DNA from: Acidimicrobiaceae bacterium
GTDB taxonomy: Bacteria > Actinomycetota > Acidimicrobiia > Acidimicrobiales > RAAP-2
Length of the DNA: 41,425 nt
Reading direction: 5' to 3'
Assembly (NCBI GenBank): GCA_003133685.1
Contig: PKYQ01000032.1
Span: forward strand, 1-41,425
Shown: piece after piece, positions 1-41,425 of the stretch
Layout: the number at the start of each line of letters is the position of its first letter
How positions within the stretch are numbered: the first letter of the stretch is position 1
Made by a program: the position numbers and the translations under genes
Notes under the pieces: generated by a model
Seen by the model: only the letters and a program-made list of their open reading frames with translations
Told to the model about the DNA's origin: nothing
Database searches by the model: none

Positions 1-52
1 TGACACTGACCGCTGGTCTCTAGTCGGTCATTTAGAGCATCGGAGACACGCT

Positions 53-277
53 GTGGTGATTTCATTGAACATAGTATTCGCGCTAATAGGTATTGCGGTT
101 GCGGTGGTTCCCGGAATAGTGGCGCTTCACCTGGAGTCGCTGGACGGGCGCGGCCGCACCGAGCCGCTTGAGACAGCCGCGTCCTCCCCCGCAGTACAAC
201 TTGGTTCGTGCCCGTACTGCGATGAAGTGCTCGGCTGGCTCGTGCCGCTCCCCACCCTTGATGTTGCCACGGTTTGA
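53..277 (+). CDS. Putative small membrane protein with CPYC motif
   Basis: A 74-residue frame starting at GTG, with GGAG at 42-45 seven bases upstream. Residues 4-27 form one hydrophobic helix, followed by a polar stretch and a C-terminal CPYC pair (around residues 53-56). I do not recognise a family. The helix and Cys pair faintly recall the start of prepilin peptidases, but the rest of that enzyme is absent. The frame ends in TGA followed at once by a second TGA. After these stops the same frame is open again for about 30 codons, so it could be the front of a broken gene. The main reasons to list it are the ribosome binding site and the clean helix. Confidence 0.25.
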   Translation: MVISLNIVFALIGIAVAVVPGIVALHLESLDGRGRTEPLETAASSPAVQLGSCPYCDEVLGWLVPLPTLDVATV

Positions 278-534
278 TGAGACGTCTCGAGCGGGGCATG
301 TCTGCAAGACACCGACCACCTGGGACAGTTCGCGACCGACATTCAGAGCGACCTCGTCAGAGCCGAATTCCTTCTTCGGGGACGGTGAACAAAGCACGTG
401 AAGCATCTGTTCACGGTTCTCGAATTTGAGTTTGCGAATCACATGGGCAATGTGGGTCCGTCGTCAAAGTTTTTCTACGTGCAGGTGCTCGGTTGCGACA
501 TTTTCTCACGCCGGATCGGAGCGTTTGGCTCGCA

Positions 535-589
535 AGTTTGGGCGCCTATGGGCACTTCTTGACATAGTTTGCGCACTCATGGGCACTTC
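535..589. repeat. Imperfect 24-bp direct repeat
   Basis: Two 24-base copies, at 535-558 and 566-589, are offset by 31 bases and match at 20 of 24 positions. Each ends in ATGGGCACTTC. It lies in the low-coding stretch near the tRNA gene. It may be a small duplication inside decayed DNA. Confidence 0.5.
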
Positions 590-671
590 ACAGAGGACAC
601 TCGTGGTTACTGATGATTAATCGTGGTCATTCGAAAGTGCTTGAAGCCATTGCACTCTCAACGAAAAACCG

Positions 672-745
<74 letters not shown>

Positions 746-797
746 ACGTCTCGTGCGAGACCCGAAAGAGTCTAGGCCACGCCATTAACGTGGAGAG

Positions 798-1172
798 GTG
801 GAGGCGACGTTTTACGACCAGGTCGGTGGTCACGCGTTCTTTGAGCGCCTCGTCGAGAACTTCTACGCCCAGGTCGAACATGACGAACTCCTTCGCCCGA
901 TGTATCCCGAGGACCTGAGCGATTCGAAGCGTCATTTTGAGATGTTCTTGGAGCAGTACTGGGGTGGTCCGAGAAGTTACTCCGAGCAACGCGGACATCC
1001 TCGACTTCGAATGCGCCACGCCCCATTTCGCATCAGTCGCGCGGCGCGCGACGCCTGGCTCGATTCCATGTCGAGCGCTTTGGAAATAGAACGAGCGGGT
1101 CTGAGCGACGAGCAGTTCAACGAGCTGTACGGCTATTTTGACATGGCCGCACATCAAATGCGCAATGTGTAG
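798..1172 (+). CDS. glbO: Group II truncated hemoglobin (GlbO type)
   Basis: A cytosolic heme protein of 124 residues, matching the usual length of mycobacterial truncated hemoglobin O. The haem-pocket residues of that group are visible: Tyr23 (B10), Tyr36 (CD1), proximal His74 within RMRHAPFRI, and Trp87 (G8) in RDAW. The block from [17 protein letters not shown] to RDAWL (residues 50-88) is nearly identical to GlbO as I remember it. The family binds O2, NO and peroxide and is tied to respiration and redox protection. The GTG start at 798 follows GGAGAG. The gene stands alone, with about 70 bases before the next gene. Confidence 0.95.
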
Positions 1173-1241
1173 TGACGAAGTTCACACGACATTCACGGCC
1201 AATGTCGTGATTTCTCACCCGAGAGTCTTTACGCTTGAAGT

Positions 1242-1814
1242 GTGCCACCACGAATGATTTTGCGAGAGGGCGAGGTGAAGATCATCTCGGTGACCCCGGT
1301 GGCTCGCGGAACGATTCGGCCGTGCGTCACTGGCATCGTCTTGCTCGCACTGGTGATTTTTGGTGCGAAGCACGTGCACCTGATCCACGAACACGAGATG
1401 TTGTTGGGGCTCATCTTCGCGGGCCCCTTCGCTCTGGTGGCCCTGACGCGCACGTGGCGCTGGCGCTCGCACAAGGTACACGTCACGAACGAGCGAATTG
1501 TCCTTGAGGGCGGCGTCTTGCACCACCAGCGCAGCACCGTTGATCTGCGCGACGTCGTGGCGCTGCGCGTCGACCAACGAGTCTCCGAGCGCCTTACGAG
1601 GCGCGGCGTCGTCGTCCTGGAGACGAACGCGGGATCGATCATGATCGGCAAACTGCGCCACCCCGGCGCACTCGTTCGCCTCATTGACGCCGAACGGGCC
1701 AACATTTACGTCGACCCGGTGCCCTTCGACACCGTCTTCGGCTACGAAGAGCCGGAGCCCTTCGATTATGAGGTACGTCCCCGGCGTCGAGGGAATAATT
1801 CCTCCTTTGAATGA
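1242..1814 (+). CDS. PH-domain (bPH2/YdbS-like) membrane protein
   Basis: A 190-residue protein with two hydrophobic helices near residues 30-48 and 54-69, then a bacterial PH-like domain. That domain has the typical opening VHVTNERIVLEGG (79-91) and a second strand set around DLRDVVALRV and GVVVLETNAGSIMIG. This is the YdbS/bPH2 layout: a membrane anchor followed by a cytoplasmic PH fold of uncertain ligand. The C-terminus is acidic, then Arg-rich. GTG at 1242 and ATG at 1254 are both possible starts. No enzymatic function can be assigned. Confidence 0.75.
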   Translation: MPPRMILREGEVKIISVTPVARGTIRPCVTGIVLLALVIFGAKHVHLIHEHEMLLGLIFAGPFALVALTRTWRWRSHKVHVTNERIVLEGGVLHHQRSTVDLRDVVALRVDQRVSERLTRRGVVVLETNAGSIMIGKLRHPGALVRLIDAERANIYVDPVPFDTVFGYEEPEPFDYEVRPRRRGNNSSFE

Positions 1815-1843
1815 GTTGAAAAATCTCCAAGTACCGTGACACA

Positions 1844-2059
1844 GTGACTACGCGCTACCGATGCACCGCCTGTGGAAATCTCACGCGATTCGACGTGGTG
1901 GAGACAACGTCAATTCGAGCCTTCCACCACTTCACGGTGGGCGGCGATCTGACAGTCGAAGAACCCGAGATCATCGCGAAGAATATTGACTCAGTGACCT
2001 GTCGTTGGTGTGGCCATGGACGGGCGGTCGAACCGATCGTCGAATCCAGTGACGTCTGA
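1844..2059 (+). CDS. Small zinc-ribbon protein
   Basis: A 71-residue protein with two Cys pairs, Cys7-x2-Cys10 (CTAC) and Cys53-x2-Cys56 (CRWCGHG), separated by a beta-rich middle. This is the arrangement of a zinc ribbon. I recognise no named family. It starts with GTG. The next gene, starting at 2049, overlaps its end by 11 bases, so the two are probably translated together. A role in binding nucleic acid or protein is inference from the fold only. Confidence 0.7.
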   Translation: MTTRYRCTACGNLTRFDVVETTSIRAFHHFTVGGDLTVEEPEIIAKNIDSVTCRWCGHGRAVEPIVESSDV

Positions 2060-2462
2060 ATTCGGCGCTCGTTCCTTCGATCGAGCGCGCGAGCGCGCCG
2101 CTCCCAACGCACTGAACGGTCACTGGTCCGGCGGTGCGGAGCTCACAGTTGATTTGACGGAGGTGACGCTGGTCGTTGCGATAAAATCCCACTGCGACGG
2201 CTGTCGAGATTTCATCAACGCGGACGTGAGCGACCTGCGAGTTCCGGTCCTCGTCATCAGCGCTGACGAGGACATTTCGTCGGAGTGGCGCGACGCCCGT
2301 CAGCCAGTGTTCGTATCGCCGGAAGCCTTTCGTCTCCTCGACGTCCGTTGGCCACCCTTCTACGTGCTGATCGATCCGGTGGCCCGTCGCGTGGTGAGCG
2401 AAGGCGTCGTCTTCGCAGTCCCACAGGTGGCGGGGGAGATTGGCCCGTATCTCGACGTCTGA
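2049..2462 (+). CDS. Thioredoxin-like protein with CDGC motif
   Basis: About 137 residues. The frame extends upstream to GTG 2010, but GTG 2049 gives only a short overlap with the previous gene and is preferred. After a divergent N-terminus the pattern is thioredoxin-like: a strand (TLVVAIKS), a CDGC active-site-like motif (Cys49, Cys52) starting a helix, a strand (PVLVISAD), then PPFYVLIDP with the proline usual before the last strands. The spacing matches a redox or scaffold thioredoxin fold. Substrate unknown. It sits between two other Cys-pair proteins, which suggests redox or metal handling, but this is inference. Confidence 0.6.
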   Translation: MTSEFGARSFDRARERAAPNALNGHWSGGAELTVDLTEVTLVVAIKSHCDGCRDFINADVSDLRVPVLVISADEDISSEWRDARQPVFVSPEAFRLLDVRWPPFYVLIDPVARRVVSEGVVFAVPQVAGEIGPYLDV

Positions 2463-2509
2463 CGTGTCACAGGCCGAGGCCAGAGTTGTGGAAAGCGAAG
2501 GGTGCCACA

Positions 2510-2722
2510 ATGAGCAACGAGATCGAACTTTCAATTAGCTGTAATGACTGTGTGCGGCGCGGCACGCCCGACTGTGCGGACTGTCTGGTCAGTTTCGTAC
2601 TCGGTGAAGAACCCGATGAACTCGTGATGACCGCCGAAGAGGCCGACGTCGTCCAGCTCTTCACGTCCCAGGGCATGATGCCGCGACTGAAGTTTCAACA
2701 CCGTTCCACGACGGGGGATTAA
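2510..2722 (+). CDS. Small four-cysteine protein
   Basis: Starting at ATG 2510, with GAAAGCGAAGGG upstream, the product is 70 residues. Four cysteines are packed as Cys11-x2-Cys14-x7-Cys22-x2-Cys25, a spacing that could hold zinc or an iron-sulfur cluster. The rest is acidic, with a predicted helix around residues 39-55. I do not know a named family. It lies 34 bases before the pimB-like gene and may belong to the same transcript. Confidence 0.65.
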   Translation: MSNEIELSISCNDCVRRGTPDCADCLVSFVLGEEPDELVMTAEEADVVQLFTSQGMMPRLKFQHRSTTGD

Positions 2723-2756
2723 TCGCTCGCGCGACGGTCTTGACTAGTTTGGTGCG

Positions 2757-3917
2757 ATGACGCGCCACTTACTGGTGACCAACGATTACCCCCCAAAAAC
2801 CGGCGGAATTCAGGTCTATCTCCATGAACTGTGGCGTCGACTCGAGCCCGAGCGAGCCGTCGTCGTGACCGCGAGTTCGGCCCCGAACACCGAGGCGTTT
2901 GACGCAGCCTCAGAGATCGTCGTCGAACGGGTCCCCGAGAAGACGCTCTTCTTGCCCACCTGGCGCGCCAAGCGGGCCATCGAATCGGCGATCGAGCGCC
3001 ACCAACCCGACCTGGTCCTGCTCGACCCGGCGTGGCCGCTCGGACTGCTCGGGCCGCGACTGTCCGTTCCCTACGGCGTGGTCGTGCACGGATCGGAAGT
3101 GACGGTGCCCGGGCGCCTGCCCATCGTGGCCTCGTCGCTGCGCTACGTACTGAAGCACGCCGCCGTCGCGATCTGCGCCGGTTCGTACCCGGAGTCCGAG
3201 GTGCGGCGCATCGCGGCGGAGTACGCGCCGCCGATCATCCAAGTGCCGCCGGGTGTCGACACCCGACGGTTCACGCCGCTCGATCTGTCGCGTCGCAACG
3301 AGGTACGCCAATCGCTCGGACTCGACCCGACGGCTTTTCTCGTCAGCTCGTACTCTCGCCTCGTGCCGCGCAAGGGAATGGACACACTGATTCGTGCAGC
3401 GACTCGGCTCAAGGCGAAGTTCCCGAATCTCCAGGTCGCAATCGGCGGTACCGGTCGCGATGAGAAACGCCTGCACCAGCTCGCGAAGCGACTGGATGCG
3501 CCTGTGGTCTTCCTCGGTCACGTGCCCGACGACGCACTAAACGAGTGGCTTGGAGCGAGCGACCTCATGGTGATGGACTGTCGGAGTCGTTGGCTGGGAC
3601 TCGAACAAGAGGGTTTCGGAATCGTCTTCGTTGAAGCGGCCGCCACGGGCGTCGCCCAGATCGCGGGTCGTTCTGGCGGTAGTCACGAGGCCGTGCAAAA
3701 CGGCGTGACCGGATTCGTCGTTGGCGATTCGCGCAGTGACGACCTGCTCGCCAAGGCCATTCGAACGTTGATGATGGACGACGAACGACGACGCGAGTTT
3801 GGTCGGGCCTCCCGGGCGATTGCCGTCGAGCAATTCGATTGGAACACATTGGCCGTTCGACTCTCCAGCGAACTCGCGCCCTACGACAATTTTGGCCTCG
3901 CAAACCGTCTGCCCTAG
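2757..3917 (+). CDS. pimB: GT4 glycosyltransferase, PimB-like
   Basis: A 386-residue GT-B fold, retaining glycosyltransferase of family 4. The N-terminal half has the acceptor-side loop GGIQVY (17-22) and HGSE near residue 113. The C-terminal half has the nucleotide-sugar site SRLVPRKG (Arg205, Lys206) and the E-x7-E signature (Glu285 and Glu293 in EQEGFGIVFVEAAATG). The closest match I recognise is the actinobacterial PimB, which adds the second mannose to phosphatidylinositol mannosides from GDP-mannose at the membrane. An SRPBCC gene next door matches the neighbourhood of M. tuberculosis pimB (Rv2188c, Rv2185c). Another alpha-mannosyl or glucosyl specificity cannot be excluded. Confidence 0.8.
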   Translation: MTRHLLVTNDYPPKTGGIQVYLHELWRRLEPERAVVVTASSAPNTEAFDAASEIVVERVPEKTLFLPTWRAKRAIESAIERHQPDLVLLDPAWPLGLLGPRLSVPYGVVVHGSEVTVPGRLPIVASSLRYVLKHAAVAICAGSYPESEVRRIAAEYAPPIIQVPPGVDTRRFTPLDLSRRNEVRQSLGLDPTAFLVSSYSRLVPRKGMDTLIRAATRLKAKFPNLQVAIGGTGRDEKRLHQLAKRLDAPVVFLGHVPDDALNEWLGASDLMVMDCRSRWLGLEQEGFGIVFVEAAATGVAQIAGRSGGSHEAVQNGVTGFVVGDSRSDDLLAKAIRTLMMDDERRREFGRASRAIAVEQFDWNTLAVRLSSELAPYDNFGLANRLP

Positions 3918-3937
3918 GGTGAGAGTGAGGAGGTGCG

Positions 3938-4378
3938 GTGTCACAACGAGCCACGGAATCGATCACGGTCAACGCGTCGCCTGAAACCATCTACGCGGTG
4001 GTCACGGACTTTGAGCACTATGCGGACTGGGTGTCGGACCTCAAGCGCATCGAGGTCGTGACCCGCGACGACCAGGGACGAGCGCTCGAAGTGGAGTTCC
4101 GCGCGGCCGCCTTTGGTCGCTCGACCACCTACACGCTGCACTACGACTACGCCCAGGCGCCGAGCGAGCTGTCCTGGCGCCAGGTCCAGGGCGACCTGAC
4201 CGAAACCCTGAATGGTCGCTATAAATTCGAGGCCAACGGCGACGACACCAAGGTCACCTACGACCTCGAGGTCGAACTGCTGGTCCCGATTCCCACGTTC
4301 ATTAAATCCCGGGCGGCGTACCGCATCCAAACTCAGGCTCTTCGCGAGCTGAAGGCGCAGGCCGAGCAACTGCGATGA
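3938..4378 (+). CDS. SRPBCC / polyketide cyclase-like protein
   Basis: A 146-residue single-domain START-like protein. The opening ESITVNASPETIYAVVTDF and the pattern FEHYADWVSDLKRIEV are typical of the Cyclase/COQ10-like SRPBCC family, which forms a deep hydrophobic cavity for lipids or polyketides. No catalytic residues can be named. It starts at GTG, 20 bases after the pimB-like gene, and its stop overlaps the glucokinase start by ATGA. This suggests one transcript. Its partner in mycobacteria also lies near pimB, so a lipid-handling role is plausible. Confidence 0.8.
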   Translation: MSQRATESITVNASPETIYAVVTDFEHYADWVSDLKRIEVVTRDDQGRALEVEFRAAAFGRSTTYTLHYDYAQAPSELSWRQVQGDLTETLNGRYKFEANGDDTKVTYDLEVELLVPIPTFIKSRAAYRIQTQALRELKAQAEQLR

Positions 4379-5346
4379 TCGACGTCGCGATCGGCGTTGA
4401 CGTCGGGGGAACGAAAGCGTTGGCCCTGTTGGTGGCCCGCGACGGTCGCGTCCTCGCCGAAGCCCAAGCCCCGACGCCGCACCTGCACAGCGAGAACGTC
4501 GGCACGCCGACCGCGAACGTCGTGACCGAACTGATCAAGGAGCTGAGTGCACGCCAGGGTCTCGATCCGTCGAATGTGCCGGTCTGCATCGGCTTACCGG
4601 GCATGATGCGCCGCGACGGACGTCTGGTCTACGCGCCGAATCTTCAATCGGCGTCGGGCGCGGACTTAGGGGCACTGCTCGGGGCGGCGTTGGCGAGCTC
4701 GATGGTGTTCTGTGAGAACGACGCCAACTGCGCGGCGCTCTGTGAACACGAATGGGGCGCCGGGCGCGGCATCGATGACTTCGTGATGGTGACGTTGGGC
4801 ACGGGCATCGGCGGCGGTGTCATCGCCGACGGGAACCTCATTCGCGGCCACAGTGGCTTCGCCGGAGAGATCGGTCACATGGTCGTCGTCGCACGAGGGG
4901 CCGCCTGTCACTGCGGCAGTCACGGTTGTTGGGAGCGCTACGCCTCGGGCGGGGGACTTAATCGCCTGACGCGCGAAGCGGCGATCGAAGGGCGACTCCC
5001 GACGCTGGTCGCCCAACGCGGTAACGCCGCGGCGGTGCGCGCCGAAGACGTGACGGCCGCCGCCGCGCAGAACCTCGATGAGGCCGTGGTGTTGATGAAG
5101 GAGATCGGGTGGTGGCTCGCGCTCGGACTGGCGAACCTGGCGGCGATCCTCGACTGCGGGCATTTCGTCATCGGCGGGGGACTGTCCATCGCCTCGGAAC
5201 TGGTGTTGCCGTCGGCGCGCGAGTATCTCGTTGACCTCGTCGAGGGCTACCGCGCCCGACCGGCGATCACCGTGACCCCCTCGATGTTCGGACCTCGCTC
5301 GGGCGCGATGGGCGCCGCGCTCGTGGCCTTCGAACGCACGTCATGA
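4375..5346 (+). CDS. glk: ROK-family glucokinase
   Basis: A 323-residue cytosolic sugar kinase of the ROK family; the usual glucokinase length is about 315-325. Visible motifs are the phosphate loop DVGGTK (9-14), ENDAN with catalytic Asp116, TLGTGIGGG (140-148), and the ROK zinc site made of His168 (EIGHM) with Cys178, Cys180 and Cys185 in CHCGSHGCWE. The reaction is glucose plus ATP to glucose-6-phosphate. Use of polyphosphate cannot be judged from the sequence. It overlaps the genes on both sides by ATGA, so translation is coupled. Another hexose substrate is possible. Confidence 0.88.
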   Translation: MIDVAIGVDVGGTKALALLVARDGRVLAEAQAPTPHLHSENVGTPTANVVTELIKELSARQGLDPSNVPVCIGLPGMMRRDGRLVYAPNLQSASGADLGALLGAALASSMVFCENDANCAALCEHEWGAGRGIDDFVMVTLGTGIGGGVIADGNLIRGHSGFAGEIGHMVVVARGAACHCGSHGCWERYASGGGLNRLTREAAIEGRLPTLVAQRGNAAAVRAEDVTAAAAQNLDEAVVLMKEIGWWLALGLANLAAILDCGHFVIGGGLSIASELVLPSAREYLVDLVEGYRARPAITVTPSMFGPRSGAMGAALVAFERTS

Positions 5347-6023
5347 AACTCGGCGTCCTGCTCCCGACGTTTCGAAACGGCGCCGCGGACGCGTTCGCCT
5401 TCGCGGACCGAGCGGTCGACGCTGGCGTCGACGGCCTCTTCGCCTACGACCACCTCTGGCCGATGGGCTCGCCGACGCGGCCGTCGCTCGCGCCATTCCC
5501 ATTGCTCGCGGCGGTGGCGCGACGACACGACGGCGTCGTCGTCGGTCCATTGGTGGCGCGCGTCGGCCTCGTGGGAACGAACCATCTCGTCGAGCAGTAC
5601 CGGACGCTCGAGCGCATAGCCCCGTCGCGCGTGATCTGCGCCCTGGGCTCGGGCGACAAGCTCTCGGCGCCCGAGAACGAGGCTTACGACATTCCGGTGC
5701 GCAGCGCCGACGAACGCCGCGCACTCATGGCCGAGGCGGCGCGCGAATTGAACGACCAGATGCCGATCTGGTTCGGTGGTGGAAACGACGAGACGAATCG
5801 CGTGGCCCGAGAGGTCGGCGCGACGATCAACCTCTGGGACGCGTCGCCACGACGTGTTCGAGAAATGTCGACATCGGGCGACGTGAGTTGGGCCGGACCG
5901 GTGCCGCCCGACCTCGCGGCGACCCTGGACGCGGTGCGCGACGCCGGTGCGACGTGGGCGGTGTTCGCGCCCGACGTCAACGTCGAAGCGCTGCGACAGT
6001 GGCGCGACGCGAACAACGAGTAG
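5343..6023 (+). CDS. Short LLM-class (F420-type) oxidoreductase
   Basis: A luciferase-like TIM-barrel protein, opening MKLGVLLPTF with FAYDHLWP at strand 2, as in F420-dependent LLM enzymes. It has only 226 residues, against 280-350 for most of the family, and the middle barrel segments are shortened: the text passes from RVICALGSGD almost directly to MPIWFGGGNDETNRVA. The frame is intact and the ends look complete, so this is a compact form rather than a clear truncation. It overlaps the glucokinase gene by ATGA. The substrate is unknown. The TnpB element begins just after its stop. Confidence 0.75.
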   Translation: MKLGVLLPTFRNGAADAFAFADRAVDAGVDGLFAYDHLWPMGSPTRPSLAPFPLLAAVARRHDGVVVGPLVARVGLVGTNHLVEQYRTLERIAPSRVICALGSGDKLSAPENEAYDIPVRSADERRALMAEAARELNDQMPIWFGGGNDETNRVAREVGATINLWDASPRRVREMSTSGDVSWAGPVPPDLAATLDAVRDAGATWAVFAPDVNVEALRQWRDANNE

Positions 6024-6077
6024 TCAAGGTGTCTGCATACCGCTGATAAGTAACACCCCGTAAGTACTGTGCCGTAG

Positions 6078-7526
6078 ATGGACCAGCCCTACTCCTTACG
6101 AGCTGTAGTGGTGCCACTGGACCCAACGCCGGCCCAGGAACAGTTGCTCCGTAGCTACTGTGGAGCGTCCCGCTTCGCTTACAACTGGACCGTGGCGATT
6201 GCTAAGGCGAACCTAGACACGCGGGATGAAGAGCGTCGGTCGGGGATCAAAGAGGTCGACCTCACGAAGCTTTCTTGGTCTGCGTGGTCTATGACGCCAC
6301 TTTGGAACTCAGTGAAAGAGGAAGTCGCGCCGTGGCACCGCGACGTCACGAAGCACGCCCTTTGCAGTGGGGTGACCAACGCAGCGACTGCACTTAAGAA
6401 CTACAACGAGTCAAAGAAGGGGTTGCGTAAGGGCCAGCCCGTCGGATTCCCAAATTTCAAGAACCGTCACTCGAAGCAGTCGTTCACGCTGATCCAATTC
6501 GATCGGGTCGGGAATTGGTTTTCCGATGACTCCCGGCACGTTCGGCTCATTCTGCCCCGTTTCGCCACGGACCCTCGCATCACGCGGCGGCGTGAACAGC
6601 TCCAGTGGCTGCACACCACCGAGTCGCTTCGTCGCCTCAAAGGGAAAGTCATATCCGGTGAATGGACCGTCCAGTCGGTGACCATCTCATTCACCAGCGG
6701 TCGTTGGCAGGCATCGTTTTCGGTACGCCAGCACGTGATCTCGAGGCCCAGCGCCAAGCGGCGATTGGGCCCAATCGTCGGAGTCGATCTTGGAGTCAAG
6801 CATTTGGCCACTTTGACAGTGCCCGTTGTCGGCCTCAGTGGTGCCAGCGGGCACGTGACCAATCCGCGACATCTGGACGACGAGCTGGTTCGCCTCGCCA
6901 AACTCGATCGCCAACTGTCGCGCTGCGTGAGAGGGTCGAAGAACCACGCGCAACTCCGCTTACGCCGCCAGCGCCTCTACGGACGTATAGCCCGAACGAG
7001 AAACCTCTACTTGAATCGGCTCACCACAACGTTGGCCGGAAGTTTCGAGACCGTGGTGCTCGAAGACCTCAACATCGCGGGCATGGTGAAGAAGTCGAAG
7101 AAGAACACCGCAAAGGCGCTATCACGCTCAATCCTCGATGCCGGGTTCTTCGAGTTGCGACGTCAACTCACCTACAAGGCCGAGGATCGAGGACATCGCA
7201 TCGTCGTGAGGAATAAGTTCTACCCCTCTTCGAAGATGTGCTCTCACTGCGGCGAGACGAAAGCCAAGCTCGCTCTCAGTGATCGCGTCTTCGAATGCAG
7301 TAACTGTGGCATCAGTCTCGACCGGGACGTGAACGCCGCGCGCAACATCCGTGATGAGGGACTTCGCCTTCTCACCAACGAAGTATCAACCGTCGCGGGG
7401 CACCAACCCGAGACGCTAAACGCTGTCTCGAGGGACCGTGAGACTAAACCGCTAAGGCGGGGACGCGGGGACCGTTATCAGAGCAGAACCACGCAGCCAA
7501 TACGAGAATTTTCACCGTTGGCGTAG
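6078..7526 (+). CDS. tnpB: RNA-guided endonuclease TnpB
   Basis: A 482-residue TnpB (OrfB) protein, near the upper end of the usual size range. The N-terminal helix-turn-helix-like region has FAYNWTVAIAKA. The RuvC nuclease is intact: Asp237 in GVDLGVKHLATL, Glu329 in VVLEDLNIAGM, and Asp417 in DRDVNAARN. The zinc finger between the last two has Cys388/Cys391 and Cys407/Cys410. TnpB cuts DNA next to a short target-adjacent motif, guided by an RNA made from the element's right end. The last 60 codons are basic and low in conserved residues, as expected where the guide RNA overlaps the gene. With all catalytic residues present, it is not a dead TldR-type repressor. Confidence 0.93.
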   Translation: MDQPYSLRAVVVPLDPTPAQEQLLRSYCGASRFAYNWTVAIAKANLDTRDEERRSGIKEVDLTKLSWSAWSMTPLWNSVKEEVAPWHRDVTKHALCSGVTNAATALKNYNESKKGLRKGQPVGFPNFKNRHSKQSFTLIQFDRVGNWFSDDSRHVRLILPRFATDPRITRRREQLQWLHTTESLRRLKGKVISGEWTVQSVTISFTSGRWQASFSVRQHVISRPSAKRRLGPIVGVDLGVKHLATLTVPVVGLSGASGHVTNPRHLDDELVRLAKLDRQLSRCVRGSKNHAQLRLRRQRLYGRIARTRNLYLNRLTTTLAGSFETVVLEDLNIAGMVKKSKKNTAKALSRSILDAGFFELRRQLTYKAEDRGHRIVVRNKFYPSSKMCSHCGETKAKLALSDRVFECSNCGISLDRDVNAARNIRDEGLRLLTNEVSTVAGHQPETLNAVSRDRETKPLRRGRGDRYQSRTTQPIREFSPLA

Positions 7527-7540
7527 GTAGTGGAAGGGGT
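7400..7540 (+). ncRNA. Predicted TnpB guide RNA (reRNA/omega RNA) scaffold
   Basis: In this family the guide RNA scaffold spans the 3' end of tnpB and the right end of the element. Hairpins visible here are GTCTC/GAGAC (7425-7429 with 7440-7444), CCGC/GCGG (7449-7452 with 7457-7460), and the right-end pair GCCAA/TTGGC (7496-7500 with 7518-7522). The guide would be the roughly 16-20 bases just outside the element, toward the alaC promoter. The exact end is not fixed by the sequence alone. Position and structure are inference from the family; transcription is not shown. Confidence 0.4.
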
Positions 7541-7571
7541 GGGGGCAACGCCGCCCGAGTTCGGTCAGTGG

Positions 7572-7600
7572 TTCGCATGCTGATCGGACCTGTGTAAAAT
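7572..7600 (+). promoter_or_regulatory. Promoter of alaC, likely leaderless
   Basis: TTCGCA at 7572-7577, a 17-base spacer, and TAAAAT at 7595-7600. The expected transcription start falls on or next to the A of the alaC ATG at 7607. No ribosome binding site precedes that ATG. Together this suggests a leaderless mRNA, which is common in actinobacteria. The promoter lies just outside the right end of the TnpB element. Confidence 0.5.
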
Positions 7601-7606
7601 TTCTAG

Positions 7607-8806
7607 ATGGAATTCCGTCGCGTCAACGGCCTGCCGCCCTACGTCTTCGCGCAGATAAACGGACTGAAGGCCGAGGCGCGCGCCCTCGGTCGCGACGTCA
7701 TCGATTTCGGCTTCGGCAACCCTGACTTACCGAGTCCCGACGTGGCCGTCGCAAAGCTGGCCGAGGCGGCGAACAACCCGCGCAACCATCGCTACAGCGC
7801 CTCGCGCGGCATCCCCAACCTTCGTCTGGCGATGGCGACGCGCTACAAGGCGCTCTTTGACGTCGACCTCGACCCCGACACCGAGATCGTCACGACCATC
7901 GGCGCGAAGGAAGGACTCACGCACCTCATGTGGGTCCTGCTCGGTCCCGGCGACAGCGCACTGGTGCCGAGTCCGAGCTACCCGATCCACTTGGCGGGGC
8001 CGGGCTTCGCCGGCGCGAAGGTCATTACCGTCCCGATGCTCGACCCCGGCGCGACCACGAACGATCCCGGCGATGACTTCTTCGCGGGACTCGTCGAGGC
8101 GTGGGAGAACGCCGAGGTGAAGCCACGGGTGTTGATCTGTTCCTTCCCGCACAACCCGACGAGCGCGTGCGTGGATCTCGCGTTCATGACACGACTGGTC
8201 GACTTCGCGCTCGAACACGAATTGATCGTCTGCCACGACTTCGCCTACGCCGACCTGGGCTTCGACGGGTACAAGCCGCCGTCGATCCTGCAGGTCCCTC
8301 GGGCGAAGGAGTGCTGCGTCGAGCTCTACACGCTCACCAAGTCCTTCTCGATGGCCGGGTGGCGCGTCGGCTTCCTCGTCGGCAACGCCGAGATCGTGGC
8401 CGCGTTGACAAAGTTGAAGAGTTACCTCGACTACGGAACCTTTCAGCCGGTCCAGATCGCGGCCATCGTCGCCATGAATGAAGCAACGGAGTATCCCGAA
8501 CAACTCCGCGTCATTTATCAGTCGAGGCGCGACACGTTGATCGAAGGACTGATTCGCATCGGTTGGGACGTGACCGCGCCACGCGGATCGATGTTCATCT
8601 GGGCGCCGGTCCCCGAGCCGTACCGCGAGATGGGTTCACTGGAGTTCGCGCGGTTCCTCATCGAGTCGGCCGACGTGGCGACGAGTCCCGGCGTCGGATT
8701 TGGCGAGGGCGGCGACGGACACGTCCGTTTTGCGCTGATCGAGAACGAGCTGCGCACGTCCCAGGCGATTCGCAACCTGCGCAAGACGCTCACGAAGCTG
8801 GGCTGA
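7607..8806 (+). CDS. alaC: Aminotransferase, AlaC-type
   Basis: A 399-residue fold-type I PLP enzyme. The sequence closely follows E. coli AlaC (glutamate-pyruvate transaminase) through its length: LPPYVF near the start, DFGFGNPD, HRYSASRGIPNLR, IGAKEGLTHL, PSPSYPIH, and the PLP lysine Lys245 in TLTKSFSMAGWRVGF. The C-terminal GSMFIWAPVPE and SPGVGFGEGGDGHVRFALIE also match. The reaction would be alanine plus 2-oxoglutarate to pyruvate plus glutamate, and the reverse. A broader role in branched or sulfur amino acid synthesis is possible. It is transcribed from its own promoter and converges with the SMP-30 gene. Confidence 0.88.
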   Translation: MEFRRVNGLPPYVFAQINGLKAEARALGRDVIDFGFGNPDLPSPDVAVAKLAEAANNPRNHRYSASRGIPNLRLAMATRYKALFDVDLDPDTEIVTTIGAKEGLTHLMWVLLGPGDSALVPSPSYPIHLAGPGFAGAKVITVPMLDPGATTNDPGDDFFAGLVEAWENAEVKPRVLICSFPHNPTSACVDLAFMTRLVDFALEHELIVCHDFAYADLGFDGYKPPSILQVPRAKECCVELYTLTKSFSMAGWRVGFLVGNAEIVAALTKLKSYLDYGTFQPVQIAAIVAMNEATEYPEQLRVIYQSRRDTLIEGLIRIGWDVTAPRGSMFIWAPVPEPYREMGSLEFARFLIESADVATSPGVGFGEGGDGHVRFALIENELRTSQAIRNLRKTLTKLG

Positions 8807-8835
8807 ACTCGCGGTACGGCGCCAAGGATTTCCTT

Positions 8836-9720
8836 CTAGGGCGTGCCGGCGCCCGCGACGTCGACGCGGACCGCTTCGATACGACCCAGTGTCTTATCGG
8901 CGACTTCGAATCGATCACTGGACGTCCCGGTCATGATGAAGAGCGTGCGCCGATCCTCGCCGCCTAACATGCACGCGAACGCGGTCTGGCTGCAAGTGAC
9001 CAATCCGGTGATCTCACCGCCCTCGCGTACACGCACGCAGTGACGGGTCACCGCGTTGGCGAACCAGATCTGGCCTTCGGCGTCCAGGCACATGCCATCA
9101 CTCGCCGACATCTCGAGTGGTGCCCACACTCGTCGATTCGTGAGCGTCCCGTCGGCCTGAATATCGAAGGCCGTGAGTTGTGAACCGAACGTCTCTCCGA
9201 TGATCAACGTCGCGCCGTCGGGCGTGATGACCGTGCCATTGGGAAAGGCCATGTCGGGCACGACTTGGATGACTGCGCCCTCGGGGTCCAGCACCACGAG
9301 ATTGGTCGTCGGCGGTGGTTCGGCAATGAAGCGTTCGATGCCGAGTTCAGCGAGACGCGCGTCGAGGTCGAAGCCGAAGTTGCCGACGTAGCTGTAGCCA
9401 CCGGTCGACACGATCATTTCGTTGGCCCAGAACTCACAGTGCTCGCTGATGTCCGCGAAGGTGGATACCGCGCCGTCGTGAAAGCGCAGCACCTTCTGGT
9501 CGAGCATCGAAACGCAGAGCAGGTCGCCGTCGGGCAGCCAGCCGAGGCCCGAAGGCTGCGTGGGGACGTCGTGCTCGAGGACTTCGTCCGACCCGTCACT
9601 CGCCATGGAATAGATCGCGTGGCGATAGAAGTCCGAGTACCACAGGCGACCCTCGTGCCAACGCGGGCCTTCGCCAAAGCCGAGCCCTTCGCGTACTACC
9701 GCTGCGCTGTACTCCTTCAT
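8836..9720 (-). CDS. SMP-30/gluconolactonase-like protein
   Basis: A 294-residue six-bladed beta-propeller of the SMP-30/LRE family. The metal-binding positions of the family can be located: Glu in GEGPRWHEG (residue 17 region), Asn in FPNGTVITPDG, and Asp in ASDGMCLDAEG, which starts the blade holding the catalytic Asp. Such enzymes hydrolyse sugar lactones or related esters with a divalent metal. The true substrate is unknown. There is no signal peptide, so it is probably cytosolic. It lies 31 bases downstream of glpK on the same strand and is likely cotranscribed with it. Confidence 0.8.
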   Translation of the reverse strand: MKEYSAAVVREGLGFGEGPRWHEGRLWYSDFYRHAIYSMASDGSDEVLEHDVPTQPSGLGWLPDGDLLCVSMLDQKVLRFHDGAVSTFADISEHCEFWANEMIVSTGGYSYVGNFGFDLDARLAELGIERFIAEPPPTTNLVVLDPEGAVIQVVPDMAFPNGTVITPDGATLIIGETFGSQLTAFDIQADGTLTNRRVWAPLEMSASDGMCLDAEGQIWFANAVTRHCVRVREGGEITGLVTCSQTAFACMLGGEDRRTLFIMTGTSSDRFEVADKTLGRIEAVRVDVAGAGTP

Positions 9721-9751
9721 GGTCCTCCGATCGACGTTCTTTGAAACCTAC

Positions 9752-11236
9752 TCAAGCGTGTTCGAGCGCGCGTCGCCACGCCGCGTAACCGAGATCGACG
9801 AAGAGTGGATCCTCCGTTTCGAAGCGTCGGTCGAAGGTCCAGAGTTCGTTGAGTTCTCCCAACGAGGTCCACAGACCGGCGCCGAGACCGGCGATCGTCG
9901 CGGCGCCGCGCGCGGTGGCCTCGAGTGACGCACTCCGCAGAACCGAGAGTTTCGAGTTCGTGGCTTGAAGTTGCATCAAGAGGTCCATGGCGGCCGCGCC
10001 ACCGTCAGCGCGCAGTTCGTGAAGGGCAATGCCGCCGTCGTTGAACGCGTCGGTGATCGCGCGCACTTGATAGGCGAGGGCTTCGATGAGCGCTCGGGCG
10101 ACGTGAGCGCGACCGACGCCGCGACTCAGTCCGGTGATCGATCCTCGCGCGTCGCTACGCCAGAACGGCGATCCGAGACCCGTGAAGGCCGGCACAAATT
10201 GGACGCCCGCGGAGTCGCTCACGCTCGTGGCGAGCGCCTCGAGCTCGGACGATTCGTCGATGAATCCCATTTCGTCGCGCAGCCACTGCACCGCGGCCCC
10301 GGCGACGAATGCCGAACCCTCGACGGCGTACGACGGTGGCGCGACGGCGCCCAGGTCCCACGCGAGTGTCGTGATCAGTCCGTCGAAGACACCGGGATTC
10401 TTCTCGCCGACGTTGGCGAGGATGAAGGCACCGGTGCCGTAGGTCGCCTTGACCACGCCCGGTCGAAAGCACGCCTGACCGAAGAGCGCGGACTGCTGAT
10501 CACCGAGGATCCCGGTGATCGGCACGCCGGCCAGTTCAGGCACGACGTTGGCACTCACCGTGGCGAACGTCGACAATGACGGTTGGATCGTCGCGAGCAT
10601 CGCGGGATCGACGTCGAACAATGTGGTCATCGTTTCCGACCAGCGAAGCGTGTCGAGGTCCATCAGCATCGTGCGTGACGCGTTCGACGGTTCGGTCACG
10701 AAGAAGCCATCGTGGATACCACCGGAGAGCGACCAGACCAGCCAAGAATCGACCGTGGCGAAACTTGGCGTTTCGAGGTCGTCCATGTGACCTTGATCGA
10801 GGAACCAACGCATCTTGGTCGCCGAGAAGTACGAATCCAACACGAGCCCGGTCGTCGCGCGCACGATCGGCGTCGCACCGCGCGCGTCGAGGTCCTGGCA
10901 GTAGTCGGCCGTGCGTCGGTCCTGCCAGACAATGGCGCGGTGGGGGAGTTCGCCCGTCGCGCGATCGAAGGCGACCGTGGTCTCTCGTTGATTGGTGATG
11001 CCGAGCGCGACGATGTCGTGACCGTTCGCGCGCGCCCGCTGGGCGACGTCGTGCAGCGTCGCGACACAGAGATCAGCGATCTCTCGGGCGTCGTGCTCGA
11101 CTTCGCCGGGTCGGGGAAAGTGCTGGGTCAGTGCTCGGTAGGAGGAGTCCTGGACCGTCGTGGATCGGTCGTAGGCGACGGTGCGTACTCCCGAGGTGCC
11201 GGCGTCAAGGGCGAGAACCAGTTCCACCGGGGTCAC
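9752..11236 (-). CDS. glpK: Glycerol kinase
   Basis: An FGGY-family kinase. The frame is open much further upstream, but GTG 11236 gives 494 residues, the normal glycerol kinase length, and the conserved start ALDAGTSGVRT follows at once. GTG 11227 is an alternative. Motifs: ITNQRETT with the substrate Arg-Glu pair, VWQDRRT, GDQQSALFGQACF, TYGTGAF and GLGSPFW. The reaction is glycerol plus ATP to glycerol-3-phosphate, feeding lipid synthesis or glycolysis. No glpF or glpD is present nearby. It is transcribed divergently from nrdJ. Confidence 0.9.
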   Translation of the reverse strand: MTPVELVLALDAGTSGVRTVAYDRSTTVQDSSYRALTQHFPRPGEVEHDAREIADLCVATLHDVAQRARANGHDIVALGITNQRETTVAFDRATGELPHRAIVWQDRRTADYCQDLDARGATPIVRATTGLVLDSYFSATKMRWFLDQGHMDDLETPSFATVDSWLVWSLSGGIHDGFFVTEPSNASRTMLMDLDTLRWSETMTTLFDVDPAMLATIQPSLSTFATVSANVVPELAGVPITGILGDQQSALFGQACFRPGVVKATYGTGAFILANVGEKNPGVFDGLITTLAWDLGAVAPPSYAVEGSAFVAGAAVQWLRDEMGFIDESSELEALATSVSDSAGVQFVPAFTGLGSPFWRSDARGSITGLSRGVGRAHVARALIEALAYQVRAITDAFNDGGIALHELRADGGAAAMDLLMQLQATNSKLSVLRSASLEATARGAATIAGLGAGLWTSLGELNELWTFDRRFETEDPLFVDLGYAAWRRALEHA

Positions 11237-11279
11237 GCTAGTGAGCGTTACCGGGTGGTTTTTGGGTAGATCATTGGGC

Positions 11280-11304
11280 AAAAAAAAATTGTTGGAAAAA
11301 CAAC
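11280..11304 (-). terminator. Weak hairpin plus T-tract upstream of glpK
   Basis: On the minus strand a small hairpin (GTTG at 11301-11304, CAAC at 11291-11294) is followed by nine Ts (11288-11280). The shape recalls a factor-independent terminator, but the stem is only four to five pairs. It sits about 45 bases before the glpK start, so it could equally be an attenuator or a chance AT-rich patch. Confidence 0.2.
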
Positions 11305-11314
11305 CAGAATTGAG

Positions 11315-11343
11315 TTGACGCGGTGTAATTACAGTGGTGTAAT
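11315..11343 (+). promoter_or_regulatory. nrdJ promoter with internal palindrome
   Basis: TTGACG at 11315-11320, a 17-base spacer, then TGTAAT at 11338-11343: a near-consensus housekeeping promoter. The spacer contains a perfect 10-base palindrome, TGTAATTACA (11324-11333). The octamer GGTGTAAT also occurs twice, at 11322-11329 and 11336-11343, 14 bases apart. These look like repressor sites. The palindrome does not read as a clear NrdR box. The expected start is near 11350, giving a leader of about 137 bases. Confidence 0.6.
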
Positions 11344-11349
11344 GACACA

Positions 11350-11486
11350 GCATCTTGCGACGAGAAGTGGTCCGACCACAACATCTTGTGGCCGAGGGGG
11401 AAATGAGTAGTAAACTAGTCCTCCCGACTCCGGCGTCGCGAGGGCATGTTCTTAGTGTCGGTTTCGGCAAGAAAAGAGAGATTGAA
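11350..11486 (+). promoter_or_regulatory. Structured 5' leader of nrdJ
   Basis: The leader holds two neighbouring hairpins: GTGGT/ACCAC around 11367-11379 and CACAA/TTGTG around 11377-11390, which would partly compete. A possible GAGGGGG/CCTCCC pairing lies further down (near 11394-11428). A ribosome binding site, AAGAGAG, lies just before ATG 11487. I searched for the B12-box GCCACTG of cobalamin riboswitches and did not find it. A regulatory role is inference from structure and position. Confidence 0.3.
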
Positions 11487-14315
11487 ATGGCTATCGCACC
11501 TCAGCGACTGGGAATTGGCATCCGCCGCTACTTCACGACTGACGACCGTCACCCGTATGACGAGGTCACCTGGGACCGGCGTGACGCGCGGATTTCGAAC
11601 TTCCGCGACGGCTCGGTCGCCTTCGAGCAACTCAACGTCGAGGTTCCCTCCAGTTGGTCGTTCAACGCCACCAACATCCTCGCCCAGAAGTACTTCCGCG
11701 GTACCCTCGGCACCGACGAGCGAGAGACCAGCCTCAAGCAAGTAGCCGACCGCATCGTCGACACCATCACCGCCTGGGGCGTCGAGCGCGACTACTTCGT
11801 CGACGACGAAGAGGCCGAAGCCTTCCGCGCCGAGCTCAAGCACCTCCTGATCACCCAGAAAGCGGCCTTCAACTCACCGGTCTGGTTCAACATCGGCGTG
11901 AAGGGCGTGCCCCAACAGGGCAGTGCCTGCTTCATCCTCTCGGTCGAGGACTCGATGCGTTCGATCCTCAACTGGTACACCGAAGAGGGCATCATCTTCA
12001 AGGGTGGTTCGGGCGCCGGCGTGAACCTCTCCAAGATCCGCTCGAGCGCCGAGATGCTCGAGGGCGGCGGCACCGCGAGCGGTCCCGTCTCGTTCATGCG
12101 CGGGGCCGACGCCTCAGCGGGCACGATCAAGTCCGGTGGCAAGACGCGCCGCGCCGCGAAGATGGTCATCCTCGACGCCGATCACCCGGATATCGAGGAG
12201 TTCATCTGGTGCAAGGCGAATGAGGAGAAGAAGGCGCGCGTCCTTCGCGACAACGGCTTCGACATGGACTTAGACGGCAAGGACATTCACTCCATTCAGT
12301 ACCAGAACGCGAACAACTCGGTGCGCGTCTCTGATGAGTTCATGGACGCGGTGCTGGCCGACGCCGATTGGGACCTGAAGGCCCGCCACGGCGGACGCGC
12401 AGTGCAAACCGTGAAGGCCCGTGAACTCTGGCGCCAGATCGCCCGGGCCGCGTGGGAGTGCGCCGACCCCGGTCTCCAGTTCGACACGACGATCAACAAG
12501 TGGCACACGTCGCCGAATACCGATCGCATCAATGGATCGAACCCCTGCTCGGAGTACATGCACATCGACAACTCGGCGTGCAACCTCGCGAGCATCAACC
12601 TGATGAAGTACCTCCAAGACGACGGCACCTTCGACGTCGACGCCTTCAAGCACTCCATCGAAGTGCTCTTCAGCGCCCAGGAGATCATCGTCGGCGCGGC
12701 GGACTACCCCACCGAGAAGATCGCCGAGAACTCACGCAAGTTCCGCCAGCTCGGCCTGGGCTACGCGAACCTCGGGGCCCTCCTCATGGCCTCGGGCCTG
12801 GCGTATGACTCCGACGAGGGCCGCGCGTGGGCCGGCGCGATCACCGCGCTGATGACCGGTCACGCCTACGCCGTCAGCGCGCGCACCGCCGGACGCATGG
12901 GACCCCACGAGGGATATGAGGAGAACGCCGAGCCGATGCTCGACGTCCTTCGCATGCACCGCGACGCCTCGTACCGAATCGATGAGACGAAGGCGCCGGC
13001 CGAGATCCTCGAAGCGGCCCAGCACTCGTGGGAAGAGGCCGTCGACCTCGGCGCTCGCCACGGCGTGCGTAACGCCCAGGCCACGGTCCTCGCGCCGACC
13101 GGCACCATCGGTCTGTTGATGGACTGCGACACGACCGGCATCGAACCGGACCTCGGACTCGTGAAGTTCAAGAAACTGGTCGGCGGCGGCAACATGGCGA
13201 TTGTCAATCAGACGGTGCCGCGTGCTTTACGCAAGCTCGGCTACACCGAGATGGAGTCCATGGCCATCGAGGCCTACATCGACGAGAACAAGTCGATCGT
13301 CGGGGCGCCGGGCCTCAATCCCGAGCACCTGCCGGTGTTCGCCTGCTCCATGGGTGACAACACGATCCACTACCTCGGCCACGTGAAGATGATGGGGGCC
13401 GTCCAGCCGTTCATCTCCGGCGCGATCTCCAAGACCGTGAACATGCCCGAGGACGCCACCATTGAAGACGTGGCGAACCTGCACATGGACGCCTGGAAGT
13501 TGGGCGTGAAGGCCGTCGCGATCTACCGCGACAACTGCAAGGTCGGTCAACCGCTCTCCACCGCGAAGAAGGACGGTGAGGAGTCATCCTCGTCGGTCAC
13601 CGCGACGGACTCGGTAGCGGCTGAACTGTTTACGCGCATTGAGCTGCTCGAGGCGGCGTTGGAAGTCGCGAAGTCCGAGGGTCAGCACATCCATCTCAAA
13701 GCCATGCGAGAGCGCATGCCGCGCCGTCGAAAGTCAACGACGTTCGCCTTTCGCGTCGCGGACTGCGAGGGCTACGTCACGGTCGGTGAGTACGAGGATG
13801 GTCGACCCGGAGAAGTGTTCATCAAGGTTTCGAAACAAGGTTCGACGTTGGCCGGCATCATGGATGCGTTCTCGATCTCCATCAGCCTCGGACTCCAGCA
13901 CGGCGTGCCGTTGGCGACCTACGTGCGCAAGTACATCAACATGAAATTCGAGCCGTCGGGCATGACCGATGACGCCGATTTGCGCATCGCGACGTCGCTC
14001 GTGGACTACATCTTCCGCCGCCTGGCGCTCGACCACTTAAGCCTGAGCGAGCGCGAGGAGTTGGGCGTGCTCTCGACGAGCGAGCGTATTCAGCCCACGC
14101 TGCCCGAGGTCGCGGAGCAGGCGACGCCGACGGTGAACGTGAGCGTGCAGCCGACACTCGTGGACTTGAGCGAGAAGCCGGCCGAGCAGTCCAAGTTGCT
14201 GAGTCGCGGCCAACAGCGTGACGCGCCGATGTGTTACCAGTGTGGCAACGCCATGCAGCGTGCCGGTTCGTGCTACGTGTGCTCGAGTTGCGGAGCGACG
14301 AGCGGCTGCTCTTAA
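11487..14315 (+). CDS. nrdJ: Adenosylcobalamin-dependent ribonucleotide reductase (class II)
   Basis: The frame opens at 11355, but ATG 11487 has a good ribosome binding site and gives 942 residues, normal for NrdJ. The enzyme reduces ribonucleotides to deoxyribonucleotides with a radical made from coenzyme B12, so it needs no oxygen and no R2 subunit. Visible: Cys148 in GSACFIL, one of the redox-active pair; NPCSEY with Cys354, the thiyl radical site region; the phosphate loop APTGTIGLLMDCDTTG; and a C-terminal Cys-rich tail (CYQCGNAM then CYVCSSCG, ending SGCS), which re-reduces the active site or binds zinc. No nrdAB or nrdR is in the window. Confidence 0.96.
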   Translation: MAIAPQRLGIGIRRYFTTDDRHPYDEVTWDRRDARISNFRDGSVAFEQLNVEVPSSWSFNATNILAQKYFRGTLGTDERETSLKQVADRIVDTITAWGVERDYFVDDEEAEAFRAELKHLLITQKAAFNSPVWFNIGVKGVPQQGSACFILSVEDSMRSILNWYTEEGIIFKGGSGAGVNLSKIRSSAEMLEGGGTASGPVSFMRGADASAGTIKSGGKTRRAAKMVILDADHPDIEEFIWCKANEEKKARVLRDNGFDMDLDGKDIHSIQYQNANNSVRVSDEFMDAVLADADWDLKARHGGRAVQTVKARELWRQIARAAWECADPGLQFDTTINKWHTSPNTDRINGSNPCSEYMHIDNSACNLASINLMKYLQDDGTFDVDAFKHSIEVLFSAQEIIVGAADYPTEKIAENSRKFRQLGLGYANLGALLMASGLAYDSDEGRAWAGAITALMTGHAYAVSARTAGRMGPHEGYEENAEPMLDVLRMHRDASYRIDETKAPAEILEAAQHSWEEAVDLGARHGVRNAQATVLAPTGTIGLLMDCDTTGIEPDLGLVKFKKLVGGGNMAIVNQTVPRALRKLGYTEMESMAIEAYIDENKSIVGAPGLNPEHLPVFACSMGDNTIHYLGHVKMMGAVQPFISGAISKTVNMPEDATIEDVANLHMDAWKLGVKAVAIYRDNCKVGQPLSTAKKDGEESSSSVTATDSVAAELFTRIELLEAALEVAKSEGQHIHLKAMRERMPRRRKSTTFAFRVADCEGYVTVGEYEDGRPGEVFIKVSKQGSTLAGIMDAFSISISLGLQHGVPLATYVRKYINMKFEPSGMTDDADLRIATSLVDYIFRRLALDHLSLSEREELGVLSTSERIQPTLPEVAEQATPTVNVSVQPTLVDLSEKPAEQSKLLSRGQQRDAPMCYQCGNAMQRAGSCYVCSSCGATSGCS

Positions 14316-14320
14316 TGTCA

Positions 14321-14406
14321 AGTTGCACTCGAACTTCAGTAGTTCCGCATCGCTCGTGCAGTCGAGTTGCATCTGAACTTCAGTGGAGTTCTATCTGAAC
14401 GTCAGT
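14321..14406. repeat. 22-bp-period repeat array (four units)
   Basis: Units of about 20 bases begin at 14321, 14343, 14365 and 14387, exactly 22 bases apart. Units 1 and 3 match at 17 of 20 positions, as do units 3 and 4. Unit 2 is degenerate, with about 10 of 20. The core is CTGAACTTCAG, a dyad with CTGAA and TTCAG arms around one central base. The array begins six bases after the nrdJ stop. It looks iteron-like or like a protein-binding array. No replication gene is nearby. Confidence 0.6.
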
Positions 14407-14652
14407 ACGCAAGCGTGCAAAGAATTGTGACGTACGGCGCTGACTTTCCAAAATTGCCGCCCAGGGAGGCAGCACGGCTGAAGGGGACGATGCGCGCTGG
14501 CTTCCTGACCGTGCTTACGGATTTCATCGTCTTCGGGTTCTTCGTTCTTCAGTGGATCCAGATCGTTGCCCAGCGAAGGACCCGATTGACGAGGGAAAAC
14601 GGGACCAGAGGAATTCGAGCCTCCGAGAGCTCATTCGTACCACGGTAGTTCG
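14407..14652. other. Intergenic stretch without a recognised gene
   Basis: Together with the repeat array, this makes about 350 bases between nrdJ and the antitoxin gene. A TTG-start frame runs 14367-14648, with a hydrophobic patch (FIVFGFFVLQWIQIV), but it begins inside the repeat array. It has no ribosome binding site and resembles no family I know. I regard it as probably non-coding or a decayed remnant. Confidence 0.4.
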
Positions 14653-14662
14653 TACTCGAGTA
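14653..14662. promoter_or_regulatory. Palindromic operator candidate of vapBC
   Basis: A perfect 10-base palindrome, TACTCGAGTA, ends ten bases before the antitoxin ATG at 14673. CGTAC occurs twice in tandem nearby (14636-14640 and 14651-14655). Type II antitoxins with ribbon-helix-helix domains normally bind such sites to repress their own operon. Confidence 0.45.
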
Positions 14663-14672
14663 AGATTGGCTT

Positions 14673-15113
14673 ATGACGGTTGACAAGATGAGTGTTTCAT
14701 TGGCTCCATCACTGAGCAGTGCGGTGCGTGACGCAGCCGAGCAATCTGGCGAAACTCTCTCCGGCTGGCTAGCAGACGCCGCCCAGACGAAGCTGCGTGC
14801 ACGGGCACTCGACGAATTCCTTGACGTGTGGGAAAACGAGAACGGGGCCATCACGGAGGAAGAACTTCGAGATGCTGCTTCCAGGCTCGGCCCCGTTGAT
14901 TCAACGACCGATAGCTGGTTCAGTTTTGTTAAGGTCACCGCTCTGGGAGGGAGCCACGATGAGCTCATCTCAACGATAACTCGGATCATCGAAGGTGGGC
15001 ACTCGGTTCTTGTTCCAGAACAAGACGTGCCTGACATATCGAGGTTGGTGAAGGCCGGCGAACGCATTTCGTTTGAAAAGGCGGAAGTTCGAGTGAGTCT
15101 TCCGGCCGAATGA
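14673..15113 (+). CDS. VapB-like antitoxin with C-terminal extension
   Basis: A 146-residue protein. Residues 5-43 look like a ribbon-helix-helix DNA-binding domain (MSVSLAPSLSSAVRDAAEQS, then GWLADAAQTKLR). The helix ARALDEFLDVWENENG followed by TEEELRDA (44-68) matches the usual toxin-wrapping tail, where such antitoxins normally end at 75-90 residues. Here about 70 further residues follow (76-146), with a mixed alpha/beta pattern that I do not recognise. The stop overlaps the PIN toxin start by ATGA. The antitoxin role is inferred from the fold and the toxin next door. Confidence 0.75.
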   Translation: MTVDKMSVSLAPSLSSAVRDAAEQSGETLSGWLADAAQTKLRARALDEFLDVWENENGAITEEELRDAASRLGPVDSTTDSWFSFVKVTALGGSHDELISTITRIIEGGHSVLVPEQDVPDISRLVKAGERISFEKAEVRVSLPAE

Positions 15114-15493
15114 CCGCCATGATTTTGGATGCTGGCGCGTTCATAGCTATTGGGCGCAATGACCGGAGCACGGTAGCTCTTTTGAAGGCGGCCCAGAAGA
15201 ACTCACTTTCACTTCGAAGTAATGGCGCTGTGGTCGCAGAAGTTTGGCGAGGTGGGTCGGGAAACCAAGTCCCCTTGGCTCGCCTGCTCGCCGCCGTGGA
15301 ACTGCTACCTGTGGATGGTGATTTGGGGCGATCCGCAGGCGTCCTTATCCGAGATGCCGGTGGTGGAAGTGCCATTGACGCCACTGTCGTCACCATCGCC
15401 AGGGAAGGAGATCAGATAGTTACAAGTGACCAGAGTGACATTCAGGCGCTGGTCAACTCTTCTGGTCGACGCATCAGAATCATCTCTTGCTAG
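15110..15493 (+). CDS. PIN-domain ribonuclease toxin (VapC-like)
   Basis: A 127-residue single PIN domain. The acidic metal-binding residues are in place: Asp7 (ILDAGAF), Glu44 (VVAEVWRGG), Asp90 (AIDATVV), and Asp107/Asp110 (TSDQSD). VapC toxins cut RNA, often tRNA or rRNA, with Mg2+ or Mn2+, and are held inactive by the antitoxin encoded upstream. The ATGA overlap with the antitoxin gene gives coupled translation. Nothing suggests inactivation. The RNA target cannot be deduced from the sequence. Confidence 0.88.
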   Translation: MTAMILDAGAFIAIGRNDRSTVALLKAAQKNSLSLRSNGAVVAEVWRGGSGNQVPLARLLAAVELLPVDGDLGRSAGVLIRDAGGGSAIDATVVTIAREGDQIVTSDQSDIQALVNSSGRRIRIISC

Positions 15494-15542
15494 TTCTGAG
15501 TTGCGGTGCACTTGGACTACATCCCGTACGTAACATCACACT

Positions 15543-15565
15543 TATATACATGTGAACTGTATATA
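15543..15565. promoter_or_regulatory. PadR operator with overlapping -10
   Basis: A perfect inverted repeat, TATATAC (15543-15549) and GTATATA (15559-15565), has a 9-base spacer and ends eight bases before the PadR ATG. A -10-like TATACT (15562-15567) overlaps the right arm, and its expected transcription start falls on the ATG. The site would let PadR repress its own operon. Confidence 0.6.
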
Positions 15566-15573
15566 CTGCTCAC

Positions 15574-15903
15574 ATGATTAAAGAGATGAGAGAACCTACA
15601 TTTCTTGTGCTAGCGACTTTGGCCGAGGGCAAGAGACACGGGTACGCGATTATTCAAGGGGTGGCGTCGCTTTCTGAGGGCGAAGTGGAACTCAAGGCGG
15701 GAACGCTCTACGCCATGTTGGACCGCTTGACGTTCGACGGCGTCATTGAATCGGTGGGCGAGGAGATCGTCGACGGACGACTTCGCCGTTACTACGAGCT
15801 GACGTCTGAAGGCACAACACTGCTCAGCGAAGAGTCCAAACGTCGTGTCAAAGTTTCCAATATTGCGTTACGTCGACTTCGGTTCGTGGGAGGAATCGCA
15901 TGA
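15574..15903 (+). CDS. PadR-family transcriptional regulator
   Basis: A 109-residue winged-helix protein of the short PadR class. It has the family opening (EPTFLVLATLAEGKRHGYAI), the recognition-helix region LKAGTLYAMLDRLTFDGVIE, and the wing with RRYYELTSEG. The C-terminal helix is short. PadR proteins usually repress a linked transporter or membrane-protein operon and release DNA on binding a drug or other ligand. The operator at 15543-15565 supports self-control. It overlaps the membrane-protein gene by ATGA, so the two are coupled. Confidence 0.9.
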   Translation: MIKEMREPTFLVLATLAEGKRHGYAIIQGVASLSEGEVELKAGTLYAMLDRLTFDGVIESVGEEIVDGRLRRYYELTSEGTTLLSEESKRRVKVSNIALRRLRFVGGIA

Positions 15904-16862
15904 CCCAAAACCTCGCTCGTTCACGGAGACTCTTGAGTTTCTATCCCAAGGCGTACCGCGAAGAACGCGGAGAAGAGATCGTCGCCACTTTGCAAGACGC
16001 TGCCGAAGCTCGCGTTCCTCGTGCCTCGCTCAGCGACCAGATCAGCGTGGCGCTGTACGGAGTGCGCATTCGGATGGGTCTGACCAGTGAAACCATGTTT
16101 GGCAAGGCATTGGATATTGCCGCGATCCCCGGACTCGTGATGGGAGCATTTTTTGGTGTGTATCTTTTAATCTCGGGCGACTTGCCGGTGGTGAGTTCAC
16201 GATTCTTCTATCCGCACTTCGGACCGTTCCTCACGGCAGGACCTCTGTTCTATCTGGTCTGGATTCTGGGCGTCGTGGTGGTCTTTGAGTGGCCGCAGTA
16301 CCGGCGACGTATTGCCGGCGTGTGCATGACACTTACGATCGTGGGCGAGCTACTCGCCAAACTCGCTCATCGCAATCCAAACATTTGGGACATTGCCATA
16401 CTGGTGAGTCTCGGCCTTCCCAGCCTCCTTGCCCCGGACGTGTACGTCACGCGACGCAGGGTCATACCCAGTTTGAGCGTTGGTCTCGCTACGTTCGCGA
16501 CCTTGTTTTTCGTTACCGCTTCGAGTGTCAATCCCAGATTTTTCAATTCCTTTTATTGGTCTGGGACGTACGAGATCGTTAATCGCCAGCCTTACGTTGA
16601 CGTATTACTACTTGCACTGTTTGTACTGCTGTGGATTACCAAGCGACGCGAAGCCGCCAGTGCCGCACTGATTCTCAGCAGTCCCTGGATAATCGTTGGC
16701 GTCGCGTATCCAATATCCCTCAAATATTTGCAAGTGGACACTCTGAATGTGATCGCCTTAATTGCATGGGCCGTGGGCATGGCACTCATCGTGACGACGA
16801 GTCGTTACCGTCCGCGAACTCCTGGATCAGTTGAACTGTCCACTTTGAATTCCGGATCATGA
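15900..16862 (+). CDS. Polytopic membrane protein paired with PadR
   Basis: A 320-residue protein. The cytoplasmic N-terminus carries FYPKAYREERGEEIVATL (14-31), the short prefix often seen on actinobacterial membrane proteins encoded with PadR regulators. About seven or eight hydrophobic helices follow from residue 70 on (for example GLVMGAFFGVYLLISG, FYLVWILGVVVVF, NVIALIAWAVGMALIV). No transport or enzyme motif is visible. It may be the target whose level PadR controls. Function unknown. Confidence 0.75.
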   Translation: MTQNLARSRRLLSFYPKAYREERGEEIVATLQDAAEARVPRASLSDQISVALYGVRIRMGLTSETMFGKALDIAAIPGLVMGAFFGVYLLISGDLPVVSSRFFYPHFGPFLTAGPLFYLVWILGVVVVFEWPQYRRRIAGVCMTLTIVGELLAKLAHRNPNIWDIAILVSLGLPSLLAPDVYVTRRRVIPSLSVGLATFATLFFVTASSVNPRFFNSFYWSGTYEIVNRQPYVDVLLLALFVLLWITKRREAASAALILSSPWIIVGVAYPISLKYLQVDTLNVIALIAWAVGMALIVTTSRYRPRTPGSVELSTLNSGS

Positions 16863-16947
16863 TCCAACGGACGCGGATGGAGGCATTGAGATTCGTTTTC
16901 CTGGTTGCTTCTTCGGCGACTTCTGCTGCCGGCGTCAGGAGTTCAGA

Positions 16948-17694
16948 TCAACTGTGTGCCGTGTCAGGCAAGTTGTCGAATGCCGTCAGGGACGGCTCGG
17001 CGAGCTGCGCCGCCATGAGGAAGTCGCGGTGGACATCCCCATACAGTTCGGCCATTGAAGTCGCGTGCTTGACGTGGTGAAAAGCAGACTGCACTCGGAC
17101 TTCGACGAGTCCGGCGGTGACGAACGTGGCGAGCTGCACTCTGGGGTCGATCGGGTCGGCACCGATTCGTTGGCCGAGCGCGCTCGATATTTCTTCGATG
17201 AAGCGCGGCAAATCAGCGAAACGCGCCGCGACGAGGGTTGGTGATCTGGTGGCGACGTCACAAAAGAGGCGCACCAGGTGCAGCTGATGGATCTGGTCCG
17301 CATCATCCAAGGACTCCAAAGGACCCGGGTGAATCTCACTGGCTACGGATTCCACGACGACTTCGATCAGCGAAGCGCTCCCACGTTCCCTCACGGCATC
17401 CGCCACGGCGTGCATCATTGGCTCGGAGCGATCGAAGAACATCGACTCTTTGGTCGAGAAGTAGTTGAACACCGTCTGCTGGGAGACTTCGGACACGACC
17501 GCAATCTGGGCCACGGTCACGTTGTCGAAACCGTGAACTAGGAACATCGCAGTTGCGACGTCGGAGATTCTCTGGCGAACCTGCCGTTTCTTACGTTTGC
17601 GTAGACCCTCGTTCGGCTCCAGGTTCTCCTCGGCACGCGCGCCTTCGAAGAGCTTGAGGATGGCATCCACGTCGAGGTCGTCGCTATTTCTCAT
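16948..17694 (-). CDS. TetR-family transcriptional regulator
   Basis: A 248-residue protein with a basic N-terminal extension (RKRKKRQVRQRI) and a TetR helix-turn-helix at about residues 40-85 (ATAMFLVHGFDNVTVAQIA, then VSQQTVFNYFSTKE). The remaining helical part would be the ligand-binding and dimer domain. It is divergent from drrAB with a 72-base gap full of TATAG half-sites, so it most likely represses the transporter and itself. The ligand is unknown; a drug or lipid exported by DrrAB is a reasonable guess. Confidence 0.9.
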   Translation of the reverse strand: MRNSDDLDVDAILKLFEGARAEENLEPNEGLRKRKKRQVRQRISDVATAMFLVHGFDNVTVAQIAVVSEVSQQTVFNYFSTKESMFFDRSEPMMHAVADAVRERGSASLIEVVVESVASEIHPGPLESLDDADQIHQLHLVRLFCDVATRSPTLVAARFADLPRFIEEISSALGQRIGADPIDPRVQLATFVTAGLVEVRVQSAFHHVKHATSMAELYGDVHRDFLMAAQLAEPSLTAFDNLPDTAHS

Positions 17695-17708
17695 TACGTG
17701 AATAAGTG

Positions 17709-17746
17709 TAGACAGAATTATAGAGTCGTGCTATAGTTATAGTCAC
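17709..17746. promoter_or_regulatory. Overlapping divergent promoters and TetR operator
   Basis: Toward drrA: TAGACA (17709-17714), 17 bases, TATAGT (17732-17737). Toward the TetR gene on the minus strand: GTGACT (17746-17741), 18 bases, TATAAT (17722-17717). Between and over them lie alternating half-sites, TATAG (17719-17723), CTATA (17731-17735) and TATAG (17738-17742). A dimer bound here would block both promoters. Confidence 0.6.
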
Positions 17747-17766
17747 ACGAAGTTTGGAGCCACAAC

Positions 17767-18813
17767 ATGTCCACCGTAATTCCCCAAGTTGAACGATCGG
17801 GGATCGATGCTAACGAAGTTGGGCGTGACAGCTCCCTGGCGAGCGCGACCACCGTCGAGGCGCGTGGGCTAACGAAGATTTTCGGCGCGAATCGCGCCGT
17901 TGACAATATCGATCTCACCGTCATGGAAGGTGAGATCTTTGGAGTGCTCGGACCGAATGGCGCCGGCAAGACCACGATGCTGAACATGCTGACAACGCTG
18001 CTGCCGATCGATGACGGCGAGGCGAAGATCTTCGGCTACGACGTCAGCAGCGAAGGTCACGCAGTGCGACAGCTGATTGGCGTCACGGGTCAGTTCGCGT
18101 CGGTCGATGAGAACCTGACGGGTCGCGAGAACCTCTGGATGTTCGGCCGACTACAGGGGCTGGCTTCAAAGAGAGCCCACCATATCGCCGACGACCTGCT
18201 CGCGCAGTTCGAGTTGACGGAAGCCGCTAACCGCCCGATCTCCCAATTCTCCGGAGGCATGCGTCGCCGCCTCGATCTCGCGACCAGCCTCATTACCAGA
18301 CCTGCACTGATCTTCCTCGACGAGCCCACGACGGGTCTCGACCCTCGGAATCGCAACCAGATGTGGAATACGATCCGCGACCTCGTCGCGGAGGGATCGA
18401 CCATCTTGTTGACCACTCAGTATCTCGATGAAGCCGACGCCTTGGCTGGGCGAATTGTCGTCATCGATCGCGGTCGGAAGGTCGCTGAGGGCACCCCTAG
18501 TCAACTCAAGTCCCAAATCGGGACCTCGAGTCTGCGCGTCCAGATGGCCGAGGACGCTGACACGACAGAAGCGGTCGTACTGACTGCGAACCTGACCAAC
18601 GCCACGCCGGTCGTTTCCCCAACCGGCTCAGGGTTCAGCGTTCAGTTGAGCAATGCGAATCAGGCCGCCGACGTACTCGTTGCACTGCGGAACCACCGGC
18701 TCGACATCGCCAACGCCACCGTCGAGCAGCCGAGCCTCGACGACGTGTTCTTCGCTCTGACGGGCCACACAAGTGAAACCGTGATGACTGATACGGAGGC
18801 GAGCAATTCATGA
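17767..18813 (+). CDS. drrA: ABC transporter ATP-binding protein, DrrA type
   Basis: A 348-residue nucleotide-binding subunit. After an unusual 30-residue N-terminal extension come Walker A GPNGAGKTT (62-70), the Q-loop region GVTGQFASVDENLTG, the signature FSGGMRRRLDLA, Walker B LIFLDEPTTGLD, and the H-loop replaced by LLTTQYLDEAD, as is usual in DrrA. A C-terminal DUF4162-type domain follows. It pairs with the permease gene, which overlaps by ATGA. DrrAB systems export daunorubicin-like drugs in producers, and envelope lipids in mycobacteria. With no drug-biosynthesis genes here, an envelope or general efflux role is more likely. Confidence 0.9.
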   Translation: MSTVIPQVERSGIDANEVGRDSSLASATTVEARGLTKIFGANRAVDNIDLTVMEGEIFGVLGPNGAGKTTMLNMLTTLLPIDDGEAKIFGYDVSSEGHAVRQLIGVTGQFASVDENLTGRENLWMFGRLQGLASKRAHHIADDLLAQFELTEAANRPISQFSGGMRRRLDLATSLITRPALIFLDEPTTGLDPRNRNQMWNTIRDLVAEGSTILLTTQYLDEADALAGRIVVIDRGRKVAEGTPSQLKSQIGTSSLRVQMAEDADTTEAVVLTANLTNATPVVSPTGSGFSVQLSNANQAADVLVALRNHRLDIANATVEQPSLDDVFFALTGHTSETVMTDTEASNS

Positions 18814-19640
18814 CCGCGGCCATCACTATCCCAACCACCACATTGCGACCGAGCCAGCGCACCATTAAGGAGTCCGTAACAACACGCGAGGCGCTGAGCC
18901 AGATCACGACGCTGGCATGGCGCGCCCTTATAAAGATGCGTCGCAATCCTGAGCAGCTCGTCGACGTCACCGCGATGCCCGTGCTGTTCACCGTGATGTT
19001 CGGGCTCATGTTCGGTGGGGCGGTTTCGGGCAGTACCGCGCAGTACCTCCCGACCCTCATTCCCGGCATCATCGCGATGACCACCATTACCGCTTGCGTC
19101 GGCGCCGGCATCCAACTGCGCGAGGACATGGACAAGGGCGTGTTTGACCGTTTTCGGTCGCTGCCGATCGCCCGGATCGCCCCGCTCGCCGGACCGATGC
19201 TGGCCGACCTCGCCCGCTATGCCATCGCGGCCGGCGTCACTCTGACCGTAGGCATCATCATGGGCTACCGCCCGGGTGGGGGTATTCCGGGCGTACTCGC
19301 GGCAGTGGTGCTCGCAGTCATTACCGGCTGGTCCATCGCCTGGATCTTCATGTGGATCGGCACTAAAGCGAGAAGCGCCGGCGCTGTCCAGGGGTTGTCC
19401 ATGATGCTCATGTTTCCATTGGCCTTCCTGTCCAATGCATTCGTCTCCGTCGACACTCTTCCGGGTTGGCTCCAGGGCGTAACGCGGGTCAATCCCGTCT
19501 CACACGTGGTCTCGGCATTGCGTGGTCTGATGAATGACGGCATCATCACTGCCCAGGTCGGTTGGGCGCTCCTCGGATGTTGCGCCGTCGCCGCGATCTT
19601 CATTCCACTCACGGTTCGGTCGTACTCGAAGCGAGTGTGA
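18810..19640 (+). CDS. drrB: ABC-2 permease, DrrB type
   Basis: A 276-residue membrane subunit with about six helices, starting near residue 52 (VTAMPVLFTVMFGLMFGGAV). The signature cytoplasmic loop EDMDKGVFDRFRSLPIARI (105-123) is typical of DrrB. The last helices (LLGCCAVAAIFIPL) end in a short basic tail. It works with the DrrA subunit encoded just upstream, overlapping by ATGA. A dyad, CGGATCG-GT-CGATCCG, follows directly at 19642-19657 and may mark the transcript end, though there is no T-run. Confidence 0.9.
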   Translation: MTAAITIPTTTLRPSQRTIKESVTTREALSQITTLAWRALIKMRRNPEQLVDVTAMPVLFTVMFGLMFGGAVSGSTAQYLPTLIPGIIAMTTITACVGAGIQLREDMDKGVFDRFRSLPIARIAPLAGPMLADLARYAIAAGVTLTVGIIMGYRPGGGIPGVLAAVVLAVITGWSIAWIFMWIGTKARSAGAVQGLSMMLMFPLAFLSNAFVSVDTLPGWLQGVTRVNPVSHVVSALRGLMNDGIITAQVGWALLGCCAVAAIFIPLTVRSYSKRV

Positions 19641-19641
19641 C

Positions 19642-19657
19642 CGGATCGGTCGATCCG
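19642..19657. terminator. Dyad after drrB
   Basis: Perfect 7-base arms, CGGATCG (19642-19648) and CGATCCG (19651-19657), separated by two bases and starting one base after the drrB stop. There is no T-tract, so a factor-independent terminator is unlikely. It could be a binding site or an mRNA 3'-end stem. Confidence 0.3.
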
Positions 19658-19685
19658 TTAATGAAAGCACGTCGCACGACTGCGC

Positions 19686-20612
19686 ATGACGAACGGACCG
19701 GTACCCTATGGGACCATGGCAATGACAGAACCTTCGTCAGACGGTCATTCGCTGACGATCGACGACTGGTCGCAGGGACTCGTTCTCACCGTACGGTCCC
19801 CGGACCGCGTTGGAATTGTCGCGAATTTGGCCGCCAGCATTCAGTTAGCGGGCGGCAACATCATCGAACTGGACCAACACACCGATGTCGTCGAGGGTGA
19901 CTTCGGGTGTCGCATCGAGGTCGCCGGGGGAGTCAACGCTCCGGAACTCGTTCGGCGTCTCGACGATCTTCGCTCATCGCTATCGGTGGATTACACGATG
20001 ACCCCGATCTCGAGGCGACGTGCGCGAGTGGTCGTGCTGTGTTCGTCGACGCTCCATTGCCCGAGTGACCTCATCGCGCGAAGCGCCATCGGTCAGTTGG
20101 ACTGTGACGTCGTCGCCCTAGTGAGCGATCAGACAGCGGCCCGCGACCTGGCCGCTCGCTACGGCGTGCCGTTCACACACCTCCCGGTGGGGGAGGACCG
20201 CGCCGCGCAAGAACGTCAAGTCGGTGAAGTGCTCGACGAGCTGGACCCCGATTTGATTGTGTTGGCCCGCTACATGCGTGTCCTACCCGCTTGGTTGGTA
20301 GAGCGCTACGAGCAACGAATTATCAACATTCATCACTCGTTCTTGCCGGCGTTTATCGGTTCCAACCCGTACGCCCGAGCCCACGAGCGCGGCGTGAAGA
20401 TCATCGGTGCGACGGCGCACTACGTCACCGCTGAGTTAGATGCGGGACCCATCATCGCTCAAGACGTCGTTCACATTTCTCACCGCGATGACGTCGCCGA
20501 CATGACGCGGCGCGGCGCGGACATTGAGCGTTCAGTGCTCGCCTCGGCGATCCGGTTGCACCTGGAACAGCGTGTGATCGTGTTCGGTTCGCGCACGTGC
20601 GTCTTTGATTGA
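19686..20612 (+). CDS. purU: Formyltetrahydrofolate deformylase
   Basis: A PurU enzyme: 10-formyl-tetrahydrofolate plus water gives formate and tetrahydrofolate. An N-terminal ACT domain (SPDRVGIVANLAASI onward, residues 38-110) senses the one-carbon balance. The C-terminal formyltransferase-fold domain has the catalytic triad Asn214, His216 (INIHHSFLPAF) and Asp252 (AELDAGPII). At 308 residues it is a little longer than the usual 280-290. The excess is at the N-terminus, so ATG 19716 or 19722 may be the true start. No other one-carbon genes are adjacent. Confidence 0.92.
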   Translation: MTNGPVPYGTMAMTEPSSDGHSLTIDDWSQGLVLTVRSPDRVGIVANLAASIQLAGGNIIELDQHTDVVEGDFGCRIEVAGGVNAPELVRRLDDLRSSLSVDYTMTPISRRRARVVVLCSSTLHCPSDLIARSAIGQLDCDVVALVSDQTAARDLAARYGVPFTHLPVGEDRAAQERQVGEVLDELDPDLIVLARYMRVLPAWLVERYEQRIINIHHSFLPAFIGSNPYARAHERGVKIIGATAHYVTAELDAGPIIAQDVVHISHRDDVADMTRRGADIERSVLASAIRLHLEQRVIVFGSRTCVFD

Positions 20613-20685
20613 TCGGTTATTTTCAACGAATAATCAAAGTCCGGACGATTCCACGTAGGTCATTTCGGTCTCGATGTGGTTATCG

Positions 20686-20916
20686 CTACGTCTGAGGTGC
20701 TCCACAATGAGGGCAGTAGTCGCCGTACACGCCCTTCACTAACTTCAGTTCTGAGGCGCACGACGTGCAATGGGAGCGGCCCGACAGCGTTTTACGCAAG
20801 AAAACTCGACGTCGATCTCGGGTTTCGCCATCAAATATAGGGAGCCGAAATCGTCGGTCCGGCCGGTCCGAGTCCAGCGCGTTCGCGTACGAGCGTCTCC
20901 ACGTGGTCGAGTTCAC
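20686..20916 (-). CDS. Possible small zinc-ribbon protein
   Basis: A 76-residue frame. Its C-terminal part has CTSC and CPHC pairs separated by 15 residues, typical of a zinc ribbon, ending CPHCGAPQT. The first 29 residues overlap the end of the PH-like gene in another frame and look like a shadow. A TTG at 20799 would give a 38-residue protein. The two Cys pairs make some coding likely; the start is unresolved. It is on the same strand as, and just downstream of, the 20831-21184 gene. Confidence 0.4.
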   Translation of the reverse strand: MNSTTWRRSYANALDSDRPDRRFRLPIFDGETRDRRRVFLRKTLSGRSHCTSCASELKLVKGVYGDYCPHCGAPQT

Positions 20917-21184
20917 TTGGCGTGATGAACGGCTTGATGCGCGTACCGAGGTCGAGGACCAGGCCCTCTTTCTTGGACGGTCGCTTCGTATCGAGGTTGG
21001 CCCAGTAGCCCGGGTTGGCGGTGCCCCAAATTCTGGCTCGACCCTTCAGCGCCGCCAGAGCGACGCGTTGCACGCCCACGATCGAGAGGTACGGCACCTT
21101 CTTGGATCCCCATAAGTAATAGTGACGAATCTCCAGAACGTCGTCTCCGCAAACGATGCCCTCTTCTCGATACTTCTCGACCAT
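20831..21184 (-). CDS. Conserved hypothetical protein (PH-like pattern)
   Basis: The frame is open further upstream, but ATG 21184 is the sensible start, giving 117 residues. The pattern of short strands (GIVCGDDVLEIRHYYLW, KKVPYLSIVGVQRVAL, RARIWGTAN, GLVLDLG) followed by PSELDHVETLVRERAG resembles small bacterial PH-like proteins, which end in a helix. I know no named function. A downstream zinc-ribbon frame on the same strand overlaps it by 86 bases. The upstream acyl-CoA ligase gene is divergent. Confidence 0.6.
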   Translation of the reverse strand: MVEKYREEGIVCGDDVLEIRHYYLWGSKKVPYLSIVGVQRVALAALKGRARIWGTANPGYWANLDTKRPSKKEGLVLDLGTRIKPFITPSELDHVETLVRERAGLGPAGPTISAPYI

Positions 21185-21319
21185 GGCATCAATGTACCGC
21201 TCTCCCGCAATCGTGGCGCGGACGAATGGCCCGGACCAGGTGGTCGTCGTTGAGCGAGTAACGAGCGCATCGGACTGCGTTATCGTCCGTTGAAGCAATT
21301 GGCGTCGGTGGGGGCAACG

Positions 21320-22900
21320 ATGAGTCAGGCAGAAGAGTCGATCGAGTACCTGAGCGACGACGACAATGTGGCGGGCGTGTTGCGCGGCGACGTCTTCGTC
21401 ACCCTGGACGAGTTGATGGTTCGCGCACGAAAGGCGGCCACCGGCCTGCGATCGCTCGGCGTCGAGCCCGGAGGTTCCGTCGCGCTCTTGCTGCGAAACG
21501 ATCACGAGTTCTTCGAAGCGGCGTTCGCGACCTCGGCGCTTGGCGCGGCGACGGTGCCCATCAACTGGCACGGTAGTGCCGAAGAGGTGGCCTACGTCGT
21601 CAATGATTCCGAGGCCGTCGTGGTCGTCGCTCACGCGGACCTGCTGCACCGTGTTCGTACTGCGCTGCCCGCTTCGGTCACGATTTTGGGCGTCGCGACC
21701 CCGTCGAGCATTGCCGAGCGCTTCGAGATAGACGACGCGATCGCGTCGCTTCCGCCCGACGTCACGGAATGGGCGTCGTGGCGCGACGGCTTCGAAGAGA
21801 TCCACGACGCCTACATCGGCGATCCATTGTCAATGATCTACACCTCGGGCACGACCGGACACCCCAAGGGCGTGCGACGGCTCCCCGGCACGAACGACGG
21901 ATCCCAAGCGATTGACTACATGACCGAGGTGACGAAGCTCTTCGGTGCGTGGCCCGGAATGCGCACGATCATCGCTGGGCCGATGTACCACTCGGCGCCG
22001 TACGCCTACGCGCTCGTGGCGGCTCGCGCCTACGGGGCGTACGTGGTGCTCGAGGACCGCTTCGACCCCGAGGAGTTCCTTTCCTTGATTGAACAGCATC
22101 AGATCTCCTCGATGTACATGGTGCCGACGATGTTCGTGCGGCTCCTTCGACTGCCACCGGAAGTCCGAAACCGCTACGACCTATCCTCGCTGCGTCACGT
22201 GTCGCACACGGCCGCGCCGTGTCCGCCCGACGTGAAGCGCGCGATAATCGAGTGGTGGGGTCCGATCGTCGACGAGTTCTACGGCAGCACCGAGGTCGGA
22301 TTCATCACCGGCTGCACGAGCGAAGAGTGGCTCGAGCATCCGGGCACCGTCGGTCGGCCACTGCCCTCGAGTGACGTTCTCGTCATCAACGAGGGCGGCC
22401 CCGTGCCGGTCGGTGAATCCGGCGAGGTCTTCGTTCGGGCGCGAGCGAATTCTGACTTCACCTACTTCGGAAAATCGGATGCGCGTGCCGAAATAGAACG
22501 TGACGGGCTCATCACGTGCGGCGACATTGGTTTTCTCGACGCCGACGGGTTTCTGTATCTCTGTGACCGGGCGCGCGACATGATTATTTCGGGCGGCGTG
22601 AATATCTATCCGATTGAAATCGAAGCCTGCCTCTTGAAGCTCGGAGGAGTGGCGGACTGCGCGGTCTTTGGCATCCCCGACGACGAGTACGGCGAGTCGA
22701 TCGCGGCCGCGATCAAACTCGATGAGGGTGCGGTGTTGAGCGCCGACGACATTCGAAGCCACGTTCGAAGTCACTTGGCCGGATTCAAGGTTCCCAAGGT
22801 CGTCACATTTCACGAATCGTTGCCGCGAGAGGACTCGGGAAAGATGTTCAAGCGAAAGCTCCGCCAACCGTATTGGGAAAACGCTGGACGCTCGATCTAA
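21320..22900 (+). CDS. Acyl-CoA synthetase (FadD-like)
   Basis: ATG 21320, with GGGGG upstream, gives 526 residues. It is an ANL-superfamily adenylate-forming enzyme. The ATP loop is TSGTTGHPKG (175-184). YGSTEVGF follows, then the adenylate/hinge region GDIGFLDADGFLYLCDRA with RDMIISGGVNIYPIEIE, and the C-terminal catalytic Lys in DSGKMFKRKL. It activates a carboxylic acid to its CoA thioester; chain length cannot be read from the sequence. It is likely a medium- or long-chain fatty or aromatic acid ligase. It is not in an obvious operon. Confidence 0.87.
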   Translation: MSQAEESIEYLSDDDNVAGVLRGDVFVTLDELMVRARKAATGLRSLGVEPGGSVALLLRNDHEFFEAAFATSALGAATVPINWHGSAEEVAYVVNDSEAVVVVAHADLLHRVRTALPASVTILGVATPSSIAERFEIDDAIASLPPDVTEWASWRDGFEEIHDAYIGDPLSMIYTSGTTGHPKGVRRLPGTNDGSQAIDYMTEVTKLFGAWPGMRTIIAGPMYHSAPYAYALVAARAYGAYVVLEDRFDPEEFLSLIEQHQISSMYMVPTMFVRLLRLPPEVRNRYDLSSLRHVSHTAAPCPPDVKRAIIEWWGPIVDEFYGSTEVGFITGCTSEEWLEHPGTVGRPLPSSDVLVINEGGPVPVGESGEVFVRARANSDFTYFGKSDARAEIERDGLITCGDIGFLDADGFLYLCDRARDMIISGGVNIYPIEIEACLLKLGGVADCAVFGIPDDEYGESIAAAIKLDEGAVLSADDIRSHVRSHLAGFKVPKVVTFHESLPREDSGKMFKRKLRQPYWENAGRSI

Positions 22901-22979
22901 AACTCGAAACACCGCAGACTTGTTCGTGAGCGTCTTTTGACCTCCGGGTGTTCTAGAGGCGCGCAAGTAAAATCGACCC

Positions 22980-24641
22980 ATGTCGGAATCCGATACCCCA
23001 ACGCCGCCCGTACCAAATCGAGCTGGGCTCGAAGCGCTTGGACAGGCGGTCGAGGGCCGCCAGGGTGGAGCGCGCCACCGACAGAGGGTAAAGCGGTCGC
23101 CAAAAAAGATCGTCATGGTCACACTCGCAACCGTCGTCGTCGTGATAGTCGCAGCGGTGGCCGGTGACTACTGGTACATCAACCACTTGATTCACCACGT
23201 CAAGATCACGACGATCACCAAGACCTACAACAACGCTGAGAACATCTTGTTGGTCGGCTCGACGACGCGCTGTGGCTTGAAGGTGCAGGACGCGGCGTAC
23301 GGACTTTGCTCGCAAGGCGTGACCGGCGTCAACAGTGACGTGGTCATGATCCTGCACCTAAACTTGACGACCAACCAGGTATCGATCCTCTCGTTGCCCC
23401 GTGACCTCTTCGTACCGAACGCGCGTAAGGACGGCGCGAACAAGATCGACGCCGCTCTCTACAACGGACCGTCACAGCTCGTCGCAGCGATCCAAGAAGA
23501 CTTTGGCATTCCGATCAACCACTACGTCGAATTGAACTTCGACACCTTCGCCGACGTCGTCAACGTGCTCGGCGGCATCAAGATGTACTTCCCGATGGAG
23601 GTCTTCGACGCGTACTCCCAGTTGTACGTGCCACATCCCGGTTGCATTCAACTCAATGGCAAACGAGCCCTCGAAGTCGTTCGCGCACGCCACTTGCAGA
23701 TTCGGTTCCCGGGTGACAGCACGGACTATCGCAACTGGCCACAAGAGGCACTGTCGGACCTGGCGCGCATTCGACGCGACCACGAGTTCTTGAAGGTCTT
23801 GGCCGACGCGGTCAAGGCCAAGGGGATCGTGAATCCCCTGACCGACCAGCGATTGGCCACGTCAGTCGCCCGTTATCTGACCGTAGACCAGGGACTTACC
23901 ACGAGCGCCCTCCTCAGTCTCGCCGAGCACTTCCACGGTGTCTCGGTCGGGTCAGTGCCGGAGTTGACGGTGCCGGTCGTGCTCGTTCAAACGCCCGAAG
24001 GGTACCTCTATCAGGGGTACTACTACGGCGACGTCGAATTCCCGATCGATCCCGGGGTTACCCAGACGGTCGATCGATTCTTGGACCTCGCGCCGGACAT
24101 CAACACGATGGACGGCAAGCCTTTGCCCGCGAGCTCGTCAATCACCGTTTCGGTGCTCAACGGGACGGGAGTCCCGAACCAGCAACACGTCGTCGCGGCC
24201 GGCCTTCGTCGACGCGGCTTCGTTATCCGCGGCGTCGGTACCGCGACGCCCTTCGGTGTTCGTGAAGAGACCGTGGTGTATCACGCCAACAACTCTGCGT
24301 CATCGTTGGCCGCGGCGCAGACAGTCCTTCACACGATCGAGGGCCCGGCGGTGATGGCGCTAGGACGAACGACAGGCGGCGCTGAGGTCACCGTGCTCAC
24401 CGGCTCGGACGTCAGCGTTCTCGCTCCGCCGCATACGACCTCGACGACGACCACGACGCTGAAGCGTAAGCATCACGGCACGGCGACGACCACGACCACG
24501 AGGCCCGTCACGCAGATAACTGTCGTGGATCCGTCGGCCGTGAAGCACGACACCGATCTTTCGGCGCCGACGGACGTCACCCAGGCCTTGCAGTTGTGGG
24601 ACCCGCGCTCGTGCGGTCCGAACGGAACCGAGGGCCCGTAA
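22980..24641 (+). CDS. LCP-family cell-wall glycopolymer ligase with LytR_C domain
   Basis: A 553-residue LytR-CpsA-Psr protein. The basic cytoplasmic N-terminus is followed by one membrane helix (44-62) and the outside LCP domain (about 85-300). The LCP domain has SDVVMILHLN, SLPRDLFV with the phosphate-binding Arg-Asp, NKIDAAL, and ALEVVRARH. A LytR_C domain comes next (ITVSVLNGTGVPNQ onward, about 380-470), then a Thr-rich linker and tail. LCP enzymes move glycopolymers such as arabinogalactan or teichoic acids from a lipid carrier to peptidoglycan. In actinobacteria this domain pair is common. ATG 22980 is the start. Confidence 0.92.
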   Translation: MSESDTPTPPVPNRAGLEALGQAVEGRQGGARHRQRVKRSPKKIVMVTLATVVVVIVAAVAGDYWYINHLIHHVKITTITKTYNNAENILLVGSTTRCGLKVQDAAYGLCSQGVTGVNSDVVMILHLNLTTNQVSILSLPRDLFVPNARKDGANKIDAALYNGPSQLVAAIQEDFGIPINHYVELNFDTFADVVNVLGGIKMYFPMEVFDAYSQLYVPHPGCIQLNGKRALEVVRARHLQIRFPGDSTDYRNWPQEALSDLARIRRDHEFLKVLADAVKAKGIVNPLTDQRLATSVARYLTVDQGLTTSALLSLAEHFHGVSVGSVPELTVPVVLVQTPEGYLYQGYYYGDVEFPIDPGVTQTVDRFLDLAPDINTMDGKPLPASSSITVSVLNGTGVPNQQHVVAAGLRRRGFVIRGVGTATPFGVREETVVYHANNSASSLAAAQTVLHTIEGPAVMALGRTTGGAEVTVLTGSDVSVLAPPHTTSTTTTTLKRKHHGTATTTTTRPVTQITVVDPSAVKHDTDLSAPTDVTQALQLWDPRSCGPNGTEGP

Positions 24642-24687
24642 GGGACTCGTTGAAGTTGTCTGCGCTGTCCGGCGATGGTGCCACTGC

Positions 24688-25218
24688 GTGCACTACTTTC
24701 CCTTTCATATGAAAAGAGCGTTCCTCGGTCTTGTCGTGGTGGCTTTGATTGTCGTCGCGGTCGTCGCGGTCGTCGCGGTCGTCGTCGTGGCGAACCGTCA
24801 CTCGCCGTCCGCGGCCTCACCGCCGTCGACGTCGCACACGATCAAGGCAACGCCAGCCGAAATGAACACGCTCAGGGCAGTATTCTTCAAGTTCAAGCTT
24901 CACAACAAAGAGATGGTCAGCACCGACCCGATCAAATGGGGCCAGGTCATCTCGCCTAACGGTCCGAATACGCCGCTCATCGCCTACGACGCGGTCGATC
25001 ACCGAGAATGGGCCATCGCTTCTTTCGGTCTCATCCTTCCGGCGAGTTACAGGGCGGAGGTCTCATTCCAGGACGGCGGCAGTATGGGCATCTTCAACAA
25101 GATTGGATCTGGCCAATGGTTCATGACCGGGTCACCGGGATTCCCACTGTGCGCCAAGGACGTTCCTTCGGTCGTGGCTCATCTGTGGGGACTCAAGAAT
25201 TATCCCGCCTGTAATTAG
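24688..25218 (+). CDS. Secreted or membrane-anchored protein of unknown function
   Basis: The start is either GTG 24688 (176 residues) or ATG 24709 (169); neither has a clear ribosome binding site. The hydrophobic N-terminal helix contains VVAVVAVVAVVVV, encoded by three perfect 9-base repeats (24751-24777). After a Ser/Pro-rich linker comes a folded domain with two Cys (FPLCAKD, and CN at the end) that could pair outside the cell. I recognise no family. It follows the LCP gene by about 45-70 bases and may be cotranscribed. Its 3' end overlaps the convergent gene by 26 bases. Confidence 0.65.
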   Translation: MHYFPFHMKRAFLGLVVVALIVVAVVAVVAVVVVANRHSPSAASPPSTSHTIKATPAEMNTLRAVFFKFKLHNKEMVSTDPIKWGQVISPNGPNTPLIAYDAVDHREWAIASFGLILPASYRAEVSFQDGGSMGIFNKIGSGQWFMTGSPGFPLCAKDVPSVVAHLWGLKNYPACN

Positions 25219-25666
25219 CGCCGTAACAGAATTGTCCGCGCCGAGGAGATGAACGGCACTTCGCGCGTAACTCCTTGTGTCGCTCCATCTTGAGGGCCGA
25301 CCAGTCGTCGTCTAAGGCCGCGACTTTCACGTCAACGAGACCGAGCGGCAAGACCACACTTCGTACCACGTTGTCGGTGATGTCCGAGCTATGACCACTT
25401 GTTCTACGGGGCCGCGCGATCCACAGCGAACCGTCGAGTGTGATCGAGCGTGAAAACGACTCGATCACTCGTTCCAACGACGCGGCGTCGTTGAAGAACG
25501 CAATGACCACGTCCGATGTCGATTCACTACGTCGACGAGTGACGCGCGCGTTCGCAGGAGGTTCATCGATCGACCAATCCCGAGGAGCGCGAATTAACGT
25601 CACGCGATGACCCTCTGTGACGCCCAACTTCTTGGCCAAGGGCGTTCCTGAGTAGCCGGCGGTCAC
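25193..25666 (-). CDS. DUF3052-like conserved actinobacterial protein
   Basis: A 157-residue protein starting at GTG with TAGYSGTPLAKKLGVTEGHR, the recognisable opening of a small conserved family (DUF3052-like). It continues through a DVVIAFFNDAASLERVI block, DGSLWIARPRR, and VVLPLGLVDVKVAALDDDWSALK, as expected. The biochemical role is unknown; the fold resembles a small Rossmann-like methyltransferase core without a cofactor motif. The last 20 residues are extra and overlap the convergent gene. 179 intergenic bases follow its start (25667-25845), with an imperfect dyad (CTCGCGTCAC and GTGAGCGAG near 25740-25773) and nothing else recognised. Confidence 0.75.
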   Translation of the reverse strand: MTAGYSGTPLAKKLGVTEGHRVTLIRAPRDWSIDEPPANARVTRRRSESTSDVVIAFFNDAASLERVIESFSRSITLDGSLWIARPRRTSGHSSDITDNVVRSVVLPLGLVDVKVAALDDDWSALKMERHKELRAKCRSSPRRGQFCYGANYRRDNS

Positions 25667-25845
25667 GACGTTGGGGGCAACTATCGACGTGGCTGAGCCG
25701 ATTAAGTGTTTGATGTTTGAAAATGTTCACTTTTTCACACTCGCGTCACGAGCGTTGTCCTGACGTGAGCGAGGCGTACAGGAATTCCGTGCAGTAAGCG
25801 GCCCTTTGTGATATCTATAAGAGCACTCAAACCCAGGGGGAGCCA

Positions 25846-26280
25846 ATGGCCCAATTCGATATGAAGAAACTTGACACGTCCGACCGCATTGTTGCCGGGG
25901 CAGGACTCATAACACTGATTTGCCTATTTTTGCCGTGGTGGGGCTACGGACCGTTCAATCAGAGCGGATGGGGCTCCGGATTTGGACTCATCGGCGCCCT
26001 TCTCATCATTGCGGCCGCGGCGTACCTCGTCGCGTTGCGCTCCGGATCGAATCTGCCGAGGAATTCGTATGGACCCGGTGTCACGGTCCTCGGACTTTCA
26101 TTGATTGGGATCATCATCGTGGCTCTCAGATGGCTCACCGTGCCCAAGATTGCCGGTTGGGGTCCCCAGTACGGCATGTACCTCACGATCATCGCGGGCG
26201 CGTTTCAAGCGATTCTGTCGTACCGACTCTTCAAGGCGTCTGGTGAAAGAGTCCCGTGGGAGAACAAGAAGCCGCAATAG
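25846..26280 (+). CDS. Small four-helix membrane protein
   Basis: A 144-residue protein with four predicted helices: about residues 16-32 (IVAGAGLITLICLFLPW), 45-63, 77-93 and 107-124. A soluble N-terminus (MKKLDTSDR) precedes them. A strong ribosome binding site (AGGGGGAG) precedes ATG 25846. The first helix followed by PWWGYG resembles small actinobacterial membrane proteins of unknown function. No motif for transport or catalysis is seen. It stands between a divergent gene and an LLM gene 53 bases downstream. Confidence 0.75.
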   Translation: MAQFDMKKLDTSDRIVAGAGLITLICLFLPWWGYGPFNQSGWGSGFGLIGALLIIAAAAYLVALRSGSNLPRNSYGPGVTVLGLSLIGIIIVALRWLTVPKIAGWGPQYGMYLTIIAGAFQAILSYRLFKASGERVPWENKKPQ

Positions 26281-26333
26281 TCGGCTGTTCGGAAATACTT
26301 GGTAAACGATTCGAAACGGAGTCGTGACCCCTC

Positions 26334-27146
26334 ATGCGCCAAGGTGTATTTTTTCCGCCCTTTGACGGCGTGGCCGATCCCCGTCGGCTGGTCGAATTAG
26401 CCCAAGCTGCCGAGGCGGCCGGCTGGGACGGCATCTTCCTCTGGGACCACCTGCTGTACGCCGGGGGCGTCACCAAGATCCTCGACCCGTACATCTCCTT
26501 AGCGGCCATCGCGTCGGCGACGACGACCATTCAACTCGGCGCGATGGTCACGCCGCTCAATCGCCGCCGACCACAGGTCGTCGCGCGCCAAGCGGTGACG
26601 CTCGACCTTCTCTCGAATGGTCGATTGATCCTCGGTTTCGGGATCGGCGACGATGGTGAGTCGGGTGAACTCTCCAAGTTCGGCGAGACCACCGAAGCGA
26701 AAGAGCGCGGTGCCATGCTCAGCGAGGGACTCGAAGTACTGACTGGACTACTTTCCGGTGAACCGCTGACACACCAGGGTGAGCACTACCGAGCGAACGA
26801 CGTCACGTTTCAACCAACGGCCGCGCGTGCAGGCGGTATTCCGATTTGGCTCGCCGCACGCTGGCCGAATCCCGCGCCCATCCGACGCGCCGCACACTAC
26901 GGCGGTGTCTTCGTCATTGAAATGAAGGACGCCGACGACGTCGCGGCGTTGCGTCAGCGATTGATCGACGAAGGCGCCGACTTAGAACACTTCGACGTCG
27001 TGACCAGCGGCTTCATCGGTGACGATCCATCGCCGTGGGCGAAGGCCGGCGCCGACTGGTTCCTCAGTTGGATCGGTCCGTACAACTTGGACTTCGGCGA
27101 GGTGCGCGAGATGATCGTCGAGGGTCCCAGAGCAATCAACCCCTAA
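26334..27146 (+). CDS. LLM-class F420-type oxidoreductase
   Basis: A 270-residue luciferase-like TIM barrel with the family landmarks: a first strand (MRQGVFFPPF), WDGIFLWDHLL, IQLGAMVTPLNRRRPQVVARQAVTL split over two segments, then NGRLILGFGIGDD, and LTHQGEHYRANDVTFQP in the substrate-lid region. In actinobacteria these enzymes usually take F420H2 rather than FMN, which is inference here. The substrate is unknown. It converges with the GNAT gene, whose stop overlaps its end by four bases. It is unrelated in detail to the shorter LLM gene at 5343. Confidence 0.82.
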   Translation: MRQGVFFPPFDGVADPRRLVELAQAAEAAGWDGIFLWDHLLYAGGVTKILDPYISLAAIASATTTIQLGAMVTPLNRRRPQVVARQAVTLDLLSNGRLILGFGIGDDGESGELSKFGETTEAKERGAMLSEGLEVLTGLLSGEPLTHQGEHYRANDVTFQPTAARAGGIPIWLAARWPNPAPIRRAAHYGGVFVIEMKDADDVAALRQRLIDEGADLEHFDVVTSGFIGDDPSPWAKAGADWFLSWIGPYNLDFGEVREMIVEGPRAINP

Positions 27147-28153
27147 AGGTCCTTGCGCCACGCCACCATGGCGCCGGCGATACGCGCGCCGAGTGCTTCA
27201 TTGACCGCGATCATGGGACCGTTCAACATCGAGTTGAACGTCGTGATCTTCGTCGTCGGGTACCGGCCGGCCTCGAGGAGTCGCATGGTGGTCACTTTCA
27301 AGAGACCTCCGAGTCGATGACCGCGGTGGGAACGGACGACCAACGTGTCCCACTGATAGGCCGTTTGGGGCTGTTCTCGAGACACCGTCAGTTCGCTGTA
27401 GCCCACGAGTTCTCCGCTCGCGCGGTGTCGCGCTGCCGCGACGAGGAGGTCGCGGCCCATTTGATTCGTCGTCGCCTCGTGGAGACGTACCCGCGCGGCG
27501 TCCCAGTGTTCGGCCTCGACGTCAATGTCGACGTGCGGTGTCTCGACCGGCATGATCGCCGAAAGGTGCGCTCGTCCTTCGACGAATTCTTCGGGCGTGC
27601 CGTTCGTCCACGAGATGATCTCGTAGTCCGTGGCGAAGGGACTCCACGTATCCCAGAGGTCGTTGAGCTCATCGTCAGGACGTGGCCATTCGAGGTCGCG
27701 GCGGACGTTCTCTTCGGCGACGCGGTATCCGTGATGCAAGGCGAAGGCGCGGTTGGGACCGGTGCCGATCTCGCGTGAGCTTTCGATCACGAAGATGACC
27801 AACGTCGGACGACCCAATTCGCGCGCCGATGCTTCGAGCTCTTTGAGGAGCGCTGAACCATAACCGCGCCGGCGTTCGGCGGGATCGACGAAGAGGTTCC
27901 CGTCGATGAACGCGAGGTTGTCATCGCGCGTGACTTCGAGGGCACCGACCGCGACCGGTCGTTCTCGCGAAGGGCCGTACGAATAGAGGTGAAAGACCTT
28001 CGGGGCCGTCTCGTCGATGGACCGGGCGCGCCATTCATCGGGGTGCCAACCCTGAGCGGGTTCGCCGTCTCGACTCTGTTCGGAACGCTGCAGCACACCG
28101 AACCACGGGTCGAACTGTTCGTCATTGTTCGCGTCGATGTGAGTGAACTGCAC
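27143..28153 (-). CDS. GNAT acetyltransferase, probable double domain
   Basis: GTG 28153 begins five bases after the MFS stop and gives 336 residues; the longer frame upstream runs inside the MFS gene. The first GNAT domain has the acetyl-CoA loop RRRGYGSAL (94-102). A second, weaker one has VVRSHRGHRLGGLL near residue 285 and ends NEALGARIAG. The doubled layout recalls mycothiol synthase (MshD), but the details differ, so the substrate stays open. It is cotranscribed with the MFS transporter, which suggests a shared job such as inactivating and exporting a toxic amine. Confidence 0.8.
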   Translation of the reverse strand: MQFTHIDANNDEQFDPWFGVLQRSEQSRDGEPAQGWHPDEWRARSIDETAPKVFHLYSYGPSRERPVAVGALEVTRDDNLAFIDGNLFVDPAERRRGYGSALLKELEASARELGRPTLVIFVIESSREIGTGPNRAFALHHGYRVAEENVRRDLEWPRPDDELNDLWDTWSPFATDYEIISWTNGTPEEFVEGRAHLSAIMPVETPHVDIDVEAEHWDAARVRLHEATTNQMGRDLLVAAARHRASGELVGYSELTVSREQPQTAYQWDTLVVRSHRGHRLGGLLKVTTMRLLEAGRYPTTKITTFNSMLNGPMIAVNEALGARIAGAMVAWRKDL

Positions 28154-28158
28154 GGCGA

Positions 28159-29442
28159 TTACTCGTTGACGGTGGGAGTGGGGTGCATCTCGCGACCGTC
28201 TTCGCTCGCGCTGAGAAGGTGTCGAAGTCGGAGCATGAGCGCGCCGCCGACGAGAGCGGTCACGCCGGTACCCAACGGCCACCAGTTCCCGAGGTGCTCG
28301 TTGAAATAGAACGCCGTGATCGCCGGGGCCAGTGTGCCCGAGACGCCCCAGGCCAGACCGGCCGCGGCGTTGTAGCGGCCACGTAGGTGTTCCGGGGCGA
28401 TCTCATTGACGAGCGCCGGTCCGACGGGGGAGAGCATGGTCTCTCCCAGCGCGAAGATCACCATCGCGACGCACAAAGAAACGATCGCGAGCACCTTCGG
28501 GAGCGCCAGTGCCGCGTCGAGGATCACCCAGAAGGCGAGCCAGAAGAGCGCCACTGTCGCCATGACCTTGGTGCGGCTCTTACCTTCGATCCGATTGAGG
28601 ACCCAGAGTTGCGAACACACGATCGTCGAGGTGTTGAAGAAGAAGATGATGCCGATCACGTGGATAGGCAGATGCAGGTTGTTCACGACGAAGAGGCTGA
28701 ACCCGGCCTCCTGTGAGCCGTAGCCACCGATCATCAGCACGACCGCCGCTAACACGTAGCGCCGCAGTCGACGATCGCGCAGGACTTCACGCCAGCCCTC
28801 TTCCTTGAGTTGCTCATCGTCACGGAGTTCTTTGATCGGTCCGCCGTAGCGCTTCAGCGTCAGGACGATGAGTCCTCCCAGCATGGTGATGCCCGCGTTG
28901 AACGTGTAGAGGATCACGAAGGACTCGGGGTGATGGAGGTCGACGATGCTCGCCGACACCAGTCCGCCAAAGCCGATGCCCAGGTTCACCAGCATGAAGT
29001 TGAAGCCGTAGGCCCGCTGGCGATGCGCGACAGGGACGATCCGAGAGAGCAAGGTGCTGCTGGGCCCCCAGCCGGCGCCACCGAAGAGCGCGAGCAACAA
29101 AGCGGCGACGGTGGCTTGGGATTCGGAGTGCGCGTGCGCCCAGAGGATCAGCGACGCGGCGTCGGCGATGACCGCGATCATGATGACGCGAATCGGGCCG
29201 AACTGGTCGGTGAGGGTGCCCCAGAGTGGACTGCTGCAGATACCGACCAACGCGGCGAGGGACAGCAAGAGCGTGGCGAAGTCCGTCGAGAAGCCGCGCA
29301 CGTTGTGCAGGTAGACCACGAAGAGCGACAGCGTGAGACCTTGACCCATACACGACACGAACGTGCCGGTGTAATACCGGCGCAGTGGGCCGGTGATAGA
29401 GCTGCGAAAATCGGCAGGAACGAGTGTCTCAATCAGTTTCAC
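28159..29442 (-). CDS. MFS transporter
   Basis: A 427-residue major facilitator protein with about 12 helices. The family loop between helices 2 and 3 reads GTLTDQFGPIRV, and the corresponding loop in the second half includes HLRGRYNAAAGLAWG. Between the halves is a charged cytoplasmic segment (KELRDDEQLKEEG). The drug-exporter subfamily is the closest in style. It starts at ATG 29442 and is followed five bases later by the GNAT gene, which is therefore coupled. No regulator is adjacent; the desaturase gene is divergent. Confidence 0.88.
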   Translation of the reverse strand: MKLIETLVPADFRSSITGPLRRYYTGTFVSCMGQGLTLSLFVVYLHNVRGFSTDFATLLLSLAALVGICSSPLWGTLTDQFGPIRVIMIAVIADAASLILWAHAHSESQATVAALLLALFGGAGWGPSSTLLSRIVPVAHRQRAYGFNFMLVNLGIGFGGLVSASIVDLHHPESFVILYTFNAGITMLGGLIVLTLKRYGGPIKELRDDEQLKEEGWREVLRDRRLRRYVLAAVVLMIGGYGSQEAGFSLFVVNNLHLPIHVIGIIFFFNTSTIVCSQLWVLNRIEGKSRTKVMATVALFWLAFWVILDAALALPKVLAIVSLCVAMVIFALGETMLSPVGPALVNEIAPEHLRGRYNAAAGLAWGVSGTLAPAITAFYFNEHLGNWWPLGTGVTALVGGALMLRLRHLLSASEDGREMHPTPTVNE

Positions 29443-29496
29443 GAGAGAGTCAGAATACTTCAGCGCCTTGTGCAGCGAATCACAAGTTAATAGATT

Positions 29497-29506
29497 GTCA
29501 TATGAC
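29497..29506. promoter_or_regulatory. Palindrome between MFS and desaturase genes
   Basis: GTCATATGAC is a perfect 10-base palindrome in the divergent gap. A small hairpin (TCACC/GGTGA, 29533-29548) lies just before the desaturase ribosome binding site, GGAAGG (29551-29556), and could affect translation. Both are visible; their roles are inference. Confidence 0.3.
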
Positions 29507-29562
29507 GTGGAGTATTACGCTTGAATCGTAAATCACCTTTTTGGGTGAGCGGAAGGTAGTAG

Positions 29563-30489
29563 ATGGTCCTTAAGAGTTCCCCGAAGAGCCGTACCGATCT
29601 CCTCTGTGAAATTGCGCCCGACGTCGAGCGCCTTTATAACCGACACCTCGAGGCACCACGTCTCTGGTATCCGCACGAGCAGATCAATTGGGGCGAGGGC
29701 GAGAACTTCGCCGACGTGCCGTGGGAACCTTCGCAGTATCCCCTCAATGAGGGCGTGCGCAGTGCGATCTACGTGAACCTACTCACTGAGGACAACCTGC
29801 CGTATTACACGCACACCTTGCTCAGCCACGCCCCGGAGGGTCATCCCATCCTTGACTGGAATCATCAGTGGACGATGGAAGAGAACCGCCACGCCATGGT
29901 CATGCGTGACTGGGTGCACGTGAGTCGTTGTATCAACCCGACCTTGCTCGAAGATGGCCGCCGCGTTCAGATGAAAAAGGGCGAGGTGCCCCAGCCCGAG
30001 GACATGGCCGAGCTGATCGCCTACGTGTCCTTCCAGGAGCGCGCCACGCAGATCGCGCATCGCAATACCGGGGCGAAACTTCCCAAGGACGACAAGATCG
30101 GCCGCAACGTGCTGGGCCTCATCGCTGGTGATGAGACCAAGCACTACCTCTTTTACCGCGACCTCACCCTCGCGGCATTCGCGATCGATCCCTCCACCAT
30201 GATGATCGCGGTCGCCAAGCAAGTGCGCGACTTCGCGATGCCCGGTACTGGTATCCCGAGTTTCACTCGTCACGCGGTGCGAATTGCGCGCGAGGGCATC
30301 TACGGCCTCAAGCAGTTCCTCCGCGACGTGGTCGATCCCGTGCTGGGTTTCTGGGATGTGGATCACCTCGCTGGACTGAGCGCCGAAGCCGAGAGGGCTC
30401 GTCAAGACCTCAGTGAGTTCGTCGCCAAGTTGGGCGAAGGCGTCGAACGAATGACGCAGAAGGCCGCCGCGGCCGCGCTGCGCGCGTAA
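29563..30489 (+). CDS. desA: Acyl-ACP desaturase (di-iron)
   Basis: A 308-residue soluble desaturase of the plant-type/actinobacterial DesA family. The six iron ligands are all visible in the correct order: Glu76 (LLTEDNLPYY), Glu107 and His110 (EENRH), Glu159 (SFQERATQ), and Glu191 and His194 (GDETKH). Such enzymes insert a cis double bond into an acyl carrier protein-bound fatty acid with O2 and ferredoxin. The product controls membrane or mycolic-type lipid fluidity. Position of the double bond is not deducible. It is preceded by GGAAGG and followed by an acyl-CoA ligase, not closely coupled. Confidence 0.93.
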   Translation: MVLKSSPKSRTDLLCEIAPDVERLYNRHLEAPRLWYPHEQINWGEGENFADVPWEPSQYPLNEGVRSAIYVNLLTEDNLPYYTHTLLSHAPEGHPILDWNHQWTMEENRHAMVMRDWVHVSRCINPTLLEDGRRVQMKKGEVPQPEDMAELIAYVSFQERATQIAHRNTGAKLPKDDKIGRNVLGLIAGDETKHYLFYRDLTLAAFAIDPSTMMIAVAKQVRDFAMPGTGIPSFTRHAVRIAREGIYGLKQFLRDVVDPVLGFWDVDHLAGLSAEAERARQDLSEFVAKLGEGVERMTQKAAAAALRA

Positions 30490-30527
30490 CCACACCTCAA
30501 CGTCATCAATATTTTCACTTCCTCCGG

Positions 30528-30543
30528 GCGCGATGAATCGCGC
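30528..30543. terminator. GC-rich dyad after desaturase
   Basis: GCGCGAT (30528-30534) and ATCGCGC (30537-30543) form perfect 7-base arms two bases apart, in the 92-base gap before the acyl-CoA ligase. The stem is GC-rich but there is no T-run. It may be a transcript end or a binding site. Confidence 0.25.
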
Positions 30544-30581
30544 GTCGCTCGCCGCCTTCCTGAGTATTATTTGTCAACGAT

Positions 30582-32270
30582 ATGGAGGGTTCGGTGGGAT
30601 TGAGTTTTCAAGAGGCCAACGCCGTGATTGGCGGACCGGGCAGTCCCTTCGAGGTCGTCGACGTCGAACGAGACGGCGTCCCCTCTCGGAGCTTTAAGAA
30701 TGCGCCGTCCGACCTTCGACAGTTATTCGACACCGCACGTGGGCTCGACGAAACGTTCATTGTCTACGAAGACGAAGATTGGACGTTCGCCGAAGTGATG
30801 GAAGAGGTCGACGCCCTGGGCTACGCCCTCGTTCATCGCTACGGCGTGAAACCGGGGGACCGAGTCGGAATCGCCATGCGCAACTATCCCGAGTGGGTCA
30901 TCTCGTTCGCCGCGATCCTCTCGATCGGGGCGATCTCGGTCTCGATGAACGCCTGGTGGACCGGCCCAGAGATGGAGTACGCCATCAACGACGCGGAACT
31001 GTCGGTGCTGATTGGCGACACGGAGCGCATCGAACGCGCCGCCGCTGCGTGCCAACGAGCGAACGTTCGGATGCTCGGCGTTCGCCTGGACGCCCTTGCA
31101 CCCCTCGCGCCGAACGTCGAACACTGGCAGGACGTCGTCGTGCGCGGTGTCGCGATGCCCGACGTGGAATTGAGCGCGGACATGGACGCGACGATCCTCT
31201 ATACGTCGGGTACGACCGGCGTTCCCAAGGGCGCGGTTTCGACGCACGGCGCCATCGTCCAAACTATCTTCGCGTTTTCTTCCGGGGCCGTCGTGACGGC
31301 GGCGCGCCGCGACCCCGACGAACCCAGCGGCGCCGTGCCACCGTGTTTCATCTTGATCATCCCGCTCTTTCACGTGACGGGATGCATCCCGGTCATGATG
31401 ACGTGCTTTAGCTTTCACGTGAAACTGGTGATGATGTATCGCTGGGAACCGGAACGCGCGTTACAGCTCATCGAACGTCACCAGGTGACGAACTTCGTGG
31501 GCGTCCCGACGCAGTCCTGGGACCTCATCGAGTCACCGAACTTTGGCGACTACGACACGTCGACGTTGACCTCGGTGGGTGGCGGCGGTGCGCCGGCACC
31601 ACCGACGCTGATGAATCGAATCGATGGCTCCTTCAAGAATGGCCGCGCGGGCCTCGCCTACGGCATGACCGAAACGAACGCCTACGGTCCGCGAATCGAT
31701 GGTGACGAGTCCATCGCGCATCCGAATTCGACGGGTCCGGTCCCGACGTTGGTCATGGACGTCGAGATTCGCGATGAGGAGATGCGCGCACTGGGAGTCA
31801 ACGAGAACGGAGAGATATGGATGAGATCGCCGACGTTGATTCGGGGCTACTGGCGCCATCCCGAGACAACGGCGAGCACCCTCGTGGACGGCTGGCTGCG
31901 ATCGGGCGATCTAGGTCATATTGACGGCGACGGTTACCTCTACGTCGAAGATCGCGTGAAGGACATGATCATCCGGGCCGGAGAGAACATCTACTCCGCC
32001 GAGGTTGAAGCCGCCATCTACGAACACCCCGCGGTCTACGAAGCCGCGGTGTTCGGACTGCCGGATGAACGCCTCGGCGAGGTCGTCGCCTGCGTCGTGA
32101 TGCTGAAGCCGGGTCAACTCCTCAGCGCGGACGAGTTGCGCGTTCACCTTCAGACGCGACTGGCGAACTTCAAGATCCCGACGCGAGTGGCGTTCAGCGA
32201 CGCGCCACTGCCGCGAAACGCTCCCGGGAAAATGATGAAGCGCGAGATGCCGGGGATTTACTTCCCTTGA
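30582..32270 (+). CDS. Acyl-CoA synthetase (AMP-binding)
   Basis: A 562-residue ANL-family enzyme, opening MEGSVGLSFQEA. Motifs are complete: TSGTTGVPKG (208-217), YGMTETNAYG, GDLGHIDGDGYLYVEDR with VKDMIIRAGENIYSAEVE, and the catalytic Lys in NAPGKMMKREM. It activates a carboxylic acid to its CoA ester. Substrate class is not readable; the surroundings (desaturase upstream, mmsA and thioesterase downstream) suggest a fatty or branched acid. It is only loosely similar to the other ligase at 21320. Its stop overlaps the convergent NUDIX gene by 13 bases. Confidence 0.87.
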   Translation: MEGSVGLSFQEANAVIGGPGSPFEVVDVERDGVPSRSFKNAPSDLRQLFDTARGLDETFIVYEDEDWTFAEVMEEVDALGYALVHRYGVKPGDRVGIAMRNYPEWVISFAAILSIGAISVSMNAWWTGPEMEYAINDAELSVLIGDTERIERAAAACQRANVRMLGVRLDALAPLAPNVEHWQDVVVRGVAMPDVELSADMDATILYTSGTTGVPKGAVSTHGAIVQTIFAFSSGAVVTAARRDPDEPSGAVPPCFILIIPLFHVTGCIPVMMTCFSFHVKLVMMYRWEPERALQLIERHQVTNFVGVPTQSWDLIESPNFGDYDTSTLTSVGGGGAPAPPTLMNRIDGSFKNGRAGLAYGMTETNAYGPRIDGDESIAHPNSTGPVPTLVMDVEIRDEEMRALGVNENGEIWMRSPTLIRGYWRHPETTASTLVDGWLRSGDLGHIDGDGYLYVEDRVKDMIIRAGENIYSAEVEAAIYEHPAVYEAAVFGLPDERLGEVVACVVMLKPGQLLSADELRVHLQTRLANFKIPTRVAFSDAPLPRNAPGKMMKREMPGIYFP

Positions 32271-32677
32271 GCTGAGGCGATCGCGGCTTGGGCGTATTCG
32301 GCGATGTTCATGCTCTCGAGGTCGCGAAGTTCGAACCAGGCGGCGTGGTCGGTGGTGCCGTGCACTTCGTGATGCAACTCGCCGCCCGCCAATTCGACGG
32401 TGAAGAGGATGCGCACCGTGTGGATCTTGTCGCCGTTGTCGCGCCGACGCACGTCGCTCGTTACGCCGAGCAGGACCGGATGACGGACTTCGAGACCGGT
32501 CTCTTCGCGGAACTCGCGGATCAGGGTGTCTTCGGGCGCCTCCCCAAAGTCGATGCCGCCGCCGGGTAGCCACCACAACGGTGGCTCGTGGCGAGGATTC
32601 GACGAGCGTACGAGAGCGACGCGACTGTCGTGGATGAGAACGCCGTAGGACCGGACACTGGTGTGCTGCTTACTCAT
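32258..32677 (-). CDS. NUDIX hydrolase
   Basis: A 139-residue single NUDIX domain. The box is canonical: Gly40-x5-Glu46-x7-Arg54-Glu55-x-x-Glu58-Glu59-x-Gly61, with PGGGIDFGEAPED and REFREETGLEV around it. The family cleaves nucleoside diphosphates linked to another group, using Mg2+. The substrate (an oxidised nucleotide, ADP-ribose or a similar compound) is unclear. ATG 32677 is the start; the stop of a decayed frame overlaps it, see 32670-32941. Confidence 0.9.
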   Translation of the reverse strand: MSKQHTSVRSYGVLIHDSRVALVRSSNPRHEPPLWWLPGGGIDFGEAPEDTLIREFREETGLEVRHPVLLGVTSDVRRRDNGDKIHTVRILFTVELAGGELHHEVHGTTDHAAWFELRDLESMNIAEYAQAAIASAQGK

Positions 32678-32941
32678 GAATTGACTGCCGCCCTAACTCG
32701 TACGTGCCCGGCGTCGCAGGACTCGACCCCGAGAGGAACGTCGCGCGACCGCCTTCGCTGGAGAAATAGTAGGCGACACGGTCCTCGCGGACACTTTGGT
32801 GAGAATAGAGACGTTCATCTATCAGACCGGGTCCATTGTGTTGCCGGTGGCGTCCGGGAGCACGGTGATCTGTCGATGATCGAATTGGGCGCGTAGGCCG
32901 TCACCTACGCCGCGGAAAAAAGTGTGGACCGAGGCGAGCAC
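32670..32941 (-). pseudogene. Frameshifted remnant of a small gene
   Basis: Reading from mmsA, a GTG at 32941 opens a 39-codon frame ending in TGA at 32822-32824. Shifting the frame just before that stop (near GACCCGGTCTG) opens another frame of about 50 codons (DERLYSHQSVREDRVAYYF, then FLSGSSPATPGTYELG). It ends in TAA at 32670-32672, overlapping the NUDIX ATG. Together they could have made a protein of about 90 residues. The translation looks protein-like, but I recognise no family, and neither half has a good start for the second part. A sequencing error is possible. Confidence 0.35.
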
Positions 32942-32944
32942 GAC

Positions 32945-34423
32945 CTAGCGGGTCGTGGGGAAGCCGAGATCGATCTGAGACTCCGAAGGTTGCGGCCAGC
33001 GCGTCGTCACCACCTTGGCGCGCGTGTAGAAGGCGAAACCCTCGGGGCCGTAGATGTGACTGTGGCCGAACAGCGAGTTCTTCCAGCCGCCGAATGAATA
33101 GGCGGAGATCGGCACCGGGATTGGCACGTTGATGCCGATCATCCCGACACTCACTTCGCGCGAGAAGAGCCGCGCCGCGTTGCCGTCGCGCGTGAAGAGC
33201 GCCACGCCATTGCCGTACTGATTGGCGTTGACCATCGAGACGGCGTCGGCGTAGGTCGCGACTCGCGACACGCCGAGCACCGGACCGAAGATCTCGTCGT
33301 CGTAGGCCTTCATTCCCGGCTCGACGCCGTCGAGCAGGCACGGCCCGACGAAGAAGCCCGGCTTGTCGGCCCACGACGTGCCATCGCGCACGACGGTGAT
33401 GCCGTCACTCGGTGCCGAGGTGACATAACCCACGACCCGGTCGCGGTGCTCTTTGGTGATGACCGGACCAAAGTCGCTGTTCGGATCATCGCCCGGTCCG
33501 ACCGTCAATCGGTCCAGCCGGTCGGTGATGCGATCGATCAACTCGTCGGCGATGTCGCCAACCGCGACGACGACGCTGATCGCCATACACCGTTCACCGG
33601 CCGAGCCGAATCCCGCGTTGATGGCGGCGTCGGCCGCGATGTCGAGATCGGCGTCGGGCAAGACGACCATGTGGTTCTTGGCACCGCCGAGCGCCTGTAC
33701 GCGCTTGCCGTGCGCGGTGCCGGTGAGGTACACGTGGCGAGCGACCGGTGTCGAGCCGACGAAGCTCACCGCGTCGATGCCCGGGTGCTCGAGGAGTCGG
33801 TTGACCGTGTCGGCGTTGCCGTGGATCACGTTGAAAACACCGCTCGGCAGACCGGCTTCACGAAGAAATTCGCCCAGGCGCACGGACACCGACGGATCGC
33901 GCTCGGAGGGCTTCAGGATCACGGCGTTGCCGGTGGCGATCGCGTTGGCGGTCATCCACAACGGGACCATGATCGGGAAGTTGAACGGCGTGATCGCCGC
34001 GACGACACCGACCGGTTCGCGAATCGAGTGGACGTCGACGCCGTCGGCCACTTGGCTGGAGAACTCGCCCTTCATGTGCTCGGTGAGACCGCAGGCGTAT
34101 TCAACGTTTTCGAGACCGCGCGCCAGTTCCCCCTTCGCGTCGGCGATGGTCTTGCCGTGTTCTTGGGTGATCAGTGCCGCGAGCTCATCGGCGTGCTCGA
34201 CGAGGAGTTGGCGCAAAGTGAACAGGACGTTGGTGCGCTGGGAGAGGGTCGAATTGCGCCAGCTGTTGGCGGCGGTGCGCGCGATCGCTACGACGTCGTC
34301 AACCAGTCTCGCATCGGCGATCGGAACGTGCGCGTTGACGTCGCCGGTCGCGGGATTGAAGACGAGTAGATCGCCAGCCCCTTCAACGCGCTCATTGTTA
34401 ATGAAATAAGGAATGGTCCTCAT
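32945..34423 (-). CDS. mmsA: Methylmalonate-semialdehyde dehydrogenase (CoA-acylating)
   Basis: ATG 34423, with AAAGAGG upstream, gives 492 residues. It is an ALDH-fold enzyme with the marks of the MmsA class: Asn148 in TPFNFP, catalytic Cys279 in GSAGERCMA, and GGAKNH where ordinary ALDHs have the general-base Glu motif. It converts methylmalonate semialdehyde (or malonate semialdehyde) plus NAD+ and CoA to propionyl- or acetyl-CoA, in valine, beta-alanine or inositol breakdown. Propionyl-CoA links to the mutase genes at 40188. It is divergent from the thioesterase, with a shared dyad. Confidence 0.93.
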   Translation of the reverse strand: MRTIPYFINNERVEGAGDLLVFNPATGDVNAHVPIADARLVDDVVAIARTAANSWRNSTLSQRTNVLFTLRQLLVEHADELAALITQEHGKTIADAKGELARGLENVEYACGLTEHMKGEFSSQVADGVDVHSIREPVGVVAAITPFNFPIMVPLWMTANAIATGNAVILKPSERDPSVSVRLGEFLREAGLPSGVFNVIHGNADTVNRLLEHPGIDAVSFVGSTPVARHVYLTGTAHGKRVQALGGAKNHMVVLPDADLDIAADAAINAGFGSAGERCMAISVVVAVGDIADELIDRITDRLDRLTVGPGDDPNSDFGPVITKEHRDRVVGYVTSAPSDGITVVRDGTSWADKPGFFVGPCLLDGVEPGMKAYDDEIFGPVLGVSRVATYADAVSMVNANQYGNGVALFTRDGNAARLFSREVSVGMIGINVPIPVPISAYSFGGWKNSLFGHSHIYGPEGFAFYTRAKVVTTRWPQPSESQIDLGFPTTR

Positions 34424-34449
34424 CGATACCTCTTTCTCACCCGCCAATC

Positions 34450-34476
34450 TAACGGTTGGAGTGAAAACCACCGTTA
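34450..34476. promoter_or_regulatory. Operator-like dyad between mmsA and thioesterase
   Basis: TAACGGT (34450-34456) and ACCGTTA (34470-34476) form perfect 7-base arms with a 13-base spacer in the 63-base divergent gap. The size suits a TetR- or FadR-like dimer controlling both genes. No regulator gene is adjacent, so the binding protein is unknown. Confidence 0.5.
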
Positions 34477-34486
34477 AGGTTTCCCT

Positions 34487-35323
34487 ATGAGCGCCGCGCG
34501 AGAGAGTCGTTCGTTGCGCGACGCCGCGGCCGTCGATCGGCTCGGACCCGGACGCTACGCCGCCGAGATTTCTGACGATTACACGGTGGTCGGACGCCCG
34601 AACGGCGGCTACCTCCAATGCCTTTTGGTTAACGCGGCACTCGCGGCGGCGAGTGACGAGGGCTCGGCACACGTTCACACCACGGCCATCACGACGAGCT
34701 ACGTCACGGCCCCGAACGTCGGTCCGACCGAACTTCTCACGACGGTGCGGCGAGTGGGACGAAGTGCCTCGTTCGTCCACGTCGTACTCGTCCAGGACGC
34801 GGCGGTGACCTCAGAGTCACTCGTCACACTGGGCACCCTCGCCGACGACGCCACGGTGCGCTACCTCCACCCGAAAATTCCGGAACTTGCACCACTCGAC
34901 GAGTGCGTACGGCGCACCGTGGTCGAAGAGATAGAGCTCACGGGCGTGGTCGATTTTCGTCTGGACCCCACGTGCGCGAAGTGGCTGGACGGAGAACGCA
35001 GTGACCTCGCGGAAGTGAAGGGTTGGCTCCGACTGAATGATGGCGTCGGGGCGTGGGACGCGGGGACGCTCCTCTTCGCGAGCGACGGCCTGCCACCCGC
35101 CACGTTTCCACTTGGTTCCTCGGGGTGGGTGCCGACGCTCCAATTGACGTCCTACGTCCACCAGATACCGGTGGGCGAGTGGTTGCGTGCTCGCCAGTGG
35201 TGCGTCGTCATCACCGACGGAGTCGTCGAAGAGCGCTGCGAAATCTTCGACGCCCGTGATCAGCTGGTCGCCACGTCAAGTCAGTTGGCGATGGTCCGGT
35301 TCCCGACGCGCGACGGCCAATGA
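34487..35323 (+). CDS. Acyl-CoA thioesterase-like (double hot-dog) protein
   Basis: A 278-residue protein with the double hot-dog pattern of the TesB-like acyl-CoA thioesterase family. The first half has VVGRPNGGYLQCLLVNAAL and TTAITTSYVTAPNVGP; the second has TLQLTSYVHQIP and VVEERCEIFDARDQLVATSSQLA, a typical end. It would release a fatty acid from its CoA ester. The catalytic residues of this branch are not uniform, and I do not assign them. It overlaps arfB by ATGA. Confidence 0.75.
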   Translation: MSAARESRSLRDAAAVDRLGPGRYAAEISDDYTVVGRPNGGYLQCLLVNAALAAASDEGSAHVHTTAITTSYVTAPNVGPTELLTTVRRVGRSASFVHVVLVQDAAVTSESLVTLGTLADDATVRYLHPKIPELAPLDECVRRTVVEEIELTGVVDFRLDPTCAKWLDGERSDLAEVKGWLRLNDGVGAWDAGTLLFASDGLPPATFPLGSSGWVPTLQLTSYVHQIPVGEWLRARQWCVVITDGVVEERCEIFDARDQLVATSSQLAMVRFPTRDGQ

Positions 35324-35751
35324 GCACGCCCCGCGCGCTCGAGGGCGGTTCGCTTTTCATCCGAGCCCGCCTGACGATTCCGTCCGACGAGGTGGCCCTT
35401 CGCGTCACGACGTCGGGAGGTCCGGGTGGCCAGCACGCGAATCGATCGTTGACGCGCGTCGTGGCGTCCTTTGACGTCAGAGAGTCTCAGGTTCTCTCGA
35501 ACGCCGACCGGGAGTTGCTCTTGGAAAAAATCGGACCAGTCGTTCGCGCCAGCGCCGGTCGATTCCGCTCACAGGGACAGAATCGTGGCGCCGCGCTCGA
35601 ACAGCTGGCGCAGAAGATCGCCGTGGCGTTGACACGCCTACCGCCGCGACGCGCGACCAAGCCGACGAAGGGTTCGAGGGTTCGTCGCGTCGACGACAAG
35701 AAAGCGCGGAGTCGAGTGAAGGAAAAGCGCCGTCGCCCTTCGGACGATTAG
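35320..35751 (+). CDS. arfB: Ribosome-rescue hydrolase ArfB
   Basis: A 143-residue peptidyl-tRNA hydrolase of the YaeJ/ArfB type. The GGQ motif is complete (Gly36-Gly37-Gln38 in GGPGGQHANRS). The C-terminal basic tail (Lys/Arg-rich, residues 105-140) would enter the empty mRNA channel of stalled ribosomes. It frees ribosomes stuck on mRNAs without a stop codon. It lacks the anticodon domain of normal release factors. It overlaps the thioesterase by ATGA, and its end overlaps the convergent surE by four bases. Confidence 0.93.
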   Translation: MSTPRALEGGSLFIRARLTIPSDEVALRVTTSGGPGGQHANRSLTRVVASFDVRESQVLSNADRELLLEKIGPVVRASAGRFRSQGQNRGAALEQLAQKIAVALTRLPPRRATKPTKGSRVRRVDDKKARSRVKEKRRRPSDD

Positions 35752-36599
35752 CGGACCTTATTGAGGTGTCGCGCGATCGCTTCGAGGGCCGAATGAACGT
35801 GGCCGTCGAGTCCCGGGTCCGCGTCCTCGTGGGGACCGCGCAGCGGCGTGAGTGACGCGTACCCGGCGACGATGAGTGCGCCGTCCTCATCGGCGTCCTC
35901 GTCACTGACGTCGCCGATGTCGGGCGACGCCGCGCCGAGTCGCAGCGTCAGTTCTCCCTGGTCGCTCAGCGATTCGCCCTTGATCGAGGGCCGCGCGGAC
36001 TTCACGATGCCGGCGCTCGAGATGCGTCCGCGGCGAACGCCCTTCATGTCGGCCGCCGAGAGGTTGGGAACGTTGAGATTGAAGAGCGTGCGAGAGGGAG
36101 CGTTCATCAACTCTTGCAAGACCTCGATTGCGACCTCGCCAGCGGTGTCGTAGTGCACGTTCTCGCCCCACTGCACCGAGACGGCCAGTCCCGAGAGGCC
36201 GAGTTGCGCGCCGGTGAGAATGGCACCGATCGTGCCGGAGTGCAGGACACTGCGCCCGACATTCGCACCGGCGTTAATGCCCGAGAGAATCAAGTCGGGC
36301 TGGAACTCGAAGCTGCCGACGGCTCCCAGGATCGCACAAAGCGCGGGCGGAGCCTCGAGGGAGTACGCCACGAGCGACTCCGCACCCGGGATGGATCGGC
36401 GTTCGTACTTGACGCTGGGGTGAGAGAAGACGTCGCCGACCGCCGAGGACATGCCGGAGTGGTTCTTGTGCGGCGCCACGACGATGGCTTCACGGACCTC
36501 GTTGGCGGGGGCTTCATCGATCCAACGCACCACGTTTCGCGCCAGCACCTCGAGGCCCGGGGCCAAGATCCCGTCGTCGTTGGTTATGAGGATTCGCAT
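35748..36599 (-). CDS. surE: 5'/3'-nucleotidase SurE
   Basis: A 283-residue SurE phosphatase; most family members have 250-270 residues. The metal site begins ITNDDG (Asp8, Asp9), continues NHSGMSSAV, and SGINAGANVG follows. It removes phosphate from nucleoside monophosphates and is active in stationary phase. The long acidic insert near the end (GDVSDEDADEDGAL) is unusual, but the fold is intact. ATG 36599 starts the gene; the aldose epimerase-like gene is divergent, 57 bases away. Confidence 0.92.
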   Translation of the reverse strand: MRILITNDDGILAPGLEVLARNVVRWIDEAPANEVREAIVVAPHKNHSGMSSAVGDVFSHPSVKYERRSIPGAESLVAYSLEAPPALCAILGAVGSFEFQPDLILSGINAGANVGRSVLHSGTIGAILTGAQLGLSGLAVSVQWGENVHYDTAGEVAIEVLQELMNAPSRTLFNLNVPNLSAADMKGVRRGRISSAGIVKSARPSIKGESLSDQGELTLRLGAASPDIGDVSDEDADEDGALIVAGYASLTPLRGPHEDADPGLDGHVHSALEAIARHLNKVR

Positions 36600-36656
36600 A
36601 CGGCCTACGATAACGGGCGTACATTACACGTCAGTGATTAGAAGGAAAAGCGCCTA

Positions 36657-37568
36657 ATGCTTCCATCCGGTGAACAGATTGCCATCGCCCACGGCGATGA
36701 ACGGGCCGTGATTACCGAGGTGGGCGCGACGTTGCGGACCTTCGTGAAGGGCGGGCTCAGCGTCATCGAGGGCTTCGCCGGCGAAGAGGTGCCGACCGGC
36801 GCGAGGGGACAGGTGCTCTACCCGTGGCCCAATCGGATGGGCGACGGGGAGTGGTCGTTCTCCGACCGAACGGCCCGTCCGACCATCGATGACGTCGCGC
36901 ACGCCACGGCGATCCACGGCCTCGTTCGCTGGCGGCCCTTTCGAATCGAATCGGTCAACCAGAATCGCTGCTCCCTCACACTTCTCTTGCACCCATCGCC
37001 CGAGTATCCCTTCCTCAGCGAAATCAACGTGACCTATCACTTGGGTCGACTGGGTTTGACGGTGACGACGACGGTGACCAATCGCGACGACGTACCAATA
37101 CCCTTCGGCGTGGGCTTTCATCCGTACCTCGCCGTGACGACTCCGACCATCGAAGGCGCCGAATTGGAGATCCCCGCCGCCGCCTACGTCGCGGTGAACG
37201 ATCGCCAGTTGCCGACCGGCGAGATCTTGCCGGTCGCGGGGAACAGTCTCGACTTCACCACGCGCAAATCGGTCAGCGGTCACGAACTGGACACGACGTT
37301 CACTGAATTGATCCGCGACGACTCGGGACTCGCGACCGTCGTCCTCGTGGACGCCACGGGTGGAGAGATCGAACTCAGCGTCGATCGCAACTTTCCGTAC
37401 CTCCAGGTGTTCACGGGCGACCACTTGGAAAAGGGCCGTCGACGCACGGCGGTGGCGGTGGAACCGATGACCTGTCCGCCCGACGGGCTTCGCAGCGGCA
37501 AGGACGTCGTCGTACTCGAACCGGGACAACACTGGGCCGGCTCGTGGCGCCTGCGCCGGAGGTCGTGA
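36657..37568 (+). CDS. Aldose 1-epimerase family protein
   Basis: A 303-residue GalM-like protein. The family signatures are LYPWPNRMGDGEW (54-66), HGLVRW with His87, GFHPYLAV with His155, and VEPMTCPPDGL, which carries the acid/base Glu. It may interconvert anomers of a free sugar or a phosphorylated sugar. ATG 36657 has AGAAGGAAAAG upstream. The stop shares a base with the start of the downstream SDR gene, so the two are coupled. Confidence 0.88.
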   Translation: MLPSGEQIAIAHGDERAVITEVGATLRTFVKGGLSVIEGFAGEEVPTGARGQVLYPWPNRMGDGEWSFSDRTARPTIDDVAHATAIHGLVRWRPFRIESVNQNRCSLTLLLHPSPEYPFLSEINVTYHLGRLGLTVTTTVTNRDDVPIPFGVGFHPYLAVTTPTIEGAELEIPAAAYVAVNDRQLPTGEILPVAGNSLDFTTRKSVSGHELDTTFTELIRDDSGLATVVLVDATGGEIELSVDRNFPYLQVFTGDHLEKGRRRTAVAVEPMTCPPDGLRSGKDVVVLEPGQHWAGSWRLRRRS

Positions 37569-38293
37569 TGAGCGAACGTGTCGTACTGGTAACTGGCTCG
37601 ACGAGCGGTATCGGCGAGGCGACGGCGCTTCGTTTCGCCACGGCCGGCGACCGCGTGGTCTTCAACTCAGTGCGCAGCGTGGAGGCGGGAGAGCGACTCG
37701 CTGGCGCGACGCCGGGCGCGATGTACGTGCAGGCCGATATCGCCAGGAGCGAGGACTGTTCGCGCCTCGTCGCCGACGTCATCGAACACTTCGGACGTCT
37801 CGACGTGTTGGTCAACAACGCCGGCACGACCAAGGTCATTCCCCACGCTGATCTCGCCGCGGCGTCGCTCGACGTGTGGCGCGAGATCTTTGAGGTCAAC
37901 GTCTTCGGGACGTGGAGTCTCTGCGTCGCGGCGATGGACGCGTTGCGCGTGAGCCACGGCGCCATCGTGAACGTCTCATCCATGGCCGGCGTGCGACCGC
38001 TCGGTTCGTCGATTCCCTACGCCGCCTCGAAGGCGGCGGTCAATCACATGACCGCATTGCTTGCGAAGGTGGTCGGTCCGGGCGTGCGCGTGAACGCGGT
38101 TGCGCCCGGACTCGTGGACACGCCGTGGACCGAGGACTGGGATACCGTACGCGGATTCGTAAACGCCGTCGCACCGTTGAAGCGAAGCGGGACGCCCGAC
38201 GACATTGCCGACGTGATCGTCGCTCTGGCGTCGTCGGCGTACGTGACCGGCCAAGTCGTCGTCATCGACGGCGGCCTCGGACTCGCTACGTAG
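37568..38293 (+). CDS. Short-chain dehydrogenase/reductase
   Basis: ATG 37568 (TGATG overlap with the epimerase stop) gives 241 residues; the frame opens 24 bases earlier but inside the previous gene. It is a classical SDR: TGSTSGIG (9-16) for NAD(P), DVLVNNAG, and the catalytic Ser138, Tyr151 and Lys155. The C-terminal VAPGLVDTPW and VTGQVVVIDGGLG are typical. The substrate may be a sugar, given the epimerase neighbour, or an alcohol. Its end overlaps the convergent MpaB gene by eight bases. Confidence 0.9.
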   Translation: MSERVVLVTGSTSGIGEATALRFATAGDRVVFNSVRSVEAGERLAGATPGAMYVQADIARSEDCSRLVADVIEHFGRLDVLVNNAGTTKVIPHADLAAASLDVWREIFEVNVFGTWSLCVAAMDALRVSHGAIVNVSSMAGVRPLGSSIPYAASKAAVNHMTALLAKVVGPGVRVNAVAPGLVDTPWTEDWDTVRGFVNAVAPLKRSGTPDDIADVIVALASSAYVTGQVVVIDGGLGLAT

Positions 38294-39143
38294 TCGGCGG
38301 CGGCGGCACGAAGAGCCGCAAGGCCCGACAGAGCACGGCCGTCGCCGGCACGATGAAGAGGCGGTTTCGCACCGGCCTGCGTTTGACGCCGAGGAGTTCC
38401 AACTCCCAGGGCGTCATCAAGGCGAAGGAACAACGAACGAGCAGCCAGTTGACCGAACGACGCGTGATCCCACGTTGGACGCCCCGCACGACGAAGTCAC
38501 GGGCGATCGCGCCGTCGGGGCTGAGTCGCAGTTCCGGTCGGAATCGCTGGATCGTGGCGTCGAGTTCCGCCACCGAGGTCGGCGGGTTGACCATGCCCAG
38601 ATCGAGGGCCAGATTCGCCATTTCACTCACGTACTGGTCGGCGTCGGCGTCGCTCAGCTTCACCGCACCGAAACGTCGGTACGCGGTGAGGAACATCGAG
38701 GTTTCGGCGGCGTGCACCCACGCCAGGAGGTGCGGATCATTCGCGAAGTAGGGAATCCCGTCGTCGGCGACGCCACGAACGACCTGGTGCACCGCGAGGA
38801 CTCGTTCAATCGACGCGTACGCCTCGGCCTTCGTGCCGTAGGTCGTGAAACCGATGAAGTTCGCCGTTTGCAAGAGACGACCTAGTGGGTCTTCGCGGTA
38901 ACGCGAGTGCTGGGCCACGCCGGCCATGGTGTGCGGATGGAGCATCTGGATGAAGAGCGAACCGAGTCCGCCGACGAGCATCGGCGGCAGGTCACCGTGG
39001 ATAATTCGCGCCACACTGCCGAAGGCGAAGTAGACCTCCGCGGGATCGTTGCAGCGAGGGGGCGGTTCCAGGGAGAGTCCGACGGCCTTTCGAATGTCGC
39101 GATTGACCCGTCGTTGAAGGCGCGTCACGGCTTCACTGGCCAC
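38286..39143 (-). CDS. MpaB/DUF2236-family oxygenase
   Basis: A 285-residue heme-domain protein of the MpaB/latex-clearing family. The family blocks are DPAEVYFAFGSVAR, MLHPHTMAGVAQHSRYRED with His69 and His71 as candidate heme ligands, DPLGRLLQTANFI, and VHAAETSMFLTAYRRFG. These enzymes oxidise hydrophobic substrates such as polyisoprene, or are of unknown function. It is divergent from clpS. Confidence 0.85.
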   Translation of the reverse strand: MASEAVTRLQRRVNRDIRKAVGLSLEPPPRCNDPAEVYFAFGSVARIIHGDLPPMLVGGLGSLFIQMLHPHTMAGVAQHSRYREDPLGRLLQTANFIGFTTYGTKAEAYASIERVLAVHQVVRGVADDGIPYFANDPHLLAWVHAAETSMFLTAYRRFGAVKLSDADADQYVSEMANLALDLGMVNPPTSVAELDATIQRFRPELRLSPDGAIARDFVVRGVQRGITRRSVNWLLVRCSFALMTPWELELLGVKRRPVRNRLFIVPATAVLCRALRLFVPPPPTT

Positions 39144-39230
39144 GTTGGTCGATACCTTTCCTCGCGATTTCTCATGGCCAGACTACGTTCGCTACTTTCA
39201 TTTCATTCGGCGGTCTGGGACACTTGTTCT

Positions 39231-39536
39231 ATGCCCTCCACGCAACCCCTTCGTCGCACGACGACCGAGGGCGACGTCCAAACCGATGACGCCGTCGAGA
39301 CCAAGAAGCCCTGGAACGTGATCGTATGGAACGACCCTGTCACTCCCATGACGGTCGTCGTCGTCATCTTCCGCAAGATCTTCGGATACTCGAATAACAA
39401 ATGCACCCAGTTGATGATGGCGGTGCACCACGAGGGCCGAGCGCTCGTGTGGTCGGGTCATCGCGAGCGTGCCGAAAGCTATTGCGTCAAACTCCAGGTC
39501 GCCGGACTCCAAAGCACGATCGAACAGGACGCCTAG
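39231..39536 (+). CDS. clpS: ATP-dependent Clp protease adaptor
   Basis: ATG 39231 gives a 101-residue ClpS; the frame opens upstream, but the conserved part begins here. The N-end-rule pocket includes Asn34-Asp35 (VIVWNDPVTPM) and His66 (MMAVHHEGRALVW). It delivers proteins with destabilising N-terminal residues to ClpAP/ClpCP. It shares one base with the downstream DUF2017 gene, whose GTG starts on the last base of the ClpS stop. This pairing is common in actinobacteria. Confidence 0.94.
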   Translation: MPSTQPLRRTTTEGDVQTDDAVETKKPWNVIVWNDPVTPMTVVVVIFRKIFGYSNNKCTQLMMAVHHEGRALVWSGHRERAESYCVKLQVAGLQSTIEQDA

Positions 39537-39970
39537 TGGCGGGAAGCAAGATCTTCACCCGTCGTCGCGACGGCCGGGTGGAAGTGCGCATGAACGACTA
39601 TGGGCGTTCCGTCGTGCGCAGTGCGTTCGCGAATGTCCTCGCCGCCGAACGCGACCCCGAGCACGAGTGGCACGTCTCGTTGTCCGGTCCGATCGATCCG
39701 AGCCTTGATCACGACAACCCGATCTCGATGCTCGCGCGACAAACCGAGACCTCGACCAACGCCGAACTGGCGAGCCTCACTGTCGACGAACAGTTCTTGA
39801 ACGACGCCGAGGCGTGGGTCTGGCTCACGACGCTCCAGGTCGCGCTTCGTTCGACGGCCCAAACGAACGGGTTGCTCACCGACGAACAACTGGGCGCGGC
39901 CGACGACGAAATGCTGAGCTACGTGCGGACCATCCAGTCACTACTCTTCGAACTCGCCGCCTGCTTTTAG
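39536..39970 (+). CDS. DUF2017-family protein
   Basis: GTG 39536 gives 144 residues of the DUF2017 family, seen next to clpS in many actinobacteria. It has the typical opening IFTRRRDGRVEVRMND, a WVWLTTLQVALRST block, and a helical C-terminus. The function is unknown, though its place suggests a link to Clp proteolysis. It starts on the last base of the clpS stop, so translation is coupled. A decayed DUF1501 tail begins directly after its stop. Confidence 0.85.
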   Translation: MAGSKIFTRRRDGRVEVRMNDYGRSVVRSAFANVLAAERDPEHEWHVSLSGPIDPSLDHDNPISMLARQTETSTNAELASLTVDEQFLNDAEAWVWLTTLQVALRSTAQTNGLLTDEQLGAADDEMLSYVRTIQSLLFELAACF

Positions 39971-39977
39971 GGCGTGA

Positions 39978-40151
39978 CCTGACCACGGCGAGCAGCCCTC
40001 GCTCACGAACTTGGTGCAGGGAGACTTGGCCGTCGTCGTCGACTTCCGCGACGTCTACTCCTCGATGCTCGAGGACGTCCTCGGTACCGAGGCCGGTAAG
40101 ATCCTTCCCAACTGGTCGACGAAACTCGACCTCATCACCCCGGTCTCGTAG
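39978..40151 (+). pseudogene. 3' remnant of a DUF1501 gene
   Basis: Only the C-terminal end of a DUF1501 protein remains: EQPSLTNL (from 39990), then QGDLAVVVDFRDVYSSMLED and VLGTEAGKILPNW, ending in TAG at 40149-40151. This matches the conserved tail of the family (EQPSL, GDL, DFR-VY, LG). An in-frame TGA at 39975-39977 precedes it. There is no room for the other 350 or so residues, because the DUF2017 gene ends seven bases before. A deletion has removed the rest. A 45-residue protein from GTG 40014 is conceivable but unlikely. Confidence 0.55.
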
Positions 40152-40187
40152 CGACGTCACCGCACGCCCTTACGGGGCGAGTGTGAA

Positions 40188-40583
40188 TCAGGCCCGAGTT
40201 TGACTCACCACTTGATTGATTGACGCGACCATCTCATCGGCGCTGGCGCCGGGACCGAAGACCGCGGCGACGCCCGCCGCGCGCATGTCTTCGAGATCGT
40301 TGTTCGGCACGATGCCGCCCACGACGACCGGGATGTCCGAACCCTTCGCGCGCAGCGCCTCGACGACCATCGGGGCCAGGGTCAGATGCGCGCCCGACAG
40401 CATCGAGAGGCCGACGACGTCGACGTCTTCTTGAATGGCCGCGATCGCCACGGTCTCGGGAGTCTGGAAGAGTCCGGTGTAGACGACCTCCATGCCGGCG
40501 TCACGCAGCAGTCGCGCGACGACCTTGATGCCGCGGTCGTGACCGTCGAGGCCGACCTTGGCGACCAGTACGCGAATGGTCAT
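40188..40583 (-). CDS. Cobalamin-binding small subunit of acyl-CoA mutase
   Basis: A 131-residue stand-alone B12-binding domain. It has the base-off/His-on signature Asp13-Gly-His15-Asp-Arg-Gly18 (DGHDRG), then [10 protein letters not shown] and [10 protein letters not shown]. In this class the small subunit partners a separate large subunit, here encoded directly upstream with an ATGA overlap. Together they isomerise a CoA ester by a radical mechanism. The small subunit alone does not tell methylmalonyl-CoA from isobutyryl- or hydroxyisobutyryl-CoA mutase. Confidence 0.92.
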
Positions 40584-41425
40584 AGCGTCGGCACTTCGAT
40601 ATGACGTCCGAAGACCTTTTCCATCGCGCCCATCATCTCGCCGACGGTGACGTAGGCGCGACTGGCATTGATGAGCGCCGGCATGAGATTCACTTCGGGA
40701 TCGAGGGCGTCCTTGGTCAGCTCTTCCAGGGCCCGCAGCACTTTCGCCTCGTCGCGGTCGCGGCGGACGTCGTTCAATCGTCCGACCTGTTTGCGCTCGT
40801 CTTCGTTGGTGATGCGAAGGATCTCTAAATCCGCGTCGTCGTTGCCCTCGGTGAAGTCATTCACGCCCACGACGATGCGCGAGCCCTGGTTGAACGAACG
40901 CTCGAGGTTGTAGGCCGACTCAGCGGTGCGGCCCTGGAACCAGTTGTCCTCGATGCCCTTGATGCAGCCCTCGAGCATCGAGCCCTCACCCATGTCCGAT
41001 ATCTCGGCGAAGATCTCCTCGGCCTGGCGCGCCATCTCGTCGGTCAGCTCTTCCACGAACCACGATCCGCCCAAGGGGTCGGCCACGTTGACGACGTTGG
41101 TCTCGTAGGCGATCACTTGTTGGGTTCGCAACGCGATGCGCGCCGCCTTCTCCGAGGGCAACGCCAGCGCCTCGTCCATCGAGTTCGTGTGCAGCGACTG
41201 CGTGCCGCCCAGTACGCCCGCGAGCGCCTCGATCGCGGTGCGCGCGATATTGACCTCGGGCTGTTGGGCCGTCAGTGAGACCCCGGCGGTCTGAGTGTGG
41301 AAGCGCAACTTCCAACTGAGTTCATTGGTCGCTGCGTAGTGGTCCTTCATCCACGTCGCCCAGAGTCGCCGCGCCGCGCGGTACTTCGCGATCTCTTCGA
41401 AGAAGTCGATGTGGGCGTTGAAGAA
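40580..41425 (-). CDS. Acyl-CoA mutase large subunit (partial)
   Basis: The gene enters from beyond the right edge: the frame is open to base 41425, so the N-terminus is missing and 281 C-terminal residues are seen. Landmarks of the methylmalonyl-CoA mutase family are [20 protein letters not shown] at the edge, then [38 protein letters not shown] and [18 protein letters not shown]. The substrate-determining positions lie in the missing part, so methylmalonyl-, isobutyryl- or hydroxyisobutyryl-CoA cannot be separated. The split from the B12 domain excludes a fused full-length mutase. Confidence 0.9.

Follow-up and report, generated by a model that had tools for sequence, protein, structure and literature searches.

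A 22-bp repeat array directly behind nrdJ in an Acidimicrobiaceae genome is very probably the end of a transposase-less cassette

Introduction

The gene for the adenosylcobalamin-dependent ribonucleotide reductase of an Acidimicrobiaceae bacterium (assembly GCA_003133685.1) is followed directly by an array of four 22-bp units, and the question raised by this locus is what such an array is for. A preliminary description, made from the letters of the window (the whole stretch of 41,425 nucleotides analysed here, contig PKYQ01000032.1), treated the units as a dyad array in a gap without genes, noted that a period of two helical turns would suit cooperative protein binding on one face of the DNA, and offered regulation, chromosome organisation or a mobile-element relic as its function. 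The last of these three proves right. We conclude that the array is very probably the nrdJ-proximal end of a cargo transposon without a transposase, hereafter a cassette, which spans 14316-15540 and is inserted immediately behind the nrdJ stop codon.

In the text below, numbers beginning with L denote loci and numbers beginning with G denote genomes of the comparison.

Structure of the array

The 22-bp period is borne out by comparing the array (14316-14409) with itself, as identity at a lag of 22 reaches 39/72, compared with 10-14 of 70-74 at lags of 20, 21, 23 and 24, and Tandem Repeats Finder likewise returns a period of 22 (2.2 copies, 14359-14406). A lag-22 identity of 39 is reached at 7 of 41,331 start positions in the window, the array's own overlap counted in, and the best 26-bp stretch of the array has 22/26 identities, where the maximum elsewhere in the window is 16. 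The array begins with TGTCA at the first base past the stop codon and comprises three good units and one weak one, unit 2 (Table 1). The step of 22 bases thus agrees with the preliminary description, and its unit starts (14321, 14343, 14365 and 14387) are to be moved one base later, into the frame of the family (14322, 14344, 14366 and 14388). The core that all four units were said to share, CTGAACTTCAG, is found in the three good units and in part in unit 2; it is exact only at 14373, with one mismatch at 14395 and two at 14329.

The 11-mer core by itself is not enriched. With up to two mismatches it has 8 matches in the window against 7.56 expected, and it occurs exactly at 2 places in the bacterium's own genome, equal to the reversed control, so the signal is carried by spacing and terminus and not by the 11-mer. 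The repeat unit read from the ends of relatives is directional, GTTGCAYYCGAACTTCAGTGGA, and the dyad is therefore a local accident and no feature of the family. The apparent gap consists of 94 bp that form one terminus of an element whose cargo is a toxin-antitoxin-like pair.

Table 1. Features of the nrdJ end, the first element and the neighbouring cassette in the window.
Feature	Position	Strand	Basis or remark
nrdJ, adenosylcobalamin-dependent class II ribonucleotide reductase	11355..14315	+	Pfam PF02867/PF08471/PF12637; NCBIfam NF005122, 1437.6 bits; ORF start as listed
Left target-duplication copy CTTAA, holds nrdJ stop TAA	14311..14315	+	duplication tested on 18 relatives
Left end, nrdJ-proximal, type A	14316..14409	+	TGTCAA, then four 22-bp units; transposon-like
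Unit 1, GTTGCACTCGAACTTCAGTAGT	14322..14343	+	profile score 28.9
Unit 2, degenerate, TCCGCATCGCTCGTGCAGTCGA	14344..14365	+	under profile threshold; in register; part of core only
Unit 3, GTTGCATCTGAACTTCAGTGGA	14366..14387	+	profile score 32.8
Unit 4, GTTCTATCTGAACGTCAGTACG	14388..14409	+	profile score 19.9
Putative antitoxin (by position), small protein directly upstream of PIN protein	14673..15113	+	no Pfam match; sub-cut-off NCBIfam match
PIN-domain protein, VapC-like toxin candidate	15110..15493	+	PF01850, 24.3 bits, cut-off 23.6
Decayed right (type B) end of first element, ending ...AACATCACA	15500..15540	-	aligned with B end of same cassette in L070
Right target-duplication copy CTTAT, 4/5 identical to left	15541..15545	+	flank comparison
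Second cassette remnant, ends not recognised	15546..16869	+	91% over 1326 bp to second cassette behind nrdJ in L070
PadR-like regulator, second cassette	15574-15903	+	PF03551
Membrane protein (by eye), second cassette	15900-16862	+	by eye

Ends and cassettes in related genomes

In relatives the left end begins TGTCAAGTTGCA and continues with 22-23-bp units, and it is faced, at a distance of about 0.8-4.3 kb, by an end of another type, B (GTTGCATCCGAGATGCAGTCCG, which often has two units). The elements so delimited measure about 0.6-4.3 kb and often stand in tandem, adjoining ones meeting back-to-back as ACA, 5 or 6 bp and TGT. The preliminary description had taken absence of the motif from relatives as the mark of a local duplication; the end pattern is matched 47 times, ends of either type and some inner units being counted, and these matches fall in 19 of the 99 genus genomes, compared with 1 match for a reversed control pattern. 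In several genomes the first 25-28 bp of the ends show full or almost full identity. An order-level sample contains the pattern in 4 of 397 genomes, two of the 4 being from the genus, and five contigs with exact end matches in a named collection are Acidimicrobiales/Acidimicrobiaceae MAGs whose isolate names include palsa or fen in four cases and Chersky in one.

A good type B end is present in G430, from another genus of the same family, and a weaker one in G291, and no autonomous element was recognised on the contigs bearing these two ends. Adjoining the type B-like end in G291 is an AAA ATPase gene (by eye), which is preceded by tandem repeats of ~33 bp (L162:13430-13520). Viral contigs gave 0 matches for four end patterns, and plasmids gave none, bar one weak Arthrobacter match within a gene.

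The insertion point behind nrdJ

The last nrdJ codons and the stop are the insertion target. The C terminus of NrdJ is nearly invariant (...GSCYVCSSCGATSGCS, then the stop), which makes the 3' end of its gene a dependable target. A cassette end lies exactly at +0, the first base past the stop, in 40 of 82 distinct nrdJ 3' ends collected for the genus, a fraction that is not a prevalence because the sample is biased, many loci having been collected on account of a match. The 82 include L027, L029 and L030 from other families of the order, where there is no such end. Three repeat families are represented among the 40, with type A the closest for 19, type A' (TGTCAAGTGACTCCGAGATTTCAGT) for 4 and type C (TGTGAACTCTCACCAAGTGACA) for 17, all being within 11 mismatches of 28-29, where the next best has 16; L233 and L270, by eye possibly slightly shifted members, are counted among the 42 without an end. 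When right-type ends are allowed too, 39/40 are nearest to A, A' or C, which are left-type ends, and L263 is nearest to B'. TGT is kept exactly in 31/40. Scoring at offsets from -30 to +199 gave 40 ends at 0, 22 at +23 and 18 at +45, the latter two peaks being inner units of the ends, and at most 3 at any other offset printed.

Type C ends, searched with a 45-base pattern, have 9 matches in 8/99 genomes, 8 of them directly behind nrdJ and 1 located 0.6 kb further on in the same contig and array. Type A ends are less strict, as G029, G009 and G008 have some on contigs that lack nrdJ, and in G027 one lies about 6 kb downstream of an nrdJ that has no insert at +0. A flank of ~25 bp (TGGAATAT...ACTCCGCCAGTA) is common to three type A ends off nrdJ (L069:449, L071:7937 and L081:591) and is perhaps a second target. 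When the end types are placed as labels on an nrdJ tree of 53 rows, the label changes 16 times, with 3 the least possible and 25.5 the shuffled mean, which describes a distribution that is clustered but patchy. In the papers found, nrdJ was not met as an insertion site, and the main text of a survey of Tn7-like elements (PMC8649781) does not contain 'nrd'.

Target duplications and empty sites

We compared the last five bases of nrdJ with the five bases behind the first element at 18 loci with a recognisable right end, using a fixed rule that was set after the outcome of a 15-pair version (p=0.006) in which inner units had at times been taken as ends. Loci without a right end over the threshold, the window among them, stand outside this test. 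The flanks are identical at 73/90 positions (shuffled mean 58.35, p=6e-5) and the duplication is exact in 8/18 first elements (p=3.4e-4), p values from a shuffling that ignores kinship among related genomes. The exact duplications are GTTGA in L072, L075, L077 and L213, CGTGA in L021, L209 and L277, and GCTGA in L286. The 10/18 that are inexact agree at four of five bases in L070, L073, L278 and L285, at three in L041, L120 and L248, each with CGTAA/CCTGA, and in L076 and L208, and at two in L281.

Empty sites were sought by comparing 13 flanks behind elements with 36 loci whose nrdJ lacks such an end; two flanks matched (L075 and L278) and 11/13 had no match among these 36 loci. In L075, the sequence that follows the 3.5-kb element falls on the same diagonal as the sequence immediately after nrdJ in five genomes (six loci, of which L246 and L256 belong to one genome), with E values from 4.7e-9 at best to 2.5e-4 at weakest and with alignments that start at base 4 in G110, base 1 in G086 and bases 64, 68 and 72 in G079, G080 and G109, respectively. 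The flank of L278 matches L245 at 78% over 451 bp, after ~140 bp that resemble a third left end. A further comparison is offered by L070 and L072, where a strong hairpin (by eye) stands ~5.4 kb away, behind the last cassette, and resembles the hairpins that follow some empty nrdJ genes at a short distance, as in L025.

Cargo of the window copy and of its relatives

The first element of the window is a transposon-like cassette of ~1.2 kb with a VapBC-like pair as its cargo (Table 1), the first start codon of which lies about 260 bp from the end of the array. G074 (L070) likewise has this toxin-antitoxin-like cassette in first place behind nrdJ, at 83.9% identity in an alignment that takes in the nrdJ end, and there the B end is recognisable; the right end of the window copy is missed by the right-end search alone and is known through this relative. 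Compared with L070, ~320 bp are missing at the start of the second cassette. The window copy looks old, because its own right end and the ends of the neighbouring cassette are decayed. Just upstream of the toxin-antitoxin-like pair, a palindrome around TACTCGAGTA (14650-14665) is a candidate operator.

Cassettes of relatives carry peptidase S9, Fic, a PolX-like polymerase, and ParA-like and AAA ATPases, as well as a ParE/RelE-like toxin (below cut-off) and several proteins without a match. When ten cargo proteins were submitted to PADLOC, one Fic protein matched the SoFic model strongly and one protein gave a weak match. No intact transposase was seen in the delimited or listed cassettes, whose ORFs were mostly judged by eye. 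In G029, the A' end at nrdJ is followed first by a gene for a serine recombinase of 476 aa (L210:1130-2557), and no serine recombinase was recognised directly behind the A' ends of L211 and L287.

Search for the moving enzyme

TniQ exceeded its cut-off in 0/99 genomes of the genus, and Mu_transpos_C was found in 4/99, none of which is among the 19 with A/B ends. Matches to rve are absent from 3/19 A/B genomes and 4/18 C genomes, so in some genomes such a resident enzyme is either absent or missing from the assembly. An IstB search of 25 genomes returned strong matches (>80 bits) in 9/19 A/B genomes, with no matching ends near the IstB loci inspected and no istA or istB inside delimited cassettes. 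Inspection of the fetched transposase loci, mostly with 1.5 kb on each side and covering part of the rve and transposase matches, revealed no transposase with matching ends and no autonomous copy.

ORFs from the transposase loci (96 and 36 queries) were also compared with the cassette loci by tblastn. This recovered an IS21 element beside a truncated A end in L080, its own end being different, and, in L212, a gene judged by eye to be IS30-like, which lies at the end of a contig and within 1.1-2.1 kb of nrdJ. Partial matches lie in L076, outside the delimited elements, and in L078, where the element is not delimited. Matches of 20-51 residues in L081 fall inside a type A element of G027 and are a possible IS remnant, and one unassigned ORF gives short matches of 37-65 residues in L069, L074 and L119.

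Comparison with known systems

Tn7 inserts about 25 bp behind glmS. The cassettes differ from Tn7-like elements in standing at +0 of nrdJ, in measuring about 0.6-4.3 kb, often in tandem, and in that no tns or tniQ genes were recognised within them. They resemble such elements in their 5-bp duplication (p=6e-5, 8/18 exact) and in lying in one orientation behind the 3' end of a conserved gene that is left unbroken, 39/40 being left-type towards nrdJ, with some type A ends elsewhere. TGT...ACA ends and arrays of ~22-bp sites at each end are a further likeness, for the cassettes one of sequence layout, and arrays of TnsB sites are given as a general Tn7-like feature in PMC8649781.

According to passages of PMC10122671, each repeat in the ends of IS21 contains a pair of conserved blocks spaced by about 10 bp, or one helical turn, and is bound by two helix-turn-helix domains of IstA in a complex that resembles those of Tn7 and Mu. 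The cassettes share with IS21 the TGT(C)/TG...CA ends and the multiple ~22-bp repeats with two blocks one turn apart, and the tails of IS21 copies in the genus have the same layout. They differ in that delimited cassettes contain no istA/istB and that the repeats of the inspected IS21 copies of the genus are different in sequence; a strict preference for site and orientation is not known for IS21. The cassettes can be filed under neither Tn7-like elements nor IS21 because the defining genes are missing.

In mobile insertion cassettes (MICs), passenger genes but no transposase lie between ends that an autonomous IS also has. The present cassettes likewise have passenger genes between IS-type ends, no intact transposase and, presumably, movement in trans; they differ in that no parent IS with the same ends was found here, in their site-specific tandem arrays and in the several end families at one site. 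Integrons also have tandem small cassettes, toxin-antitoxin cargo and one preferred site, as is seen here, whereas their cassettes have single attC sites and those behind nrdJ are two-ended, with target duplications and multi-unit ends.

Alternative explanations

The place of the array between nrdJ and a toxin-antitoxin-like pair, together with its 22-bp phasing, could speak for an operator, in which four sites two helical turns apart would bind a cooperative regulator of either. We consider this very unlikely, since similar ends accompany many different cargos, no end is found at about half of nrdJ ends (42/82, two of these possibly shifted members), and the array lies ~260 bp from the start codon of the cargo, with the separate palindrome at 14650-14665 closer. 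Facing ends with target duplications and empty sites are not what an operator array would be expected to have, and on these grounds it was rejected and the regulation or chromosome organisation offered in the preliminary description is not favoured. The phased protein binding proposed there is plausible for a TnsB/IstA-like transposase rather than for a regulator or chromosome organiser. The position directly after a stop codon might also fit a transcription terminator or REP-like element of nrdJ, which is more improbable still: the RNA folds no better than shuffled sequence (z -0.34), no terminator-like site is present in 14200-15200, and in L070 and L072 the strong hairpin (by eye) stands behind the whole cassette array. 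The folding and the terminator search, both negative, led us to reject it. Least probable of all, to the point of being negligible, is a local tandem duplication without function; the degenerate unit 2 and the unenriched 11-mer in window and genome would be in keeping with it, and it is refuted by conservation in relatives, with ends near-identical over the first 25-28 bp in several genomes and 47 matches in 19/99 genomes compared with 1 for the control.

The least improbable of the alternatives, which we nevertheless regard as unlikely, is that a serine or tyrosine recombinase, acting in an integron- or integrase-like manner, moves the cassettes and that the 5-bp repeats are recombination cores instead of target duplications. 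Tandem cassettes at one site do recall integrons, and in G029 (L210) the A' end is followed first by the gene of a 476-aa serine recombinase. Partial, decayed second nrdJ 3' ends ~2.6 kb downstream (G109:C26:23395-23658 and G079:C176:218-418) also count in its favour and might be traces of an integrase-type element that used this gene end. However, the 5-bp flank varies with the nrdJ sequence at the site (CGTGA, GTTGA, GCTGA or CGTAA) and has no one fixed core, the ends are TGT...ACA with multi-unit arrays, and no recombinase was recognised among the other listed cassette ORFs, most of which were judged by eye.

Proposed mechanism and significance

Returning to the reading of the array as the end of a transposase-less cassette, we infer from the likeness to known elements that the system would work by transposition of the Tn7/IS21 kind, with the enzyme supplied in trans. 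Each 22-bp unit would then be bound by a DDE transposase of the TnsB/IstA kind through its two-part DNA-binding region, and either this enzyme, acting in trans, or a partner would recognise the conserved 3' end of nrdJ. Insertion right after the stop, with the stop itself inside the duplication, would make the site harmless, and new cassettes may enter beside nrdJ so that older ones are pushed outward.

A more specific hypothesis, which we put forward tentatively and hold to be somewhat less than evenly probable, is that of dedicated cassette capture. A DDE transposase specific for site and orientation, with its gene apart from the cassettes or on rare autonomous elements, would add cargo modules serially behind the nrdJ stop, and its diverged A, A' and C versions would compete for the site in one genus. 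If such a dedicated enzyme exists, the result would be an array like that of an integron but based on transposition, where integrons use tyrosine recombination. Small, transposase-free tandem modules, many of which enter at one base pair behind an essential-type gene, would indicate that ends of the Tn7/IS21 type are able to sustain cassette arrays as integrons do. With their ends as markers, cargo (toxin-antitoxin, Fic, ATPases and peptidases) is easily delimited in uncultured Acidimicrobiales, and nrdJ as a safe insertion site poses a testable question, namely which enzyme recognises its end. No description of such cassettes was found in the open PMC literature, in part of which titles and the starts of abstracts were covered.

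Other cassette-like structures

In L073 (at 7729) and L083 (at 7022), the left end contains A-type units and, straight after them, a complete A'-type terminus, an arrangement that insertion of one end family into the other, or fusion of the two, might produce. The bacterium's own genome has a second type B end, at 7844 on the minus strand of L119:5683-9107 (G000:C1), behind a helicase gene (by eye). This region is rich in toxin-antitoxin genes, with MazF-like, Fic-like and PIN-like ORFs, all judged by eye, and degenerate A-like units lie near 5720-5780 of the same locus.
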